Below are positions 1 to 64,000 of a stretch of 64,000 bases of DNA, one piece after another. Position 1 is the first letter of the stretch; the number at the start of each line of letters is the position of its first letter. The notes below the pieces were generated by a model. It did no database searches, was not told where the DNA came from, and saw only the letters and a program-made list of their open reading frames with translations. Source of the stretch: Dechloromonas denitrificans (lineage in GTDB: Bacteria; Pseudomonadota; Gammaproteobacteria; Burkholderiales; Rhodocyclaceae); the NCBI RefSeq assembly GCF_001551835.1, contig NZ_LODL01000007.1, positions 234,628 through 298,627 of the forward strand. The letters run 5' to 3'. A program made the translations under genes and the position numbers.

Positions 1-1
1 G

Positions 2-577
2 GTTCTTGCAACAGTCCAATCTGTTGCCGCATCGGTCATTCAACTATCAAACTCGCAAGCCGGAACGGCTCTTTACAACTTGGGCAACGCCCCCAGATTT
101 CTGGCATATGCCGTTCGTTCAGGAAATCTGACCGTCTGCGACTACATGACCAGCAATTGTGGTGATGCAAGCAGAACATCAGATCAAGCAGTCTGGCGAC
201 CAATTGTCAGTAATGTGGTCAGTCTTCGGGCGCAGTATGGGCTCGACACCACCGCGGTCATGGATGGAGTCGTCGACACCTACAACCAGACAACCCCAAC
301 CACTGCTTGCCTTTGGGCACGAGCTTCGGCCATACGGTTTGCACTGGTCGCTCGCAGTCCTCAATTCGAGAAAACAGCAGTGACCGCAGCAGCCCCGACG
401 TGGGCTGGAACAAACGCCAACAATCCGCTCGGCACTAATAGTGCAGCAACCCCAATCGACTTATCGGTGAACACGCTCACAGTTCAAACTGAATGGCAGC
501 AATACCGTTATCGGGTCTTTGAAACGACCGCACCGATTAGAAATGTTGCCTGGATGGGAGCAGTCTCAGGATGCTAA
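2..577 (+). CDS. pilW: PilW-family minor pilin assembly protein, 5' truncated by window edge
   Basis: The reading frame is open from the first bases of the window, so the N-terminal pilin helix is missing and only the C-terminal part (about 190 residues) is visible. The stretch with V-S-L-R-A-Q-Y-G-L-D-T followed by V-V-D-T-Y is the typical PilW core, and the Arg-Tyr-Arg-Val-Phe-Glu-Thr tail is the usual PilW C-terminus. PilW is a minor pilin that helps prime type IV pilus assembly in the inner membrane and periplasm. It overlaps pilX by 7 bases and lies upstream of pilY1, the standard minor-pilin operon order. The TTG at 80 is an internal codon and not a likely start. The identification is fairly sure; the true start lies outside the window. 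Confidence 0.85.
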   Translation, partial: VLATVQSVAASVIQLSNSQAGTALYNLGNAPRFLAYAVRSGNLTVCDYMTSNCGDASRTSDQAVWRPIVSNVVSLRAQYGLDTTAVMDGVVDTYNQTTPTTACLWARASAIRFALVARSPQFEKTAVTAAAPTWAGTNANNPLGTNSAATPIDLSVNTLTVQTEWQQYRYRVFETTAPIRNVAWMGAVSGC

Positions 578-1182
578 CCAAATCAAACCTTCGAGAACAA
601 TCTGTCGCACCTCCTCATGCGCAAAAAGGCGTAGTTCTGTTTATTGCCTTGATCGTACTTGTCGTCATGACATTAGGCGGCATCGCACTTATTCGTTCGA
701 CCGATCTCACCAACATCATCGCGGGCAATCTCGCCTTCAGGCAGGCAGCGACGCACTCAGGCGATACCGGTATCGAAACGGCATTCGCCTGGCTGCAAGC
801 CAACAGCGGTCTGTTAACCAACGACGTAGCCAACGCCGGCTATTCCGCCAACGGCAATAATCCCAGCCGCAGTCCGGCCGCAGGACAAACCTGGGATGCC
901 TACTGGAATAGTTTGCCCGCATCAAGAATCCGCACGCTCGCAACCGACGCTTCCGGCAATACAGTTTCATTCATCATCGACCGTATGTGCGCAAATGCTG
1001 GCGCCACAACCGGCGGGGCAAACTGCTCGGCCTCCGTAGTGGCCTCGGTGGCGGGAGGCGCAGCGGAAGAAGGAGGGGAAATCGCTCTCACCGCCCCTTC
1101 GGCAACCTATTACCGAATTACAGTACGAATCGCCGGTCCGCGAAACACGGTCAGCTTCGTGCAGGCAATGGTGACAATATGA
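571..1182 (+). CDS. pilX: PilX-family minor pilin
   Basis: A 203-residue protein. A short charged leader is followed at about residues 18-45 by Gly, then a hydrophobic helix beginning V-V-L-F-I-A-L-I, and then the A-G-N-L-A-F-R motif common to PilX N-terminal domains; the Gly-Val junction looks like a prepilin-peptidase site. PilX is a minor pilin that with PilV/PilW/FimU primes pilus assembly and supports PilY1 presentation. The ATG lies inside the last codons of pilW (7-base overlap), which implies translational coupling. pilY1 follows after 60 bases. The C-terminal half carries Ala/Gly-rich sequence and three Cys, as usual for the globular part. Confidence 0.88.
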   Translation: MLTKSNLREQSVAPPHAQKGVVLFIALIVLVVMTLGGIALIRSTDLTNIIAGNLAFRQAATHSGDTGIETAFAWLQANSGLLTNDVANAGYSANGNNPSRSPAAGQTWDAYWNSLPASRIRTLATDASGNTVSFIIDRMCANAGATTGGANCSASVVASVAGGAAEEGGEIALTAPSATYYRITVRIAGPRNTVSFVQAMVTI

Positions 1183-1242
1183 CCCCGTTTGATTTCTCGT
1201 TAGCGACAACTCAGATATGTGCAGCCTGACCAGGAGATTGCC

Positions 1243-4200
1243 ATGAACATTACCTCGCCCTTCAAGAGCAGCCTCCTGCTTGCCGCCCTAGCTCTGACAC
1301 TAAGTGGCCAGGCAGCACAGACCGACCTATCGACAATACCGTTAAGCACCTACTTCGCACCGTCATCTGTAGACGTCAAGCCGAATATTTTGTTCGTCCT
1401 TGATGACTCCGGCAGTATGGACTGGGATGGCATGCCTGATCAGGCTACCTGGTATGAAGCCTACAACGCCGATTACCGACCGACAAACTACAACAGTACA
1501 GTCAATAGCGGCATGCCCCCCTATATGCGCTACAACAGCGCATTCAACGGCGTGGCTTACAACCCCGCCGTTCGCTACCAACCGCCCATCATGTATGACG
1601 CGAACGGTACGCTGAATACCACGACCTATCCGTCAATGACCGGGGTTTCAACGGCAACGGGTGGGGATTCATCGGCCTCCAGCACCTCCCCGAACTGGAA
1701 CGCAGTTAAGGTGGATGGCTACGGTGTCCAGAGCACCAGCACCACAAACCTCGGCAATGCGGCCTATGCCTATGTCACCATTCCGGGCGAATACTGCGAC
1801 AAGCCCGACTTGAGAAGTTGCACTACGGCAAGCGCGACGAGCACCAGCTACCCGTACCCCGCCTCCATGCGCTGGTGTTCAACCGCCAACCTGACCACAT
1901 GCCGCGCGACCTGGGATTCGTCGAACATGTATCCACGCATGCCGGCGCCACGTATTTCAACAATCACGGTATCCGGTAGCAACTCAACCGTCGTAAACGG
2001 CATCACCGTCGGCGGCCTGCAGATCATGTCAGCCGCAACCAGCGGTTCCACCGCCAGCTCCGACGTTGCAACGCGCATTAGAACGGCAATCAACAATTGC
2101 ACAAACGTCCAAACCGGCAACTGTACGACCGTTGGCTACATAGCGACAGTCAGTGGCTCCACCGTGACCATTTATGCGCCCAGCAGCACCTCTGACACGC
2201 CGAGCATCGACAAAACCGGCTCGATGACTATTTCCGCAACCGCATTCGCCCGGGACAATATTCCGTTGGCTAACTGGCGGGATACTAGCGTAACGCCCAA
2301 TCAAAGCTCGAGCACCATTCCCGGCGAGAACCTGCGTCACACCATTACCCCCTACATCACCAGCTATCCCTATCCGGGGACGACAAGCAAGGCAATTGGC
2401 CGCACGGATTGTTCTGGAACTACGTGCACCTATGCCGAGGAAATGACCAACTACGCAAATTGGTACGCCTATTACCGGACCCGGATGCAATTACTTAAAA
2501 CAGCTGCCAGCCGTGCGTTTGCCGGAATAGACTCGACCACGGACATCGCCAACAACGTTTCCCGCTTCCGCGTCGGCTACATGAGCCTGAACAACAATAC
2601 CGGCAGCGACTTCCTGAATCTGGACGAATTCAAGACCTCGCAAAAAAATGCCTGGTACACGAAACTCTTTGCTGCCAACCCCAACTCGGGCACCCCGTTG
2701 CGCCAAGCTCTTTCCAAGGCAGGGCGCCTCTACGCAGGCAAGTACAACGGTTCTACACTGAATGGCGTAACGGTCACCGACCCGCTTCAGTTTTCATGCC
2801 AACAAAACTTTACCATTTTGTCGACGGACGGCTTCTGGAATGGGGCAGCGGGTTTCAAACTTGACGGAACGACGGCAATAGGCAATCAGGACGGTTCGAT
2901 GGCCGCCCCATATAACGACGGTGGCGTTGCGGCAACGCAAGAAAGAACAAGTCAATTACAGTCAAGAACAGAAACGCAAACCGCTAAAAAAGGGACACTG
3001 CAGTCTGGAACAGCCCAATTGATGGCAAGCACATCAACGCTCCAGAACCGCACAGTTACCGCGACAAACACCGGCATAATTGCCAGAAGAACCAGCTCAA
3101 ACTCAGGGAATACTTGGAGCAACTGGAGCGAAGTTTCATCGTGCACCGCCGACAACAGTGGCAGTAACCGCACACAGTGTGGATATTTCACGGGAAGCTG
3201 GGCTAATACAGCAACCTGCACTCCGAGCGCGACAAATGCCTGCCGATACTCGGCCTGGAGTTCTGCAATTGGCGTTGCTTCTTGTACAGCAGTTGCGCAA
3301 GACACGACGAACTGGAGTGTGTCAACAGCTCAACAATGTTCAACTTCCCCCCCCAGTACTTGGGCAGACAATTCAACATGCAGTGTTTCCACCCCAGACA
3401 ACAATGGATATTTCACTCAATGTAGATATCGTTGGGATGCCGCTGCCACAACCCAAACTTGCTCCCCCAGTTATGTAGCCAACAACTTTTCGAACGCGAT
3501 TGTTTATGATAATTGCGCAACATCAAATGGGACTTGGTCTAACGCAACAACATGCTCAGAGACGGGCTGGAGCGTTTCTGGGACACGCACAGCATGTCAA
3601 TACACGGCTTGGTCGGCATGGACCACGGTGACCGCCTGCACTCCCGTCAATAAATCGAGTAGCCCCGACTACTCGGTAGAGACTGCCAAGGAATGCCAGA
3701 CGATCACCCTCAGCGGGGGCAACTCCAACACGCTGGCCGACGTTGCTGCCTATTACTACAACACCGACCTGCGCAGCCCGACTGCCAGCGATGGCACCGG
3801 TACCTGTGACGGGCCCACCATTGCGCCAGCAACCACGGCAAACAATCTTTGCACCAACAACGTAGCGGCCAACGGTCGGGACGTAGCTGCCACTCAGCAC
3901 ATGACGACCTTTACCCTCGGGCTTGGCGCACAAGGCAAGATGCTCTTCTCGCCAAGCTATTGGTCGGACACTTATGGTGACTTTTTCTCGGTAAAGACAG
4001 GAACGACATCTGACCCAACCAACGGCATTTGCTCCTGGCTGACATCCGGGAACCGCTGTGTCTGGCCTAATCCATCATCCGATAGCCCGGCCAATATCGA
4101 CGACTTGTGGCACGCAGCTGTCAATGGCCGCGGCTCCTATTTCAGTGCGACCGACCCGAGTTCGCTGTCCAGTGGCCTAGCCAGCACCCTGGCAACCATT

Positions 4201-6561
4201 GTCGACACGCCACGCCCTGGCACCTCGGCAGCTGCCGCCAGCAGCAATCCGAACATCAGCGCCGGAGACAACTATGTATTCAGTTCCTATTACAAGTCCG
4301 TTGACTGGTATGGCGAACTCTATCGCCAACGCTTTGACATCACGACGCAGAATCTGACTCCCTCGGTAGACTGGTCGGCAATGACTCTTCTGGATTGCGC
4401 CACGACGGAATGGGGAGCCTCTAAGTCATATGTTGCGGGCAATGCTTATCGGAATGGTGACATCTGCTACCGAGTCCACACCGACTATGTTTCAGACACC
4501 ACGTTCGGCACGACCGACACCGCCAAGACAGCCATCGTGAGCCATGCACCCAGCACCTGCACAACGGCCTGGGCGGCTAACACCAACTACTCAGTCGGTA
4601 GTGTGTACTCCAGGGCAGGCGTTTGTTACTACGTCATCACCGCTTACATGTCGACGAGTTCTTTCAGCGCGACGGATACACAAAATACGAATTCGGCATA
4701 TGTTGCCGGAGCACCGACCTCACGCACCATCTACACCAAAGGCAGCAGCGGGCTGATCAGCTTCACCTGGGACAATTTAAGCTCGGGGCAGCAAGCTTAT
4801 TTCACCAAGCCCCATCTCACCTATGTTGCAACGGCCCCATCGACCGGACTTTCCCAATTTTGCACCCCGGCCGGCAGTAGTTGCCTGAGCAGCACAGCAC
4901 AAGACAACACGACTGTTGCGACCAACGGTGCGGCCGGAGAAGCCTTGGTCAACTACCTCCGCGGCGAGCGGACCAACGAGGGTACATTCTTCCGGGAACG
5001 TAAGCATGTCCTGGGCGATATCGTTTCCTCCGAGGCACGCTACGTCAAATCCTCACTATTCAATTACACCGACCCCGGATACAGCGACTTCAAGACACTC
5101 AAGGCTTCGCGAAACGGTGCAGTCTACGCGGCAAGCAATGACGGCATGTTGCATTCTTTTGACGCGGAAACTGGTAAGGAACTCTGGGCTTATATCCCGG
5201 CAATGGTTCTTCCCGAGTTGTATCGCCTAGCTGATAAAAACTACAGCCAACAGCACCAGTATTTTGTCGATGGCACCCCGGAAACTGGTGATATTTGTCC
5301 GACCACGCCAACGACTGCGTGCTCTGGCAGCCAGTGGAAAACCATCATTGTCGGTGGACTGAACCGGGGTGGTAAAGGATATTTCGCGCTTGACATCACC
5401 GACCCCGCCAATCCTGCATTGCTGTGGGAGTTTACCGATGCCAACATGGGCTACTCCTATGGCAACCCACGAATCACCAAGTTGCGGACCGGCCAATGGG
5501 TTGTCTTGCTGAGCTCTGGCTACAACAATGCAGACGGAATCGGGCGGCTTTACGTGCTTGACGCATATACCGGAAGCCTGATTAGAACCATCAGCACCAA
5601 CACAGGTAGCGCCGGGACTCCGAGCGGTCTAGCCAAGATCAGCGCCCACTCAACAACGGCAGATACAAACAACACCAGCACAGCCGCTTATGGCGGCGAT
5701 ATGTTGGGCAACCTGTGGCGTTTTGATATCAATAACGACATCGGCGCCGCTGGTTATGACGCTCAGCTGCTGGTTACTTTTGTCGACGCCCTGGGCGTTA
5801 GGCAACCGATCACAGCCAAACCGGTCGTCAGTACGATCAATGGCAAGCCCGTCATTTTCGTTGGAACCGGTAGCTACCTTGGTATCAGCGATGTCACCAA
5901 TACTCAATCGCAAACCATGTACGCAGTCAAAGACAATCTTAGCGCAACAACGTACAGCAACCCACGGCTGGCCAGCAGCAATTTCGTAGGTCAGACATTG
6001 GTGGCAGCGACTTGCACAACAGAAGCCTCTTGCACGGCCGGTGAAAGCATCCGGAAAATCAGCAACCCTGCAAGCGTCAATTGGTCAACCCACAACGGTT
6101 GGTATCTAGACCTCCTGACAGCAGGAGAACGGGCAAATACTGACCCGGCGCTGGCACTGGGCAGTCTCGTCTTCACGACCAATACACCGAACAATGCCAG
6201 TGTTGAACCTTGTGGTAATGCATCGGCAGACGGATCGTCGAGCTGGCTATGCAGCGTCGACTACCTGAGCGGTGGCCCAGTCAGCAATGCCGAGGGGGTA
6301 GCTTGCAGCAGCCTGGGCAATGTGATTGCTACTCGCCCCGTCCTGGTTCGCCTGCCGGATGGCACTGTGCTGGCCCTGATCCGGACCTCCGGCGGTTCGG
6401 GCAGTTCTGGTGGTTCTGGCTCAGGTGGGACGGGCAGTGCGCCTAGTGGATACTACCCAGGCACCAAGGACGATGGCACCACCTTGGTCAAGAAGCCTCC
6501 AGTCAACCCGTCTGGTGGCTCAGCCCGCCGAGTATCATGGAGAGAGATCAGCAACAACTGA
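1243..6561 (+). CDS. pilY1: PilY1/PilC-type pilus tip adhesin and calcium-dependent pilus biogenesis factor
   Basis: About 1772 residues, large for the family. I chose the ATG at 1243 because it has AGGAG seven bases upstream and begins a clear signal peptide (residues 1-27, ending Gly-Gln-Ala-Ala); an in-frame GTG at 1219 has no support. Residues about 47-60 carry D-D-S-G-S-M, the MIDAS-like motif of a von Willebrand A fold. The C-terminal third (nt about 4260-6400) is the PilY1 seven-bladed propeller, with segments such as A-A-S-N-D-G-M-L-H-S-F-D and an Asp-rich loop near nt 5520 fitting calcium binding. Two insertions stand out: a Cys/Trp/Ser/Thr-rich block (nt about 2940-3700), AT-richer than its flanks, and a duplicated carbohydrate-binding-module-like repeat (nt about 4390-4700). 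A Gly/Ser linker lies near the C-terminus. PilY1 acts at the pilus tip and in assembly, adhesion and surface sensing. Confidence 0.95.
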   Translation: MNITSPFKSSLLLAALALTLSGQAAQTDLSTIPLSTYFAPSSVDVKPNILFVLDDSGSMDWDGMPDQATWYEAYNADYRPTNYNSTVNSGMPPYMRYNSAFNGVAYNPAVRYQPPIMYDANGTLNTTTYPSMTGVSTATGGDSSASSTSPNWNAVKVDGYGVQSTSTTNLGNAAYAYVTIPGEYCDKPDLRSCTTASATSTSYPYPASMRWCSTANLTTCRATWDSSNMYPRMPAPRISTITVSGSNSTVVNGITVGGLQIMSAATSGSTASSDVATRIRTAINNCTNVQTGNCTTVGYIATVSGSTVTIYAPSSTSDTPSIDKTGSMTISATAFARDNIPLANWRDTSVTPNQSSSTIPGENLRHTITPYITSYPYPGTTSKAIGRTDCSGTTCTYAEEMTNYANWYAYYRTRMQLLKTAASRAFAGIDSTTDIANNVSRFRVGYMSLNNNTGSDFLNLDEFKTSQKNAWYTKLFAANPNSGTPLRQALSKAGRLYAGKYNGSTLNGVTVTDPLQFSCQQNFTILSTDGFWNGAAGFKLDGTTAIGNQDGSMAAPYNDGGVAATQERTSQLQSRTETQTAKKGTLQSGTAQLMASTSTLQNRTVTATNTGIIARRTSSNSGNTWSNWSEVSSCTADNSGSNRTQCGYFTGSWANTATCTPSATNACRYSAWSSAIGVASCTAVAQDTTNWSVSTAQQCSTSPPSTWADNSTCSVSTPDNNGYFTQCRYRWDAAATTQTCSPSYVANNFSNAIVYDNCATSNGTWSNATTCSETGWSVSGTRTACQYTAWSAWTTVTACTPVNKSSSPDYSVETAKECQTITLSGGNSNTLADVAAYYYNTDLRSPTASDGTGTCDGPTIAPATTANNLCTNNVAANGRDVAATQHMTTFTLGLGAQGKMLFSPSYWSDTYGDFFSVKTGTTSDPTNGICSWLTSGNRCVWPNPSSDSPANIDDLWHAAVNGRGSYFSATDPSSLSSGLASTLATIVDTPRPGTSAAAASSNPNISAGDNYVFSSYYKSVDWYGELYRQRFDITTQNLTPSVDWSAMTLLDCATTEWGASKSYVAGNAYRNGDICYRVHTDYVSDTTFGTTDTAKTAIVSHAPSTCTTAWAANTNYSVGSVYSRAGVCYYVITAYMSTSSFSATDTQNTNSAYVAGAPTSRTIYTKGSSGLISFTWDNLSSGQQAYFTKPHLTYVATAPSTGLSQFCTPAGSSCLSSTAQDNTTVATNGAAGEALVNYLRGERTNEGTFFRERKHVLGDIVSSEARYVKSSLFNYTDPGYSDFKTLKASRNGAVYAASNDGMLHSFDAETGKELWAYIPAMVLPELYRLADKNYSQQHQYFVDGTPETGDICPTTPTTACSGSQWKTIIVGGLNRGGKGYFALDITDPANPALLWEFTDANMGYSYGNPRITKLRTGQWVVLLSSGYNNADGIGRLYVLDAYTGSLIRTISTNTGSAGTPSGLAKISAHSTTADTNNTSTAAYGGDMLGNLWRFDINNDIGAAGYDAQLLVTFVDALGVRQPITAKPVVSTINGKPVIFVGTGSYLGISDVTNTQSQTMYAVKDNLSATTYSNPRLASSNFVGQTLVAATCTTEASCTAGESIRKISNPASVNWSTHNGWYLDLLTAGERANTDPALALGSLVFTTNTPNNASVEPCGNASADGSSSWLCSVDYLSGGPVSNAEGVACSSLGNVIATRPVLVRLPDGTVLALIRTSGGSGSSGGSGSGGTGSAPSGYYPGTKDDGTTLVKKPPVNPSGGSARRVSWREISNN

Positions 6562-6581
6562 TACATAGCTCGGCACTAACA

Positions 6582-6613
6582 AAAAAGGCCGGTTCTTCGA
6601 ACCGGCCTTTTTA
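6582..6613. terminator. Bidirectional rho-independent terminator between pilY1 and ispH
   Basis: A perfect stem of A5-GGCCGGTTC pairing with GAACCGGCC-T5 around a 3-base loop. The A run on one side and T run on the other let it end both pilY1 (plus) and ispH (minus), which converge here. Confidence 0.93.
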
Positions 6614-6634
6614 TCGTTCAAAAATTGTGCGTTT

Positions 6635-7558
6635 CTAGCTGAGCAATTCCCGTGGCAATGGGAAGGAAACCCCCTCAACAACACCATTTGCTTGTACAAC
6701 CGTCGCATCAGCCAGTTCTTTAATCCGGTCAAGCACACGCAAAACCAGAACCTCAGGTGCCGAAGCACCAGCTGTCACACCGACGCGCTTCTTCCCATCA
6801 AACCAGCCAGCATCAATTTCATCAGGACCATCGATCAAATATGCATCGACGCCACGCGCTATTGCCACCTCTCGCAAGCGACGGGAGTTGGAGCTATTCG
6901 GGCTACCGACAACCAGCACCAGATCACATTGCTCCGTTAGCGTTTTGACCGAATCCTGGCGATTTTGAGTGGCGTAGCAAATATCATCTTTTTTTGGCCC
7001 CTGAATCTCAGGAAAGCGGGACTTAAGAGCATCAATGACTTTTGAAGCATCATCAACCGATAGCGTCGTCTGGGTTACAAAGGAAAGTTGTTCAGGCGAG
7101 TTCACCTTTAACTGCTGAACATCATCGGTGGTTTCCACCAGATACATCCCATCACCACTCTGCCCCATCGTCCCCTCAACCTCCGGGTGGCCCTTGTGGC
7201 CGATCATCACCACTTCCCGTGCCTGGTTGCGCATCTTGCCGACCTCGACATGAACCTTGGTGACCAGCGGACAGGTTGCATCGAAGACTTTCAGACCGCG
7301 CGCATCCGCTTCCTCACGGACAGCCTTGGAAACGCCATGCGCACTAAAGATTACCGTGCTGCCGGCCGGCACTTCGCTCAACTCCTCGATGAAGACTGCC
7401 CCTTTGGCACGCAGGTCGTCGCAGACGAATTTGTTGTGCACGACTTCGTGGCGGACATAGATCGGGGCGCCGAATTTTTCCAGGGCGCGTTCAACGATGG
7501 CGATGGCCCGTTCGACGCCGGCACAGAAGCCGCGAGGGTTAGCGAGGATGACTTGCAT
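6635..7558 (-). CDS. ispH: 4-hydroxy-3-methylbut-2-enyl diphosphate reductase
   Basis: A 307-residue protein of normal family length. IspH is the last enzyme of the MEP pathway: it reduces HMBPP to IPP and DMAPP with a [4Fe-4S] cluster. The three cluster cysteines are at 12 (in N-P-R-G-F-C-A-G-V), 96 ([11 protein letters not shown]) and 194 ([10 protein letters not shown]). The substrate-binding residues H41, H124 and E126 ([10 protein letters not shown]) and the S-P-N-S-S-N-S motif are present. It starts directly after the fkpB stop, the last gene of a minus-strand run ribF-ileS-lspA-fkpB-ispH. dxs and ispA of the same pathway lie about 13 kb away. Confidence 0.98.
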
Positions 7559-7987
7559 TTACATGATTCCGATAATTTCCACCTCGAAGCGGATCGTTTT
7601 TCCGGCCATCGGGTGATTGAAGTCGAACAGGGCGTGCGTCGGGTCCAGCTCGCGCAGGAAGCCCGCGAAGGTGCCGCCGTTGGGGGCGGTGAATTCGACG
7701 ACGGAATTCTCCTTGAGTTCCATCTCGGCCGGCAGGCCGCTGCGGGCGATGCGTTCGACCAGGCGTTCATTGTGCATGCCGAAGGCCTGCGCCGGCTCCA
7801 ACTGGAAAACAAAGCGCTCGTGCGCCGGCAAGCCGATCAACACCGACTCCAGATTCTCGGCCAACTGGCCGCTACCCATTTGCAAGGTGGCCGGGCTCAT
7901 GTCGAAGGTGGACAGGAACTCCTCGCCATCGAGCGTGGTGATGCGGTAATGCAGGGTCAGGTAACTATCCGAACGCACCGCTGTCAT
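7559..7987 (-). CDS. fkpB: FKBP-type peptidyl-prolyl cis-trans isomerase, SlpA/FkpB type
   Basis: A 142-residue cytoplasmic FKBP with the inserted-in-flap arrangement of the SlyD/SlpA group: an N-terminal half with L-T-L-H-Y-R-I-T and G-E-E-F-L-S-T-F, a central A-Q-A-F-G chaperone-flap segment, and a C-terminal half with D-F-N-H-P-M-A-G-K, the family signature. It lacks the His-rich metal-binding tail of SlyD, so SlpA/FkpB fits best. Its ATG overlaps the lspA stop by four bases (ATGA) and ispH starts immediately downstream, the same lspA-fkpB-ispH order as in many proteobacteria. The role is proline isomerisation and folding assistance. Confidence 0.93.
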   Translation of the reverse strand: MTAVRSDSYLTLHYRITTLDGEEFLSTFDMSPATLQMGSGQLAENLESVLIGLPAHERFVFQLEPAQAFGMHNERLVERIARSGLPAEMELKENSVVEFTAPNGGTFAGFLRELDPTHALFDFNHPMAGKTIRFEVEIIGIM

Positions 7988-8499
7988 TGGTTTTTCTCCT
8001 CGGTTTTCTTGCCTGCTGTCCCGCCAGGGGACTTCCTCCCGGTCGCGGTCAACTGCTCAAAAACAAGCAAAACCGCGCCGACCGTAATGGCGGAATCGGC
8101 GATATTGAAGGCCGGCCAGTAGTAGCCGGCCACATGCCATTGAATGAAATCGACCACCGCGCCGAAGCGGATGCGGTCGATGACGTTGCCGAGCGCGCCC
8201 CCCATGACCAGCGCCAGGGCCAGCGACAGCAATTTCTGCTGAGGATGCTGACGCAGCATGACGGCGATCCAGCCGGAAATCCCGACGGCCAGCGCGGAAA
8301 AGAACCAGCGCTGCCAGCCCGGCTGGTCGGCGAGAAAGCTGAAGGCCGCCCCCGGATTGAAGGTCAGCACCCAGTTGAAGAAGGGCGCAACGTAGAGCAC
8401 CTCGCCGAGCCGGATGTTCTCGAGGACGATCCATTTGCTCAGTTGGTCCAGCACGACGATCAATCCGGCCAGCGCATACCAGTGCGCCGCCTTAGGCAT
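7984..8499 (-). CDS. lspA: Lipoprotein signal peptidase (signal peptidase II)
   Basis: 171 residues when started at the ATG at 8499, which overlaps the end of ileS by 8 bases; the longer in-frame extension to 8649 lies inside ileS and has no family resemblance. LspA cleaves prolipoprotein signal peptides in the inner membrane. Four hydrophobic segments are visible (about 8-25, 60-82, 88-106 and 131-150). The catalytic aspartates are D117 in [10 protein letters not shown] and D135 in F-N-I-A-D-S-A-I, and the F-N-P-G-A-A-F-S-F motif is at about 47-55. The tail is Lys/Glu-rich. Confidence 0.96.
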
Positions 8500-11290
8500 G
8501 CGTGCGGACCTCGCCTTCACCATGCAGGTTGCTGACGCAGCGGCCGCACAGGGTCGGATGCTCGGCATTGGCCCCGACATCCTCGCGCACGTGCCAGCAA
8601 CGCTCGCATTTGCCATGCGTCGACGACTGCGCCACCAGTTTTTCTTCATCAGCCTTGACGACAGCAGCCTTGGAGCAAATCAGCACGAACTTGAGGTCAT
8701 CGCCCAAGGAGTTCAGCAAATCGAATTTCTCGCCAGCGCAATGCAATTCGACCTCGGCCTGCAGCGAAGAGCCGATCTGGCCGGCTTCGCGCAAGGCTTC
8801 GAGCGCCTTGGTGACATCGGCTCGCACGGTACGCACCTGCGCCCATTTGGCCAGCAGTTCGCCCTCGCCTGCCGGCTTCGGCAGGTCGTGCCAGGTGTGC
8901 AGCATGACCGACTGCTCGGCATCGCCGGTCAGGATCTGCCAGACCTCCTCGGCGGTGAAGGAGAGGATCGGCGCCATCAGCTTGGTGAAGGCCTGCAGGA
9001 TGTGCCACAGAGCCGACTGCGCCGAACGGCGGCTCGCCGAATTCGGTGCCGTCGTGTACAGACGGTCCTTCAGGATATCGAGGTAGAAACCGCCCAGATC
9101 TTCGGAGCAGAAGGTCTGCAGGGCCTGGACGACCCGATGGAACTCGTAGCGCTCGTAGTCGGCCTGGCAATCCGTTTGCAGTTCGCGGGTCAGGGCCAGC
9201 GCATAGCGATCGATTTCCAGCCATTGCTCGACCGGCAGCATGTCCTTGGTGACATCGAAATCGGAGAGATTGGCCAGCAGGAAACGCAGCGTGTTGCGGA
9301 TGCGGCGGTAGCCTTCGACGACGCGCTTGAGAATTTCGTCGGAAATCGACAGTTCACCGGAGTAATCGGTCGACGCCGTCCACAGGCGCAGGATGTCGGC
9401 GCCCATCTTGTCGGAAACCTGCTGCGGTGCGATGACGTTGCCCTTCGACTTCGACATCTTGTGGCCCTTGCCGTCGACCACGAAGCCGTGCGTCAGCAGC
9501 GCCTTGTACGGGGCGCGGCCATCGATGGCGCAACCGGAGAGCAGCGAGGACTGGAACCAGCCGCGATGCTGGTCGGAGCCTTCGAGGTAGAGATCAGCCG
9601 GATAGGTCGACTCGGCAGCATGCGAACCACGCAGCACGTGCCAGTGCGTTGTGCCGGAATCGAACCAGACGTCCAGCGTGTCCTTCATCTTGACGTAATG
9701 CTCGGCTTCGGCGCCGAGCAATTCGGCGGCATCCAGACTGAACCAGGCTTCGATGCCGGCCTTTTCGACGCGCTGGGCGACCAGTTCGATCAGTTCGGCG
9801 GTACGCGGATGCGGCAACCCGGTTTCCTTGTGCAGGAAGAAGGGAATCGGCACGCCCCAGTTGCGCTGGCGAGAGACGCACCAGTCCGGCCGGGTCTTCA
9901 TCATGCCTTCGAGACGGGCACGGCCCCAGGCCGGGAAAAACTGCGTTTCATCGACGGCACGCTCGGCGATCCAGCGCAGGGTCGACGCGTTCTCGTCCTG
10001 CTTGTGTTCCATGCCGATAAACCACTGCGTCGTGGCGCGGAAGATGATCGGCGTCTTGTGGCGCCAGCAGTGCGGGTAGCTGTGCTGGATTTTCTCGTTT
10101 TTGAGCAGTCGACCGCAGGACTCAAGTTCCTGCAGGACCAGCGGGTTGGCCTCCCAAACCGTCTTGCCGGCCAGGTCACCAACCGACAGCGCCGGCGTCG
10201 TACTGATGAAGCGGCCGTCGTTACCGACCGGGTTATTGACTGGCAGGCCGTATTTCTTGCCGATGTTGTAGTCGTCCACACCATGCGCCGGTGCCGTGTG
10301 CACCAGGCCGGTACCCGCCTCGGTGGTGACGTGCGTGCCGCAGATGATGGCCACGTCGCGCGGCTGGAACGGGTGCTTGAGCAGAATCTGGTCGAGCTTG
10401 TCGCCAGTGCAGGAGGCAATGGTGTTGCCTTCCAGGCCGTAGCGCTTGAGCGCGGCTTCGGCCAGTTCGCGAACCAGAATCAGGGCGCCCTTCTCGGTTT
10501 CGATCAGGTCGTAGGTCAGTTCCGGATGAACGCTGACCGCTTCGTTGGCCGGCAGGGTCCACGGCGTCGTCGTCCAGATCACGGCAAAGGCCGGGCCGCG
10601 CAAATGGGTTAGGCCGAAGGCCGTGGCCAGTTTTTCGGCGTGATTGGCATGCACCTCGAAGGCAACATCGATCGCCGGCGAATGCTTGTCTTCGTACTCG
10701 ACCTCGGCCTCGGCCAGTGCCGAACCGCAGTCGAGACACCAGTTCACCGGCTTCAGGCCCTGATAGAGATAACCCTGTTCGAGAATCTTGCCCAGGGCAC
10801 GGATTTCACCGGCCTCGGCCGAGTAGTTCATCGTCAGATACGGATTGCCCCAGTCGCCGAGCACGCCCAGGCGAATGAAATCCTTCTTCTGGCGCTCGAC
10901 CTGCTCGGCGGCATAGGTACGGCACAGTTCGCGAACCTTGTCGGCCGGGATGTTCTTGCCATGCAGTTTTTCGATCTGGTGCTCGATCGGCAGGCCGTGG
11001 CAGTCCCAGCCCGGCACGTAGGGCGCGTCGAAGCCGGACAGCGTCTTCGAGCGGACGATAATGTCCTTGAGGATCTTGTTGACCGCATGACCGATGTGGA
11101 TATCACCGTTGGCATAAGGCGGGCCATCGTGCAGCACGAAGCGCGGCCGGCCGGCGCAGGCTTCACGGATACGCTGGTAGAGTTTTTTCTCCTGCCATTG
11201 GGCGACCCATTGCGGCTCGCGCTTCGGCAAGTCGCCGCGCATCGGGAAAGCGGTGTCGGTCAGGTTCAGGGTATCTTTGTAATCAGCCAT
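8492..11290 (-). CDS. ileS: Isoleucyl-tRNA synthetase
   Basis: A 932-residue class I synthetase that charges tRNA-Ile. The H-I-G-H signature is at residues 65-68 (within [13 protein letters not shown]), the K-M-S-K-S loop is near residue 611, and the C-terminal zinc site shows two Cys pairs, C-E-R-C-W-H and C-G-R-C-V-S-N-L, close to the end. The CP1 editing domain contains [11 protein letters not shown]. It is preceded by ribF with a 9-base gap and followed by overlapping lspA, the usual order. A 732-residue ORF antisense to it is a mirror artefact. Confidence 0.98.
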
Positions 11291-11299
11291 TTTGCGTGC

Positions 11300-12220
11300 T
11301 CACAGCTTGAAGAATGCCCGGGCCGCCACGGCATCTGCCGCGATCTGCGCCTTGAGGGCATCGAAATTGGGAAAGCGTTGTTCGGCACGCAATTTATGCA
11401 CGAAGCGCACCGAGATGTGCGCCCCGTAAATATCGCGGTCGAAATCGAAGAGATGCACTTCCAGCAGCGGGCGCGTGCCGCCCACCGTCGGGCGAATACC
11501 GAGATTGGCGACGCCGGGTAGCGGACTGTCGCCCAAGCCGCCGACTTCAACGGCAAAGACGCCGCTCATCGGCAAGGGGTTGTGCTTGATGCGCAGATTG
11601 GCCGTCGCGAAGCCGAGCTGGCGACCGATCTTGTCACCATGCGTGACCTGGCCATCCATGATGTAAGGACGGCCAAGCAGACGCGCCGCGTGGGCCATGT
11701 CGCCCGCCGCCAGCGCCCGGCGCACGCCGGAACTCGACACTCGTTCGCCATCAAGCATCACGCTGCCCATCGCTTCGACGGTAAAGCCGAGACGCTGCCC
11801 GGCTGCCTGCAACAGCGCAAAATCGCCAGTCCGGCCACGGCCGAAACGGAAGTCGTCGCCAATGATCAAATGCCGGACGCGCAAACCGCGCACCAGCACC
11901 TGCTCGATGAATTGGTCGGCGGTCAGCGCGGCAAAAGCCGCATTGAACGGACTGATCATGACTTGGCTGACGCCGCAGTCGGTGAGCAGCTCCAGCTTCT
12001 CGCGCAGGGTCGACAGGCGCGCCGGGGCCGATTCAGGCGCGAAAAACTCGCGCGGATGCGGCTCGAAAGTCAGCACCGTCGGCGCCAACTGCAGGCGTGC
12101 AGCCGCCTCGGCTAGCTGTTTGACGAGCGCGGCATGACCAAGGTGTACGCCATCGAAATTGCCAATGGCAAGCACAACCGAAGCAGGAACGGGACGCGAA
12201 TGACCGCGGAAGACGCGCAT
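11300..12220 (-). CDS. ribF: Bifunctional riboflavin kinase / FAD synthetase
   Basis: 306 residues, normal length. RibF phosphorylates riboflavin to FMN and adenylates FMN to FAD. The N-terminal nucleotidyltransferase motif G-N-F-D-G-V-H-L-G-H is at about residues 22-31 and the I-I-G-D-D-F-R-F-G-R-G-R-T-G-D loop lies near 119-133. The C-terminal riboflavin kinase domain has G-R-P-Y, G-D-K-I-G-R-Q-L-G-F-A-T-A-N and V-A-N-L-G-I-R-P-T. It is the first gene of the minus-strand run that continues into ileS; a TATAAT-like -10 lies about 27 bases upstream of the ATG. Confidence 0.97.
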   Translation of the reverse strand: MRVFRGHSRPVPASVVLAIGNFDGVHLGHAALVKQLAEAAARLQLAPTVLTFEPHPREFFAPESAPARLSTLREKLELLTDCGVSQVMISPFNAAFAALTADQFIEQVLVRGLRVRHLIIGDDFRFGRGRTGDFALLQAAGQRLGFTVEAMGSVMLDGERVSSSGVRRALAAGDMAHAARLLGRPYIMDGQVTHGDKIGRQLGFATANLRIKHNPLPMSGVFAVEVGGLGDSPLPGVANLGIRPTVGGTRPLLEVHLFDFDRDIYGAHISVRFVHKLRAEQRFPNFDALKAQIAADAVAARAFFKL

Positions 12221-12246
12221 GGGCTATCTGGCGAGGAAAACGTTGA

Positions 12247-12252
12247 ATTATA
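12247..12252 (-). promoter_or_regulatory. Putative -10 element upstream of ribF-ileS-lspA-fkpB-ispH
   Basis: On the minus strand the sequence reads TATAAT at a suitable distance from the ribF ATG (12220). A TTGGCG-like hexamer lies 15 bases further upstream, so the -35 is only weakly supported. Confidence 0.5.
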
Positions 12253-12335
12253 ACGGCCTACACCCGCCGCCAACCATCAAAGATCAATTAGGCAAGCGCC
12301 GCCGGTTCAGCGCCGGGATCTCGCCCCCGTTTCGC

Positions 12336-12341
12336 TATAAT
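12336..12341 (+). promoter_or_regulatory. Putative -10 element upstream of the diguanylate cyclase gene
   Basis: A perfect TATAAT lies 37 bases before the ATG at 12379. I could not see a convincing -35 box, so this is a -10 call only. Confidence 0.4.
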
Positions 12342-12378
12342 CGGCAGTTCCCCATCCGCCTCAGGCACATCCCGCTTA

Positions 12379-13431
12379 ATGCTCGATCTGATCAGCCATA
12401 TCGTCAAAATCTCGTCGTGCCGGGACCGCACCGAGATCAATGCGGCCGTGGTTGATGCGATGGTCAATCTCTTCCATCCGCAGGCGCTGACCATTTACCG
12501 CTGCTACGCGAGCAAAGGCAAGACGGTTGTCTTCGCTTGCGCCGGCTGGCGAGCAAACAGCCGCTTCGTCCATAACGCCTACCTGCCGGACCAGCAATAT
12601 TGCCAGCCGATCGAGCGCGACCCGCTGCTCCAGCGCTGCCGCAAGGAGCGCTCCGCCGTCTTCGAACCGCTTGCCGATGGCTCCCACCGGATTGTCTTTC
12701 CGGTCAACCGGCTGAACGAACCGATTTACCTGCTCGACCTGTCGCTCACCGAAGAATTTGCGGCCGACTTGCGCATCTCGCTGATGGGGCTGATCGAATA
12801 CTTCGACAACCACATCGCACTGCTCGAATACGGCGAATCGGACACCCTGACCGGCCTGGCCAGCCGCAAGACTTTCGACAAGCATCTCTTCGAACTGCTC
12901 GGCAAACCCGCCGTCGACGAAGCCCCAGAGCAGTCCGTCAAGGCGCACCCCATGCGCCGGCGCGGTACCTCCGGCCAGGAAAGCCATTGGCTGGCCGTCT
13001 GCGACATCGACCACTTCAAACGTGTAAACGACAATTTCGGCCACCTGATCGGCGATGAGGTACTGATCATGCTGGCCCAGGTCATGCGCCAGACATTCCG
13101 TTTCGACGATCAACTCTTCCGTTTCGGCGGCGAAGAATTCATCGCCCTGCTGCAGCCGACCGATCAGACCAGCGCCGCGGCCACCCTGGAGCGCTTCAGG
13201 AACGCAGTCGAGCAGCAGATTTTCAGCCGGATCGGCCACGTTACCGTCAGCATCGGCTTCAGCCGCCTGATGCCGAACGATACGCCCACCGACGTTATCG
13301 ACCGCGCCGACGAAGCGCTCTATTACGTCAAACGCCAGGGACGCAACCAGGTCTGCGGCTACGAATCGCTGATCGCCGACGGCCGACTCGTCGCCCGACA
13401 AGTCGCCAAAGGCGAAGTCGAACTGTTTTAA
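12379..13431 (+). CDS. GGDEF diguanylate cyclase with GAF-like N-terminal domain
   Basis: 350 residues, predicted soluble. Residues about 1-150 look like a GAF-type sensory fold (helix, strand Q-A-L-T-I-Y-R, later H-R-I-V-F-P-V-N and I-Y-L-L-D-L), but no ligand can be named. The GGDEF domain begins at D-T-L-T-G-L-A-S-R-K-T-F near residue 155; the active site is G-G-E-E-F at 250-254, a catalytically competent form. R241-F-D-D244, five residues before it, fits the RxxD inhibitory site, so product inhibition by c-di-GMP is expected. A linker of about 30 residues is inserted after the first helix. It stands alone between ribF (divergent) and amiC (convergent, 6-base gap). Confidence 0.92.
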   Translation: MLDLISHIVKISSCRDRTEINAAVVDAMVNLFHPQALTIYRCYASKGKTVVFACAGWRANSRFVHNAYLPDQQYCQPIERDPLLQRCRKERSAVFEPLADGSHRIVFPVNRLNEPIYLLDLSLTEEFAADLRISLMGLIEYFDNHIALLEYGESDTLTGLASRKTFDKHLFELLGKPAVDEAPEQSVKAHPMRRRGTSGQESHWLAVCDIDHFKRVNDNFGHLIGDEVLIMLAQVMRQTFRFDDQLFRFGGEEFIALLQPTDQTSAAATLERFRNAVEQQIFSRIGHVTVSIGFSRLMPNDTPTDVIDRADEALYYVKRQGRNQVCGYESLIADGRLVARQVAKGEVELF

Positions 13432-13437
13432 GCCGAC

Positions 13438-14775
13438 TTAACCGAGCGCTGCCAACCGGGCTTTCGGGCCAGGTGGATTCCTGATGAAATACTGCCGAAT
13501 GCCGCGCACGATGGCCTCGGCCAGCTTTTCCTGATAGGCATCGTCATTGAGCCGACGCTCCTCCTCCGGATTGGAGATGAAAGCGGTTTCGATCAGCGCC
13601 GAGGGAATATCCGGCGCCTTCAGTACGGCAAAGCTGGCCTGTTCGACGTTGTTCTTGTGCAGGGTATTGACCGCCCCCAACTCACCAAGCAGGTATTTGC
13701 CGAGCTTCAGGCTGTCGTTGATCGTCGCCGTCTGCGACAAATCGAGCAGGGTGCGCGCCAGGAACAGATCCTTGGCACCCAGATTGACGCCACCGACCAG
13801 ATCCGCCTCGTTCTCGCGCTGGGCGAGCAGGCGGGCCTGCGTACTGGACGCCCCTTTTTCGGAGAGGACGAAAACGGATGAGCCGCGGGCGTCGGGCTTG
13901 ATCCAGGCATCGGCATGGATCGACAGGAAGAGATCGGACTGCACGCGGCGCGCCTTTTGCACCCGCATCTGCAACGGCACGAAAAAGTCGGAATCGCGCG
14001 TCAGCACCGCCCGCATGTTCGGCTCGGCATCGATCCGCGCCTTCAAGCGCTTCGCCACTTCCAGCGTCACATTTTTTTCGTAGGAACCGCCCTTGCCGAT
14101 CGCCCCCGGGTCTTCACCGCCATGACCGGGGTCGAGGGTGATAGTGACCAGACGGTCGACAATCGGTTTGCCGGATTTCTTGCTGGTCTGCACCTCCGGC
14201 GCCTCAAGCGGCTTCCTGGGCGCCGGCTCTTCCGGCTTTTTCTCGGCGATCTGGAAATCCTGCTCCATCTTCAGCGGCTCGACGGCATCCTTGCGCCCTT
14301 CCAGCAAGGCCATCATCGGATCCGGCGGATTGACCGGATACACATCGAGAACCAGCCGGTGGCCATATTCGCCGACCGGCTTCAGTTCGAAGACTTGCGG
14401 TGTCGCCTTGGTCTTCAGTTCCATCACCAAGCGGACGACCCCCGGCTTGAAGCGACCGGCCCGCAGCAGCTTGATGTAAGGATCATCGGTCGCCACCTTG
14501 CGCGCCAGACTGTCAAGGACGCTGTTGAATTCGACGCCTTCGATATCGACCACCAGACGGTCGGGATTCTCGACGATGAAATGGCTGTATTTGAGCGGGG
14601 CGTCGTGCTCGAGGGTGACGCGGGTGTAATCAGCGGCAGGCCAGATACGCACCGCCAGCACCGACGGCAGCTTGGTGGCGGCGCCGGCCAGCGGCGACAC
14701 CGAAAGAATCAGTGAGGCGCCGGCGTAGCGGAGAAGTTGCCGTCGCCCCAGGCTGAGGCGAGTGCCTTTATACAT
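13438..14775 (-). CDS. amiC: N-acetylmuramoyl-L-alanine amidase with AMIN domain, Tat-exported
   Basis: 445 residues from the ATG at 14775. A twin-arginine motif (G-R-R-Q-L-L-R, R11-R12) precedes a hydrophobic segment ending Gly-Ala-Ala at about residue 33, as in E. coli AmiC. An AMIN domain (about 38-148) targets it to the septum or peptidoglycan. After a charged linker the Amidase_3 domain (about 205-440) shows zinc ligands H218 (D-P-G-H-G-G-E-D), E233 (Y-E-K-N) and H287 (S-I-H-A-D), and the catalytic Glu in A-L-I-E-T-A-F-I-S-N. It cleaves septal peptidoglycan in cell separation. The 5' end overlaps tsaE by 67 bases; the Tat motif means the start cannot be moved far downstream. Confidence 0.95.
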   Translation of the reverse strand: MYKGTRLSLGRRQLLRYAGASLILSVSPLAGAATKLPSVLAVRIWPAADYTRVTLEHDAPLKYSHFIVENPDRLVVDIEGVEFNSVLDSLARKVATDDPYIKLLRAGRFKPGVVRLVMELKTKATPQVFELKPVGEYGHRLVLDVYPVNPPDPMMALLEGRKDAVEPLKMEQDFQIAEKKPEEPAPRKPLEAPEVQTSKKSGKPIVDRLVTITLDPGHGGEDPGAIGKGGSYEKNVTLEVAKRLKARIDAEPNMRAVLTRDSDFFVPLQMRVQKARRVQSDLFLSIHADAWIKPDARGSSVFVLSEKGASSTQARLLAQRENEADLVGGVNLGAKDLFLARTLLDLSQTATINDSLKLGKYLLGELGAVNTLHKNNVEQASFAVLKAPDIPSALIETAFISNPEEERRLNDDAYQEKLAEAIVRGIRQYFIRNPPGPKARLAALG

Positions 14776-15224
14776 TGCGTCCCTTCCGGTGTATCTGCCA
14801 CGGCTTCGACGATACGCCCGAGACCTGCATGATGAAGGCGCAGCCGCAGGTCTGGCGACGGAACGCAGCCTTGAGCACGTTCCGGCCATTCGACCAGACA
14901 GACTGCAGTGTCGTTAAAGTATTCGTCAAAGCCCGCATCGAGAAACTCCTCTGGTGACTCGAAACGATAAAAATCAAAGTGATATAAGTATAAGCTCGAA
15001 ATTACGTAAACTTCAACCAATGAATAGGTAGGACTTTTGACCGGCCCCTGGTGGCCGAGTGCCCGAATCAGGGCGCGGACCAGCGTTGTTTTGCCGGCGC
15101 CAAGGTCGCCTTCGAGAAAAATCACCAGCCCCGGCTGCAGCGCAGGGGCCAGCACTTCGCCCAGGCGCTGGGTGGCGGCCTCGTCAGGCAAATCGAAAAC
15201 GGCGGTAACATCGGGGCTATGCAC
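14709..15224 (-). CDS. tsaE: tRNA threonylcarbamoyladenosine biosynthesis ATPase TsaE
   Basis: 171 residues from a GTG at 15224, chosen because GGAG lies eight bases upstream and the upstream extension reads back through queG. TsaE is the P-loop ATPase partner of TsaB/TsaD in making t6A37 of ANN-decoding tRNAs. The Walker A motif is E-G-D-L-G-A-G-K-T-T at about 38-47, followed by the family motif S-P-T-Y-S-L-V-E and H-F-D-F-Y-R. The C-terminal 22 codons overlap the start of amiC; tsaE-amiC is a common gene pair. It is divergent from queG with almost no intergenic space. Confidence 0.93.
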   Translation of the reverse strand: MHSPDVTAVFDLPDEAATQRLGEVLAPALQPGLVIFLEGDLGAGKTTLVRALIRALGHQGPVKSPTYSLVEVYVISSLYLYHFDFYRFESPEEFLDAGFDEYFNDTAVCLVEWPERAQGCVPSPDLRLRLHHAGLGRIVEAVADTPEGTQCIKALASAWGDGNFSATPAPH

Positions 15225-15239
15225 GATCAGGACTCCACA

Positions 15240-16271
15240 GTGGATTACGCGGCACTCAAGGAAAAAATCCGCGAGGCCGGCCAGGAACTCGGCTTTGCCG
15301 CCGTTGGCGTAGCGCGGGCCGAGCCCGGGCCGGCCGTCGAACATTTGCGCGCCTGGCTGGCGGCGGGTTGCCACGGCGAGATGGATTATATGGCCCGGCA
15401 TGCCGAATTACGCGCCCATCCGCCGCAATTGCACCCGGGCACGATCACCGTGATCAGCGCTGCGGTCGACTACCTGCCGCACGCCAAAATCGCCGATCAG
15501 CCGGAGCAAGCAGCCATTTCACGCTACGCCCAGGGCCGCGACTATCACAAGGTGATCCGCAGCCGCCTGCAGAAACTGGCCGATGCCATTGCGGCGCTGA
15601 TCGGGCCGTTCGGCTATCGCGTCTTTTCCGATTCGGCACCGGTCATGGAAGTGGAATTTGCCCGCCAGGCCGGCCTCGGCTGGCGCGGCAAGCACACACT
15701 GCTGCTCTCGAAACAGGGCTCCTGGCGCTTTCTCGGCGAGATCTACACCGACCTGCCGCTCGTCCCCGACGCGCCGATCGAAGAACATTGCGGCACCTGC
15801 AGCGCCTGCCTCAGCGCCTGCCCGACCCAGGCCATCGTTGCCCCCTATCAGGTCGATGCCCGGCGCTGCATCAGCTACCTGACCATCGAGCTTGATGGCC
15901 CGATCCCGGAAGAGTTCCGCCCGCTGATCGGCAACCGCATCTATGGCTGCGACGACTGCCAACTGTGCTGCCCGTGGAATCGTTTCGCGCAACTCGGCGA
16001 CCCCGAGTTTTCACCGCGTCACGGGCTGGATGCGGCACAACTGATAGACCTCTTCGCCTGGACAGAGACTGAATTCAACGACCGGCTGGCCGGCAACCCG
16101 ATCCGCCGCATTGGCCATGCGCGCTGGTTGCGGAATATCGCCGTCGCCATGGGCAACGGCAGTCCTGCGGTCGACGCCGCAAACGCCCTGAAAAGCAGGG
16201 CCGAACATCCCGACCCGCTGGTGCGTGAGCATGTAGCCTGGGCGCTGCAACAGTTGCAGGCCAAAAGCTAG
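15240..16271 (+). CDS. queG: Epoxyqueuosine reductase
   Basis: 343 residues from the GTG at 15240, which has AGGA seven bases upstream; an ATG at 15219 in the same frame would overlap the tsaE start and is less likely. QueG reduces epoxyqueuosine to queuosine in tRNA using cobalamin and two [4Fe-4S] clusters. The first cluster motif is at C184-x2-C187-x2-C190-x3-C194 (C-G-T-C-S-A-C-L-S-A-C-P), and the second comes from C-I-S-Y and C-D-D-C-Q-L-C-C-P. The N-terminal D-Y-A-A-L-K and the V-F-S-D-S-A-P-V-M-E segment (the general-acid Asp region) are typical. The extreme 3' end overlaps the stop of a convergent small gene. Confidence 0.96.
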   Translation: MDYAALKEKIREAGQELGFAAVGVARAEPGPAVEHLRAWLAAGCHGEMDYMARHAELRAHPPQLHPGTITVISAAVDYLPHAKIADQPEQAAISRYAQGRDYHKVIRSRLQKLADAIAALIGPFGYRVFSDSAPVMEVEFARQAGLGWRGKHTLLLSKQGSWRFLGEIYTDLPLVPDAPIEEHCGTCSACLSACPTQAIVAPYQVDARRCISYLTIELDGPIPEEFRPLIGNRIYGCDDCQLCCPWNRFAQLGDPEFSPRHGLDAAQLIDLFAWTETEFNDRLAGNPIRRIGHARWLRNIAVAMGNGSPAVDAANALKSRAEHPDPLVREHVAWALQQLQAKS

Positions 16272-16477
16272 CGCACTGGCTGGATTGCGTTCGTCGCTCC
16301 GGGATATTCTGAGCCGTCAGAGCCCGGCCGAACATCCGGCGGCACCCCGACCGGCGGCGCCAGTTTTGCCTCGGGAATATGCTGCGGCGAACGCAACTGC
16401 CAGCCCAGAGCCGCCCCGAGCCCAGTCGCCGCCGCCAGCAAGGCCAGTATGGCGATCCCCGTTCTCGGACTTTCCAT
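16268..16477 (-). CDS. Small single-pass membrane protein, unknown function
   Basis: 69 residues from the ATG at 16477, which has a perfect AAGGAG five bases upstream; a GTG at 16483 overlaps that ribosome site and is rejected. The N-terminus is short and charged (M-E-S-P-R-T), then about residues 7-27 form one hydrophobic Ala/Leu/Gly-rich helix, and the rest is a Pro-rich polar tail. It resembles no family I can name. It lies 48 bases downstream of sseA on the same strand and could be co-transcribed. Its last four bases overlap the queG stop. The strong ribosome site and clean topology make it a plausible real gene. Confidence 0.6.
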   Translation of the reverse strand: MESPRTGIAILALLAAATGLGAALGWQLRSPQHIPEAKLAPPVGVPPDVRPGSDGSEYPGATNAIQPVR

Positions 16478-16525
16478 GCTCACTCCTTACCCGCGACCGT
16501 CGACGAGCAGCCAGTCAACGGCGGC

Positions 16526-17371
16526 TCACTCGCCGCGCGCCACCGGTCGCCCGCGATCGGCACACCATTCGCTCCACGACCCGGCGTAGAGTCGGGAACC
16601 AGGCAAATCGGCAATCTCCATGGCCAGCAGGTTGTGGCACGCGGAAACCCCGGAACCACACTGGTGCACCACCGCCGTCGGCGTATTGCCGGCCAGCACG
16701 GCCAGCCATTCGGCGCGCAGCTCCGCCGCCGGCTTGAAGCGGCCGTCGGCTTGCAGATTGTCGCGAAAAAAGCGGTTCACCGCGCCGGGTATATGTCCAC
16801 CAACCGGATCGATGGTTTCGTTTTCACCCCGATAGCGATCGGGACTGCGCGCGTCGATCAGGTGCATATGCGGGGTTTCCAGTCTTTCCTGCACGTAGGC
16901 CGCGTCGACCGGGCCAATGCCCTCGGTTGCAGCAAACGTCGTCGCCACCAAGGTCGGTAGCACATCCGTCACCATGCCCCCGCTGGCCAGCCAGGCCTGC
17001 CAACCGCCATCCAGCAAGGCCACCTTGTCGTGCCCCAGCCAGCGCAACAGCCACCACAAACGGCCGGCGATCATGCCTTGCGCGTCGTCATAAACCACGA
17101 CCTGGGTTTGCCGCCCGATGCCGATCCCGGCAAGCCGGGCCGCCAGTTTTTGCCGGTCCGGCAGCGGATGCCGACCATTGCTCCCGTTCATCGGCCCCGA
17201 AAGATCGCGGTCGCAGTGCAGAAAAACGGCGCCCGGGATATGACTGTCGCCATAAACCCGCTCGCCGTAGGAAGTGTCGGCCAACTGGTGACGGACATCG
17301 ATCACCAGCCAGTTCGGGTCGTCGAGATGCGCCCGCAGCGTCGGGACGTCAACCAGCGTCGTGAAGCTCAT
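16526..17371 (-). CDS. sseA: 3-mercaptopyruvate/thiosulfate sulfurtransferase (tandem rhodanese)
   Basis: 281 residues, the usual length of a two-rhodanese-domain enzyme. The N-terminal inactive domain has L-V-I-D-V-R-H and H-I-P-G-A-V-F-L-H; the C-terminal domain has L-I-D-A-R-S-P-D-R-Y, G-H-I-P-G-A-V-N-R-F-F and the active loop around Cys 237, C-G-S-G-V-S-A, which favours mercaptopyruvate (CGSGVTA type) over thiosulfate as sulfur donor. Its ATG overlaps the stop of the upstream STAS-like gene by four bases, so the two are probably translated together. Confidence 0.92.
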   Translation of the reverse strand: MSFTTLVDVPTLRAHLDDPNWLVIDVRHQLADTSYGERVYGDSHIPGAVFLHCDRDLSGPMNGSNGRHPLPDRQKLAARLAGIGIGRQTQVVVYDDAQGMIAGRLWWLLRWLGHDKVALLDGGWQAWLASGGMVTDVLPTLVATTFAATEGIGPVDAAYVQERLETPHMHLIDARSPDRYRGENETIDPVGGHIPGAVNRFFRDNLQADGRFKPAAELRAEWLAVLAGNTPTAVVHQCGSGVSACHNLLAMEIADLPGSRLYAGSWSEWCADRGRPVARGE

Positions 17372-17715
17372 TCAGAGTCCAGCCAGGCCTTCGCTTCGTC
17401 GGCATTGGTGAACACCTCGACATCGGCATTGACGAAGGTCTGCGACAACCAGGCACTCCACGTCACCCATTGGCTCTCGGTGACCACGGCAACACGCTTG
17501 AAATCGTTGGCATGAGCCCGCGAAAACTTGATTTCTTCCCAAGCGACGTCAATGGTCAGATCGGCCATCTGGCTCAGGTCGAAATAGAGATCGACCGGAC
17601 CTTCGAACTTGACCTTGAAGTTAACGACCTCTTCGAATTCCTTGTAGTCGCCCAAGGTGAATTCGCCGAAGACGGACACGCTGACACGGCTGGGTTGATG
17701 GTCGATGACGATCAT
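17368..17715 (-). CDS. SpoIIAA-like (STAS/SEC14-type) protein, unknown function
   Basis: 115 residues with the alternating strands and helices of the SpoIIAA-like/DUF3478 group: V-S-V-S-V-F-G-E-F-T near the N-terminus, D-L-Y-F-D-L in the middle, and R-V-A-V-V-T-E followed by a Trp-rich helix and V-E-V-F-T-N-A-D-E-A-K-A-W-L at the end. The last motif is the most typical of this family. The start is an ATG with GGAG eight bases upstream. It is translationally coupled to sseA. No catalytic residue can be assigned; the family is mostly uncharacterised. Confidence 0.75.
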   Translation of the reverse strand: MIVIDHQPSRVSVSVFGEFTLGDYKEFEEVVNFKVKFEGPVDLYFDLSQMADLTIDVAWEEIKFSRAHANDFKRVAVVTESQWVTWSAWLSQTFVNADVEVFTNADEAKAWLDSE

Positions 17716-17754
17716 GATTTGACTCCGTTGTTGTTTGTTTCAGTTTAACGCCGT

Positions 17755-18606
17755 TTAATCCTGTTCCACCGGGCTGGCGCGGGAAAAATGCGTCGCCGCA
17801 ATGCCGGAAAGGATGATCAGGCCAATGGCGAACCAGGCCGCGCCATCCATCACCTCGCCCCAGAACAGGGCGCCGAACAGGCTGGAAAAAATTACCGTGC
17901 TGTAGGCCAGGGCGGCCGACATCAGCGTCTTGCCGCGCGTGTAGGCCCGCGTCATGGCCAGCTGGGCGACCGTGGCGAAACAGGCGACGCCGAGCAAAAG
18001 CAGGCCGCTGCGCAGGTCGACCGCATGCCATTCGGAAAACAATAGCCAGACGCCGCCACAAACCGACGAGACCAGCGAGAAATAGAAGACCGTGCGCGTC
18101 TCCGGTTCGCCGCGCTCGCCCAATTCGCGCACGCTGAAGTAGGCCATCCCGGCCAGCACGCCGGAACCGAGGCCGATCAGGCCGCCAACCAGTTGCTCGG
18201 CATGCAGCGTCGGCCGGAGCAGCAGTACGACGCCGAGCAGGCCAACAACCAGGGCGCCGAGGATGCCAGGACGCAGACGCATGCCGGAGAGCGCCAGGTA
18301 GATGGCCAGAAAGATGGCCGAGGTGTAGTTCAGCGTCACCGCCGTCGCCAGCGGCAGCAAGGTGATCGCGTAGAAATAGGCGAACAGGGCGGAGAAGCCG
18401 ACCACGCCGCGGCTGACATGCCAGCGCCAATGCGGCGTCGCCAGCTTGACGCCCTGCAGGCGGACCAGCCCGAACATCAGGATCAGCGAAATGAAGCTGC
18501 GATAGAAGGTGATCTCGACGGCGGAATGGGTTGCCGCAACGAACTTGACGCAAACCCCCATGCAGGCGAACAACAGGCTGGCAACCAGCATCCAGAGGGA
18601 TTGCAT
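17755..18606 (-). CDS. EamA-family (DMT superfamily) transporter
   Basis: 283 residues that are almost entirely hydrophobic, with about ten transmembrane helices in two EamA repeats. The first starts L-L-F-A-C-M-G-V-C-V-K-F and includes the F-Y-R-S-F motif; the second includes Y-F-S-V-R-E-L-G and ends in A-L-F-W-G-E. Such proteins export small metabolites or amino acids, but the substrate cannot be read from sequence. It is followed on the same strand by the SpoIIAA-like gene after 39 bases, so a shared transcript is possible. No clear ribosome site is visible at the ATG. Confidence 0.88.
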   Translation of the reverse strand: MQSLWMLVASLLFACMGVCVKFVAATHSAVEITFYRSFISLILMFGLVRLQGVKLATPHWRWHVSRGVVGFSALFAYFYAITLLPLATAVTLNYTSAIFLAIYLALSGMRLRPGILGALVVGLLGVVLLLRPTLHAEQLVGGLIGLGSGVLAGMAYFSVRELGERGEPETRTVFYFSLVSSVCGGVWLLFSEWHAVDLRSGLLLLGVACFATVAQLAMTRAYTRGKTLMSAALAYSTVIFSSLFGALFWGEVMDGAAWFAIGLIILSGIAATHFSRASPVEQD

Positions 18607-18689
18607 TGGTGAATACTCAAATAAGAAAAAGGCGCCGGATTTTACCCCGACGCCGATTATTGACCGACCTTACTGACCGCTGATTCGTA

Positions 18690-19823
18690 TCAGCGGGAGG
18701 CGATCCGTTCCTGCATGATCCGCCGATAGAACTCGTGGAAGTGCTGCATGCCGTCTTCCATCGGGCTCTGATAAGGCCCGACTTCGTTGCGCCCTTCCTT
18801 CATCAGCGCATAACGGCCACGGTCCATGCGCTCGCCGATATCGTCGTCCTCGATCGCCGTTTCCATGTAGGCAGCCCGTTCGGCCTCGATGAAAGCACGC
18901 TCAAAATCGACGATTTCCTCGGGGTAGTAGAACTCGACGACGTTCAGCGTTTTGTCCACCGCCTGCGGAATCAGCGTCGACACGACCAGCACGTGCGGAT
19001 ACCACTCGACCATGATGTTCGGGAAGTAAGTCAGCCAGATGGCACCATGCTCAGGCGTCTTGCCGGCGCTACCATAGACATCGAGTACCGCCTTCTGCCA
19101 GCGCTCATACGCCTTGGAACCGGACTTCTGCAGCGAGGTAATGCCAACCCGCTGCACCGAATACCAGTCACCGAACTGCCAGGTTAGGTCGTCGCAGGTG
19201 ACGAAATTACCCAGGCCCGGGTGATACGGCGCGACGTGATAATCCTCCAGATAGACCTCGATGAAAGTCTTCCAGTTGTAATTACACTCGTGCATCTCGA
19301 CATGATCGAGCTTGTAGCCGGTGAAATCGAGCTGACTCGCCACATTCATGCCAGCCAGGTCGCCTCCGGCCGAACGCGGCCCCTTGAAGAGCAGGCCATT
19401 CCAGTTTTCCAGCTTGGCCTTGTTCAGATTGAGACAGGGATTCTGCGGAAAATGCGGGGCGCCGATCAGTTGACCGCCGGTGTCGTACGTCCAGCGATGA
19501 ATCGGGCAGACGATGTTGCCCGGCACCTTGCCGGAACCCTGCAGCATGATCGCCTGGCGGTGGCGGCAGACGTTGGACATCTGCCAGATACCGGCGTGCT
19601 CGCCCTCGTTGCCGCCGTTGAGCAGCATCTGGCCATGGTCCTTCCACTCCAGCGAACGAAAATCCCCGGCCTCGGGCACCATCAACTGGTGGCCAACATA
19701 GCCCGGACCGGCATCGAAGATGAGCTTCTTCTCCAGCTCAAAAATCTTTTCGTCGAAATACCAGTCCACCGGCAGTTGGGAAACTGCTGGGGCCAAACGG
19801 GACAAAGTCGCCACGTCGGACAT
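18690..19823 (-). CDS. Rieske-type aromatic ring-hydroxylating oxygenase alpha subunit
   Basis: 377 residues. The Rieske [2Fe-2S] ligands are C86-x-H88 and C106-x2-H109. The catalytic domain contains N-W-K-x4-E-V-Y-L-E-D-Y-H with H196 and H201 as likely ligands of the mononuclear iron. It would hydroxylate or demethylate a small substrate using electrons from a separate reductase. No beta subunit, ferredoxin or reductase gene is nearby, so it is an orphan alpha subunit and the substrate is unknown. GGAGG lies six bases upstream of the ATG at 19823. It diverges from xseB. Confidence 0.88.
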   Translation of the reverse strand: MSDVATLSRLAPAVSQLPVDWYFDEKIFELEKKLIFDAGPGYVGHQLMVPEAGDFRSLEWKDHGQMLLNGGNEGEHAGIWQMSNVCRHRQAIMLQGSGKVPGNIVCPIHRWTYDTGGQLIGAPHFPQNPCLNLNKAKLENWNGLLFKGPRSAGGDLAGMNVASQLDFTGYKLDHVEMHECNYNWKTFIEVYLEDYHVAPYHPGLGNFVTCDDLTWQFGDWYSVQRVGITSLQKSGSKAYERWQKAVLDVYGSAGKTPEHGAIWLTYFPNIMVEWYPHVLVVSTLIPQAVDKTLNVVEFYYPEEIVDFERAFIEAERAAYMETAIEDDDIGERMDRGRYALMKEGRNEVGPYQSPMEDGMQHFHEFYRRIMQERIASR

Positions 19824-19928
19824 TCCATGCCTCCAGCGGGTTGAAAAAACAGGATTTTACCCTCCCTGCAATTTGACCAGAAGCCCCCGGATAGAGTATT
19901 TTCGCGTGTTTCCCCGAAGCCCGTTGAC

Positions 19929-20168
19929 ATGGATCAATCCCCCATCGCCGACATGAAATTCGAGACCGCCCTCGGCGAGCTCGAAAACATCGTCTCCAGC
20001 ATGGAAGGCGGCAAGCTCGAACTCGAAGCTTCGATCGCTGCTTATCGCCGAGGCATGGAACTGATGCAGCACTGCCAGACGCAACTGGCCGATGCTGAAG
20101 CGCAGATCCGCATTCTTGAAAATGGCGAGTTCAAGGACGTCGACCGCAAGACTCTGGAGGCCCCATGA
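19929..20168 (+). CDS. xseB: Exodeoxyribonuclease VII small subunit
   Basis: 79 residues, normal length. The helical hairpin F-E-T-A-L-G-E-L-E-N-I-V and G-K-L-E-L-E-A-S-I-A-A-Y-R-R-G is the XseB signature. It binds the XseA catalytic subunit (not in the window) to form exonuclease VII. It overlaps ispA by four bases, giving the widespread xseB-ispA-dxs operon. Confidence 0.95.
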   Translation: MDQSPIADMKFETALGELENIVSSMEGGKLELEASIAAYRRGMELMQHCQTQLADAEAQIRILENGEFKDVDRKTLEAP

Positions 20169-21058
20169 GCGTCAGCCCGTTTGCCGACTGGATGGCCGCC
20201 ACCCAGGCCCGCGTCGAAACCGCCCTCGCCCGGCACCTGCCGGGCAACGACTGCATTCCCGCCCGCCTGCACGACGCCATGCGCTACGCCACGCTGGGCG
20301 GCGGCAAACGCGTTCGCCCATTGCTCGCCTTCGCCGCTGGCGAACTGACCGGCGCCGCCGCCGAACAGCTTGATATCGTGGCCTGCGCCGTCGAACTGAT
20401 CCATGCCTATTCGCTGGTCCATGACGACCTGCCGTGCATGGACGACGACGTGCTGCGCCGCGGCCGACCGACCTGCCACGTCGAATTCGACGAACCGACC
20501 GCCCTGCTCGTCGGCGACAGCCTGCAGACGCTGGCCTTCGAACTGCTGGCCAGCCAGCCGCTCGGCAACCCGGCCGGCCAACTCGAAATGATCACCCTGC
20601 TCGCCCACGCCAGCGGTTCGCGCGGCATGGCCGGCGGCCAGGCCATCGATCTCGGCTCGGTCGGCAAGGCGCTCAACCAGCCGGAACTGGAATTGATGCA
20701 CGCGCTGAAGACCGGCGCCCTGATCCGTGCCGCCGTACTGCTCGGCGCACTGGCCGGCCAGCCGCTCTCAGCGGCAGAACGCAGCAATCTCGACCGCTTC
20801 GCCAAACGCGCCGGCCTGCTCTTCCAGGTCGTCGACGACATTCTCGACTGCACGGCCAGCACGGCCACCCTCGGCAAAACCGCCGGCAAGGACGAAGCGG
20901 CCGCCAAGCCGACCTATGTCAGCCTGCTCGGCCTCGACGCCGCCCGCCAATACGCCGACGAACTGCGCGCCGATGCACTCGACGCCCTCGCCATCTTCGA
21001 CGAACGCGCTGCGCGCCTGACCCAACTGGCCGATTTCATCTGCCACCGGCAATTCTGA
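20165..21058 (+). CDS. ispA: Farnesyl diphosphate synthase (polyprenyl synthetase)
   Basis: 297 residues, a typical short-chain trans-prenyltransferase. The first aspartate-rich motif D-D-L-P-C-M-D-D-D is at 87-95, directly preceded by Y-S-L-V-H, and the second F-Q-V-V-D-D-I-L-D is near 225. G-G-G-K-R-V-R-P at 45-52 binds IPP. It condenses DMAPP/GPP with IPP to farnesyl diphosphate, precursor of quinones and undecaprenyl phosphate. It is coupled to xseB upstream (4-base overlap) and dxs downstream (1-base overlap, TGATG). Confidence 0.96.
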
Positions 21059-22914
21059 TGACCGCCTCCCGCCTGCTCGAAAACATCAACAGCCCGGCCG
21101 ACCTGCGCCGCCTGGACCGCAAGCAGTTGCCGCAACTGGCAACCGAATTGCGCGCCTTCCTGATCGACTCCGTCTCGAAAACGGGCGGCCACCTGTCGTC
21201 CAACCTCGGCACGGTCGAACTGACCATCGCTCTGCACGCCGTGTTCAACACCCCGGACGACCGGCTGGTCTGGGACGTCGGCCACCAGTGCTACGCCCAC
21301 AAGGTACTGACCGGCCGCCGCGAAGGCATGAGCGGCCTGCGCATGCACGGCGGTATTTCTGGCTTTCCAAAACGCTGCGAAAGCCAGTACGACACCTTCG
21401 GCGTCGGCCACTCGTCGACCTCGATCTCCGCCGCGCTGGGCATGGCGCTCGCCGCCAAGCACAAGGGCGAGGACCGCAAATCGATCGCCATCATCGGCGA
21501 CGGCGCGATGTCGGCCGGCATGGCCTTCGAGGCACTGAACAATGCCGGCGTCGCCGATGCCGACATGCTGGTCATCCTCAACGACAACGAGATGTCGATC
21601 TCGCCGCCGGTCGGCGCCCTGAACAACATCCTGACCCGCCTGACCTCCAGCAAGACCTACAACGTCGCCCGCGAAGCCGGCCGCCACATGCTCGGCTTCG
21701 CCCCGCCGCTGCTCGAACTGGCGCGCCGTGCCGAAGAGCACGTCAAGGGCATGATCGCCCCCGGCACGCTGTTCGAGGAATTCGGCTTCCATTATTACGG
21801 CCCGATCGATGGCCATGACCTCGACGCCCTGATCCCGACGCTGGAAAACCTGAAGAAGCTTAAGGGCCCGAAGTTCCTCCACGTCATCACCAAGAAGGGC
21901 CAGGGCTACAAGCTGGCCGAGAACGACCCGATTCTTTATCACGGTGTCGGCAAATTCGCCGCCTGCGACGGCATCCAGTCGGCCAAGGGCCCGGCCAAGC
22001 TGACCTACACCCAGGTTTTCGGCGACTGGCTGTGCGACATGGCCAAGGCCGATTCGCGCCTCGTCGGCATCACCCCGGCCATGCGCGAAGGCTCGGGCAT
22101 GGTGCGCTTCTCGGCCGAGCATGCCGACCGCTACTACGATGTCGGCATCGCCGAGCAGCATGCCGTAACCTTTGCTGCCGGCTTGGCCTGCGAAGGCCTC
22201 AAGCCGGTCGTCGCCATTTACTCAACTTTCCTGCAACGCGGCTACGATCAACTGGTACACGATGTCGCGCTGCAGAATTTACCGGTCATTTTCGCGGTCG
22301 ACCGCGGCGGTCTGGTTGGCGCCGATGGCCCGACCCATCACGGCACCTTCGACCTCTCCTTTGTCACCTGCATCCCGAACATGGTGGTGATGACCCCGGC
22401 CGACGAAGGCGAATGCCGCAAGATGCTGTCCACGGCCTACGCGCTGGACTGCCCGAGCATGATTCGCTATCCGCGGGGCGGCGGCACCGGCGTCGTCCCG
22501 GAAATGAACCTCGATACGCTACCCGTCGGCAAGGGTGAAATCCGCCGCCGCGGTAAAGATGTTGCCCTGCTCGCCTTCGGCAGCCTGGTTCCCGCCGCAG
22601 TGGCGGCCGGCGTCGAGCTTGACGCCACCGTTGCCAACATGCGCTTCGTCAAACCGATCGACGCCGAGCTGATTGTCGAACTGGCCGGGAACCATTCCCT
22701 GCTGGTCAGCATCGAAGAGAATGCCGTAATCGGTGGCGCCGGCTCGGAAGTCGAGCGGGTGCTGGCCGAACGCGGGCTGACCGTGCCGGTACTGCGCCTT
22801 GGTCTGCCTGACCGCTTCATCGACCACGGCGAACAAGGCCAGTTGCTGGCCGAACTTGGCCTCGACAAGGATGGCATCGTGCGCGCCGTGCGCTCCCATA
22901 CCACCCAACAATAA
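21058..22914 (+). CDS. dxs: 1-deoxy-D-xylulose-5-phosphate synthase
   Basis: 618 residues from the ATG at 21058, which shares one base with the ispA stop; an in-frame extension far into ispA is an artefact. DXS condenses pyruvate and glyceraldehyde 3-phosphate with thiamine diphosphate, the first step of the MEP pathway. Visible features are G-H-Q-C-Y-A-H-K, the thiamine diphosphate motif G-D-G-A-M-S-A-G-M followed by N-D-N-E-M-S-I-S, and the transketolase-like pyrimidine domain with [13 protein letters not shown] and [11 protein letters not shown]. Together with ispA and ispH, most of the ends of the pathway are encoded in this window. Confidence 0.98.
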
Positions 22915-22936
22915 TTCGTTAGTTAAAGAACAGCTC

Positions 22937-23737
22937 ATGAGCACCCCAACCCCCAACATCCCCGACGTCCAGAACTCCGCCGATACGCGCCAGATCGCCA
23001 TCAACAAGGTCGGCATCAAATCGATCCGCCACCCGATCAGGGTCCAGGACAAATCCGCCGGCATCCAGCACACCATCGCCATGTTCAACATGTACGTCGG
23101 CCTGCCGCACAACTTCAAAGGCACCCACATGTCGCGCTTCGTGGAGATTCTGAACAGCCACGAACGCGAAATCTCGGTCGAGAGCTTCCCGGTCATGCTC
23201 GGCGACATGATTGTCAAACTGGAAGCCGAAACCGGTCACATCGAGATGAATTTCCCCTACTTCATCAACAAGACCGCCCCGATCTCCGGCGTCCAGAGCC
23301 TGATGGATTACGACGTCACCTTCATCGGCGATATCTGCAACGGCCAGATCACCACCTCGGTCAAGGTCGTCGTCCCGGTCACCAGCCTCTGCCCGTGCTC
23401 GAAGAAAATCTCCGAATACGGCGCCCACAACCAGCGCTCGCACGTTACCGTCACCGCCCGCACCAACGACTTCGTGTGGATTGAGGAACTGGTCCAGCTG
23501 GTCGAAGCCGAAGCCTCCTGCGAGCTATTCGGCCTGCTCAAGCGCCCGGACGAGAAATACGTCACCGAACGCGCCTACGACAACCCGAAATTCGTCGAAG
23601 ACATGGTGCGCGACGTCGCCGCCCGCCTCAATGCCGAAGGCCGTATTGACGCCTACACCGTGGAATCGGAAAACTTCGAATCGATCCACAATCATTCGGC
23701 CTACGCACTGATCGAACGCGACAAGACCACCGCCTGA
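22937..23737 (+). CDS. folE2: GTP cyclohydrolase I type IB
   Basis: 266 residues from the ATG at 22937. FolE2 opens GTP to dihydroneopterin triphosphate, feeding folate and, in other bacteria, queuosine synthesis; it is the zinc-sparing replacement of FolE. The family motifs [26 protein letters not shown] (with the conserved catalytic Cys) and G-A-H-N-Q-R-S are all present. It begins 22 bases after dxs. queG is encoded in the same window, but no direct link is shown. Confidence 0.95.
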
Positions 23738-23798
23738 TACACACCCCAAGGGTTGGCTCGGCTTTTTTTCAAGCCGGCCAATCCGGGCCGGCCCCTGC

Positions 23799-24179
23799 AT
23801 GAGCAAGGCACAAACCAGCATCAAGACGGAAGACGGCCGCGTCTTCTACGACATGGCTGTGGCCGACAATCCCTGCTTTGCCTGCGGGGCCTGTTGCTAC
23901 CATTACCGCGTTTCCTTCTACCACGGCGAACTCGACAGTCAGCCTGGCGGCTTCGTCCCGGCCGACCTCACCAGTCCGGTTACACCCTTCCTAGCCTGCA
24001 TGCGCGGCACCGAGAACGGTCACAGCCGCTGCATCGCACTGCAAGACAACGGCCAGTGCAGCATCTATGCCCGACGCCCTTCAACCTGCCGCGAGTTTCC
24101 CGCCTACACAACCGATGGCGACGCCAACCCGGAATGCAACCGCCTGCGAAAAATCTACGGCTTGCCGTTACGGAAATAG
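23799..24179 (+). CDS. YkgJ-family cysteine-cluster protein
   Basis: 126 residues. Eight cysteines are arranged as C26-x2-C29-x2-C32-C33 near the N-terminus, then single Cys in F-L-A-C-M, S-R-C-I-A-L, G-Q-C-S-I-Y and the typical R-P-S-T-C-R-E-F-P block, ending with N-P-E-C-N. This is the CxxCxxCC (YkgJ/Fliw-like zinc or iron chelate) family, proposed to bind a metal or Fe-S centre; the biochemical role is unknown. It lies 61 bases after folE2 and is followed by a strong terminator, so it probably ends that transcript. Confidence 0.88.
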   Translation: MSKAQTSIKTEDGRVFYDMAVADNPCFACGACCYHYRVSFYHGELDSQPGGFVPADLTSPVTPFLACMRGTENGHSRCIALQDNGQCSIYARRPSTCREFPAYTTDGDANPECNRLRKIYGLPLRK

Positions 24180-24180
24180 A

Positions 24181-24207
24181 AAAGGGGCGCCGAAGCGCCC
24201 CTTTTTT
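24181..24207. terminator. Bidirectional terminator between the cysteine-cluster gene and rplS
   Basis: A perfect 10-bp stem AAAGGGGCGC / GCGCCCCTTT with loop CGAA and a T6 run. The genes on each side converge, and flanking A and T runs allow use in both directions. Confidence 0.93.
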
Positions 24208-24224
24208 GAACCTCAGAAAACTGC

Positions 24225-24596
24225 TTAAGCAGCAGTCGTCTTGCGGACCAGCTTTTCCTTGATACGGGCAGACTTGCCAGAACGCTCGCGCAGGTAGTAC
24301 AGCTTGGCGCGACGCACATCACCGCGACGCTTCACTTCAATGGAAGCAACCAGCGGGGAGTAGGACTGGAAAGTACGCTCGACACCTTCGCCAGAAGAAA
24401 TCTTGCGAACGGTGAAAGCGGAGTTCAGGCCGCGGTTACGCTTGGCGATAACAACGCCTTCGTAAGCCTGCAGACGCTCGCGGTTACCTTCCTTGACCTT
24501 CACTTGCACGACAACGGTGTCGCCCGGTGCGAAGTCAGGGATGGTCTTGCCTAGACGGGCAATTTCTTCTTGCTCGAGTTGTTGAATCAGGTTCAT
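24225..24596 (-). CDS. rplS: Large ribosomal subunit protein bL19
   Basis: 123 residues, normal. [16 protein letters not shown] and the [16 protein letters not shown] core with Y-S-P-L-V are bL19 hallmarks. The protein sits at the 30S-50S interface. It is the last gene of the rpsP-rimM-trmD-rplS operon, 25 bases after trmD. Confidence 0.98.
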
Positions 24597-24621
24597 GTGA
24601 GATCCTTTAATTTATAAACAC

Positions 24622-25386
24622 TTACTCACCGCATTGCTCCTCTCCGACGATTTCCGTGAGGAGTTGCGTTTCCTCCGCGCTCAACACGCGGTGCGCCAGT
24701 AAATCCGGCCGGCGCTTCCGGGTCCGGGCCAGCGACTGTTTCAGCCGCCAGCGACGAATTCTTTTGTGGTCGCCGGACAGCAAGACCTCCGGCACTGCCT
24801 CGCCCTCGTAAATTTCTGGGCGGGTGTAATGCGGACAATCCAGCAAACCACCAACAAAGGAGTCTTCCACCGCCGAAGCGGCATCTCCCAGTACGCCCGG
24901 CAACTGGCGGACGACGGCATCAATCAGCACCATCGCCGGCAACTCGCCGCCGGAAAGCACAAAATCTCCGATCGAAATTTCTTCATCGACACAGCGCTCG
25001 ATCAAACGCTCGTCAATTCCTTCATAGCGACCGCAAAGAAGGATCAATCCTTCATCACCGGTTGCCAGCTGCATCACCCGCTCATGGGTCAGCGACGCAC
25101 CCTGTGGCGACAGGTAGATCACCCGGCTCTTCGCCCGACCTGCCTGACGCTGCGCTGCTTTCGCCGCGGCGATCGCCTTCTCCAGCGGCCCCGGCTGCAT
25201 CAGCATGCCCGGTCCGCCGCCAAAGGGGCGGTCATCGACCCGCCGCCAGGCATTCTCGGCGAAATCGCGCGGATTCCAGCCTTGCCACTGCCAGCGCTGC
25301 TCTTCCAGCGCCCGCCGGGTAATACCACTCTGCGTTACAGCAACGAACATCTCCGGGAAGATGGTTATGCAGTCAAACCGGATCAC
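24622..25386 (-). CDS. trmD: tRNA (guanine-N1-)-methyltransferase
   Basis: 254 residues from a GTG at 25386 that overlaps the rimM stop as GTGA; the extension to 25401 is not family-like. TrmD methylates G37 of tRNAs with SAM bound in a trefoil knot. Conserved segments include [30 protein letters not shown] and [14 protein letters not shown]. The catalytic Asp of the C-terminal R-P-D-L-L segment is present. Confidence 0.97.
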
Positions 25387-25895
25387 CAGTCGCTGCCCCA
25401 CTCCACCCGGATTCGTCCCGCTTCTTTGTCGACCGCCAGCACAACTGCCGCAACGAAAGGAACCAGGTGTTCGACATCGTCGTCACCAAGCACCCGCAAA
25501 ACAGCATTGGCACCGGTTTCAAGCAAGCCAACCACTTTACCGAGTCGCTCGTCAGCCGTATTGATGACTTCCAGGCCGATCAAATCACCCCAGTAGAACT
25601 CATCTTCCTCGGTCGCCGGCAGGGCTGCCTGAGGTGCGCCAACCAACACGCCTTTCAAGGCCTCAGCAGCAGTTCGGTCATCGACACCATCAAGCAGGAC
25701 AACCAAGCCATTACCGTGCACTTTCAGGCTTTTCAGCCCGCACTCACGCCACTGCTCGCCATCCCTGCTGATCCACCAGACGGGCATTTGCGCCCAGTCC
25801 AGCGGGTCGTCACCGAAAGCATGCAACTTCAGCCAGCCACGAATCCCGTAAGGGTCGGCGAGCCGCCCCAGAACGACGATATCGTTGCCAGTCAA
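25383..25895 (-). CDS. rimM: Ribosome maturation factor RimM
   Basis: 170 residues. The N-terminal [16 protein letters not shown] motif and the PRC-barrel segment [11 protein letters not shown] are typical. RimM binds uS19 and helps 30S head maturation. It starts 12 bases after rpsP and overlaps the trmD GTG by four bases. Confidence 0.96.
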
Positions 25896-25907
25896 AGCAA
25901 AAACAAC

Positions 25908-26162
25908 TTAAGCAGCTTGTTGAGCAGCGTGTTGCTTGACCAGACGAGCAACGGTCGGGGAAAGCTGGGCACCATTCTGTTGCCAGTAGGTCAGGCGATC
26001 CACGGAGACGCGCAGGGACTCGGCATTACCGGAGGCAACCGGGTTGTAGAAACCGATACGCTCGACGAAACGGCCATCACGACGGTTACGGGAATCGGTA
26101 ACAACCATGTTGTAGAACGGGCGCTTCTTGGCGCCACCACGGGCAAGACGGATAACAACCAT
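25908..26162 (-). CDS. rpsP: Small ribosomal subunit protein bS16
   Basis: 84 residues, normal length, with [31 protein letters not shown] and a short Ala/Gln tail. It is the first gene of the operon and has a good promoter about 36 bases upstream. Confidence 0.98.
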
Positions 26163-26197
26163 GAGATTACTTTCGTAAGCTGGAAAAAAGACCGGTG

Positions 26198-26225
26198 ATT
26201 ATAGCGCTTAATCATGGAAAAACAA
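26198..26225 (-). promoter_or_regulatory. Sigma-70 promoter of the rpsP-rimM-trmD-rplS operon
   Basis: Minus-strand -35 TTGTTT (26225-26220) and -10 TATAAT (26203-26198) with a 16-base spacer, about 36 bases before the rpsP start. The perfect -10 and correct position make this a confident call. Confidence 0.75.
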
Positions 26226-26331
26226 ACCACTTAGCAGCCCGAATATCCCTGCACCTTTCAGCATTCAAAAGATACCGGCGATCAGGCCGGCGATAGCCGA
26301 AATGTAAATTTTTGTTTATCCTCGCCCGGCC

Positions 26332-27846
26332 ATGAACAACCTACCCGAAACCCACGCACGACAACAGGGCGACGCCCACATCAAGAGCATTCTCGAATGG
26401 CTGGCTCTTGCTCATGGTCGCAACGACAGTGAAGATGCCGATCAACTGCATCGCCAAATAATCCTGTTGCGCGAAGCTGCGGTTCCGACTGCACAACGTA
26501 TCAAACTGCTCGACCTGCTCTACGGCCAGGCCGAGCGGATCGTTAACGCCGAGTTGCCTGCCCTTCACGAAATATCGCTGCCCGTTTCGCGAAAACTGCG
26601 CCAGCGCGTGCGCACCGTTCTCGATCTTCTGGCCACCCTGACCCAAGACTATTTCAACTCGCTTGCTGTCTTGTTTGACCCACTGGGTAGCGAACTCGAT
26701 CACTCACCGCAGACTACGCTGCGCCGTGTGATGCACTGCGTTGCCTGGCAGATCCGCATCAGCCAACTCGTCGCCTCGCCCTGCGGCATCGGCCTCTGGC
26801 AACAGATGCACTCGGCCTTCCGCAGCGCCCGCCGCCTAGGCCTGGCCGACACCCCAGGGCCGCGCGGCACGCGATCGATCCACCAGATTTACACCAGCAC
26901 GCTACTTTCGGCCATTGCCCAACCCGCCTCATTTTGTTCGAGCGAACAGGACTTCATCTGCCAATACATCGAGCACAGAACTGAAGCAGTGGAACTATTC
27001 GATGAGCCGCCCCTCGATAGCAACGCGATTTTCTGGATCGACCTGGACAAGGACAGCCCCGCTCACGCGCTGATTCGGCGCATTCCATCGGCCGATATGC
27101 AGATTCTCTATTTTTGCTGCGACAATATTTCACGCTCTGCCCATGAACACCTGAACCAGTTGGAACAAGGCGCCAGCGCAGCCAGCATGGGCCTGCCTGC
27201 ATTTGCCGAAACGCGCGCCGGCAAGGGCGTGCTCCGCAGACTGCAGAGCTTGTGGGGACAACCAGGGAAACGTAAATTTCCCCGCCGCCGCCAATCCTAC
27301 CGCGTTCACCTGTGCACCGGCTTCGACAACCTCTGGCGACTGATCAAATCACCGGAAGCCGAGGTGGAATTGAGCGAATGGATGGTCACCAACGAAAGCC
27401 CGGATGGCTATGCATTGATGCACATGACAGGCCAGACCCACCAGTTGCGAGTCGGCGACATCACCGCTCTGCAGGCAATCGGCGACCGCACGGAGGCGGT
27501 GCCGCTGTGGCACATCTGTATCGTGCGCTGGGCGCTTTCGGAAAACCCCGAGCACATCGAACTGGGCCTGCAACTCCTCGCATCGCGTGCGCAAGCAGCT
27601 GAAATTGCCCAACCGCTCGAATTCGAATCGGGCAAAGTGGCCGCCCTGATTCTCCCCGAGACGCCACCATTACGGCACACCCAGTCACTTATCGTCCGGA
27701 CCGGCGCCATCAAGGACACCAATCGCAAGATCATCGTCCTGCTGGAAAAAGAAAACCTGGAGATCCGCGAGCTGCGCCCGACCAGCCTTGAGGAACAGAC
27801 AAGCAGCATCGAGGTATTCAGCGTCTCTTCGGATGAGTCAGCGTAG
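26332..27846 (+). CDS. Large protein with C-terminal PilZ-like domain, putative c-di-GMP effector
   Basis: 504 residues, no signal peptide or membrane segment. Residues about 1-300 are helical (R-Q-I-I-L-L-R-E-A, T-L-T-Q-D-Y-F, V-A-W-Q-I-R-I-S-Q-L-V) and match no domain I can name. A basic segment K-F-P-R-R-R-Q-S-Y-R supplies R320-xxx-R324, and N354-x-S-x-x-G359 follows 30 residues later: together the two halves of the PilZ c-di-GMP site (RxxxR and [D/N]xSxxG). Beyond it are V-G-D-I-T-A-L and a beta-rich tail. I infer c-di-GMP binding; function is otherwise unknown. It stands alone after the divergent rpsP operon and its 3' end overlaps the convergent YihY gene by 29 bases. Confidence 0.7.
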   Translation: MNNLPETHARQQGDAHIKSILEWLALAHGRNDSEDADQLHRQIILLREAAVPTAQRIKLLDLLYGQAERIVNAELPALHEISLPVSRKLRQRVRTVLDLLATLTQDYFNSLAVLFDPLGSELDHSPQTTLRRVMHCVAWQIRISQLVASPCGIGLWQQMHSAFRSARRLGLADTPGPRGTRSIHQIYTSTLLSAIAQPASFCSSEQDFICQYIEHRTEAVELFDEPPLDSNAIFWIDLDKDSPAHALIRRIPSADMQILYFCCDNISRSAHEHLNQLEQGASAASMGLPAFAETRAGKGVLRRLQSLWGQPGKRKFPRRRQSYRVHLCTGFDNLWRLIKSPEAEVELSEWMVTNESPDGYALMHMTGQTHQLRVGDITALQAIGDRTEAVPLWHICIVRWALSENPEHIELGLQLLASRAQAAEIAQPLEFESGKVAALILPETPPLRHTQSLIVRTGAIKDTNRKIIVLLEKENLEIRELRPTSLEEQTSSIEVFSVSSDESA

Positions 27847-28651
27847 CTGCGATCAGGCCACCAATCAGCACGACCGCCCAGGACAGGTGAAGCCAGACCA
27901 GAAACACGGGGAAGGCAGCGAACGCACCATAGATACTTTTCAGCATGGCTGAACTGGCCAGATACAACTCGAAAATCTTCTGCATCGCAGAAAAAGCGAG
28001 CATCGCAAAAACCCCACCGGCCAAGGCTGCCCGCCGCGAAACATCGGCATTCGGTACCGCGTAGTAAAGAAACGAGAAGAACAGGCCAAGCAAGCCCATC
28101 GACACGGCCTTCAACAAAAAGCGGCGAATCCATACCGGCTCGTCAAACAACCCCAGCGAAGTGGTCACCGCAAAGGAGATCGCCAAGGCGACGGCACCGA
28201 GAATAAAGGGCCAGACCGCCATTACGAACGCATATAGACGCAGCCGTGCCAGGATCGGCCGCGGCTTAACCCGCCACAAATGGTTGAACGTCCGCTCGAT
28301 GGTATTCATCAACAAAAAGGCCGTCACACTCAGCACCGCCAGACCAGCCACGGTCAACTGCTGTGCCTTGTGCGAAAACTTGCCAATATTCCCGGCGATA
28401 ACCCCGGCGGCCCCGGTCGGCAACAGGGTCTCCTGCACCAACAAATCGAGGCGTTTGGTCAATAGGTCAAAATAGGGAATAGCCCCAGCCACCGCCAAAA
28501 CGACCGTCACCAAGGGCACAAGCGCCATGAGCGTCGTAAAGGCCAGCGCCGCACTGGTCTGCATCATGTGTTCGCTCCGAAAGCGGTGCACAATGCCGGT
28601 CACCTGGTTCGAGTGCGAGCGTGTTTTTCGCTGACGGGAATGCATTTGCAT
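27818..28651 (-). CDS. YihY/BrkB-family inner membrane protein
   Basis: 277 residues from the ATG at 28651 (a second ATG at 28645 is possible; the 402-residue extension runs antisense through the WrbA gene and is rejected). A basic N-terminus is followed by the family motif Q-T-S-A-A-L-A-F-T-T-L-M-A-L-V-P and about six transmembrane helices, including F-N-H-L-W-R-V near the middle and the L-K-S-I-Y-G-A-F-A-A-F-P-V-F-L-V-W segment near the end. It was once annotated as ribonuclease BN, which is not supported; the function is unknown. It is divergent from the WrbA-type gene. Confidence 0.9.
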   Translation of the reverse strand: MQMHSRQRKTRSHSNQVTGIVHRFRSEHMMQTSAALAFTTLMALVPLVTVVLAVAGAIPYFDLLTKRLDLLVQETLLPTGAAGVIAGNIGKFSHKAQQLTVAGLAVLSVTAFLLMNTIERTFNHLWRVKPRPILARLRLYAFVMAVWPFILGAVALAISFAVTTSLGLFDEPVWIRRFLLKAVSMGLLGLFFSFLYYAVPNADVSRRAALAGGVFAMLAFSAMQKIFELYLASSAMLKSIYGAFAAFPVFLVWLHLSWAVVLIGGLIAATLTHPKRR

Positions 28652-28672
28652 GGGGCCGTATAATAGCCGACC

Positions 28673-29269
28673 ATGCAAGATATCCTCGTCCTCTATTACA
28701 GCCACCGCGGCTCGGTTCGCGCCCTGGCCGAGCGGATCGCCCGCGGCATAGAATCGGTTCCCGGCTTTCAGGCTCGCCTGAGAACCGTACCTAGGGTTTC
28801 CACCGTCTGCGAAGCCAGCGAGCCAACGATTCCCGACAGCGGCGCCCCCTATGTCGAAACCATTGACCTGCACGAATGCACCGCCCTGGCCCTTGGCAGC
28901 CCGGTTCGTTTCGGCAACATGGCTGCGCCAATGAAATATTTCTGGGATGGCACCATTGCCGAATGGCAAAACGGCACCCTGGCCGGCAAACCCGCCGCAG
29001 TATTCACCTCGAGCGCCAGCCAGCATGGTGGCAATGAAAGCACGCTGGTTTCAATGATGCTACCGCTTCTGCATCACGGCATGCTGATCATGGGGCTGCC
29101 TTTTACCGAAGCTGAACTGGCCAACACCACAACCGGCGGCAGTCCCTACGGGGCAAGCCACGTTGCCGGCAGCAGTGGCAACTCCCAACTTTCCGATACA
29201 GAAAGCCGGCTTGCCTTTATCCAGGGCATGCGCCTGGCAAATCTGGCAAAAAAACTAGGTCAACCGTGA
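28673..29269 (+). CDS. wrbA: WrbA-type NAD(P)H:quinone oxidoreductase (flavodoxin-like)
   Basis: 198 residues. The FMN phosphate loop Y-Y-S-H-R-G-S-V-R-A-L-A is at about 8-19; G-S-P-V-R-F-G-N-M-A-A-P-M-K-Y-F and F-T-S-S-A-S-Q-H-G-G-N-E-S-T are the WrbA signatures, and G-G-S-P-Y-G-A-S lies near the C-terminus. It reduces quinones by two electrons, protecting from oxidative stress. A TATAAT sits only nine bases before the ATG and no ribosome site is visible, so the mRNA may be nearly leaderless. It is coupled to the DUF2069 gene by a GTGA overlap. Confidence 0.92.
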   Translation: MQDILVLYYSHRGSVRALAERIARGIESVPGFQARLRTVPRVSTVCEASEPTIPDSGAPYVETIDLHECTALALGSPVRFGNMAAPMKYFWDGTIAEWQNGTLAGKPAAVFTSSASQHGGNESTLVSMMLPLLHHGMLIMGLPFTEAELANTTTGGSPYGASHVAGSSGNSQLSDTESRLAFIQGMRLANLAKKLGQP

Positions 29270-29634
29270 CAGCCCATCGCTACCAAATCATTTCGAGCAT
29301 CAGCCTGATTGCACTGATTTTTCTCTGCCTGTCCTGGGAAGGCTGGCTCGCGCCGCTCAAGCCGGGCGGTTCTTGGCTGATCCTCAAAGGCATTTTTCTG
29401 CTCGCCCCGCTCTTTGGCATCCTGCGCGGCAAACGATACACCTACAAATGGTTATCTCTTTTCATCCAGTTCTACTTGCTGGAGGGACTGACCCGGTCGA
29501 CCAGCGAGCATGGCTTGTCGCAATGGCTGGCCATCGGCGAAACAATACTGGCCACCCTGCTCTTCGCAACGACAATACTGTTCATTCGCGCCACTCGCTC
29601 CCCAAAAGAGGAAAAGGCCGCCCAGTCAAGCTGA
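29266..29634 (+). CDS. DUF2069 membrane protein
   Basis: 122 residues from a GTG that overlaps the wrbA stop. Four hydrophobic helices (about 9-26, 38-53, 62-76 and 88-109) and the segment R-G-K-R-Y-T-Y-K-W-L-S-L-F-I-Q-F-Y match the DUF2069 family, small inner membrane proteins commonly next to wrbA. The function is unknown. The C-terminus is charged (S-P-K-E-E-K), and the stop lies within a hairpin that could end the transcript. Confidence 0.85.
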   Translation: MTAHRYQIISSISLIALIFLCLSWEGWLAPLKPGGSWLILKGIFLLAPLFGILRGKRYTYKWLSLFIQFYLLEGLTRSTSEHGLSQWLAIGETILATLLFATTILFIRATRSPKEEKAAQSS

Positions 29635-29647
29635 TGCGGCCTTTCCG
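29613..29647. terminator. Possible terminator hairpin between DUF2069 and leuA
   Basis: AAAGGCCGC pairs with GCGGCCTTT around a 14-base loop that contains the DUF2069 stop. The T run is short, so this is a moderate call; it could serve both converging genes. Confidence 0.55.
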
Positions 29648-29670
29648 TTAAAGCAGCGTAGCAAACGTAG

Positions 29671-31212
29671 TTAGACGTCGCCCTGCGCCTTGACCTTGTC
29701 GAGACTGTAATACAGCTTGTTGAGCGCATTCAAGTATGAGCGCGCCGAGGCAATCACGATATCGGTATCGGCACCATTGCCATTGACGATTCGCCCCTCC
29801 TTGCCAAGACGGGTAGTTACCTCGCCCTGTGCATCCGTGCCAGTCGTGATCGCGTTCACCGAATAGAGCAGCAACTCGGCCCCGCTACCAACGATGCTCT
29901 CTATAGCCTTGAAGGTCGCATCCACCGGGCCACCACCCTCTGCTTCGCCTTTTTGCTCGACACCACCGACATTGAGGATCACTTTGGCATGAGGCATTTC
30001 CCCGGTTTCCGAACAAACATGCGAATAGACAAGTTTGTAATGGTCCTGCTCGGGCGTGACCACCTCATCTGAAACCAGAGCGTGCAAATCTTCATCGAAT
30101 ATTTCGTGCTTGCGATCAGCCAGATCCTTGAAGCGTGCGAACGCAGCATTCAATGCCTCATCGCTTTCCAGTTCAATCCCCAACTCCTGCAAGCGACTCT
30201 TGAAGGCATTGCGGCCGGAATGCTTGCCCAGCACGAGTTTGTTCTGCGCCCAACCGACATCCTGGGCCCGCATGATCTCGTAGGTTTCGCGATGCTTGAG
30301 CACGCCGTCCTGGTGAATACCAGACTCGTGGGCAAAGGCATTGGCACCGACCACTGCCTTGTTCGGCTGCACCGGGTAACCGGTAATCTGCGACACCAGC
30401 TTGGAGGCCGGCACAATCTGCGTGGTATCGATGCGCGTCTCGACCGGAAAGACATCGGCCCGCGTCCGCACCGCCATCACCACTTCTTCCAGTGAGGCAT
30501 TACCGGCCCGCTCACCCAGACCATTGATGGTGCACTCGACCTGGCGAGCACCGGCCATCACCGCCGCCAGCGAGTTGGCGACAGCCAGACCGAGATCGTT
30601 GTGGCAATGTACCGACCAAACCACCTTGTCTGAATTCGGCACGCGTTCAATCAACTGCCGCAGCGTCTCGGCGTACTGCGAGGGAATGTTGTAGCCAACG
30701 GTATCCGGTACATTGATGGTGGTGGCTCCCGCCTTGATGACCTCTTCAAAGATCCGACAGAGGAAATCCAGCTCCGAACGCCCGGCATCTTCCGCTGAAA
30801 ACTCAACATCAGCCGTGTATTCACGCGCCCAGCCAATCGACCGGATTGCCTGCTCGACCACCTGATCAGGCGTCATCCGCAATTTCTTCTCCATATGAAT
30901 GGGAGAAGTTGCAATAAAGGTATGAATACGCCCCGATTTGGCCGGCCTAATCGCCTCGCCAGCCCGCCGAATATCATTTTCGTTGGCACGTGCCAGCGAA
31001 CAAATCGTGGAGTCTTTGATAGCGTGCGAGATTGCCTGAATCGAATCGAAGTCACCGGGTGAAGCTGCGGCAAAACCAGCCTCAATAACATCGACCCGCA
31101 TCTTCTCCAGCTGACGAGCCACGCGGATCTTCTCCTCGCGGGTCATCGATGCACCAGGACTCTGCTCCCCATCGCGGAGGGTGGTATCGAAAATCACCAG
31201 ATGTTGTTTCAT
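29671..31212 (-). CDS. leuA: 2-isopropylmalate synthase
   Basis: 513 residues from the ATG at 31212, with GGAG six bases upstream. LeuA condenses acetyl-CoA and 2-ketoisovalerate in the first committed leucine step. The N-terminal TIM barrel has [13 protein letters not shown] (catalytic Arg and metal Asp) and the H-x-H metal motif [11 protein letters not shown]. The C-terminal LeuA dimer domain, which binds leucine for feedback, includes V-D-A-T-F-K-A-I and ends near Y-Y-S-L-D-K. It follows pssA by 16 bases, at the end of the branched-chain gene cluster. Confidence 0.97.
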
Positions 31213-31228
31213 GCTCTGCTCCGAAATG

Positions 31229-31981
31229 TCATGCGACCTTGCGTTTGAACAATCCAATTGCGGCCAGCACATAGCCGGACAACCCATAAAGGACAAAGAA
31301 GCCGAACAAGGTCATTTCCGGACTGATCGAAACTAGGGCGAAGCCCAGGGCGATGGCGGCTATCACGAAAAATGGCACGCTCTTGCGCAGATTGATGTCC
31401 TTGAAACTGTAATAGCGAATATTGGAAACCATGGTGACGCCAGCAACCAGAGTCAGTCCACAGCCCAGCCAACGAACATCGCTGCCAGGCACGCCGGAAA
31501 CGATCATTACCCAGACCAACCCGGCAACCAAGGCAGCAGCAGCCGGCGACGGCAAGCCCTGGAAGAAACGCTTGTCCACCACCTCCAGCGTCGTGTTGAA
31601 GCGGGCCAAACGCAAAGCCGCACCGGCACAATAGATAAAGGCGGCGATCCAGCCCAGGCGCCCCATGTCGCGTAGCGCCCATTCGTACATTACCAGGGCG
31701 GGCGCTGCGCCAAAACTCACCATATCCGACAGCGAGTCATATTCCGCACCGAAGGCAGACTGGGTATGGGTCAGGCGGGCCACACGGCCATCCAGACCAT
31801 CAAGCACCATGGCGATGAAGATAGCCATCGCCGCCCGCTCGAAATCGCCCTGCATGGCCTGCACGATGGCAAAGAAACCGGCGAAGAGTGCCGCCGTGGT
31901 GAACAGGTTGGGCAGGACATAAATGCCGCGCCGCTTGAGTTCCGGATTAAACAGTGCTTTACGTGGCTTGAGTTCAGTCAT
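31229..31981 (-). CDS. pssA: CDP-diacylglycerol--serine O-phosphatidyltransferase
   Basis: 250 residues, integral membrane. The CDP-alcohol phosphotransferase signature D-G-x2-A-R-x8-G-x3-D-x3-D is at about residues 61-83 (D-G-R-V-A-R ... E-Y-D-S-L-S-D). Six to eight hydrophobic helices follow. It makes phosphatidylserine, precursor of phosphatidylethanolamine. In many betaproteobacteria psd (decarboxylase) precedes pssA after ilvC; here that slot is empty. Confidence 0.94.
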
Positions 31982-32053
31982 CGATCACGACAATTTGGCC
32001 AGATGGGGCTTGCAAGGATACACCCTTGCCCACATCAAATTCCAGAAACGACA

Positions 32054-32083
32054 AGGGCGGTGCGAGATTCCACACCGCCCGAG
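32054..32083 (-). terminator. Terminator downstream of ilvC
   Basis: Minus-strand stem GGGCGGTG / CACCGCCC with a 10-base loop, followed by TTGTCGTTTC. The U tract is imperfect. It would separate ilvI-ilvN-ilvC from pssA-leuA, at least partly. Confidence 0.6.
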
Positions 32084-32126
32084 AGCGAAGGCAGGGCAAG
32101 GCTGCCCTACCGGGCACAGAGCAAAC

Positions 32127-33167
<1,041 letters not shown>

Positions 33168-33659
33168 TTAGACTTTTAGAATACGATCACCGCGACCGAT
33201 GCCACAGACACCGGTACGGACGGTTTCGAGAATCAGGCCGGCATCGAGTGCGGCGATGAAGGAGTCGAGTTTGGAGCTTGCGCCGGTCAACTCGATCACA
33301 TAGGTCGATTCCGTGACGTCAATGATGCGGCCACGGAAAATATCGGCCATCCGCTTCATCTCTTCGCGGTCTTTGCCGGTAGCGCGAACCTTGATCAGCA
33401 TCAGTTCGCGCTCGACGTGCGCAGCTTCGGAGAGATCGACCACCTTGACAACATCAACCAGCTTGTTGAGCTGCTTGGTGATCTGCTCGAGCACCTCGTC
33501 GGAGCCCCAGGTCAGGATGGTCATCCGGGACAACGAGGGATCTTCCGTCGGTGCCACGGTCAGCGATTCAATGTTATAGCCACGTGCCGAGAACAGCCCG
33601 GCCACGCGGGAAAGCGCACCTGATTCGTTTTCGATCAGGATGGAAATGATGTGTCGCAT
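33168..33659 (-). CDS. ilvN: Acetolactate synthase small (regulatory) subunit
   Basis: 163 residues, the usual IlvN/IlvH length. The N-terminal ACT domain has E-N-E-S-G-A-L-S-R-V-A-G-L-F-S-A-R-G-Y-N, which binds valine for feedback; the C-terminal ACT-like part ends V-R-T-G-V. It pairs with the large subunit encoded 18 bases upstream. Confidence 0.96.
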   Translation of the reverse strand: MRHIISILIENESGALSRVAGLFSARGYNIESLTVAPTEDPSLSRMTILTWGSDEVLEQITKQLNKLVDVVKVVDLSEAAHVERELMLIKVRATGKDREEMKRMADIFRGRIIDVTESTYVIELTGASSKLDSFIAALDAGLILETVRTGVCGIGRGDRILKV

Positions 33660-33677
33660 ATTCTTTTCCTTCCCCGC

Positions 33678-35378
33678 TTACAGATCTTCAGCGAGGATCA
33701 TTTCGGTCAACCCCTTGCCGGCAGCGACCATCGGGAAGACGTTGGCACCCGGATCGATAATAAAGTCCATGAAGACCAGATCATTTTTGTGCTCGGTAAA
33801 TGCCTTGCGCAATGCCGGCTCGACGTCTTCCGGCTTTTCGATCCGCATGCCGACGTGACCATAGGACTCGGCCAGTTTGACGAAATCCGGCAATGAAGTG
33901 ACGTAGGACTGCGAGTAGCGCTTGGAGTAGAACATCTCCTGCCACTGACGCACCATGCCGAGCATGCCGTTGTTCAGATTGATGATCTTGATCGGCAGGC
34001 CATACTGCTTGCAGGTCGACAATTCCTGAATGCACATCTGGATTGAGCCTTCGCCGGTCACACAGGCGACCTGCGCCTCCGGATTAGCCATCAGAACCCC
34101 CATCCCGTAGGGCAGGCCGACACCCATGGTGCCCAGGCCACCGGAATTGATCCAGCGACGCGGCTTGTCAAACTTGTAATATTGCGCGGCAAACATCTGA
34201 TGCTGGCCGACATCGGAGGTGACAAAGGCGTCACCTCCGGTCACTTCATAAAGCTTCTCGATGACGTACTGCGGCATGATGTGTTCAGCCAGCTTGTAAC
34301 GCAGGGAGTCACGGCCGCGCCACTCGTCAATCTGCTTCCACCAGTCGGCCACGTCCGGATCCGTTTTGAATCCAGCGTCCATCAGTTTGAGCAATTCATC
34401 AAGCACGTCTGCGACATTACCGACGATCGGCACATCAACCTTGACGCGCTTGGAAATCGACGACGGATCGATGTCGATATGGATAACGCGACGCTTTTCA
34501 CCGCTGAAGTGTTCGGGATTGCCGATCACGCGGTCGTCAAAACGGGCACCAATGGCCAGAATGACATCGGCGTAATGCATCGCATTATTCGCCTCAAAGG
34601 TGCCATGCATGCCGAGCATGCCGACAAACTGGGGGTCGGTCGCCGGATAGCCACCCAGCCCCATCAGCGTATTGGTGACCGGAAAATTCAGCTTGCGGGC
34701 CAGCTCGGTCAGCTTCTGCGCGGCGTCGGAGAGAATTACACCGCCACCGGTGTAGATGATCGGACGCTTGGCCTCCTGCAGCAGTTGCGCAGCCTTCTTT
34801 ATCTGCCCCAGATGCCCCTTGACCACAGGGTTGTAGGAACGCATCTGGATGGTCTTCGGATAATCGAATTCGCAGAGCTGGGCGGTGATGTCCTTCGGGA
34901 TATCAACCACCACCGGACCGGGCCGGCCGGTTGACGCGATATGGAAGGCCTTTTTGATCGTCACGGCCAAGTCCTTGACGTCCTTGACCAGGAAATTGTG
35001 CTTGACGCACGGACGGGTAATCCCGACCGTATCACATTCTTGGAAGGCATCCTGGCCAATGTATTGGGTCGGCACCTGACCACACAGTACAACCATTGGA
35101 ATGGAGTCCATGTAAGCAGTAGCAATGCCGGTAACGGTATTAGTCACCCCAGGTCCGGAAGTGACCAGTGCGACACCGACGCGCTGCGAGGAGCGCGAGT
35201 AGGCATCAGCCGCATGAACAGCAGCCTGCTCGTGGCGAACCAGAACGTGCTTGACCTCGTCCTGCTTGAAAAGTGCATCATAAATGTGCAAAACGGACCC
35301 GCCTGGGTAACCGAACACACAATCGACCTTTTCTTCCTGCAGGCACCTGATTACAATTTCCGCACCGCTGATCATCAT
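33678..35378 (-). CDS. ilvI: Acetolactate synthase large (catalytic) subunit
   Basis: 566 residues from the ATG at 35378 (M-M-I-S-G-A-E-I); a TTG four codons upstream is possible. AHAS condenses pyruvate to acetolactate, or with 2-ketobutyrate, using thiamine diphosphate, Mg and FAD. Visible motifs are F-G-Y-P-G-G-S-V, the catalytic Glu in R-H-E-Q-A-A-V-H-A-A-D, G-R-P-G-P-V-V-V-D-I-P-K, and the thiamine motif, here G-E-G-S-I-Q-M in place of the commoner G-D-G-S. It starts the ilvI-ilvN-ilvC cluster and is divergent from a sigma-factor gene. Confidence 0.97.
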   Translation of the reverse strand: MMISGAEIVIRCLQEEKVDCVFGYPGGSVLHIYDALFKQDEVKHVLVRHEQAAVHAADAYSRSSQRVGVALVTSGPGVTNTVTGIATAYMDSIPMVVLCGQVPTQYIGQDAFQECDTVGITRPCVKHNFLVKDVKDLAVTIKKAFHIASTGRPGPVVVDIPKDITAQLCEFDYPKTIQMRSYNPVVKGHLGQIKKAAQLLQEAKRPIIYTGGGVILSDAAQKLTELARKLNFPVTNTLMGLGGYPATDPQFVGMLGMHGTFEANNAMHYADVILAIGARFDDRVIGNPEHFSGEKRRVIHIDIDPSSISKRVKVDVPIVGNVADVLDELLKLMDAGFKTDPDVADWWKQIDEWRGRDSLRYKLAEHIMPQYVIEKLYEVTGGDAFVTSDVGQHQMFAAQYYKFDKPRRWINSGGLGTMGVGLPYGMGVLMANPEAQVACVTGEGSIQMCIQELSTCKQYGLPIKIINLNNGMLGMVRQWQEMFYSKRYSQSYVTSLPDFVKLAESYGHVGMRIEKPEDVEPALRKAFTEHKNDLVFMDFIIDPGANVFPMVAAGKGLTEMILAEDL

Positions 35379-35497
35379 TCTTGAGCCCAAAAAAGCTGTT
35401 GCCTAAAAGGGCGTAACCTTAATCGACCGCCTCTTTTCGGTCAAGGTTTGCTGCCACTCCCTTATCATGCTCAAGGCTTTTACTGGAAGAGACGACC

Positions 35498-36061
35498 CTG
35501 GCTTCACCCCACGAACTATCGAGCTTTCTCGAATCCGTCGAACGTCGAGCATTCAAACAGGCCATGTTTGCGGTTCACGAAGAGGATGCCGCGCTGGATA
35601 TTGTTCAAGACAGCATGCTAAAGCTCGCCGAAAAATACGGCGACCGCCCATCGGAAGAGTTTCCGATGCTCTTTCAACGCATCCTGCAGAACACCATTCG
35701 GGATTACTACCGGCGCAGCAAGGTCCGCTCGATGTGGACCACCCTGCTCTCCGCATTCTCCTCCGACGACGATGACGACTACGACCCACTGGAAACACTG
35801 GCGGCAGACGAAGACGATGCTGGCCCGAAAACCCCGGAAAGCAAGCTGCTGCAAGCCCAAACGCTGAACATCATTGATGGCGAAATAAAAAAGTTGCCGA
35901 CACGTCAACGCGAAGCCTTCCTCATGCGTTATTGGGAAGACATGGACGTAGCCGAGACCGCGGCTGCGATGGGCTGCTCAGAAGGCAGCGTAAAAACCCA
36001 TTGCTCACGCGCCACGCACGCGCTAGCAGCCGCCCTGTCGGCAAAAGGTATAAAGCTATGA
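35498..36061 (+). CDS. ECF-like RNA polymerase sigma factor, probable CTG start
   Basis: About 187 residues if started at CTG 35498. Region 2 comprises R-R-A-F-K-Q-A-M-F-A-V, then A-A-L-D-I-V-Q-D-S-M-L-K-L-A and F-Q-R-I-L-Q-N-T-I-R-D; region 4 comprises L-P-T-R-Q-R-E-A-F-L-M-R-Y-W and G-C-S-E-G-S-V-K-T-H. An acidic linker (five Asp in a row) joins them. The first ATG (35564) would cut off the first helix of region 2 and has no spaced ribosome site. Between the in-frame stop at 35420 and that ATG there is no ATG, GTG or TTG, while CTG at 35498 has GGAAGAG six bases upstream. It overlaps the next gene by four bases, so sigma factor and DUF3619 protein are coupled. Confidence 0.85.
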   Translation: MASPHELSSFLESVERRAFKQAMFAVHEEDAALDIVQDSMLKLAEKYGDRPSEEFPMLFQRILQNTIRDYYRRSKVRSMWTTLLSAFSSDDDDDYDPLETLAADEDDAGPKTPESKLLQAQTLNIIDGEIKKLPTRQREAFLMRYWEDMDVAETAAAMGCSEGSVKTHCSRATHALAAALSAKGIKL

Positions 36062-36441
36062 ATGAAGAACGTTACGCCTACCGCGTTCGGCAAGCGCTGA
36101 ACCATGGATTGAAAGACTTTTCTCCGAGCACCTCGCGGCGCCTCGAAGCCGCGCGACATCTGGCGCTTTCCAAGCAAAAGCAACTCGCACCAAGCCTGGT
36201 CGTTGCCGGACACGGCTCGACATCGCTACGCCTTGGGCCAAGCGCGCCCTACGTCAAACAGATACTCGCCATTCTGGCGCTACTGCTCGGGATGTGGATT
36301 TCTTTTTATTGGCACAGCACTCAATACATCACTGAACTGGAAGAGGTCGATAGCGCCCTGCTCGCCGATGACATCCCACCCGAAGCTTTCATGGATAACG
36401 ATTTTCTCGAATGGCTAAAAGACGATTCATCGGAGGAGTAA
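36058..36441 (+). CDS. DUF3619 single-pass membrane protein, candidate anti-sigma factor
   Basis: 127 residues. Residues 1-65 are basic and probably cytoplasmic (R-V-R-Q-A-L-N-H-G-L, S-R-R-L-E-A-A-R). One transmembrane helix follows at about 66-85, and the tail is strongly acidic (about 92-127), probably periplasmic. Size, topology and ATGA overlap with the sigma gene fit a membrane-bound anti-sigma factor, but DUF3619 is not proven to be one and no zinc-anti-sigma motif (HxxxCxxC) is present. The 3' end overlaps the DUF3106 gene by 31 bases. Confidence 0.8.
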   Translation: MNEERYAYRVRQALNHGLKDFSPSTSRRLEAARHLALSKQKQLAPSLVVAGHGSTSLRLGPSAPYVKQILAILALLLGMWISFYWHSTQYITELEEVDSALLADDIPPEAFMDNDFLEWLKDDSSEE

Positions 36442-36950
36442 TCCTCGCCCTGGCACTGATTGGCTCCGTCATAGCCGAACCGCCCACCACAGTGGTTATT
36501 GGCACGCTGCCGCAACCTGGCTGGGATTCACTCAGCCCACCTCAGAAGTCCATTCTGGCTCCCTTGGCTGCAGACTGGAACAGCATGGAGAATTTGCCAC
36601 GCAAGAAATGGCTGGGCATTGCCGAGCGCTATCCAAACATGAAACCCGATGAACAGCGCCGCATTCAGCAGCGCATGCGCGAATGGGCAAGCCTGACCCC
36701 AGAACAACGCAGCAAGGTGCGTGGCACCTATAAGGACTTCAACCAATTGCCCCCTGAGCAAAAGGCCGTTGTAAAGCAGAAATGGGAGGCCTATTCAAAC
36801 CTGCCATCGGACGAGAAACAACGCATTCGCGAAAGCGGGAAATCCGGGAAACTACTCCAACCGGCACCACCCACCGAGGCAGCCCCCCCCTCCGTCAGCC
36901 AGTCAGCCGATGGCTCAAGCGAAGCACCTACAGAAACGGCAAAACCCTGA
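36411..36950 (+). CDS. DUF3106 exported protein
   Basis: 179 residues. A signal peptide (about 1-22, basic start then hydrophobic and ending V-I-A) leads into a mature region of repeated Trp/Pro/Gln units: W-D-S-L-S-P-P-Q-K, W-N-S-M-E-N-L-P-R-K-K-W, W-A-S-L-T-P-E-Q-R and Y-S-N-L-P-S-D-E-K-Q-R-I-R, the DUF3106 repeat. The Pro/Ser/Ala-rich tail looks disordered. It is probably periplasmic. The start lies inside the DUF3619 gene, and its stop shares a base with the RDD gene start, so the four genes are one tight operon. Function unknown. Confidence 0.82.
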   Translation: MAKRRFIGGVILALALIGSVIAEPPTTVVIGTLPQPGWDSLSPPQKSILAPLAADWNSMENLPRKKWLGIAERYPNMKPDEQRRIQQRMREWASLTPEQRSKVRGTYKDFNQLPPEQKAVVKQKWEAYSNLPSDEKQRIRESGKSGKLLQPAPPTEAAPPSVSQSADGSSEAPTETAKP

Positions 36951-37366
36951 TGCCAGCGAACTCCCCCGGCATCGGCCGCCGTCTGGCCTGCATGCTTTAT
37001 GAAAGTTTGGTGGTCTTTGCCGTTCTGCTGATCGGCTTCTTGTTGCCACAAATCCTGCTGTCCGGTTTTGGCATGGTCATGAGCGCAAAGCTACTTTGGG
37101 TTCATGTATTTCTTCTGCTGATGCTGTATTTCGTCTGGTTCTGGCTGAATGGCGGGCAGACCTTGCCAATGAAGACTTGGAAAATACGCTTGGTCGGCCT
37201 CGACGATCACGCCATCCGCCCGGGTCAAGCGCTATTGCGCTACCTCGCAGCGTGGCCAGGGATTGCCTTTTTCGGTTGTGGGATATTTTGGGCACTGTTC
37301 GACAAGGATGGGCAATTCCTGCATGACCGGATTGCCGGCACGAAAATCGTTACGGCCAGCACCTGA
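36950..37366 (+). CDS. RDD-family membrane protein
   Basis: 138 residues. The RDD signature is present: I-G-R-R-L-A-C-M-L-Y-E at 7-17 with the Arg before the first helix, about three transmembrane helices, the T-W-K-I-R-L-V segment, and D-K-D-G-Q-F-L-H-D-R-I-A-G-T near the C-terminus. Its role is unclear; RDD proteins are membrane proteins, some tied to ion transport. Last gene of the sigma-factor operon; it abuts the convergent lptG with no gap. Confidence 0.85.
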   Translation: MPANSPGIGRRLACMLYESLVVFAVLLIGFLLPQILLSGFGMVMSAKLLWVHVFLLLMLYFVWFWLNGGQTLPMKTWKIRLVGLDDHAIRPGQALLRYLAAWPGIAFFGCGIFWALFDKDGQFLHDRIAGTKIVTAST

Positions 37367-38452
37367 TTAGCGCCGCTCGACCCACCATAGCATTCCGACA
37401 GCCGCCATCAGGAACAAGGCAGAGGGCACCGTTGCGCTAGCAAATGGCGGCCAGGCATTGATGACGCCCAGGTTGGAAAACAAGCCATTCAGCGCATAAA
37501 AAAGAATGCCTAGCATAACGCCGCCAAATATTTTCAAACTGACGCCACCGACCCGGTTGTGGGAATAGCCAAAAGGCAGAGCCAGCGCCACCATCACCAG
37601 CGCAGCCAACGGATAGATCAGTTTTTTCCAGATCGCAATTTCATAGCGCTCTGTTTTTTGGTGGTTATCAAGCAAATGCTGCGTGTAATTCAACAAGCCA
37701 AACAAGGACATACGCTCTGGCGCCACCATCAAAACCGCCAGTAAATCAGGGTTGACCGCAGACTGCCACTCGGCGGCATCCATCCGCTCCACGCGCGACG
37801 TATCACCTTCAAGTATCGTTCTGACCACGCCTTTCAATATCCAGCGTTCCGGCGGCTGGAATAACGCCTCCTCGACATCAGTCACCGACTCAAGAGCATT
37901 GGTCGCGTCAAACTTGTAAATGCGCACTCCATGCAGGCGCGCATCCGGCGTTGCCTTGCGAATATTGATAAAACTACGCCCATCCTTGACCCACAAACCA
38001 CTATCGAATCCACTCTGGGCGATCACCCGACTCAGCGCCTTGGCCCGAATCTCCTGCGCCAAGCGCTCGGAAAACGGGACGAGTCCCTCTCCGACCACAA
38101 AGGTCAGCAAGGCGAGCAGACCGGCCACCCGAAACAAGGTCATCAGCAGGTCACGCGTTGCCAAACCGGACGCTCGCAGCACCGTAATTTCAGAATGGCG
38201 CGCCAAGGTCGAGAGGGCATACAAAGTACCGATCAGCGCTGCAATCGGGATCAACTCGTAGATCAACCCCGGCAGGCTAAGTGCCACAAAGACAACGGCG
38301 TGCCCCAGTTGATAGCCGTTCTTGCCAACACTGCGCAATTCATTGATCAAGTCAAAAAAACTGAACAGCGCCAGGAAAGCGGCGAGGACCAGAAAGACGG
38401 CAGCAAAAGTTTCGCGCATCAAATAGCGCTGGTAGAGATTGAGACGGAACAT
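37367..38452 (-). CDS. lptG: LPS export ABC transporter permease LptG
   Basis: 361 residues from the ATG at 38452, sharing one base with the lptF stop. Six transmembrane helices (three at the N-terminus, three at the C-terminus) flank a periplasmic beta-jellyroll domain (about 130-265), as in the YjgP/YjgQ family. With LptF and LptB it extracts LPS from the inner membrane and passes it to LptC/LptA. The N-terminal M-F-R-L-N-L-Y-Q-R-Y-L is the usual coupling-helix segment. Confidence 0.94.
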   Translation of the reverse strand: MFRLNLYQRYLMRETFAAVFLVLAAFLALFSFFDLINELRSVGKNGYQLGHAVVFVALSLPGLIYELIPIAALIGTLYALSTLARHSEITVLRASGLATRDLLMTLFRVAGLLALLTFVVGEGLVPFSERLAQEIRAKALSRVIAQSGFDSGLWVKDGRSFINIRKATPDARLHGVRIYKFDATNALESVTDVEEALFQPPERWILKGVVRTILEGDTSRVERMDAAEWQSAVNPDLLAVLMVAPERMSLFGLLNYTQHLLDNHQKTERYEIAIWKKLIYPLAALVMVALALPFGYSHNRVGGVSLKIFGGVMLGILFYALNGLFSNLGVINAWPPFASATVPSALFLMAAVGMLWWVERR

Positions 38453-39534
38453 CAGGACTGTCTCCGCTGCCAGGGCATCCGCACGGCGATCCGCCTGTAG
38501 AAAAGCAGCAGCAGCGGCAACAGCATCAGCGCATGTACCGCCCAGACGCCAATCCAGAACGAAAGCTTCCCTTGGGCCACCCAAGCCTGGCTAACTGAAA
38601 TCAGATTGCTGTAAATGGCGTAAATCAGGATCGCGATCAGCATATTTGCCGAACGACCGGCGCGTGGATTGACAAAAGATAGCGGAATGGCAAGAAAAGC
38701 CAGGATCAGCGCCGAAACCGGCATCCCGATACGCCACACCAACTCGCCCCGAGCCTGCAAGCTATCTTCCAGAATCAACTCGTTGATTGGCAAACGATTC
38801 GGCGAGCGCTCTGCCGGCCTGGCCTCTGCATCTTCGGTGCGCACCCGATAACGCTCGAATTCCATCACCTTGAACTCCGGCGTACCGGGCTCCACCTCGT
38901 AGCGCCGCCCATGCTCAAGTACCACGAAACGGTCTCCATTCTCGGCAAATTCCTGATAGCCGGAGTTGGACATCACGACCCCGAGCTTGCCCTCCTGGAC
39001 CGAAGCCACGAAGACATTGCCAACCTGGCTGGCATCTTCGGCCAGCGCCTCGACAAAGAAAACCCGCTCACCTTTCTTGGCCTCCCGAAAGGTTCCCGGC
39101 GAGACCTGCGAAACATCGCTGCGAGCAGACAGTTTCTGCCGATACTCGGCGGTGTTGTAATTGGCCCAAGGCGACAAAAAGCCGGCCAGCACCGCAATGG
39201 CAAAGACGATCGGCAGCGAAAACCGTAGAACGGGTCGCATCCAGGCCGTCAGTGGCTGGCCGCAGGAAAACCAGACAACCATCTCAGAATCACGATAGGC
39301 GCGCGACAAACTAAGCAGAATTGCCACGAAAAGCGTCAACGACAGCAGAATGGGCATGAAATTCAATGCCGCAAAGCCAAGCAGCGAGGCGACCGCTTCA
39401 GGCGCGACGCGGCCGCCCGCTGCATCTTTCAGCAGTCGGATCAACTGGGTAGAAGTCAGGATAGCCAGCAAGGCAACACTAATGCCGGCGGCTGCCTGAG
39501 CGAACTCGCGCCGGGCGGCGCGCTCGAATATCAT
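38452..39534 (-). CDS. lptF: LPS export ABC transporter permease LptF
   Basis: 360 residues, starting M-I-F-E-R-A-A-R-R-E-F-A. Same architecture as LptG: helices at about 15-35, 50-75 and 100-120, a periplasmic jellyroll (P-G-T-F-R-E-A, Y-Q-E-F-A-E-N-G-D-R), and three C-terminal helices including P-L-S-F-V-N-P-R-A-G-R-S. It is divergent from pepA with 71 bases between. Confidence 0.95.
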   Translation of the reverse strand: MIFERAARREFAQAAAGISVALLAILTSTQLIRLLKDAAGGRVAPEAVASLLGFAALNFMPILLSLTLFVAILLSLSRAYRDSEMVVWFSCGQPLTAWMRPVLRFSLPIVFAIAVLAGFLSPWANYNTAEYRQKLSARSDVSQVSPGTFREAKKGERVFFVEALAEDASQVGNVFVASVQEGKLGVVMSNSGYQEFAENGDRFVVLEHGRRYEVEPGTPEFKVMEFERYRVRTEDAEARPAERSPNRLPINELILEDSLQARGELVWRIGMPVSALILAFLAIPLSFVNPRAGRSANMLIAILIYAIYSNLISVSQAWVAQGKLSFWIGVWAVHALMLLPLLLLFYRRIAVRMPWQRRQS

Positions 39535-39537
39535 GCT

Positions 39538-39567
39538 TTGACGAAACCGAAAAAATGCGAGGATAAT
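39538..39567 (+). promoter_or_regulatory. Putative sigma-70 promoter of pepA
   Basis: -35 TTGACG (39538-39543) and -10 GATAAT (39562-39567) with an 18-base spacer, in the 71-base divergent gap before pepA. The -35 overlaps the very start of lptF. Confidence 0.65.
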
Positions 39568-39605
39568 CCCTCAAATACTGATATTTCCTTGATCAGGAGC
39601 AGCCT

Positions 39606-41102
39606 GTGGAATTTAGCATAAAAAGCGGTAGCCCGGAAAAGCAGCGTAGCGCCTGCGTGGTCGCCGGGGTTTTCGATTCGCGGAAGCTTACCCTGCCGGC
39701 CGAATTGCTCGACAAGGCAGCAAATGGCTATATTTCCGACATCATTCGGCGCGGCGACATGGAAGGCAAGGCAGGCACCACGCTGCTTCTGCACAATGTC
39801 CCCGGCACATTATGCGATCGCGTCCTGCTGGTTGGCTTGGGCAAGGAAAAGGACTTCCGCGAAAAGGAATTCGGCAATGCCGTCCGCACCGCGGTCAAGA
39901 CGCTGAACGAAACCGGTGCCTTCGACGCCTCCATTTTCCTGACTGAACTCGCCGTCAAGAAACGCAGTGTCGCCTGGCGAGTTCGCCAGACGGCGATTGC
40001 CGCACTGGACGCAACCTACAAGTTCGACCAGTTCAAGAGCAAGAAGGACGAAGTCCGCCGCCCACTGCGCAAACTGACCCTGGGCGTCGAGCGCCGCAAC
40101 GAATTGGGGCTGGCCGAAGAGGCGCTGAGCCAGGGCATCGCCATTGCCGAAGGCATGGCGCTGGCCAAGACACTCGGCAACCTGCCGCCCAATATCTGCC
40201 ACCCCAGCTATCTCGCCGAGCAGGCGCAGGCGATGGCGGCCGAGTTCGGGCTGGGCTGTGAGATTCTCGAACGAGCCGACATGGAAAAGCTCGGCATGCA
40301 TTCGCTGCTCGCCGTTGCGCATGGTTCGCATCAACCGCCCAAACTGATCGTGCTCAGCTACCAGGGCGGCAAGGCCGGTGACAAACCGATTGTCCTGGTT
40401 GGCAAAGGCGTCACTTTCGACACCGGCGGCATTTCGCTGAAGCCCTCGGCCGAGATGGACGAGATGAAATACGACATGTGCGGCGCCGCCAGTGTACTCG
40501 GCACCATTCAGGCGGTCGCCCGCATGGCGCTGCCGATCAACCTGACCGTCGTCGTCCCGGCCACCGAGAACATGCCGGGCGGCAGCGCCAGCCGACCGGG
40601 CGACATCGTCACCTCGATGTCCGGTCAGACCATCGAGATTCTCAACACCGATGCCGAAGGTCGCCTGATCCTCTGCGACGCGCTGACCTACGCCGAGCGC
40701 TTCGAGCCGGATACCGTCATTGACGTGGCGACGCTGACCGGCGCCTGCGTCGTCGCGCTGGGCAACATTGCCACCGGCCTCTTCGCCAACAAGGATGCCC
40801 TTGCCCGCGAATTGCTCGATGCCGGTGACGAAGCCCACGATCGCGCCTGGCACATGCCGCTGTGGGACGATTACCAGGAACTGCTGAAAAGTCCGTTTGC
40901 CGACATGGGCAATATCGGTGGCCGCTGGGGCGGCTCGATTACCGCCGCCTGCTTCCTGTCGCGCTTCACCAAGAAATTCGAGTGGGCCCACCTCGATATC
41001 GCCGGCACCGCCTGGAAATCCGGGGCCGACAAGGGCGCTACCGGGCGCCCTGTGCCGCTGCTCACCCACTACCTGCTGCAACGCGCCGGCAAGCTCAATT
41101 GA
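39606..41102 (+). CDS. pepA: Leucyl aminopeptidase (M17)
   Basis: 498 residues from a GTG with AGGAG six bases upstream. The M17 metal and catalytic residues are in G-K-G-V-T-F-D-T-G-G-I-S-L-K-P (Lys and Asp), M-K-Y-D-M-C-G-A-A and N-T-D-A-E-G-R-L-I-L-C-D-A-L. It is a cytosolic hexameric dizinc peptidase that removes N-terminal residues, with a DNA-binding role in E. coli. Followed by holC with a TTGA overlap, a common gammaproteobacterial and betaproteobacterial order pepA-holC-valS. Confidence 0.97.
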   Translation: MEFSIKSGSPEKQRSACVVAGVFDSRKLTLPAELLDKAANGYISDIIRRGDMEGKAGTTLLLHNVPGTLCDRVLLVGLGKEKDFREKEFGNAVRTAVKTLNETGAFDASIFLTELAVKKRSVAWRVRQTAIAALDATYKFDQFKSKKDEVRRPLRKLTLGVERRNELGLAEEALSQGIAIAEGMALAKTLGNLPPNICHPSYLAEQAQAMAAEFGLGCEILERADMEKLGMHSLLAVAHGSHQPPKLIVLSYQGGKAGDKPIVLVGKGVTFDTGGISLKPSAEMDEMKYDMCGAASVLGTIQAVARMALPINLTVVVPATENMPGGSASRPGDIVTSMSGQTIEILNTDAEGRLILCDALTYAERFEPDTVIDVATLTGACVVALGNIATGLFANKDALARELLDAGDEAHDRAWHMPLWDDYQELLKSPFADMGNIGGRWGGSITAACFLSRFTKKFEWAHLDIAGTAWKSGADKGATGRPVPLLTHYLLQRAGKLN

Positions 41103-41521
41103 CCCAGGTCTTCTTCTACCACGGCGCCTCGGACCGCATAGCCGCAGCCTGCGCCTTGCTCGGCGGGGCTTACGCCAAAGGCAAGGCGATGCTGGTTTAT
41201 GCCCCCGAAAAAGAGGTCGCCAGCAGTGTCGACCGCATGCTTTGGACGCACCCCGCCCTCAGCTTCGTGCCGCACTGCTCGGCCGACTCGCCACTGGCCG
41301 CCGAAACGCCGATCCTGATCACCGACACGCTGGAATCGGTAGCGCAGGATGAACGGCTGATGAATCTCAGCCGCGAGATTCCACCGGGCTTCTCACGCTT
41401 CCAGAACCTGATCGAGGTCGTCGGCCAGGAAGAAGCCGACCGCAACGCGGCCCGCGAACGCGTCAAGTTCTACAAGGATCGCGGTTACGAGGTGCGTTAT
41501 TTCGACCTCAGCGATCGCTAG
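41099..41521 (+). CDS. holC: DNA polymerase III chi subunit
   Basis: 140 residues from a TTG at 41099 overlapping the pepA stop. The N-terminal T-Q-V-F-F-Y-H-G-A, C-A-L-L-G-G-A-Y-A-K-G-K and C-terminal V-K-F-Y-K-D-R-G-Y-E-V segments match HolC. Chi links the clamp loader to SSB through psi. The order pepA-holC-valS supports the call. Confidence 0.93.
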   Translation: MTQVFFYHGASDRIAAACALLGGAYAKGKAMLVYAPEKEVASSVDRMLWTHPALSFVPHCSADSPLAAETPILITDTLESVAQDERLMNLSREIPPGFSRFQNLIEVVGQEEADRNAARERVKFYKDRGYEVRYFDLSDR

Positions 41522-41530
41522 GAAACGCCG

Positions 41531-41902
41531 GTGCCCAGCCCCATCCTCGCCCGAGCCGATGCCTTGATGCAGCGCCGCCGCCAAGGCGGTGGCGAACTCG
41601 ATGAAATCCCCGTTCTCACCGATACGGTGGATAACGATGACGACATTCCGGTGCTGCTCGATGCCGAAATACCAGCCCCCGTCGTCGAACCGGAGGCCGA
41701 GCCCGAACCCGCCGGCGAGGTCGCCGAAGAAGCACTTCCGCCGCCGGCTTTTGACACTGCCGCGCGTGATGCCCTGGCCCACGAACTGGCGCGCCGCGTC
41801 GAACAGCGCCTGGCTGCCGAACTGCCGCGCCTCATCGAATCAACCCTGCGCGATTTCCTGGCCGAGCAGGAAATGATCGACACACTGCAACCGCCCAACT
41901 GA
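41531..41902 (+). CDS. Small acidic protein between holC and valS, unknown function
   Basis: 123 residues from a GTG nine bases after holC. Residues 1-30 are basic and helical (A-R-A-D-A-L-M-Q-R-R-R), the middle (about 30-75) is acidic and Pro/Glu-rich and likely disordered, and the last 45 form an amphipathic helix (A-R-R-V-E-Q-R-L-A-A-E-L-P-R-L-I-E). I do not recognise a named family. It sits where a holC-associated small gene often occurs in betaproteobacteria, which supports a real gene. The function cannot be inferred. Confidence 0.7.
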   Translation: MPSPILARADALMQRRRQGGGELDEIPVLTDTVDNDDDIPVLLDAEIPAPVVEPEAEPEPAGEVAEEALPPPAFDTAARDALAHELARRVEQRLAAELPRLIESTLRDFLAEQEMIDTLQPPN

Positions 41903-41932
41903 GATCGCGGCGAAGCAGGGGCTACGCTCCGG

Positions 41933-41938
41933 TATAAT
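41933..41938 (+). promoter_or_regulatory. Putative -10 element upstream of valS
   Basis: A perfect TATAAT in the 65-base gap before valS. The matching -35 is weak, so this may be an internal promoter of modest strength. Confidence 0.4.
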
Positions 41939-41967
41939 TTTGGGTTTTCCCCTTTTCCGACAAGCCC

Positions 41968-44793
41968 ATGGAACTCGCCAAAGCCTTTGAACCAGCCGAT
42001 ATCGAACGCCGCTGGTACCCCGAGTGGGAAGCCCAAAATTACTTCGCTGCCGGCGTCGACCGCAGCAAATCCGATAATTTCTGCATCCTGCTGCCGCCGC
42101 CCAACGTCACCGGCACGCTGCACATGGGCCACGGCTTCAACCAGACGATCATGGACGCGCTCACCCGTTACTACCGGATGCGCGGCCACAACACGCTGTG
42201 GCAACCGGGCACCGACCACGCCGGCATCGCAACGCAGATCGTCGTCGAGCGCCAACTCGATGCGCAAGGCATCAGCCGCCACGATCTCGGCCGCGAGAAG
42301 TTCCTGGAAAAGGTCTGGGAATGGAAGGAATACTCCGGCGGCACGATTACCCGCCAGATGCGCCGGATGGGCACCAGCCCGGACTGGAAGCGCGAGCGCT
42401 TCACGATGGATGCCGGCCTCAACAAAGTCGTCACCGAGACTTTCGTCCGCCTGTTCAACGAAGGCCTGATCTACCGCGGCAAGCGCCTGGTGAACTGGGA
42501 CCCGAAGCTGAATACCGCCGTTTCCGACCTCGAAGTCGTCCAGGAGGAAGAAGACGGCTTCATGTGGCACATCCGCTACCCGCTGGCTGACGGCAGCGAT
42601 AGCCTGGTCGTCGCCACCACCCGACCGGAAACCATGCTCGGCGACACCGCCGTGATGGTTCATCCGGAAGACGAGCGCTACAAGCACATGATCGGCAAGA
42701 TGGTGAAACTGCCACTGACCGAGCGCGAAATTCCGATCATCGCCGACTCCTACGTCGATCTCGAATTCGGTACCGGCTGCGTCAAGGTCACGCCGGCGCA
42801 CGACTTCAACGACTATGCCGTCGGCCAGCGCCACGGCCTGCCGCTGATCTCGATCCTGACGCTGGATGCCAAGATCAACGACAACGCGCCGGAAAAATAT
42901 CGCGGCCTCGACCGCTTCGACGCCCGCAAGGCCGTCGTCGCCGACCTCGAAGCCCTCAGCATTCTGGAAAAGACCGACAAGCACAAGCTCAAGGTGCCAC
43001 GCGGCGACCGGACCAATGTCGTCATCGAGCCGATGCTGACCGACCAGTGGTTCGTCGCCATGTCGAAGCCGGGCGAGGACGGCAAGTCGATCACGGAAAA
43101 GGCCCTTGAGGTCGTCCATTCCGGCGAAATCAAGTTCTACCCGGAAAACTGGGTCAATACCTATAACCAGTGGCTGAACAACATCCAGGACTGGTGTATC
43201 TCCCGCCAACTGTGGTGGGGCCACCAGATTCCGGCCTGGTACGGCGACAATGGCCAGATTTTCGTCGCCCACAGCGAAGAAGAAGCCAAGGCCGCAGCCG
43301 CCAAGCAGGGCTACAGCGGGCCGCTCAAGCGTGACGACGACGTCCTCGACACCTGGTTCTCTTCCGCCCTGTGGCCGTTCTCGACGTTGGACTGGACCGG
43401 CGACGAAGCGATCGACGCGGTCAACCCGCTGTTGCAGCAATATTTGCCCTCCTCGGTGCTGGTCACCGGTTTCGACATCATCTTCTTCTGGGTCGCCCGC
43501 ATGGTCATGATGACCAAGCAGATCACCGGCCAAATCCCGTTCAAGCACGTTTATGTGCACGGCCTGATCCGCGACGGCGAAGGCCAGAAGATGTCGAAGT
43601 CGAAGGGCAACGTGCTCGACCCGATCGACCTGATCGACGGCATCGGCCTCGAAGCGCTGATCGAAAAGCGCACCACCGGCCTGATGAACCCGAAGCAGGC
43701 GGAAAGCATCGCCAAGAAGACCAAGAAGGAATTCCCGGAAGGCATCGCCTCCTTCGGTACCGATGCGCTGCGCTTCACTTTCGCCAGTCTCGCCAGCCCC
43801 GGCCGCGACATCAAGTTCGACCTCGGCCGCTGCGACGGCTACCGCAATTTCTGCAACAAGCTGTGGAACGCCACCCGCTTCGTGCTGATGAACGTCGAAG
43901 GCCACGATCTGGCGCTGGAACACCAGCAAGGCGGCCCGGCCTGCGGTGGTTCCGCCCCGCTCGAGTTCTCCTTCGCCGACCGCTGGATCGTCAGCCAGTT
44001 GCAACGCGTCGAGCAGGAAGTCGAGCGCCACTTCACCGACTACCGTTTCGACCTGATCGCCCAGACCATCTACAAGTTCGTCTGGGACGAGTTCTGCGAC
44101 TGGTACCTGGAAATCGCCAAGGTCGAGATCCAGACCGGCAACGATGCCCAGCAGCGCGGCGCCCGTCGGACTCTGGTGCGCACTCTGGAAGCCGTGCTGC
44201 GTCTGGCCCATCCGCTGATTCCGTTCATCACCGAAGAACTGTGGCAGACCGTCGCGCCGATCGCCGGCCGCAAGACGCATGACTCGATCATGCTTGCCGC
44301 CTACCCGCGCGCCGAAGAGTTCAAGATCGACCCGGCTTCGGAAGCCAAGGTCGAACGCCTGAAGGCCCTGGCCTACGCGACCCGCAACCTGCGCGGCGAG
44401 ATGAACGTCTCGCCGGCTCTGCGCATGCCGCTGCTGGTCGCCGGTGGCGGCGCCGAAATTGGCGAGTTCGCCGCCATCCTGCAAGCTCTGGGTAAGCTGT
44501 CCGAGGTACAAATCGTCGACGACATGCCGGCCGATGCCATGGCCCCGGTCGCCGTGGTCGGCGAAACCCGCCTGATGCTGAAGGTGGAGATCGACGTCGC
44601 TGCTGAAAAGATTCGTCTGGCCAAGGAAATCGAAAAGCTGGAAAAGCAGATTTCGATCGCCCAAGGCAAGCTCAGCAACGAAGGTTTCGTCGCCCGCGCC
44701 CCGGCCGCCGTGATCGATCAGGAAAAGCAGCGGGTCGCCGATTTCACGGCGACGCTGGAACAACTCAAGCCCCAGTTGGCAAAACTGGGCTAA
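41968..44793 (+). CDS. valS: Valyl-tRNA synthetase
   Basis: 941 residues, class I. The H-M-G-H version of HIGH is at 52-55 ([13 protein letters not shown]), K-M-S-K-S is near 541, and the editing domain has [10 protein letters not shown]. The C-terminal tRNA-binding coiled coil (about 880-941, rich in Lys and Glu) is intact. It charges tRNA-Val. A 1206-residue antisense ORF across it is a mirror artefact of GC-rich codons. Confidence 0.98.
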
Positions 44794-44805
44794 CCAAGGA
44801 AAAGC

Positions 44806-45285
44806 ATGACCCAAGACAAACGCGGTTTTTTCGCTCAGGTATTTCTTGCCATGATGATTTTCTGCGGCCTGGTCTGGATCTGGACCGTCGCCTTCATCGT
44901 CGCCTGGCCGTGGGACAAGAGCGATATCTGGAAGCCGGAATTCCGCGTGGTCGCCGTCTGCGAAAAGGATGAAACCTGTGGCGTTGCCTACGGCGAGTTG
45001 GCCGCAGCCCGGACCAGCGGGCTGCTCAAGACTCTGAACCTGCCGGACAATGCCGGGGACGTGATGGAAAAGGACGGCTGGCTGCAGTGGAAGAAGATCG
45101 ACGGCGGCCTGATCGAGGCCAAGGCTTCGTCCTGGCACTTCCAGACCATCATTCGCTACAAGGTGGAAGACGAGCAGCCGATTCTCGTCGAATACCAGGA
45201 CGTCAACGTCAAGGCCTTCTATTTCGGCATTGCCGCGGCGCTGTTCTCCCTGTTCGGCATCTACCTGCGCAAGTTCCGCCGCTAA
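44806..45285 (+). CDS. Membrane protein with two terminal helices, unknown function
   Basis: 159 residues, 13 bases after valS. A transmembrane helix lies at about 11-34 and another at about 130-150 just before a basic end (L-R-K-F-R-R); the 95 residues between are polar and probably extracytoplasmic, with two Cys (C-E-K-D-E-T-C, a possible disulfide), a short amphipathic region and two Trp. I recognise no family. It is followed by a strong terminator, so it ends the pepA-holC-valS transcript. Confidence 0.75.
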   Translation: MTQDKRGFFAQVFLAMMIFCGLVWIWTVAFIVAWPWDKSDIWKPEFRVVAVCEKDETCGVAYGELAAARTSGLLKTLNLPDNAGDVMEKDGWLQWKKIDGGLIEAKASSWHFQTIIRYKVEDEQPILVEYQDVNVKAFYFGIAAALFSLFGIYLRKFRR

Positions 45286-45297
45286 CTCTCAAGCCAG

Positions 45298-45336
45298 ACT
45301 GCCCGGCATCCGAAAGACGCCGGGCAGTCAGTTTTC
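45298..45336 (+). terminator. Terminator of the pepA-holC-valS transcript
   Basis: A perfect 10-bp stem ACTGCCCGGC / GCCGGGCAGT with an 11-base loop, then CAGTTTTC. Strong stem, short T run. Confidence 0.8.
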
Positions 45337-45378
45337 TGCTTCAGAAATACCCTCTCACCGCCTGAATTGGCCAACCCC

Positions 45379-45415
45379 TGCGGTCGACCGCCTAAAACAG
45401 GCAATATTCAAGGCG
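45379..45415. repeat. Dispersed intergenic repeat, copy A
   Basis: The segment GCGGTCGACCGCCTAAAACA and the bases after it (GGCAATATTCA then GGCGCC) closely match 61211-61247. It contains a SalI-like palindrome and a short GCC/GGC hairpin. It lies between a terminator and the 3' end of the convergent PabB-PabC gene. Confidence 0.6.
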
Positions 45416-45427
45416 CCAGATGGTGCC

Positions 45428-47041
45428 TCAGATCAGGCGCACCGGGATCAAGCCGCGCAAGGCATTGCCCAGCCAGAAGCCGGCCGCCAGATCTTCGGCC
45501 ACCAGTACCGCCTCCTGCGCCTGACCGCTGGCCAGCAGTTCGGCCCGCAAGACCCCCGGCAGTGCGCCACTGGATAATGGTGGCGTCAGCCAGACGCCAT
45601 CGCGTTCGACGAACACATTGCTGCGCGCCCCCTCGGCCACCTCGCCCCGCTCGTTGAGAAAGACCAGATCGAACACCGGATCGTCCGCCGGCAAGTCGCG
45701 CAAGGCGGCATCGTAGAGCTCGCGGGCGGTCGTCTTGTGGCGGCGCAGCGGGTCGCTGGCCGCTATCCTTTGTGGCGCCAGCCGAGCCAGACGTTGAGCC
45801 GCCGGCGCCTCGGCCAGCGGGAAGGACTGCACCGCCAACTGGCCTGCCTTGTCCAGCGTAAGCCGGACGCGCCAGGTGCCTGCGCTCGGCTGGCTGGCCA
45901 AGACCTCGTGCAACAGGGCTTCATCCAGCGGAAAACCGAACCAGGCTGCCGAACGGCGCAAGCGGGCCAGATGGCCAGCCAGCCGGGGGTAAGCGCCGTT
46001 TTCCCGGCGCAGGGTTTCAATCAGTTGCAGACCGGGATCGCAATTGCGCAGGAAATCCGCCTTCAGCAGGCATTCGCGCCATTCCGCCTCCGGTACCGAG
46101 TCGGCCACCACGCCGCTGCCGATCCCCAGCTTGCCGCTGCCATCGGCCGCCAATTCCAGCGTGCGGATCGCCACATTGAGCCGGAAATCGCCATTCGGCG
46201 CCCGCCAGCCAAGCGCGCCGGTGTACAGGCCGCGCGCGGAGTTTTCCAGTTCGGCGGCGATCTGCGTTGCCCGGATCTTGGGCGCCCCAGTGATCGAACC
46301 GCAGGGAAATAGGGCGTGGAGAATCTCGCCAAAACTGCGCCCAGCCACCGTCGCCGAGACCTCGGAAACCATCTGCCAGACGCTGGGGTAGGCTTCGATC
46401 TCGAACAGCCGGTCGACCTTGACGCTGCCATTGCTTGCCACCCGTCCTAGATCGTTGCGCAAGAGGTCGACGATCATCAGATTCTCGGCCCGGTCCTTGG
46501 TCGAGGCACGCAGCACTTCGGCCGGCACGCTGCGCGGCGCGGTGCCTTTCATCGGCCGGGTCTGCAAACGGTCGCCGAGCCGCTCGAGGAATAGCTCGGG
46601 CGACAGGGAAACGATGCCCTGCCGCGCATCGCCGACAAAGCCGCCGTAGCGCACCGGCTGCTGCTCGCGCAGGCGGGCATAGAGAGCCAGCGGCGAACCA
46701 AACCACGCGAAGTGCAAGGGAAAGGTGAAATTGACCTGATAGCAGTCGCCATCGGAAATCAGCGTTTTGATGCGGTCGACCGCAGCAAGGTAGTCATATT
46801 CGCCGAGCGTCGGCTGCAGCGCGCCGACCCCGGCCGGATGGTCGGCAAGCTGAATCGCCAGCCACTGCTCGGCCTCGGCCTGACTCAGCCGCCGGCAATC
46901 GGCAAAGCGCCAGACCCGGGCCAGCGGGCGCTCCGGCCCCGGCGCCCAATCCGGCGGTGCCGTTTTCGGCTCCAGCACATAGCCCAGTTCGTAATCGAGT
47001 GCCATCACCGACCATCCGGGCTCTGCGTCGAGCCGGGCCAA
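45428..47041 (-). CDS. pabB: Aminodeoxychorismate synthase component I fused to aminodeoxychorismate lyase
   Basis: At least 537 residues from TTG 47041, probably about 579 (see below). The N-terminal two thirds is a PabB/anthranilate-synthase I-type domain: G-D-C-Y-Q-V-N-F-T-F, P-M-K-G-T-A-P-R, E-N-L-M-I-V-D-L-L-R-N-D-L-G-R and G-S-I-T-G-A-P-K. The C-terminal third is a PabC-type lyase (class IV PLP fold) with K-T-T-A-R-E-L-Y, F-L-N-E-R-G-E-V-A-E-G-A-R-S-N-V-F and S-G-A-L-P-G-V-L-R. Together they turn chorismate into p-aminobenzoate for folate. The frame stays open and family-like upstream of 47041 (F-F-A-F-L-E-D-R-R ... W-C-F-D-G-L) to the tusA stop, with no ATG, GTG or TTG, suggesting an unusual start at about 47167. 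Confidence 0.93.
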   Translation of the reverse strand: MARLDAEPGWSVMALDYELGYVLEPKTAPPDWAPGPERPLARVWRFADCRRLSQAEAEQWLAIQLADHPAGVGALQPTLGEYDYLAAVDRIKTLISDGDCYQVNFTFPLHFAWFGSPLALYARLREQQPVRYGGFVGDARQGIVSLSPELFLERLGDRLQTRPMKGTAPRSVPAEVLRASTKDRAENLMIVDLLRNDLGRVASNGSVKVDRLFEIEAYPSVWQMVSEVSATVAGRSFGEILHALFPCGSITGAPKIRATQIAAELENSARGLYTGALGWRAPNGDFRLNVAIRTLELAADGSGKLGIGSGVVADSVPEAEWRECLLKADFLRNCDPGLQLIETLRRENGAYPRLAGHLARLRRSAAWFGFPLDEALLHEVLASQPSAGTWRVRLTLDKAGQLAVQSFPLAEAPAAQRLARLAPQRIAASDPLRRHKTTARELYDAALRDLPADDPVFDLVFLNERGEVAEGARSNVFVERDGVWLTPPLSSGALPGVLRAELLASGQAQEAVLVAEDLAAGFWLGNALRGLIPVRLI

Positions 47042-47163
47042 CAGTTCGCCGAGCGATGCCGCGTCATGGGCGGTCAGACAATCGATCAGACCATCGAAGC
47101 ACCAAGCGGCGGGTTCGCCAGGAGGCGCCCGCCGGTCTTCAAGAAATGCGAAAAACGGGAGAG

Positions 47164-47391
47164 TTATTTGCGCTTGAGGAAAAACTCGAAGACGCGATTT
47201 TCCTCTTTCTGCTCAACCAGTTCGTTACCGGTCTGCTTGGCAAACGCCGGAAAATCCTTCAGCGACCCCGGGTCGGTCGCCAGCACGCGCAGGATCTGGC
47301 CGGTTTCCATCTCGGCCAGCGCCTTCTTGGTCCGCAGGATGGGCAACGGGCAATTCAGCCCCTGTACGTCGAGATCGCGATCAAAGTCCAT
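47164..47391 (-). CDS. tusA: TusA-family sulfurtransferase
   Basis: 75 residues, normal. L-D-V-Q-G-L-N-C-P-L-P-I-L-R-T-K-K-A-L puts the sulfur-carrying Cys at 14, and P-G-S-L-K-D-F is the typical second motif. It passes persulfide sulfur, in E. coli to tRNA 2-thiouridine synthesis, and in sulfur oxidisers to other carriers. Its stop touches the coding frame of PabB-PabC (overlap if that gene starts upstream). Confidence 0.92.
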   Translation of the reverse strand: MDFDRDLDVQGLNCPLPILRTKKALAEMETGQILRVLATDPGSLKDFPAFAKQTGNELVEQKEENRVFEFFLKRK

Positions 47392-47429
47392 GGTCGATAG
47401 GCCAGTTGGTGAGGAGAGCGATTTTAACC

Positions 47430-48878
47430 CTAATTGCGCTTTTCCTTGATTTCCTCAAGCTGGCGCTTTTTCATCTCGCGCAACCGGGCGTCGATCACTG
47501 ACTGCTCGTAAAAATTCGCGTCACCCGCCTGCTGGGCCAGTTGCAACTGCTCGATGGCCCCCGCCGTTTGCCCCTGCAGCGCAAAGACCTCGGCCAGCGC
47601 CTGGTGCTGCTGCGCCCGCCGGCCCAACCCGGCGTAGCTTTCGGCCCGCATCTTGTGCAAGCGCACATCGTCCGGGTAATTCTGCAACTGTTGTTCGCTA
47701 AAGCGCAGCGCTTCGTCGAAGTGCCGACTGTTAATCAACGCGCTACCGTTACCGTAAATCAAGGCCATGTTGAGCGGAAAGCGAACCATAGCGTCACGAT
47801 AGATTGCCAGGCCGCCAGCGACATCGCCCTGCCCCAGGCGCGCCTCGGCCAACAGGCGATCCAGCATGGCGGCCGAAATTTTCAGCTGGCGCGCCGCCAG
47901 GATTTCCCGCTCCGCCCCCGCCCAGTCGCGTGAGCGAAGCAACGCATAGGCATAGCCATAGTGGGCCGCCGCCTCGGAGCCATATTTTTTCTCGCTGAGC
48001 AAGGTCGAGAAATCCTTGACCGCCTCGGCCGGTACCCCTTGCATCGCCCGCAGCTTGGCCCGGACCAGCAGGAATTCGTTGCTATCCCGGACCTGCCGGT
48101 AAGGCAGCGACTGTTCCCGGTTCTGCATATCGGTCAGCCGCTCGCCGGTCAACGGATGGGTGCGCAGATAAGCCGTTGCGTTGTTTTCGTAGAGACGTAC
48201 GGCTTTTTGCAGACGCAGGAAGAAGGCCGACATGCCGCGCACGTCAAAACCTGACTTGCGCATAATCTCGAAGCCGAAACGGTCGGATTCCCGTTCGAAG
48301 TCGCGGGAAAATGCCAGCTGGTTGGAAATTGCCCCTGCCTGCGTCGTTGCGATCGCCGCCCCCGCCAGTTGGCCGTTCGAGCGGGCGGCCAGCAAGGCCA
48401 GCGCCATCGCCACCATCGCAGCAATACTCACTTGTTTCGACTGGAAAACCTGGCGTGCAATATGGCGCTGCGTAACATGCGAAATTTCATGGGAGAGCAC
48501 GCCCGCCAGCTCCGATTCGCTCTCGGCCGACAAAATCAAGCCGGTATGGACTCCGATATAACCGCCGGGCATGGCAAAGGCATTGATGCTCCGATCATTG
48601 ACAGCAAAGAAGGTGAAGCCCATGCCCGGATCGTTGCTGACCGCGGCCAGGCGTCCGCCCAGTTGGTTCAGGTAAGCCTCGACATCGGGATCATCGAGAT
48701 AGGCCGTATCGCGCCAGCGGATTTCATGCATGATCTGCTGGCCAATTTTCTTCTCGGTGCTCAACGACAAGGCATTGCTGGCAACATCACCCAACTCCGG
48801 CAGATCATCGGCGCGCAAGGGCTGGACGGCCAGCGCCAGAGCAAGCAATCCGGTGACGAAACGTTGGGCAAGATGCAT
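47430..48878 (-). CDS. bepA: BepA-like periplasmic M48 metalloprotease/chaperone with TPRs
   Basis: 482 residues with a signal peptide (about 1-23, ending L-R-A). The M48 zinc site H-E-x-x-H is in V-L-S-H-E-I-S-H-V near residue 128, with the third ligand in the R-E-x-x-A/S-D-R-F-G type segment (F-E-R-E-S-D-R-F-G). The C-terminal half carries TPR-like helices (A-A-H-Y-G-Y-A-Y-A-L-L, Y-P-D-D-V-R-L-H-K-M-R-A-E-S-Y). BepA/YfgC helps outer-membrane protein (LptD) assembly and degrades stalled ones. It ends 39 bases upstream of tusA; divergent from moaC. Confidence 0.9.
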   Translation of the reverse strand: MHLAQRFVTGLLALALAVQPLRADDLPELGDVASNALSLSTEKKIGQQIMHEIRWRDTAYLDDPDVEAYLNQLGGRLAAVSNDPGMGFTFFAVNDRSINAFAMPGGYIGVHTGLILSAESESELAGVLSHEISHVTQRHIARQVFQSKQVSIAAMVAMALALLAARSNGQLAGAAIATTQAGAISNQLAFSRDFERESDRFGFEIMRKSGFDVRGMSAFFLRLQKAVRLYENNATAYLRTHPLTGERLTDMQNREQSLPYRQVRDSNEFLLVRAKLRAMQGVPAEAVKDFSTLLSEKKYGSEAAAHYGYAYALLRSRDWAGAEREILAARQLKISAAMLDRLLAEARLGQGDVAGGLAIYRDAMVRFPLNMALIYGNGSALINSRHFDEALRFSEQQLQNYPDDVRLHKMRAESYAGLGRRAQQHQALAEVFALQGQTAGAIEQLQLAQQAGDANFYEQSVIDARLREMKKRQLEEIKEKRN

Positions 48879-48943
48879 GGTGCTATGATAGCGCAGCCTG
48901 ATTGCGCCCCTTCCTGGTGCAACGTAACCCTCTGTAATTTCCC

Positions 48944-49426
48944 GTGACGAACCAAACCCTCACCCACTTTGACAGTACCGGCCGAGCCCATATGGTCGAC
49001 GTCGGCCACAAGGCCGAAACGGCTCGTGTCGCCCGCGCTGCCGGCAGCATCTTCATGCAACCGGCGACGCTGGCGCTGATCCGTTCCGGCTCCGCCAAGA
49101 AAGGCGACGTCATCGGCATTGCCCGCATCGCCGCCATTCAGGCCTCGAAACGCACCGGCGAACTGATTCCGCTCTGCCACCCAATCGCCCTGACCCGCGT
49201 TGCCGCCGACTTCGTCATCGACGAAGCACAAAACGCCGTGCATTGCGAAGTCACCGCCGAATGCTTCGGCAAGACCGGTGTCGAAATGGAAGCACTGACC
49301 GCCCTCTCGGTCGGCCTGCTGACCATTTATGACATGGCCAAGGCCGTCGACCGCGGCATGCGGATCGACAACATCCGCCTGCTCGAAAAATCCGGCGGCA
49401 AATCCGGGCACTGGCTTGCCGAATAA
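48944..49426 (+). CDS. moaC: Cyclic pyranopterin monophosphate synthase
   Basis: 160 residues from a [41 protein letters not shown] and a Lys-rich end ([10 protein letters not shown]) are all MoaC signatures. It works after MoaA in the first step of molybdopterin synthesis. soxY starts 21 bases downstream. Confidence 0.96.
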
Positions 49427-49447
49427 CACTACGCCAACATAGATCCC

Positions 49448-49918
49448 ATGCTTGAACTACGTCGCAAACTACTCAAGGGTGGCAGCACCCTGCTGCTCTC
49501 GCCCCTGCTCGGCAGCTGCCTGCTGACGCCGAGCGCGCTGCTCGCGGCCGAATGGAACCGCAACGCCTTCACCGCCCGCACCATCAATGACGCCCTGAAG
49601 GCCTATGCCGGCAGCGGCGCCGCCGAATCGCGCGATATCGTGATCAGCGCCCCGGAAATTGCCGAAAATGGCGCAAAAGTCGAGATCGACATCAGCAGCA
49701 ACCTGCCCAACACCAGAACCTTGGCCGTTTTTGCCGACAAGAACCCAATGCCACTCTGCGCCTCACTCGATTTTTCAGGGGCCGCCCTGCCCTATGTCCG
49801 CGTGCAATTAAAACTGGCCGAAACGACGCGGATTCGCGCTGTCGCCAAAACAGCCGACGGCAAGACCTACATCGCCTTTCGCGAAGTCAAGGTCACGCTC
49901 GGTGGCTGCGGAGGTTAA
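49448..49918 (+). CDS. soxY: Thiosulfate oxidation carrier protein SoxY
   Basis: 156 residues. The N-terminus has a Tat-like R-R-K-L-L-K-G-G and a hydrophobic stretch ending near A-L-L-A-A, so it is exported. The C-terminus is G-G-C-G-G, the substrate-carrying Cys motif of SoxY. It binds SoxZ (next gene, 3-base gap). Neither soxXA, soxB nor soxCD is in the window, so the pair may serve a partial or remote Sox system. Confidence 0.93.
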   Translation: MLELRRKLLKGGSTLLLSPLLGSCLLTPSALLAAEWNRNAFTARTINDALKAYAGSGAAESRDIVISAPEIAENGAKVEIDISSNLPNTRTLAVFADKNPMPLCASLDFSGAALPYVRVQLKLAETTRIRAVAKTADGKTYIAFREVKVTLGGCGG

Positions 49919-49921
49919 GCC

Positions 49922-50233
49922 ATGGCCGACCAGATCAAGATCCGCGCTCAGGTTCAAGGTGAAATCACGGATATCCGGGTATTGATGCAACACCCGATGG
50001 AAACCGGACAACGCAAGGACGAACGGGGGCAGACGCTGCCCATCCACTTTATCCAGGCATTTACGGTCAGTCTCAATGGCAAACCGTTGATCGACGGCCA
50101 ACTGAATACGTCGATTTCGAAAAACCCGCTCTTTGCCTTCAAGGCCCGCGGCGTCAAGCCCGGCGACAAATTGGCGGTCGCCTGGACGGACAACCTGGGC
50201 GACAAGCGTCAGGATGAAATCACCATCGCCTGA
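49922..50233 (+). CDS. soxZ: Thiosulfate oxidation carrier complex protein SoxZ
   Basis: 103 residues, no signal peptide, as usual (it is co-exported with SoxY). It has the SoxZ pattern R-A-Q-V-Q-G-E-I-T-D-I-R-V-L-M-Q-H-P-M-E-T-G-type N-terminus split over strands and the final W-T-D-N-L-G-D-K-R-Q-D segment. It forms the heterodimer with SoxY. Confidence 0.95.
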   Translation: MADQIKIRAQVQGEITDIRVLMQHPMETGQRKDERGQTLPIHFIQAFTVSLNGKPLIDGQLNTSISKNPLFAFKARGVKPGDKLAVAWTDNLGDKRQDEITIA

Positions 50234-50262
50234 GTTGCGTTACCGCCGCGTCAGGCCATGAA

Positions 50263-50291
50263 AAAAGCCCGCCTAAATCAGGCGGGCTTTT
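50263..50291. terminator. Bidirectional terminator between soxZ and cspA
   Basis: Perfect 11-bp stem AAAAGCCCGCC / GGCGGGCTTTT with a 7-base loop TAAATCA. T or A runs on both sides serve both converging genes. Confidence 0.92.
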
Positions 50292-50311
50292 GCTTTTCTG
50301 CGATCCGAGAC

Positions 50312-50515
50312 TTAGGTGCTCTGGATGTTGGAAGCCTGTTTACCCTTGGGGCCTTGCACGACATCGAAGGAAACTTTTTGACCTTCCTTCAGAGTCTTGA
50401 AACCATTCATGTTGATGGCGGAGAAGTGAGCGAAAAGGTCTTCGCTGCCATCATCAGGAGTGATAAAGCCAAAACCCTTGGAATCATTAAACCACTTGAC
50501 GGTGCCAATTGCCAT
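50312..50515 (-). CDS. cspA: Cold-shock domain protein
   Basis: 67 residues from the ATG at 50515. [15 protein letters not shown] (RNP1) and D-L-F-A-H-F-S (RNP2) are the cold-shock signatures. It binds single-stranded RNA or DNA. An in-frame extension to 50626 reads the leader and is not Csp-like. A leader of about 110 bases follows a good promoter, as for cold-induced csp genes, but cold induction is only inferred. Confidence 0.95.
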
Positions 50516-50632
50516 GTCTGAAACTTTCTTACAAAAAACTAACAAATTACGGGTCTCCCCGACTCCCTGTTTGAGCTCAGCGACCCGGTGCTTGCGGCAA
50601 CCTTGATGCATCTTGAATCCAAACACGATTGC

Positions 50633-50661
50633 TTTCTACGCCATTAGAATTATTGCGTCAA
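50633..50661 (-). promoter_or_regulatory. Promoter of cspA with long 5' leader
   Basis: Minus-strand -35 TTGACG (50661-50656) and -10 TAGAAA (50638-50633) with a 17-base spacer. It gives a leader of about 110 bases up to the cspA ATG. Confidence 0.6.
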
Positions 50662-50751
50662 GATTTTTCGATGCTGCTCTGCAGCATTGTCAAACCAAGG
50701 GATTGCGCCAGATCAAGGACATCAAGACGAAAATGTGAACCACCATTTCTG

Positions 50752-50779
50752 TTGCACAATGAAGTGGACTGTATAGAAT
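50752..50779 (+). promoter_or_regulatory. Putative promoter of clpS-clpA
   Basis: -35 TTGCAC (50752-50757) and -10 TAGAAT (50774-50779), 16-base spacer, just before the clpS ATG at 50787. The short distance leaves almost no leader, so the true promoter may be slightly different. Confidence 0.4.
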
Positions 50780-50786
50780 CGAAATC

Positions 50787-51095
50787 ATGGCTACGAAGCA
50801 TCAGGAAGACGGACTGCTGGAGGCACAACGTGCCAAATTGCAGCCGCCAAAAATGTACAAGGTAATGTTGCTGAACGACGACTTCACGCCGATGGAATTC
50901 GTCATTACCGTTCTGCAACGATTTTTTTCTCTGGATACTGAACAAGCGACGCGAATCATGCTCAAAGTTCACAATGAAGGCCGGGGTGTCTGCGGAGTTT
51001 TTCCGCGCGACATCGCAGCCACCAAGGTGGAACAGGTGAGCGCTTTTGCCCGCCAGCACCAACACCCGCTTGCTTGCGTCATGGAGGAAAACTGA
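50787..51095 (+). CDS. clpS: ATP-dependent Clp protease adaptor ClpS
   Basis: 102 residues. [19 protein letters not shown] and the [16 protein letters not shown] segment are the ClpS core that binds N-degrons and ClpA. Its stop overlaps the clpA start by one base (TGATG). Confidence 0.97.
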
Positions 51096-53353
51096 TGATT
51101 GCCCAGGAACTCGAAGTCAGCCTGCACATGGCTTTTGTCGAGGCGCGTCAAAAACGCCACGAGTTCATTACCGTCGAACACCTCCTGCTCGCGCTGATCG
51201 ACAATCCGTCGGCCGCCGATGCCTTGCGCGCCTGCGGCGCCAAGCCCGACGTGTTGCGCAAGGATTTGACCAACTTCATCATCGAACATACGCCGACCGT
51301 ATCCGGCGAGGACGATATCGATACGCAGCCAACGCTCGGCTTCCAGCGCGTCATCCAGCGCGCGATCCTGCACGTCCAGTCGTCCGGCAAGAAAGAGGTC
51401 AATGGCGCCAATGTTCTCGTTGCCATCTATGGCGAAAAGGATTCGCACGCCGTCTATTTCCTGCAAAAGCAGGGCGTCACCCGTCTGGACGTCGTCAATT
51501 ACATCTCGCACGGTATCAGCAAGGTGCCGCAGCAAAAGGCTGCCGCTGAAGGCGAGACCGAAGTCGAAAGCGAACCGAGCCAGGCCGGTCCGCTCGAGCA
51601 ATACACGATCAACCTGAACGCACTGGCCTTGCAGGGCAAGATCGACCCACTGATCGGGCGTGACAAGGAGCTGGAGCGCGTCATTCAAACGCTCTGCCGC
51701 CGGCGCAAGAACAACCCCTTGCTGGTCGGCGAAGCAGGTGTCGGCAAGACCGCGATTGCCGAAGGGCTGGCCCGCCGGGTGGTCGAAGGCGACGTGCCGG
51801 AGATTCTGGCCAAGGCCAATGTCTATTCGCTTGATATGGGCTCACTGCTGGCCGGCACCAAGTATCGCGGTGATTTCGAACAGCGCCTGAAAGGCGTTCT
51901 GAAGGCCCTGCAGGACAATCCGCACGCCATCCTGTTCATCGATGAAATCCACACCCTGATCGGGGCCGGTTCGGCCTCGGGTGGCACGCTGGACGCCTCC
52001 AACCTGCTCAAGCCTGCCCTCTCGTCAGGCCAGTTGAAGTGCATTGGCGCAACGACCTATACCGAATATCGCGGCATCTTTGAAAAGGATAGCGCGCTCT
52101 CCCGCCGCTTCCAGAAGATCGACGTCAACGAACCCTCGGTCGCCGAAACCGTTGAAATCCTGAAAGGCCTGAAGGCGCGCTTCGAGGCCCACCACGGCAT
52201 CAAGTACTCGGCGACAGCCATTTCGTCGGCTGCCGAACTGGCGGCGCGCTACATCACCGACCGCCACCTGCCGGACAAGGCCATCGACGTCATCGACGAG
52301 GCCGGCGCAGCGCAGCGCATTCTGCCCAAGTCGAAGCAGAAGAAGGTGATCAACAAGACCGATATCGAGGAAATCGTCGCCAAGATTGCCCGCATCCCGT
52401 CGCAGCACGTCACGCTAGACGATCGCGGCGCGCTGAAAAACCTCGACCGCGACCTGAAGGCGGTCGTCTTCGGCCAAGACAAGGCAATTGATGCACTGGC
52501 CAAGGCGATCAAGATGGCCCGTTCCGGACTCGGCAACCCGGGCAAGCCGATTGGCTCCTTCCTGTTCAGCGGCCCGACCGGCGTCGGCAAAACGGAAGTT
52601 GCCAAGCAACTGGCCTACTGCCTCGGCATCGAACTGACCCGCTTCGACATGAGCGAATACATGGAACGCCATGCCGTCTCTCGCCTGATCGGCGCGCCAC
52701 CGGGTTATGTCGGTTTCGACCAGGGCGGCCTGTTGACCGAAGCGGTGACCAAGAAGCCGTATTGCGTTCTGCTGCTCGACGAAATCGAGAAAGCGCATCC
52801 GGATATCTTCAATATCCTGTTGCAGGTCATGGATCACGGCACGCTGACCGACAACAACGGGCGCAAGGCCGATTTCCGCAACGTCGTCATCATCATGACG
52901 ACCAATGCCGGCGCGGCCGACCTGCAAAAGTCCAGCATGGGCTTCACCGCTGCCAAGCAGTCGGGTGACGAAATGGCCGAAATCAAGCGGCTGTTCACGC
53001 CGGAATTCCGCAACCGCCTCGATGCCACCATTTCCTTCGCTTCGCTCGACCGCGAGGTCATCCTGCGCGTCGTCGACAAGTTCCTGATGCAGCTTGAGGA
53101 ACAGTTGCACGAGAAGAAGGTGGAAGCGCATTTCAGCGATGCCGTGAAGGAAATGCTGGCCGAAAAAGGCTTCGACCCGCTGATGGGCGCCCGCCCGATG
53201 TCACGTCTGATTCAGGACACCATCCGCTCCGCCTTGGCCGACGAACTGCTGTTCGGCCGCCTGGCCAGCGGCGGGCGGGTCACGGTCGACCTCGACAAAG
53301 AGGGCAAAATCAAACTCGATTTCGAAGAAGAAAAGAGCGAAGCCGTCGTCTAG
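51095..53353 (+). CDS. clpA: ATP-dependent Clp protease ATP-binding subunit ClpA
   Basis: 752 residues from the ATG at 51095 (coupled to clpS; the upstream TTG at 51074 lies in clpS). N-terminal Clp_N domain (about 1-140), first AAA with [10 protein letters not shown] and the Walker [10 protein letters not shown], then the second AAA with [10 protein letters not shown] and [11 protein letters not shown]. No M-domain, so ClpA rather than ClpB. It unfolds substrates for ClpP (not in the window). Ends at a clear terminator. Confidence 0.97.
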
Positions 53354-53373
53354 GCGTCACACCACATTCCAAC

Positions 53374-53399
53374 AAGCCATGCGATGCATGGCTTTTTTT
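53374..53399 (+). terminator. Terminator of clpS-clpA
   Basis: Perfect 9-bp stem AAGCCATGC / GCATGGCTT, loop GAT, then T7. It lies before rraA; the ATG at 53384 sits in the loop, which argues against its use as a start. Confidence 0.9.
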
Positions 53400-53416
53400 C
53401 TGTCAGGGAGACAACC

Positions 53417-53908
53417 GTGAGTTTTAAAACACCCGACCTATGCGATGAATTCGAAGTAGACCTGGGCGACAGCCTGCGCGTCGTGGCCCCCATGTTCCAG
53501 CGCTATGGCGGGCGCAACAGTTTCTCTGGCGAGATTGTCACGCTGAAGCTCTTCGAGGACAACTCGCTGGTTCGTGAAGCCTTTGCCGATAACGGTAAAG
53601 GCAAAGTCCTGGTGATCGATGGCGGCGGATCGCTGCGCTGCGCGCTGGTCGGGGACCAACTGGCCATTCTGGCGCAAAAGAACGGCTGGGAAGGCGTCGT
53701 CGTTTATGGCTGCATCCGTGACTCCGGCGATATCAACGGCATCGAAATCGGCGTACGCGCCCTGAACACCCACCCGCAAAAAAGTATCAAGAAAGGTGTC
53801 GGCGACAAGAACATCGCCGTCACCTTCGGCGGCGTCACTTTCAAACCGGGCGAATGGCTCTACGCCGATGAAGATGGCGTACTGGTTTCCGCCAAGCCGC
53901 TCGTCTAG
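53417..53908 (+). CDS. rraA: RraA-family protein (ribonuclease E activity regulator or HMG/CHA aldolase)
   Basis: 163 residues from a GTG at 53417 with GGGAG six bases upstream. [33 protein letters not shown] and G-C-I-R-D-S are the RraA/aldolase signatures, the last containing the metal-binding Asp. E. coli RraA inhibits RNase E, but relatives are 4-hydroxy-4-methyl-2-oxoglutarate/oxaloacetate aldolases; sequence alone cannot decide. Confidence 0.9.
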
Positions 53909-53938
53909 TCAAATAAACAAAGGGGGCCGCAGCCCCCT
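53908..53938 (-). terminator. Terminator of the chemoreceptor gene
   Basis: A perfect stem AGGGGGC / GCCCCCT with loop CGCA (53921-53938). On the minus strand it is followed by TTGTTTATTTG, a better U tract than in the other direction, so it mainly ends the chemoreceptor transcript. Confidence 0.7.
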
Positions 53939-53945
53939 CGTTCAA

Positions 53946-55742
53946 TCAGCTGTCGAGCAGCACACTGCTCTCGCAGCCAACCCGCAAACCGCCCCAGTGC
54001 CGGCCATCGACGATGATCGGCAGATTGATCTCGGACAGCACTTCGCCGGTATCACGGGCGTAGGTCTGGAGCAGCAGCGGCCGCGTATTTTTGGCTGCCC
54101 GCTGCCCGGTCGGGTCGTCCCAGATCCGTCGCGTCCGGTTGCCCACCAGGTCGGCCTGGTAATCGCCGGTCAAGGGCTTGGAATATTTCAGGTTGTGGAT
54201 CGCCCCGTAACCCTGGGTATCGACCATCAGCGCGTACACACCGCCGCGCAACTGGCCCAGCGCCTCTTCGGCCAGCGGCTGGATTTCGCGCTCGAACGCA
54301 GCGGCATAACTGACTTCGAACTTCTGCGGATTGGTATTCGGGATCGGCCGATAACGCTGATCCCAGATATCAATGCCGCGCTTCGACATCTCCTGCATCG
54401 TGTCCTGCAGGCGCAGCAGCATCTTGCGGGCCTGATCGACATTGAAGTCGAACGAGCCGCGCCCGATTTTGAACCGCGAAACCAGTTCCTGAACGCTCTC
54501 GGTGGCCCGACTCAGCGTCTGGGTCGAGGTTTCGGACGACTGCATGCTGCCGGAAACCTCGTTCGACAAGGTATAGACCTGTGACACCGCCTCATGGACC
54601 TGGCCATTGGTCGCCGTCAACTCTTCCATGGCCGAGGCAATCTGGTTCAACTGATCGCCGGTATGCTCGAAGTTGCTGACCATGCGCTTGAACTCGGCGG
54701 ATGAGCGCTCGACCACCTGCCTGGTTTGCTGAATATCAGTATTGATAACCTCGTTCTCATCCTGCGTTTCACGCACCAGCGAGATCATGCCGCCGATGTT
54801 GTCATTGATTTCCTGCGTCGCGACATTGACCCGCTCCGCCAGCTTGCGTACCTCGTCGGCCACCACGGCGAAACCCCGCCCCATTTCGCCGGCCCGGGCC
54901 GCCTCGATGGCGGCGTTGAGGGCGAGCAGATTGGTCTGATCGGCAATTTCCTTGATCAGGCCAGCGATCTTGCGGATGCTGTCGGAGCGCTGCGCCAAAT
55001 GGCCGACCGTATCGTTGAAGGCAGAAAGCTTGTCGCTGACCGTCTGGACCTTGCTAACGATGTCAAACATCTCGCCCAGCGAGGCGCGTGCGGTTTCAAG
55101 ATTGGATTCCGTCGACTGGGAAATCAGCTCAGCGGAGGCAGAAACCTCGTGGATGGCCTGAATGGCTTCCGTGCTAGCACCGAACACCGCGTTGGCAATT
55201 TCGCCCTGTTGCGTTGCCCGCTGCGCGGTCGAGGCCACCGTTTTCTTCACGAGCACGGCCTCGCGAGCGATATTGACGCTCATCTTGCGCACTTCGTTGA
55301 TGATTTCCCGCATCTTGTCGGCGAAGCGATTGTAGGACTCGGCCAGTCCGCGCAATTCGTCGTGAGTAATGGTCGGCAAATTGCGCGAGAAATCCCCCTC
55401 GCCGCGTGCGATCTCGTCGAAAATCGTTGAGATCAGCTTGATCGGCCGCAGGATCAAATGGCGGATATAGAGAATCTGCAGGACATTCCAGAGCAGGGCA
55501 AAAACGGTCATCCCGATCATCAGCGTCAGACCGCTATCCATGCCCTCGGATATCCGCTGCAACACCTCTGTATTGACGCCGCCACGGGCCAGCTCGTCAG
55601 CGACCAGCCCTTTCTGGTGCAAGTAGATCGCCAGATAAGCCAGATCGACAAAGAACAGGATCAAAAAGCTCATCAGCTTTTTGGTCAGCGAATTCCAGAA
55701 TGTGCGTTCATTCCATTCGTATAATCGCCGCAAAGTTTCCAT
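53946..55742 (-). CDS. Methyl-accepting chemotaxis protein with C-terminal sensor domain
   Basis: 598 residues from the ATG at 55742 (CAGGTT upstream); an in-frame ATG at 55820 gives an unlikely leader. Transmembrane helix at about 24-42, short periplasmic loop (about 43-70), second helix about 71-93, HAMP about 94-146. The signalling core has [16 protein letters not shown] and [13 protein letters not shown]. After the coiled coil, residues about 455-598 form a separate domain with [11 protein letters not shown] and a Cys near the end, most likely the sensor. The periplasmic loop is too short for a ligand domain. The ligand is unknown. Confidence 0.92.
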
Positions 55743-55947
55743 TTTTGTAACCTGAAATTCAAAATTCGATGAATTCAATACTCCTTCCTCGACGCCGTCA
55801 AGCCAGCAAAAGGAGTACATAACGACGAACTCAGGTGGCCATGCAGCAAAAAAGGACCGGAAAGCATTTCACAGACTCAAAAAACATTTCATATCGTGAA
55901 ACATTGAACATAAGCCAATGTTTAATAACAAAAATAAATTGTCTTAT

Positions 55948-55961
55948 GTCTTATATAAGAC
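55948..55961. promoter_or_regulatory. Perfect 14-bp palindromic operator upstream of aceA
   Basis: GTCTTATATAAGAC is fully self-complementary. A half-site copy GTCTTAT directly precedes it (55941-55947). It ends two bases before the aceA -35 box, so a bound regulator would affect that promoter. The regulator is not identified. Confidence 0.75.
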
Positions 55962-55963
55962 TA

Positions 55964-55992
55964 TTGCTGCCCTGCGCAAAAATAACTATACT
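55964..55992 (+). promoter_or_regulatory. Sigma-70 promoter of aceA
   Basis: -35 TTGCTG (55964-55969) and -10 TATACT (55987-55992), 17-base spacer. It leaves a leader of about 70 bases before the ATG at 56069. Confidence 0.75.
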
Positions 55993-56068
55993 TTGATCCA
56001 TCGGCACTGCATCTCAAGCAAGCGCTTGCAGACCGTACCCCAAAACCAAATCTCTTGAGGAATTCACC

Positions 56069-57367
56069 ATGAGCACTCGCGAACAGCAAATCGCCGCCCT
56101 CGAAAAAGACTGGGCTGAAAACCCCCGCTGGAAAGGCATCAAGCGCGGTTATTCCGCTGCTGACGTCGTCCGCCTGCGTGGTTCTTTCCAGGTCGAGCAC
56201 ACCCTGGCCCGTCGCGGCGCCGAAAAGCTGTGGGATCTGGTCAACAACACCCCCTACGTCAACTGCCTGGGCGCCCTGACCGGCGGTCAAGCCGTTCAGC
56301 AAGCCAAGGCCGGCATCAAGGCGATCTACCTGTCCGGCTGGCAAGTTGCTGCCGACAACAACGAATACGCTGCCATGTACCCGGACCAGTCGCTGTACCC
56401 GGTTGACTCCGTGCCGAAGGTTGTCGAGCGCATCAACAATGCCTTCAACCGCGCCGACGAAATCCAGTGGTCGAAGAACATCAACGCCGGCGATGCTGGT
56501 CACGTTGAATACCATCTGCCGATCGTGGCCGATGCCGAAGCCGGTTTCGGCGGCGTGCTGAACGCCTACGAACTGATGAAGGCCATGATCCGCGCTGGCG
56601 CTGCCGGCGTGCATTGGGAAGACCAACTGGCTTCCGTCAAGAAGTGCGGCCACATGGGTGGCAAGGTGCTGGTGCCGACCACCGAAGCCGTGCAGAAGCT
56701 GATCGCTGCCCGTATGGCGGCCGACGTCTATGGTGTGCCGACCCTGGTCATCGCCCGTACCGATGCTGAAGCGGCCGACCTGATCACCTCCGACTACGAC
56801 GACAATGACAAGCCGTTCCTGACCGGCGAGCGTACAGCCGAAGGCTTCTACAAGACCAAGAAGGGTCTGGAGCAGGCCATCTCCCGCGCCGTCGCTTACG
56901 CCGAGTACGCCGACCTAGTGTGGTGCGAAACCGGTACGCCGGATCTGGAATTTGCCCGCAAGTTCGCCGAAGCCGTACATGCCAAGCACCCGGGCAAGAT
57001 GCTGGCCTACAACTGCTCGCCGTCCTTCAACTGGAAGAAGAACCTGGACGATGCCACCATCGCCAAGTTCCAGCGCGAACTGGGCGCCATGGGCTACAAG
57101 TACCAGTTCATCACCCTGGCTGGCATTCACTCCATGTGGTACAACATGTTCGATCTGGCCCAGGACTACGCCAAGCGCGGCATGTCGGCCTACGTCGAGA
57201 AGGTTCAGGAACCGGAATTCGCTGCCCGCGACCGTGGCTACACCTTCGTCTCGCACCAGCAGGAAGTCGGCACCGGTTACTTCGACGACGTCACCACCGT
57301 GATCCAGGGTGGCAAGTCCAGCGTTACCGCGCTGACCGGCTCGACCGAAGAAGAACAGTTCCACTAA
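56069..57367 (+). CDS. aceA: Isocitrate lyase
   Basis: 432 residues, the E. coli AceA type. K-K-C-G-H at 191-195 holds the catalytic Cys193; [15 protein letters not shown] and W-E-D-Q-L-A-S-V are further hallmarks. It splits isocitrate to glyoxylate and succinate in the glyoxylate shunt. The partner malate synthase gene starts at 63448. A double hairpin follows the stop. Confidence 0.98.
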
Positions 57368-57383
57368 GCAACCGCTTTTGAAA

Positions 57384-57439
57384 TTGCTGCCCTACCGGGC
57401 AGCAACAAAGGCCGGCACTCATAAGGTGTCGGCCTTTTT
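57384..57439 (+). terminator. Tandem hairpins ending aceA
   Basis: First a 9-bp stem TTGCTGCCC / GGGCAGCAA with loop TACC (57384-57405), then GGCCGGCAC / GTGTCGGCC with a T5 run (57410-57439). The second is a rho-independent terminator; the first has no T run. Confidence 0.85.
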
Positions 57440-57494
57440 CACGTTGGCTGGGCAAGCATCCGGTGGAGCGAAAATTCGCCGCCGGAACAAGCAC

Positions 57495-57803
57495 TCAATC
57501 GATGCTGAAGTGCTTTTGGAGATTCGCCAGGTACAAGTTTTCTTTCGCTGCCTTGCTGCAGTTGCGCAATGCAACCGGCTTGCCTTTGGCCTGCTGCGAA
57601 TCGTGCAGGATCAGCAGCATGCCCAGCGCGGCGCTATCCAGGCTGGTCACGCCGGACAAATCAACATCGAAGCGTTGATCCCCGGTATCTGCTGCATGCT
57701 GCTTGATCTGCCCCATGAATTCCCTGTGGCAGGAAAAACCGAAGGGACCGACTATGTACAGGACTTTTTTTCCATGCGCCGAATTGCGCCACTCAATGCC
57801 CAT
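57495..57803 (-). CDS. STAS-domain protein (anti-sigma-antagonist-like)
   Basis: 102 residues with GGGAGA six bases upstream of the ATG. The STAS core is visible: I-V-G-P-F-G-F-S near the N-terminus, then R-F-D-V-D-L-S-G-V-T-S-L-D-S-A-A-L-G-M-L, where the Ser after Asp matches the phosphorylated Ser of SpoIIAA-like antagonists. No kinase, phosphatase or sigma partner lies beside it. It is convergent to aceA and divergent from the GGDEF-EAL gene. Confidence 0.82.
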   Translation of the reverse strand: MGIEWRNSAHGKKVLYIVGPFGFSCHREFMGQIKQHAADTGDQRFDVDLSGVTSLDSAALGMLLILHDSQQAKGKPVALRNCSKAAKENLYLANLQKHFSID

Positions 57804-58023
57804 TTCTCTCTCCCTGCTTGTTGCTTGTTATGACCGAACGATAAGCCTAGCAATTGCGGGTTGCAATATGATTAAACGCTTCGCTTGGCAACTGGCGATG
57901 AATGGCGGCAAAAACAGCAAAAACCTGTTGTATTCGGTACTCTATTTCAGTTTTTTTGCGATTAATAATATTCTTCTAAATAGCCGGAACAGGCCTCGGT
58001 GCATCGCTTAAAATGTTGACACA
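57804..58023. other. AT-rich intergenic region upstream of the GGDEF-EAL gene
   Basis: 220 bases, much AT-richer than the flanks. A 47-codon frame (57868-58011) has no good ribosome site and no recognisable similarity. I see no clear promoter for either neighbour. Confidence 0.4.
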
Positions 58024-61000
58024 TTGATAACTAGAAAGCTTCGCCAGTGGCGCGGAAAGCGCCAGCAGGCAAGCAGCGGGAACAGCCTCTTGCGTTCAAA
58101 CTCTGCTTCATCCGGTTTTTTCGTCACACTCGTTCGTCTTTGTGTTGTGGCCACCTTATGGCTGTCGCCCGGCGCCCACGCCCATGAAAATGGCGTTGTC
58201 CGCATCGGCATACTGGCTTTTCGGGATATCCAGTCGACCCATCAGCAGTGGTCAGCCCTGGAACGCTACCTGAGCGAAGAGATTGGCGCGCAGCAGTTCT
58301 CGGTCGTCCCGATGTATCTCGATGACCTCAGCCAGGCGGTGGCCGCCGGCGAAGTCGACTTCGTGCTGACCCAGCCCGAGCACTACGTGTTGTTGCGCGC
58401 CCGCCATGGCCTGGCGGCCGTGTCCACCTTGATGTCGATGGTCGGCGAGCAGCCGGTAGCGCAATTCGGCGGCGTGATCTTCACCCGGGCCGGGCGTCCG
58501 GATATCAACAGCCTGAGCGATGTGAAGGGCAAGACGGTCGCCTCGACCCACCAGAACTCGTTCGGCAGCTATCGCATCCAGCAATGGACCTTGCTGGAGG
58601 CCGGCCTGCGACTCCCCGCCGATCTGAAAAACGTCGTTTTTACCGGTGCACCGCAGGACCAGGTGGTCGAACAGGTGCTGCGCGGGCAAGTCGATGTCGG
58701 TTTCATTCGCAGCGGCCTGCTCGAATCCATGGCGCACGAAGGGCGGCTGGATCTGGCCGCGATCAAGGTGCTGAACCGGCAAACGGTCAGCGGCTTCCCT
58801 TTGCTGCTATCGACCGAGCTTTTCCCGGAATGGCCGTTCTCGGCCGCCCACGATGTGCCGGAACCGCTGATCAAGGCAGTGACGCTGGCCCTGCTGAAGA
58901 TCACACCGCAACACCCGACCGCGGTCAGCGGCAAGTTCTACGGCTTTTCGCCGCCCGCCGACTACAGCCGACTCGAATCGGTAATGCTGGCCTTGCGCGC
59001 CCACCCGGATCGCCTGGAACATTTCGATGCTCGCGACATTGTCGAAAAATACTCGCTGCAGGTTGCCGGCGGCTTGAGCGCCCTGCTCGGCCTGGCGCTG
59101 CTCGCCCTGTTCAAGCTGACCCGGTCGCGGCGCCAGATCGGGATCGCGTTGCGCGAACGGGCCAGCCTGCTCGACAGCCTCGGCGAAGGGGTCTATGGCA
59201 TCGATCCGGCCGGCCGCTGCACCTTCATCAATCCGAAAGGGCTGGAAATGCTCGGCTGGACGAGCGAGGAGATCATCGGCTTCGACCAGCACCGGCTGTT
59301 TCACCATTCCAAGCCGGACGGCTCGCCTTACCCGCATGCCGACTGCCCGATGTACCAGACCTTGCACGACGGCAAGCGGCGCCAGGGCGAAGAGTGGTTT
59401 TTCCGCAAGGACGGCCAAGGCTTCCCGGTGCAATACTCGGTGACGCCGATCGCCGAGCAGGCCGGCCATGACGGTGCGGTGATCACCTTCCGCGACATTT
59501 CAGAGGCCCGCAAGGCCGACGAGTTGATGCGCATCGCCGCCATCGCCTTTGAAACGCAGGAGGCGATGGTCGTCACCGACGCCCGCAGCCAGATCCTGCG
59601 GGTCAACCGCGCTTTCAGCGAAGTGACCGGCTACAGCCCGGCCGAAGCGATCGGCCAGACGCCTGCGCTGCTCAAGTCCGGCTACCACGAGGACAGTTTT
59701 TACCAGGAGATGTGGGCGACGCTGAAGGAACAGGGCTTCTGGCGCGGCGAGATCTGGAATCGCCGGAAAAACGGCGAGATCTACCCGGAATGGCTGACCA
59801 TCTCGGCCGTTCGCGGCGCGCAGGGCGACGTGACGCATTATGTCTCCTCCTTCCTCGACATCACACAACGCAAGGAAGCCGAGGAGCAGATCCAGTTCCT
59901 CGCCCTCTACGACCCGCTGACCCACCTGCCCAACCGTCGCCTGCTCAACGAGCGCCTGGCCAAGGCGGTGGCCGCCAGCGGCCGCCAGCGCCGCCATGCC
60001 GCGCTGCTGTTCATCGATCTCGACAATTTCAAGATGATCAACGACTCGATGGGTCACGACATCGGCGACCTGCTGCTGCGCCAGGTCGCGCTGCGCCTGC
60101 GCGACTCGGTGCGCAGCAACGATACGGTAGCCCGCCTCGGCGGCGACGAGTTCGTCATCCTGCTCGAAGAACTGAGCCCGAAGATCCACGAGGCAACGGC
60201 CCAGATCGAGCACATCGCCCAGAAGATGCTGGACGCGCTCGGCCGGCCCTACAAGTTCGGCGAGTTCTCCCACCATTGCACGGCCAGCATCGGGGCGATT
60301 CCTTTCATGGACGCCGGCGAAACCATCGAAAGCCTGCTCAAGTCGGCCGACATGGCGATGTACAAGGCCAAGGCGGCCGGCAAGAATCGCCTGTTCTTCT
60401 TCGATCCGGCGATGCAGACCGAAGTCGAAACCCGCGCCGCCCTCGAACGGGATTTGCGCCAGGCCCTGCTCGAACAGCAATTCGTCCTCTACCTGCAGCC
60501 GCAGGTCGATCAGTTTGCCCAAGTGCTCGGCGCCGAAGCGCTGATCCGCTGGCAGCACCCGAAACGCGGCCTGATTGCGCCGGCCGAGTTCATCCAGGTG
60601 GCCGAGGAAACCGGCCTGATCCTGCCGATCGGCCAGTGGGTACTCGAAGAAGCCTGCCGCCAGCTCGCCCGCTGGAAAAACCAGGCCGCGACCGCATCAC
60701 TGACGCTGGCGATCAATGTCAGCGCCCTGCAATTCCGCAACAGCGCCTTCATCGACGACGTGGCGCGCGCCATTGGCGAAGCCGGCGCGCCGGCCAGCCA
60801 GCTGAAGCTGGAGATCACCGAATCGCTGCTGCTCGAAGACATCGACGGCACCATCACGCGCATGCAGACCCTGAAAAGCGAACTCGGCGTCGGCCTGTCG
60901 CTCGATGACTTCGGCACCGGCTACTCGTCGCTGAGCTATCTGAAGCAACTGCCGCTCGACCAGATCAAGCTCGACCGCAGTTTCGTCAGCGACATCGACC

Positions 61001-61200
61001 GCAACCCGAACGATGCGGCAATTGCCGAAGCCGTCATTGCCCTCGGCCGCTCCTTTGCGATCAGCGTCATTGCCGAAGGCGTCGAAACCGATGAGCAACG
61101 CGCAGCGTTGCTGGCCCGCGGCTGCCATGCCTTCCAGGGCTTTCTCTTCGGCCGGCCGGGGCCGATCGCCGAATTCCCGGTCGGCCAGAGCGGCCGTTAA
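58024..61200 (+). CDS. PhnD-like periplasmic sensor fused to PAS-PAS-GGDEF-EAL
   Basis: 1058 residues from a TTG (no ATG or GTG is better placed). A basic start and hydrophobic segment (about 31-53, ending A-H-A-H) export a phosphate/phosphonate-binding-like domain (about 57-310: V-R-I-G-I-L-A-F-R-D, D-V-K-G-K-T-V-A-S, V-D-V-G-F-I-R-S-G). A transmembrane helix near 346-366 leads to two PAS domains (about 380-500 and 505-625). The GGDEF domain has G-G-D-E-F near 705 with an R-S-N-D inhibitory site five residues upstream. The EAL domain has A-E-A-L-I-R-W near 837, L-D-D-F-G-T-G-Y-S-S-L and A-E-G-V-E-T. Both catalytic sites look intact, so net activity cannot be predicted. Confidence 0.92.
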   Translation: MITRKLRQWRGKRQQASSGNSLLRSNSASSGFFVTLVRLCVVATLWLSPGAHAHENGVVRIGILAFRDIQSTHQQWSALERYLSEEIGAQQFSVVPMYLDDLSQAVAAGEVDFVLTQPEHYVLLRARHGLAAVSTLMSMVGEQPVAQFGGVIFTRAGRPDINSLSDVKGKTVASTHQNSFGSYRIQQWTLLEAGLRLPADLKNVVFTGAPQDQVVEQVLRGQVDVGFIRSGLLESMAHEGRLDLAAIKVLNRQTVSGFPLLLSTELFPEWPFSAAHDVPEPLIKAVTLALLKITPQHPTAVSGKFYGFSPPADYSRLESVMLALRAHPDRLEHFDARDIVEKYSLQVAGGLSALLGLALLALFKLTRSRRQIGIALRERASLLDSLGEGVYGIDPAGRCTFINPKGLEMLGWTSEEIIGFDQHRLFHHSKPDGSPYPHADCPMYQTLHDGKRRQGEEWFFRKDGQGFPVQYSVTPIAEQAGHDGAVITFRDISEARKADELMRIAAIAFETQEAMVVTDARSQILRVNRAFSEVTGYSPAEAIGQTPALLKSGYHEDSFYQEMWATLKEQGFWRGEIWNRRKNGEIYPEWLTISAVRGAQGDVTHYVSSFLDITQRKEAEEQIQFLALYDPLTHLPNRRLLNERLAKAVAASGRQRRHAALLFIDLDNFKMINDSMGHDIGDLLLRQVALRLRDSVRSNDTVARLGGDEFVILLEELSPKIHEATAQIEHIAQKMLDALGRPYKFGEFSHHCTASIGAIPFMDAGETIESLLKSADMAMYKAKAAGKNRLFFFDPAMQTEVETRAALERDLRQALLEQQFVLYLQPQVDQFAQVLGAEALIRWQHPKRGLIAPAEFIQVAEETGLILPIGQWVLEEACRQLARWKNQAATASLTLAINVSALQFRNSAFIDDVARAIGEAGAPASQLKLEITESLLLEDIDGTITRMQTLKSELGVGLSLDDFGTGYSSLSYLKQLPLDQIKLDRSFVSDIDRNPNDAAIAEAVIALGRSFAISVIAEGVETDEQRAALLARGCHAFQGFLFGRPGPIAEFPVGQSGR

Positions 61201-61210
61201 GGCAAGGCCG

Positions 61211-61247
61211 GCGGTCGACTGCCTGAAAAGGGCAATTTTCAGCGCCC
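61211..61247. repeat. Dispersed intergenic repeat, copy B
   Basis: GCGGTCGACTGCCTGAAAAG followed by GGCAATTTTCA and GCGCCC matches the copy at 45379-45415 closely over about 36 bases. It lies just after the stop of the GGDEF-EAL gene. Confidence 0.6.
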
Positions 61248-61263
61248 GCTTGCCGGCCGGCCC

Positions 61264-61617
61264 CTACACCGAGGGCCGCGTCCACATCCAGGCCAGCACG
61301 CCGGCACCGACCGCGCCGGGCAACCAGCGCCACGGCTCGGGCAAGCCGAACCAGCCGCTCACGGCACTGATCGCCAGCATCCCGCTGGCAGCGTATTTCG
61401 CCACTTTCGGGATCGCCCGGTGATCGCGCCAGGCGCGGATTGCCGGCCCGGCGGTCGGGTGCGCCAGCAACCTGGCCTCCCACTCCGGATGCGAACGGGC
61501 GAAGAAATAGGCGGCGAGCAGCAGGAAAGGTGTCGTCGGCAAGAGTGGCAGCACCGCGCCGACCACGCCCAGGGCGACCGACAGCAGACCGAGAGCACGA
61601 TAGACCGGTGTTTTCAT
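61264..61617 (-). CDS. DUF454 (YbaN-like) membrane protein
   Basis: 117 residues with three or four hydrophobic helices. The YbaN/DUF454 pattern is clear: L-G-L-L-S-V-A-L-G-V-V-G-A-V-L-P-L-L-P-T-T-P-F at the N-terminus, then F-F-A-R-S-H-P-E-W-E and W-R-D-H-R-A-I-P-K-V-A-K. Function unknown. It follows the LysR gene by ten bases on the same strand. Confidence 0.9.
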   Translation of the reverse strand: MKTPVYRALGLLSVALGVVGAVLPLLPTTPFLLLAAYFFARSHPEWEARLLAHPTAGPAIRAWRDHRAIPKVAKYAASGMLAISAVSGWFGLPEPWRWLPGAVGAGVLAWMWTRPSV

Positions 61618-61627
61618 CGGGTGCAGC

Positions 61628-62530
61628 CTAGCGCAATTCCCAGTAGCTCGGCCGGCCGTAGGTTTCCTTCAGCAGGTCGATGAACAGCCGGACGCGCAGC
61701 GGCAGATGCCGGCGTTGCGGGAAGACGGCGTAGATGCCGAGCGGTGGCGCCTGCCAGGCATCGAGCACCGAGGTCAGCCGCCCCTCCTTCAGGTCCTGCC
61801 CGACCTCCCACAGCGAACGCCAGGCCAGGCCGCGCCCGGCCAGCGCCCATTCATGCAGCACCGCGCCGTCGTTGCATTCGAAAGCCCCGTTCACCTTCAG
61901 CGTTTCGACCTCGCCGCTGACCGGGTTGCGAAACAGCCAGCCGCGCTGCTGGCCGAGCGACAGGCAGTTGTGGCCGGCGAGGTCGGCCGGCTCGCGCGGC
62001 ACGCCATGGGCGACCAGATAGGCCGGGCTGGCCACCACCATGCGGCGCATTTCGCCGAGGCGGACGCTGACCAGGCTGGAATCGGTCAATTCGCCGATGC
62101 GGATGGCGCAGTCGATGTTTTCATTGACCAGGTCGACCAGGCGATCGCTGAGGTTCAGATTGACCCGAACCTCCGGGTTGGCCAGCATGAAATCGCCGAC
62201 CAGCGGTGCCACGTGCCGCCGACCGAAGCCGGAGGGCGCCGAAATACGCAACTGGCCGCTGGCCCGCACGCTGCCCAGCGAGACGGCAGCCTCGGCATTG
62301 GCCAGATCGTTGAGCACTTTCTGGCAATCCTCGAGAAAGGCCTGGCCTTCGAAAGTCAGCGTCAGCTTGCGCGTTGTCCGCACCATCAGGCGCACGCCCA
62401 GCCTGGCCTCCAGGGCATCCAGCCGGCGGCCAATGATCGCCGGCGTCACCCCTTCCTGGCGGGCTGCGGCCGACAGACTGCCGCGTGTCGCGACATTGAC
62501 AAAGGCCGTGATCTGCTTGAAGGAGGACAT
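61628..62530 (-). CDS. LysR-family transcriptional regulator
   Basis: 300 residues. The N-terminal helix-turn-helix is typical (F-V-N-V-A-T-R-G-S-L-S-A-A-A-R, then R-R-L-D-A-L-E-A-R-L-G-V-R-L), and the effector domain has L-R-I-S-A-P-S-G-F-G-R-R-H-V. It most resembles the AaeR/DmlR-type LysR group. It is divergent from the TauE-family exporter gene and probably regulates it. Confidence 0.93.
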   Translation of the reverse strand: MSSFKQITAFVNVATRGSLSAAARQEGVTPAIIGRRLDALEARLGVRLMVRTTRKLTLTFEGQAFLEDCQKVLNDLANAEAAVSLGSVRASGQLRISAPSGFGRRHVAPLVGDFMLANPEVRVNLNLSDRLVDLVNENIDCAIRIGELTDSSLVSVRLGEMRRMVVASPAYLVAHGVPREPADLAGHNCLSLGQQRGWLFRNPVSGEVETLKVNGAFECNDGAVLHEWALAGRGLAWRSLWEVGQDLKEGRLTSVLDAWQAPPLGIYAVFPQRRHLPLRVRLFIDLLKETYGRPSYWELR

Positions 62531-62537
62531 TCGCTTT

Positions 62538-62594
62538 ATACCTCAGGTAAAAGAATCTTCGCCAAAACGCCGGCTTATTTTATCTCTCAAGTAA
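62538..62594. promoter_or_regulatory. Two similar sites in the LysR-TauE divergent region
   Basis: ATACCTCAGGTAA (62538-62550, containing the palindrome TACC-TCA-GGTA) and ATCTCTCAAGTAA (62582-62594) agree at 10 of 13 positions and are 44 bases apart, about four helical turns. They are candidate binding sites of the adjacent LysR regulator. Confidence 0.5.
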
Positions 62595-62642
62595 CAATAG
62601 AATCCAATTCATCCGCTAACCACGCCCTTCAGGCCATCCACA

Positions 62643-63425
62643 ATGCAAACCACCGAAATGCTCCTCGTCGGTGCCGGCGCTTTCCTCGCCGGCGGCATGA
62701 ACGCCATGGCCGGCGGCGGTACCTTTTTCTCCTTTCCCGCCCTGCTCGCCGCCGGCGTACCACCGGTCATGGCCAACGCCAGCAACACCGTCGGCCTCTG
62801 TCCGGCCAGCCTGGTCAGCGCCTGGGCCTATCGTCGCGAAGCCTTGCGCCATGGCAAATGGGCCCTGCTGCTGGTCGCCGTCTCGCTACTCGGCGGCATC
62901 GCCGGCGGCCTGTTGCTGCTCGCCACCAGTAACGAATCCTTCTCGCGCCTGATTCCCTGGCTGCTGCTGATCGCCACCGCCCTGTTCGCCTTCAGCGGCC
63001 AGTTCTCGCGCCTGATCAAATGGGCCAAGGGCCGGCTGGGCGGTGACGTCAGCGTGCGCAACCCGGGCGGCCCGGGCGGCGCCCTGTTCCAGCTCGTGGT
63101 CGCCATCTATGGCGGCTTCTTCGGCGCCGGGATGGGCATCCTGACGCTGGCCGCGCTGTCCATCCAGGGCTTCGAGGACATTCAGGAAATCAATGCGCTG
63201 AAGAACCTGACCTCCGGCATCAACTATTTCGTTTCATCGACCACCTTCATCATCGCCGGTGCAGTCAGCTGGCCGCACACCACGGTCATGCTGATCACCG
63301 CGATGGCCGGCGGCTATGCCGGCGCCTCGGTCGCCCGCCGCCTGCCCGCCATCTGGCTGAAGCGGCTGGTGATCGCCGTCGGCGCCAGCCTGACCGTCAT
63401 CTATTTCATCAAGACCTACGCTTAA
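62643..63425 (+). CDS. TauE/SafE-family (TSUP) membrane transporter
   Basis: 260 residues, about eight transmembrane helices. The N-terminal G-A-F-L-A-G-G-M-N-A-M-A-G-G-G and N-A-S-N-T-V-G-L motifs and the repeat G-G-F-F-G-A-G-M-G-I-L are TSUP signatures. Such proteins move sulfite, sulfoacetate or other organic anions; the substrate is not evident. It faces the LysR regulator and precedes aceB by 22 bases. Confidence 0.9.
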   Translation: MQTTEMLLVGAGAFLAGGMNAMAGGGTFFSFPALLAAGVPPVMANASNTVGLCPASLVSAWAYRREALRHGKWALLLVAVSLLGGIAGGLLLLATSNESFSRLIPWLLLIATALFAFSGQFSRLIKWAKGRLGGDVSVRNPGGPGGALFQLVVAIYGGFFGAGMGILTLAALSIQGFEDIQEINALKNLTSGINYFVSSTTFIIAGAVSWPHTTVMLITAMAGGYAGASVARRLPAIWLKRLVIAVGASLTVIYFIKTYA

Positions 63426-63447
63426 CCTTCAACCTAAGGAGCTTTCC

Positions 63448-64000
63448 ATGAGCCTCAACCTTCCGCAAGGCGTGCAAATCACCGGCGACATCAAGCCGGG
63501 TTACGAATCCGTCCTCACCTTCGAAGCGCTCGAACTGGTCGCCAAGCTGCACCGCGCCTTCGAAGCCCGCCGCCAGGAACTGCTCAAGGCCCGCGTCGTC
63601 CGCCAGGCCCGCATCGATGCCGGCGAAATGCCGGACTTCCTGCCGGAAACCAAGCACATCCGCGAAGGCGACTGGAAGGTCGCACCGATCCCGCCGGCCC
63701 TGCACTGCCGTCGTGTCGAAATCACCGGGCCGGTCGAAGCCAAGATGATCATCAACGCCTTCAATTCGGGCGCCGATTCCTACATGACCGACTTCGAGGA
63801 CTCCAATTCCCCGAACTGGGACAACCAGATCCAGGGCCAGATCAACCTGTACAAGGCGATCCGCCGCGAACTCTCGTTCAAGGGCGAGAACGGCAAGGAA
63901 TACAAGCTGAACGACAAGATCGCCACCCTGCAGATCCGTCCGCGCGGCTGGCACCTCGACGAAAAGCACGTGCTGGTCGACGGTCAGCGCGTCGGCGGCG
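63448..64000 (+). CDS. aceB: Malate synthase A, 3' truncated by window edge
   Basis: The ATG at 63448 has a perfect AAGGAG six bases upstream; 184 residues are visible before the window ends, out of about 530 expected. F-L-P-E-T-K-H-I-R, Y-M-T-D-F-E-D-S-N-S-P and R-P-R-G-W-H-L-D-E are malate synthase A signatures, including part of the glyoxylate/Mg-binding region. It condenses glyoxylate and acetyl-CoA to malate, completing the shunt with aceA. Confidence 0.95.
   Translation, partial: MSLNLPQGVQITGDIKPGYESVLTFEALELVAKLHRAFEARRQELLKARVVRQARIDAGEMPDFLPETKHIREGDWKVAPIPPALHCRRVEITGPVEAKMIINAFNSGADSYMTDFEDSNSPNWDNQIQGQINLYKAIRRELSFKGENGKEYKLNDKIATLQIRPRGWHLDEKHVLVDGQRVGG

Follow-up and report, generated by a model that had tools for sequence, protein, structure and literature searches.

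Isocitrate lyase is the gate that separates the respiration of acetate from its assimilation. In E. coli the glyoxylate bypass is under the repressor IclR, and control of that bypass is what the E. coli system shares with the locus described here. A different kind of regulator, the GntR/HutC-subfamily protein SdhR, has been given the motif TCTTATGTCTTATATAAGACATAAGA by Suvorova et al. 2015 (PMC4494728), a paper that, in the part of its text available to us, cites Suvorova et al. 2012 (J. Bacteriol.) as the source of the motif. As printed there, the motif contains letter for letter the 20-nt sequence TCTTATGTCTTATATAAGAC, which lies upstream of aceA in the window, the 64,000-nucleotide stretch of Dechloromonas denitrificans DNA analysed in this study. 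The match to the published motif is continuous and identical over 20 of 26 positions, and at aceA promoter sequence replaces the right outer half. From the sequence evidence we conclude that the aceA palindrome with its extra half-site is almost certainly an operator of SdhR. The identification relies on the identity of the motif, a copy of the site beside sdhR, conservation, and the fact that sdhR is the only UTRA gene detected. The fuller reading, in which the palindrome is an SdhR operator and would also serve to coordinate aceA with genes of the TCA cycle, we place at a probability of about 0.85.

The features of the aceA upstream region are as follows, in window coordinates.

55887 to 55901, no strand assigned: second conserved inverted repeat TTTCATATCGTGAAA, an IclR-type-like candidate, 61 bp 5' of the start of the palindrome
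55941 to 55947, plus strand: outer (third) half-site GTCTTAT, which repeats the left arm of the palindrome directly with a spacing of 7 bp, from the sequence and a repeat search
55948 to 55961, no strand assigned: predicted SdhR operator core, the perfect 14-nt palindrome GTCTTATATAAGAC, from the published SdhR motif and conservation
55964 to 55969, plus strand: putative -35 element TTGCTG, conserved in position in relatives, with 3/6 consensus matches
55987 to 55992, plus strand: putative -10 element TATACT, with CTATACTT invariant in 9 aligned sequences and the element recurring in 39/48 sites
56069 to 57367, plus strand: aceA, isocitrate lyase, 432 aa (NCBIfam NF011645, 803 bits against a cut-off of 562)

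Two bases, TA, separate the palindrome from TTGCTG, a 17-nt spacer leads from there to TATACT, and the aceA ATG is at 56069. The initial annotation, which had described the half-site, the palindrome and the TTGCTG-17-TATACT promoter, was correct to the base in the sequence and the repeat search. It had also called the -35 box a good one; the position of the element is indeed conserved, but TTGCTG agrees with TTGACA at only 3/6 positions, and the aceA promoter is absent from the list returned by a generic consensus scan. Support for the predicted promoter therefore comes from conservation (39/48 sites) rather than from a consensus match. By eye, the genes on either side of aceA are on the opposite strand, and aceA is not part of an aceBAK operon. 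A methyl-accepting chemotaxis protein gene (53946-55820, minus strand) is divergent from it and, by eye, probably starts at an internal METLRR rather than at the first ATG listed. Within the window the palindrome occurs perfectly once, and allowing up to 3 mismatches adds a single match, within aceA. A separate palindrome in the leader, GCAAGCGCTTGC (56018-56029), was rejected as an operator because it is unconserved, being found in 2/227 loci, both from the window's own genome.

Conservation was scored in 110 aceA loci, comprising 30 from genomes of the family, the window's own included (133 of 150 genomes matched), and the best 80 of a wider search; upstream sequence was too short in two, which left 108. 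In this sample, which favours close aceA relatives and contains phylogenetic redundancy, the palindrome was present upstream with at most 2 mismatches in 93/108 loci and in 0/105 downstream controls. Mismatch counts were 0 in 46 loci, 1 in 46, 2 in 1 and at least 5 in 15, and no downstream control fell below 4. Across nine chosen close upstream regions, the window among them, the 22-nt block TGTCTTATGTCTTATATAAGAC, TTGCTGC and CTATACTT are invariant, as is the outer half-site GTCTTAT, and most of the leader varies. Accumulibacter, known for acetate-driven phosphorus removal, has the palindrome before aceA in 7/7 loci so titled. The 15 loci that lack the site are the family member L029, a Ferrovum-titled bin (L081), a proteobacterium (L141) and 12 others titled Leeia, Vogesella, Aquitalea, Gulbenkiania, Chitinimonas, Chromobacterium or Neisseriales. 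Loss of the palindrome from aceA in close relatives, on which the initial annotation was prepared to give up its proposal, is clearly not what the alignments hold, and a transcription-factor site abutting the promoter is supported by sequence and conservation alike.

In the 4.24-Mb genome perfect 14-mers occur in two places, aceA and the gap between sdhR and mdh, and a single one-mismatch copy precedes a DUF485-actP gene pair. A search for the 14-mer upstream of gltA, sdh, mdh and other central-carbon genes, as first suggested, bore fruit in part: mdh and sdh-gltA share the one site in the sdhR/mdh gap, and a separate copy with up to 2 mismatches is found only before DUF485-actP. At that threshold the real pattern gave 3 forward matches and a reversed control 4, so that the perfect copies are the only ones distinguished by their number; weight was therefore placed on perfect copies, position and conservation. 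Perfect copies were present in 78/150 family genomes. From 77 other site-bearing genomes of the family, 29 perfect-site loci were taken, one each from 29 genomes; aceA is the neighbour in 11 and sdhR in 16, while 2 (L035 and L053) have neither alongside. In these two loci the perfect 14-mer (1501-1514 in both) adjoins ORFs that by eye resemble acyl-CoA dehydrogenase and acyl-CoA ligase, and in both it is followed by CTGACG.

The initial annotation stated that the regulator is not identified in the window, which agrees with our finding that the likely regulator, SdhR, is encoded on another contig (G000:C19). The protein (P0001) matches the GntR winged helix (PF00392, 67.2 bits) and the UTRA domain (PF07702, 111.2 bits), both over cut-off, and the N-terminal winged helix with a C-terminal UTRA domain places it in the HutC subfamily of the GntR family. 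As a HutC proper, that is a histidine utilisation repressor (TIGR02018), it scored 104.1 bits, below the curated cut-off of 220. It is the sole UTRA (HutC-type) match detected in the genome. In the accessible text on SdhR the published protein is HutC-type; P0001 is likewise, and its gene lies alongside sdh, in keeping with the name. The gene is located between the divergent mdh and sdhC, upstream of sdhCDAB-sdhE-gltA, and is followed on the same strand by ORFs for sdhC, which was confirmed by a profile match, and for sdhD, sdhA, sdhB, sdhE and gltA, which were identified by eye on the basis of their sequence and gene order. The perfect site in the sdhR/mdh gap is 18 nt upstream of the first possible sdhR start, a GTG, and the mdh promoter of this genome reads TTGACA-17-TAACAT. 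The closest solved UTRA domain is that of 3cnv, a putative GntR regulator for which the table names no ligand.

Beside sdhR the site is kept as well. In 54 sdhR loci (30 + 24), with distances run to the alignment start and not to the start codon, the site lay within 300 nt upstream with at most 2 mismatches in 46/54 and downstream in 0/52; both sdhC and mdh adjoin the sdhR homologue in 47/54. Homologues were also sought in the genomes of the 14 aceA loci from the wider search that lack the site and of 10 chosen loci that have it, and all 24/24 carry one at E 1e-20 or better, with identities of 31-52% in the former and 53-85% in the latter. The genome of the site-less family locus L029 (G027) also keeps an sdhR homologue. 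In the 14 genomes without an aceA site, the region upstream of sdhR holds a perfect site in 10 and a one-mismatch site in 1; the other 3 offer nothing closer than 3 mismatches. Two of these three, the Chromobacterium homologues L192 and L193, have neither sdhC nor mdh alongside and may be paralogues. That 11/14 genomes with a site-less aceA keep the site at sdhR indicates a tendency of the site to go with the regulator, with aceA having joined or left the regulon. In all, 15/108 aceA loci lack the site though their genomes keep an sdhR homologue, so that aceA need not be among the targets. Site and regulator stay linked even where the regulator is only 31% identical (Leeia, L196). The winged helix is better kept than the UTRA domain (e.g. 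identity 0.48 vs 0.26 for L196), and in the 54 homologues S64, G66, T67 and R69 are invariant, with Q65 in 52 and K70 in 53.

The one-mismatch SdhR-like site (L003 1501-1514; G000:C35:606696-606709) lies ahead of a DUF485 gene and a gene for an acetate symporter of the actP type, with an enoyl-CoA hydratase gene flanking its other side. It is kept with at most 2 mismatches in 5/30 actP-partner loci, own genome included, compared with 0/30 controls, and it is present in 3/4 genomes of the same genus. In this actP site, as in its 4 relatives, a single base is shared with a -10-like TANAAT.

Two alternatives concern what the palindrome is. That it is a chance palindrome, or DNA neutral to the promoter, could draw on the genome-wide count at 2 mismatches, which does not surpass the reversed control; with that control perfect in 0/150 family genomes against 78/150 for the real sequence, and with the palindrome conserved upstream of aceA, we regard the idea as having practically no chance of being right. 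Alternatively, aceA might be served by another regulator that recognises this motif, leaving SdhR only its own operon, since family members can share motifs and the perfect sites of L035 and L053 stand beside fatty-acid-like ORFs rather than aceA or sdhR. Against this, the genome has only one UTRA match and 27/29 perfect-site loci adjoin aceA or sdhR, and we consider a second reader of the motif very improbable.

The half-sites around the palindrome were compared in 93 distinct aceA sites (apparently the 93 of the conservation count with L028 added and one duplicate dropped), with an outer half, TCTTAT, scored at up to 1 mismatch. The left outer half is found in 46/93. In all, 44 sites have the left half only, 43 the right only, 2 both and 4 neither, while offset control windows matched in 8/744. 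The window's own aceA site belongs with the left type. Among sites without the right outer half, 39/48 have TTGnnn 2-3 nt past the palindrome and then, after 17 nt, TATA(A/C)T. In the right-half class (n=45), a second palindrome with up to 3 mismatches is found in 32, following after 15-16 nt in 31/45, and those 31 end 0-1 nt before a -10-like TANNNT, e.g. TAGAAT or TAAAGT. On the mdh side of the sdhR/mdh gap, TTGAC is 10-13 nt from the site in 26/46 cases, at other distances in 6 and absent from the 40 nt scanned in 14. A strict rule of left halves in Rhodocyclales and right halves in Comamonadaceae is contradicted by the mix within the family, and the lineage split is a tendency only; 11 perfect aceA sites from other family genomes comprise 6 with the left half only, 3 with both, 1 with the right only and 1 with neither. 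All four half-sites are present, in arrays of the form TATCTTATGTCTTATATAAGACATAAGAT, upstream of sdhR in L162 and L172 and upstream of aceA in L060. Such arrays suggest that a pair of SdhR dimers may occupy neighbouring positions.

In the mechanism that we propose, SdhR would occupy all three half-sites, which span roughly -58 to -38 of aceA, and its footprint would reach the -35 element and hinder RNA polymerase. Under a high acetate or TCA load some metabolite would bind the UTRA domain and SdhR would leave, so that aceA would rise together with mdh, sdh-gltA and acetate uptake through DUF485-actP. The initial annotation left a repressor and a class II activator both open, and the evidence leans toward the former without settling the sign: we infer that SdhR probably acts as a repressor at aceA, a preference held with some reserve. 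The lean derives from the second palindromes that adjoin the -10 in 31/45 right-class aceA promoters, from the overlap of the actP site with a -10-like element, and from the solved relatives DasR and YvoA, which were deposited as repressors. Several observations count against this explanation, since the actP site is kept in only 5/30 loci, two perfect sites are beside neither gene, and the aceA and mdh sites lie upstream of the -35 (by 2-3 nt at aceA and by 10-13 nt in 26/46 at mdh), a geometry also suiting an activator. SdhR might then bind but activate aceA in a class II-like manner, holding RNA polymerase at a weak -35. The centre of the site, at about -44.5 from the predicted start and next to a -35 with 3/6 consensus matches, would accord with this, as would the nearly fixed spacing of 2-3 nt in 39/48 sites of the left or neither type and an mdh -35 that lies roughly one helical turn further away. 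The same second palindromes and the same actP overlap speak against activation, however, and the mdh promoter of this genome, by its sequence, should need little of it; we judge activation unlikely.

Upstream of the SdhR operator predicted here, the second inverted repeat has the form TTTCAY-ATC-GTGAAA. A match to TTTCACNNNGTGAAA with at most 2 mismatches occurs at the same 61-bp offset in 15 aceA loci, own included. Within 400 nt upstream, such matches were found in 50/108 aceA regions vs 1/105 controls, numbers to be read with the caution that offsets vary outside the closest group and that AT-rich upstream DNA may inflate loose matches. In the available portion of PMC8222616 the IclR group 1 consensus is GKTYCRYW3-4RYGRAMC and tandem sites are spaced at 18-22 nt. 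The second repeat resembles this consensus, and a preceding half-site, CATTTCA, is 20 bp away, within that spacing. On the one strand searched, the 4 IclR loci of the genome gave no match closer than 4 mismatches to GTTTCRYAWYRYGAAAC, and none of these IclR genes is proposed as the regulator acting at the repeat. Judged by its sequence, the repeat is a possible site for a second regulator of aceA.

We tentatively extend these observations to a more speculative and rather doubtful model, in which SdhR would, in many betaproteobacteria, switch the glyoxylate shunt, acetate uptake and the TCA cycle jointly by reading an array of TCTTAT half-sites. Individual aceA promoters would keep different subsets of it: loci near the window mostly the upstream outer half by the -35, Comamonadaceae-type loci mostly the outer half on the downstream side, along with a second palindrome on the -10, and a few family members both. 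The polarity of the array, together with an IclR-type input 61 bp upstream, might tune the response or set its sign.

Taken together, the results name a likely regulator of isocitrate lyase among relatives of Dechloromonas and Azonexus, as judged by aceA similarity, and outline a compact candidate SdhR regulon of aceA, mdh, sdhR-sdh-gltA and actP. Literature searches gave no experimental study of SdhR among the matches listed. IclR of E. coli belongs to another protein family and has another motif, given as TGGAAATNATTTCCA in a table of PMC8222616; nor does aceA here share the aceBAK arrangement. Compared with SdhR as published, whose motif in the text accessible to us has four half-sites, the aceA site of the window has three. 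The motif and the regulator were already known as predictions, and, set against that part of the published account, the link to aceA, the layout of the half-sites and the site at actP are the additions of the present study.
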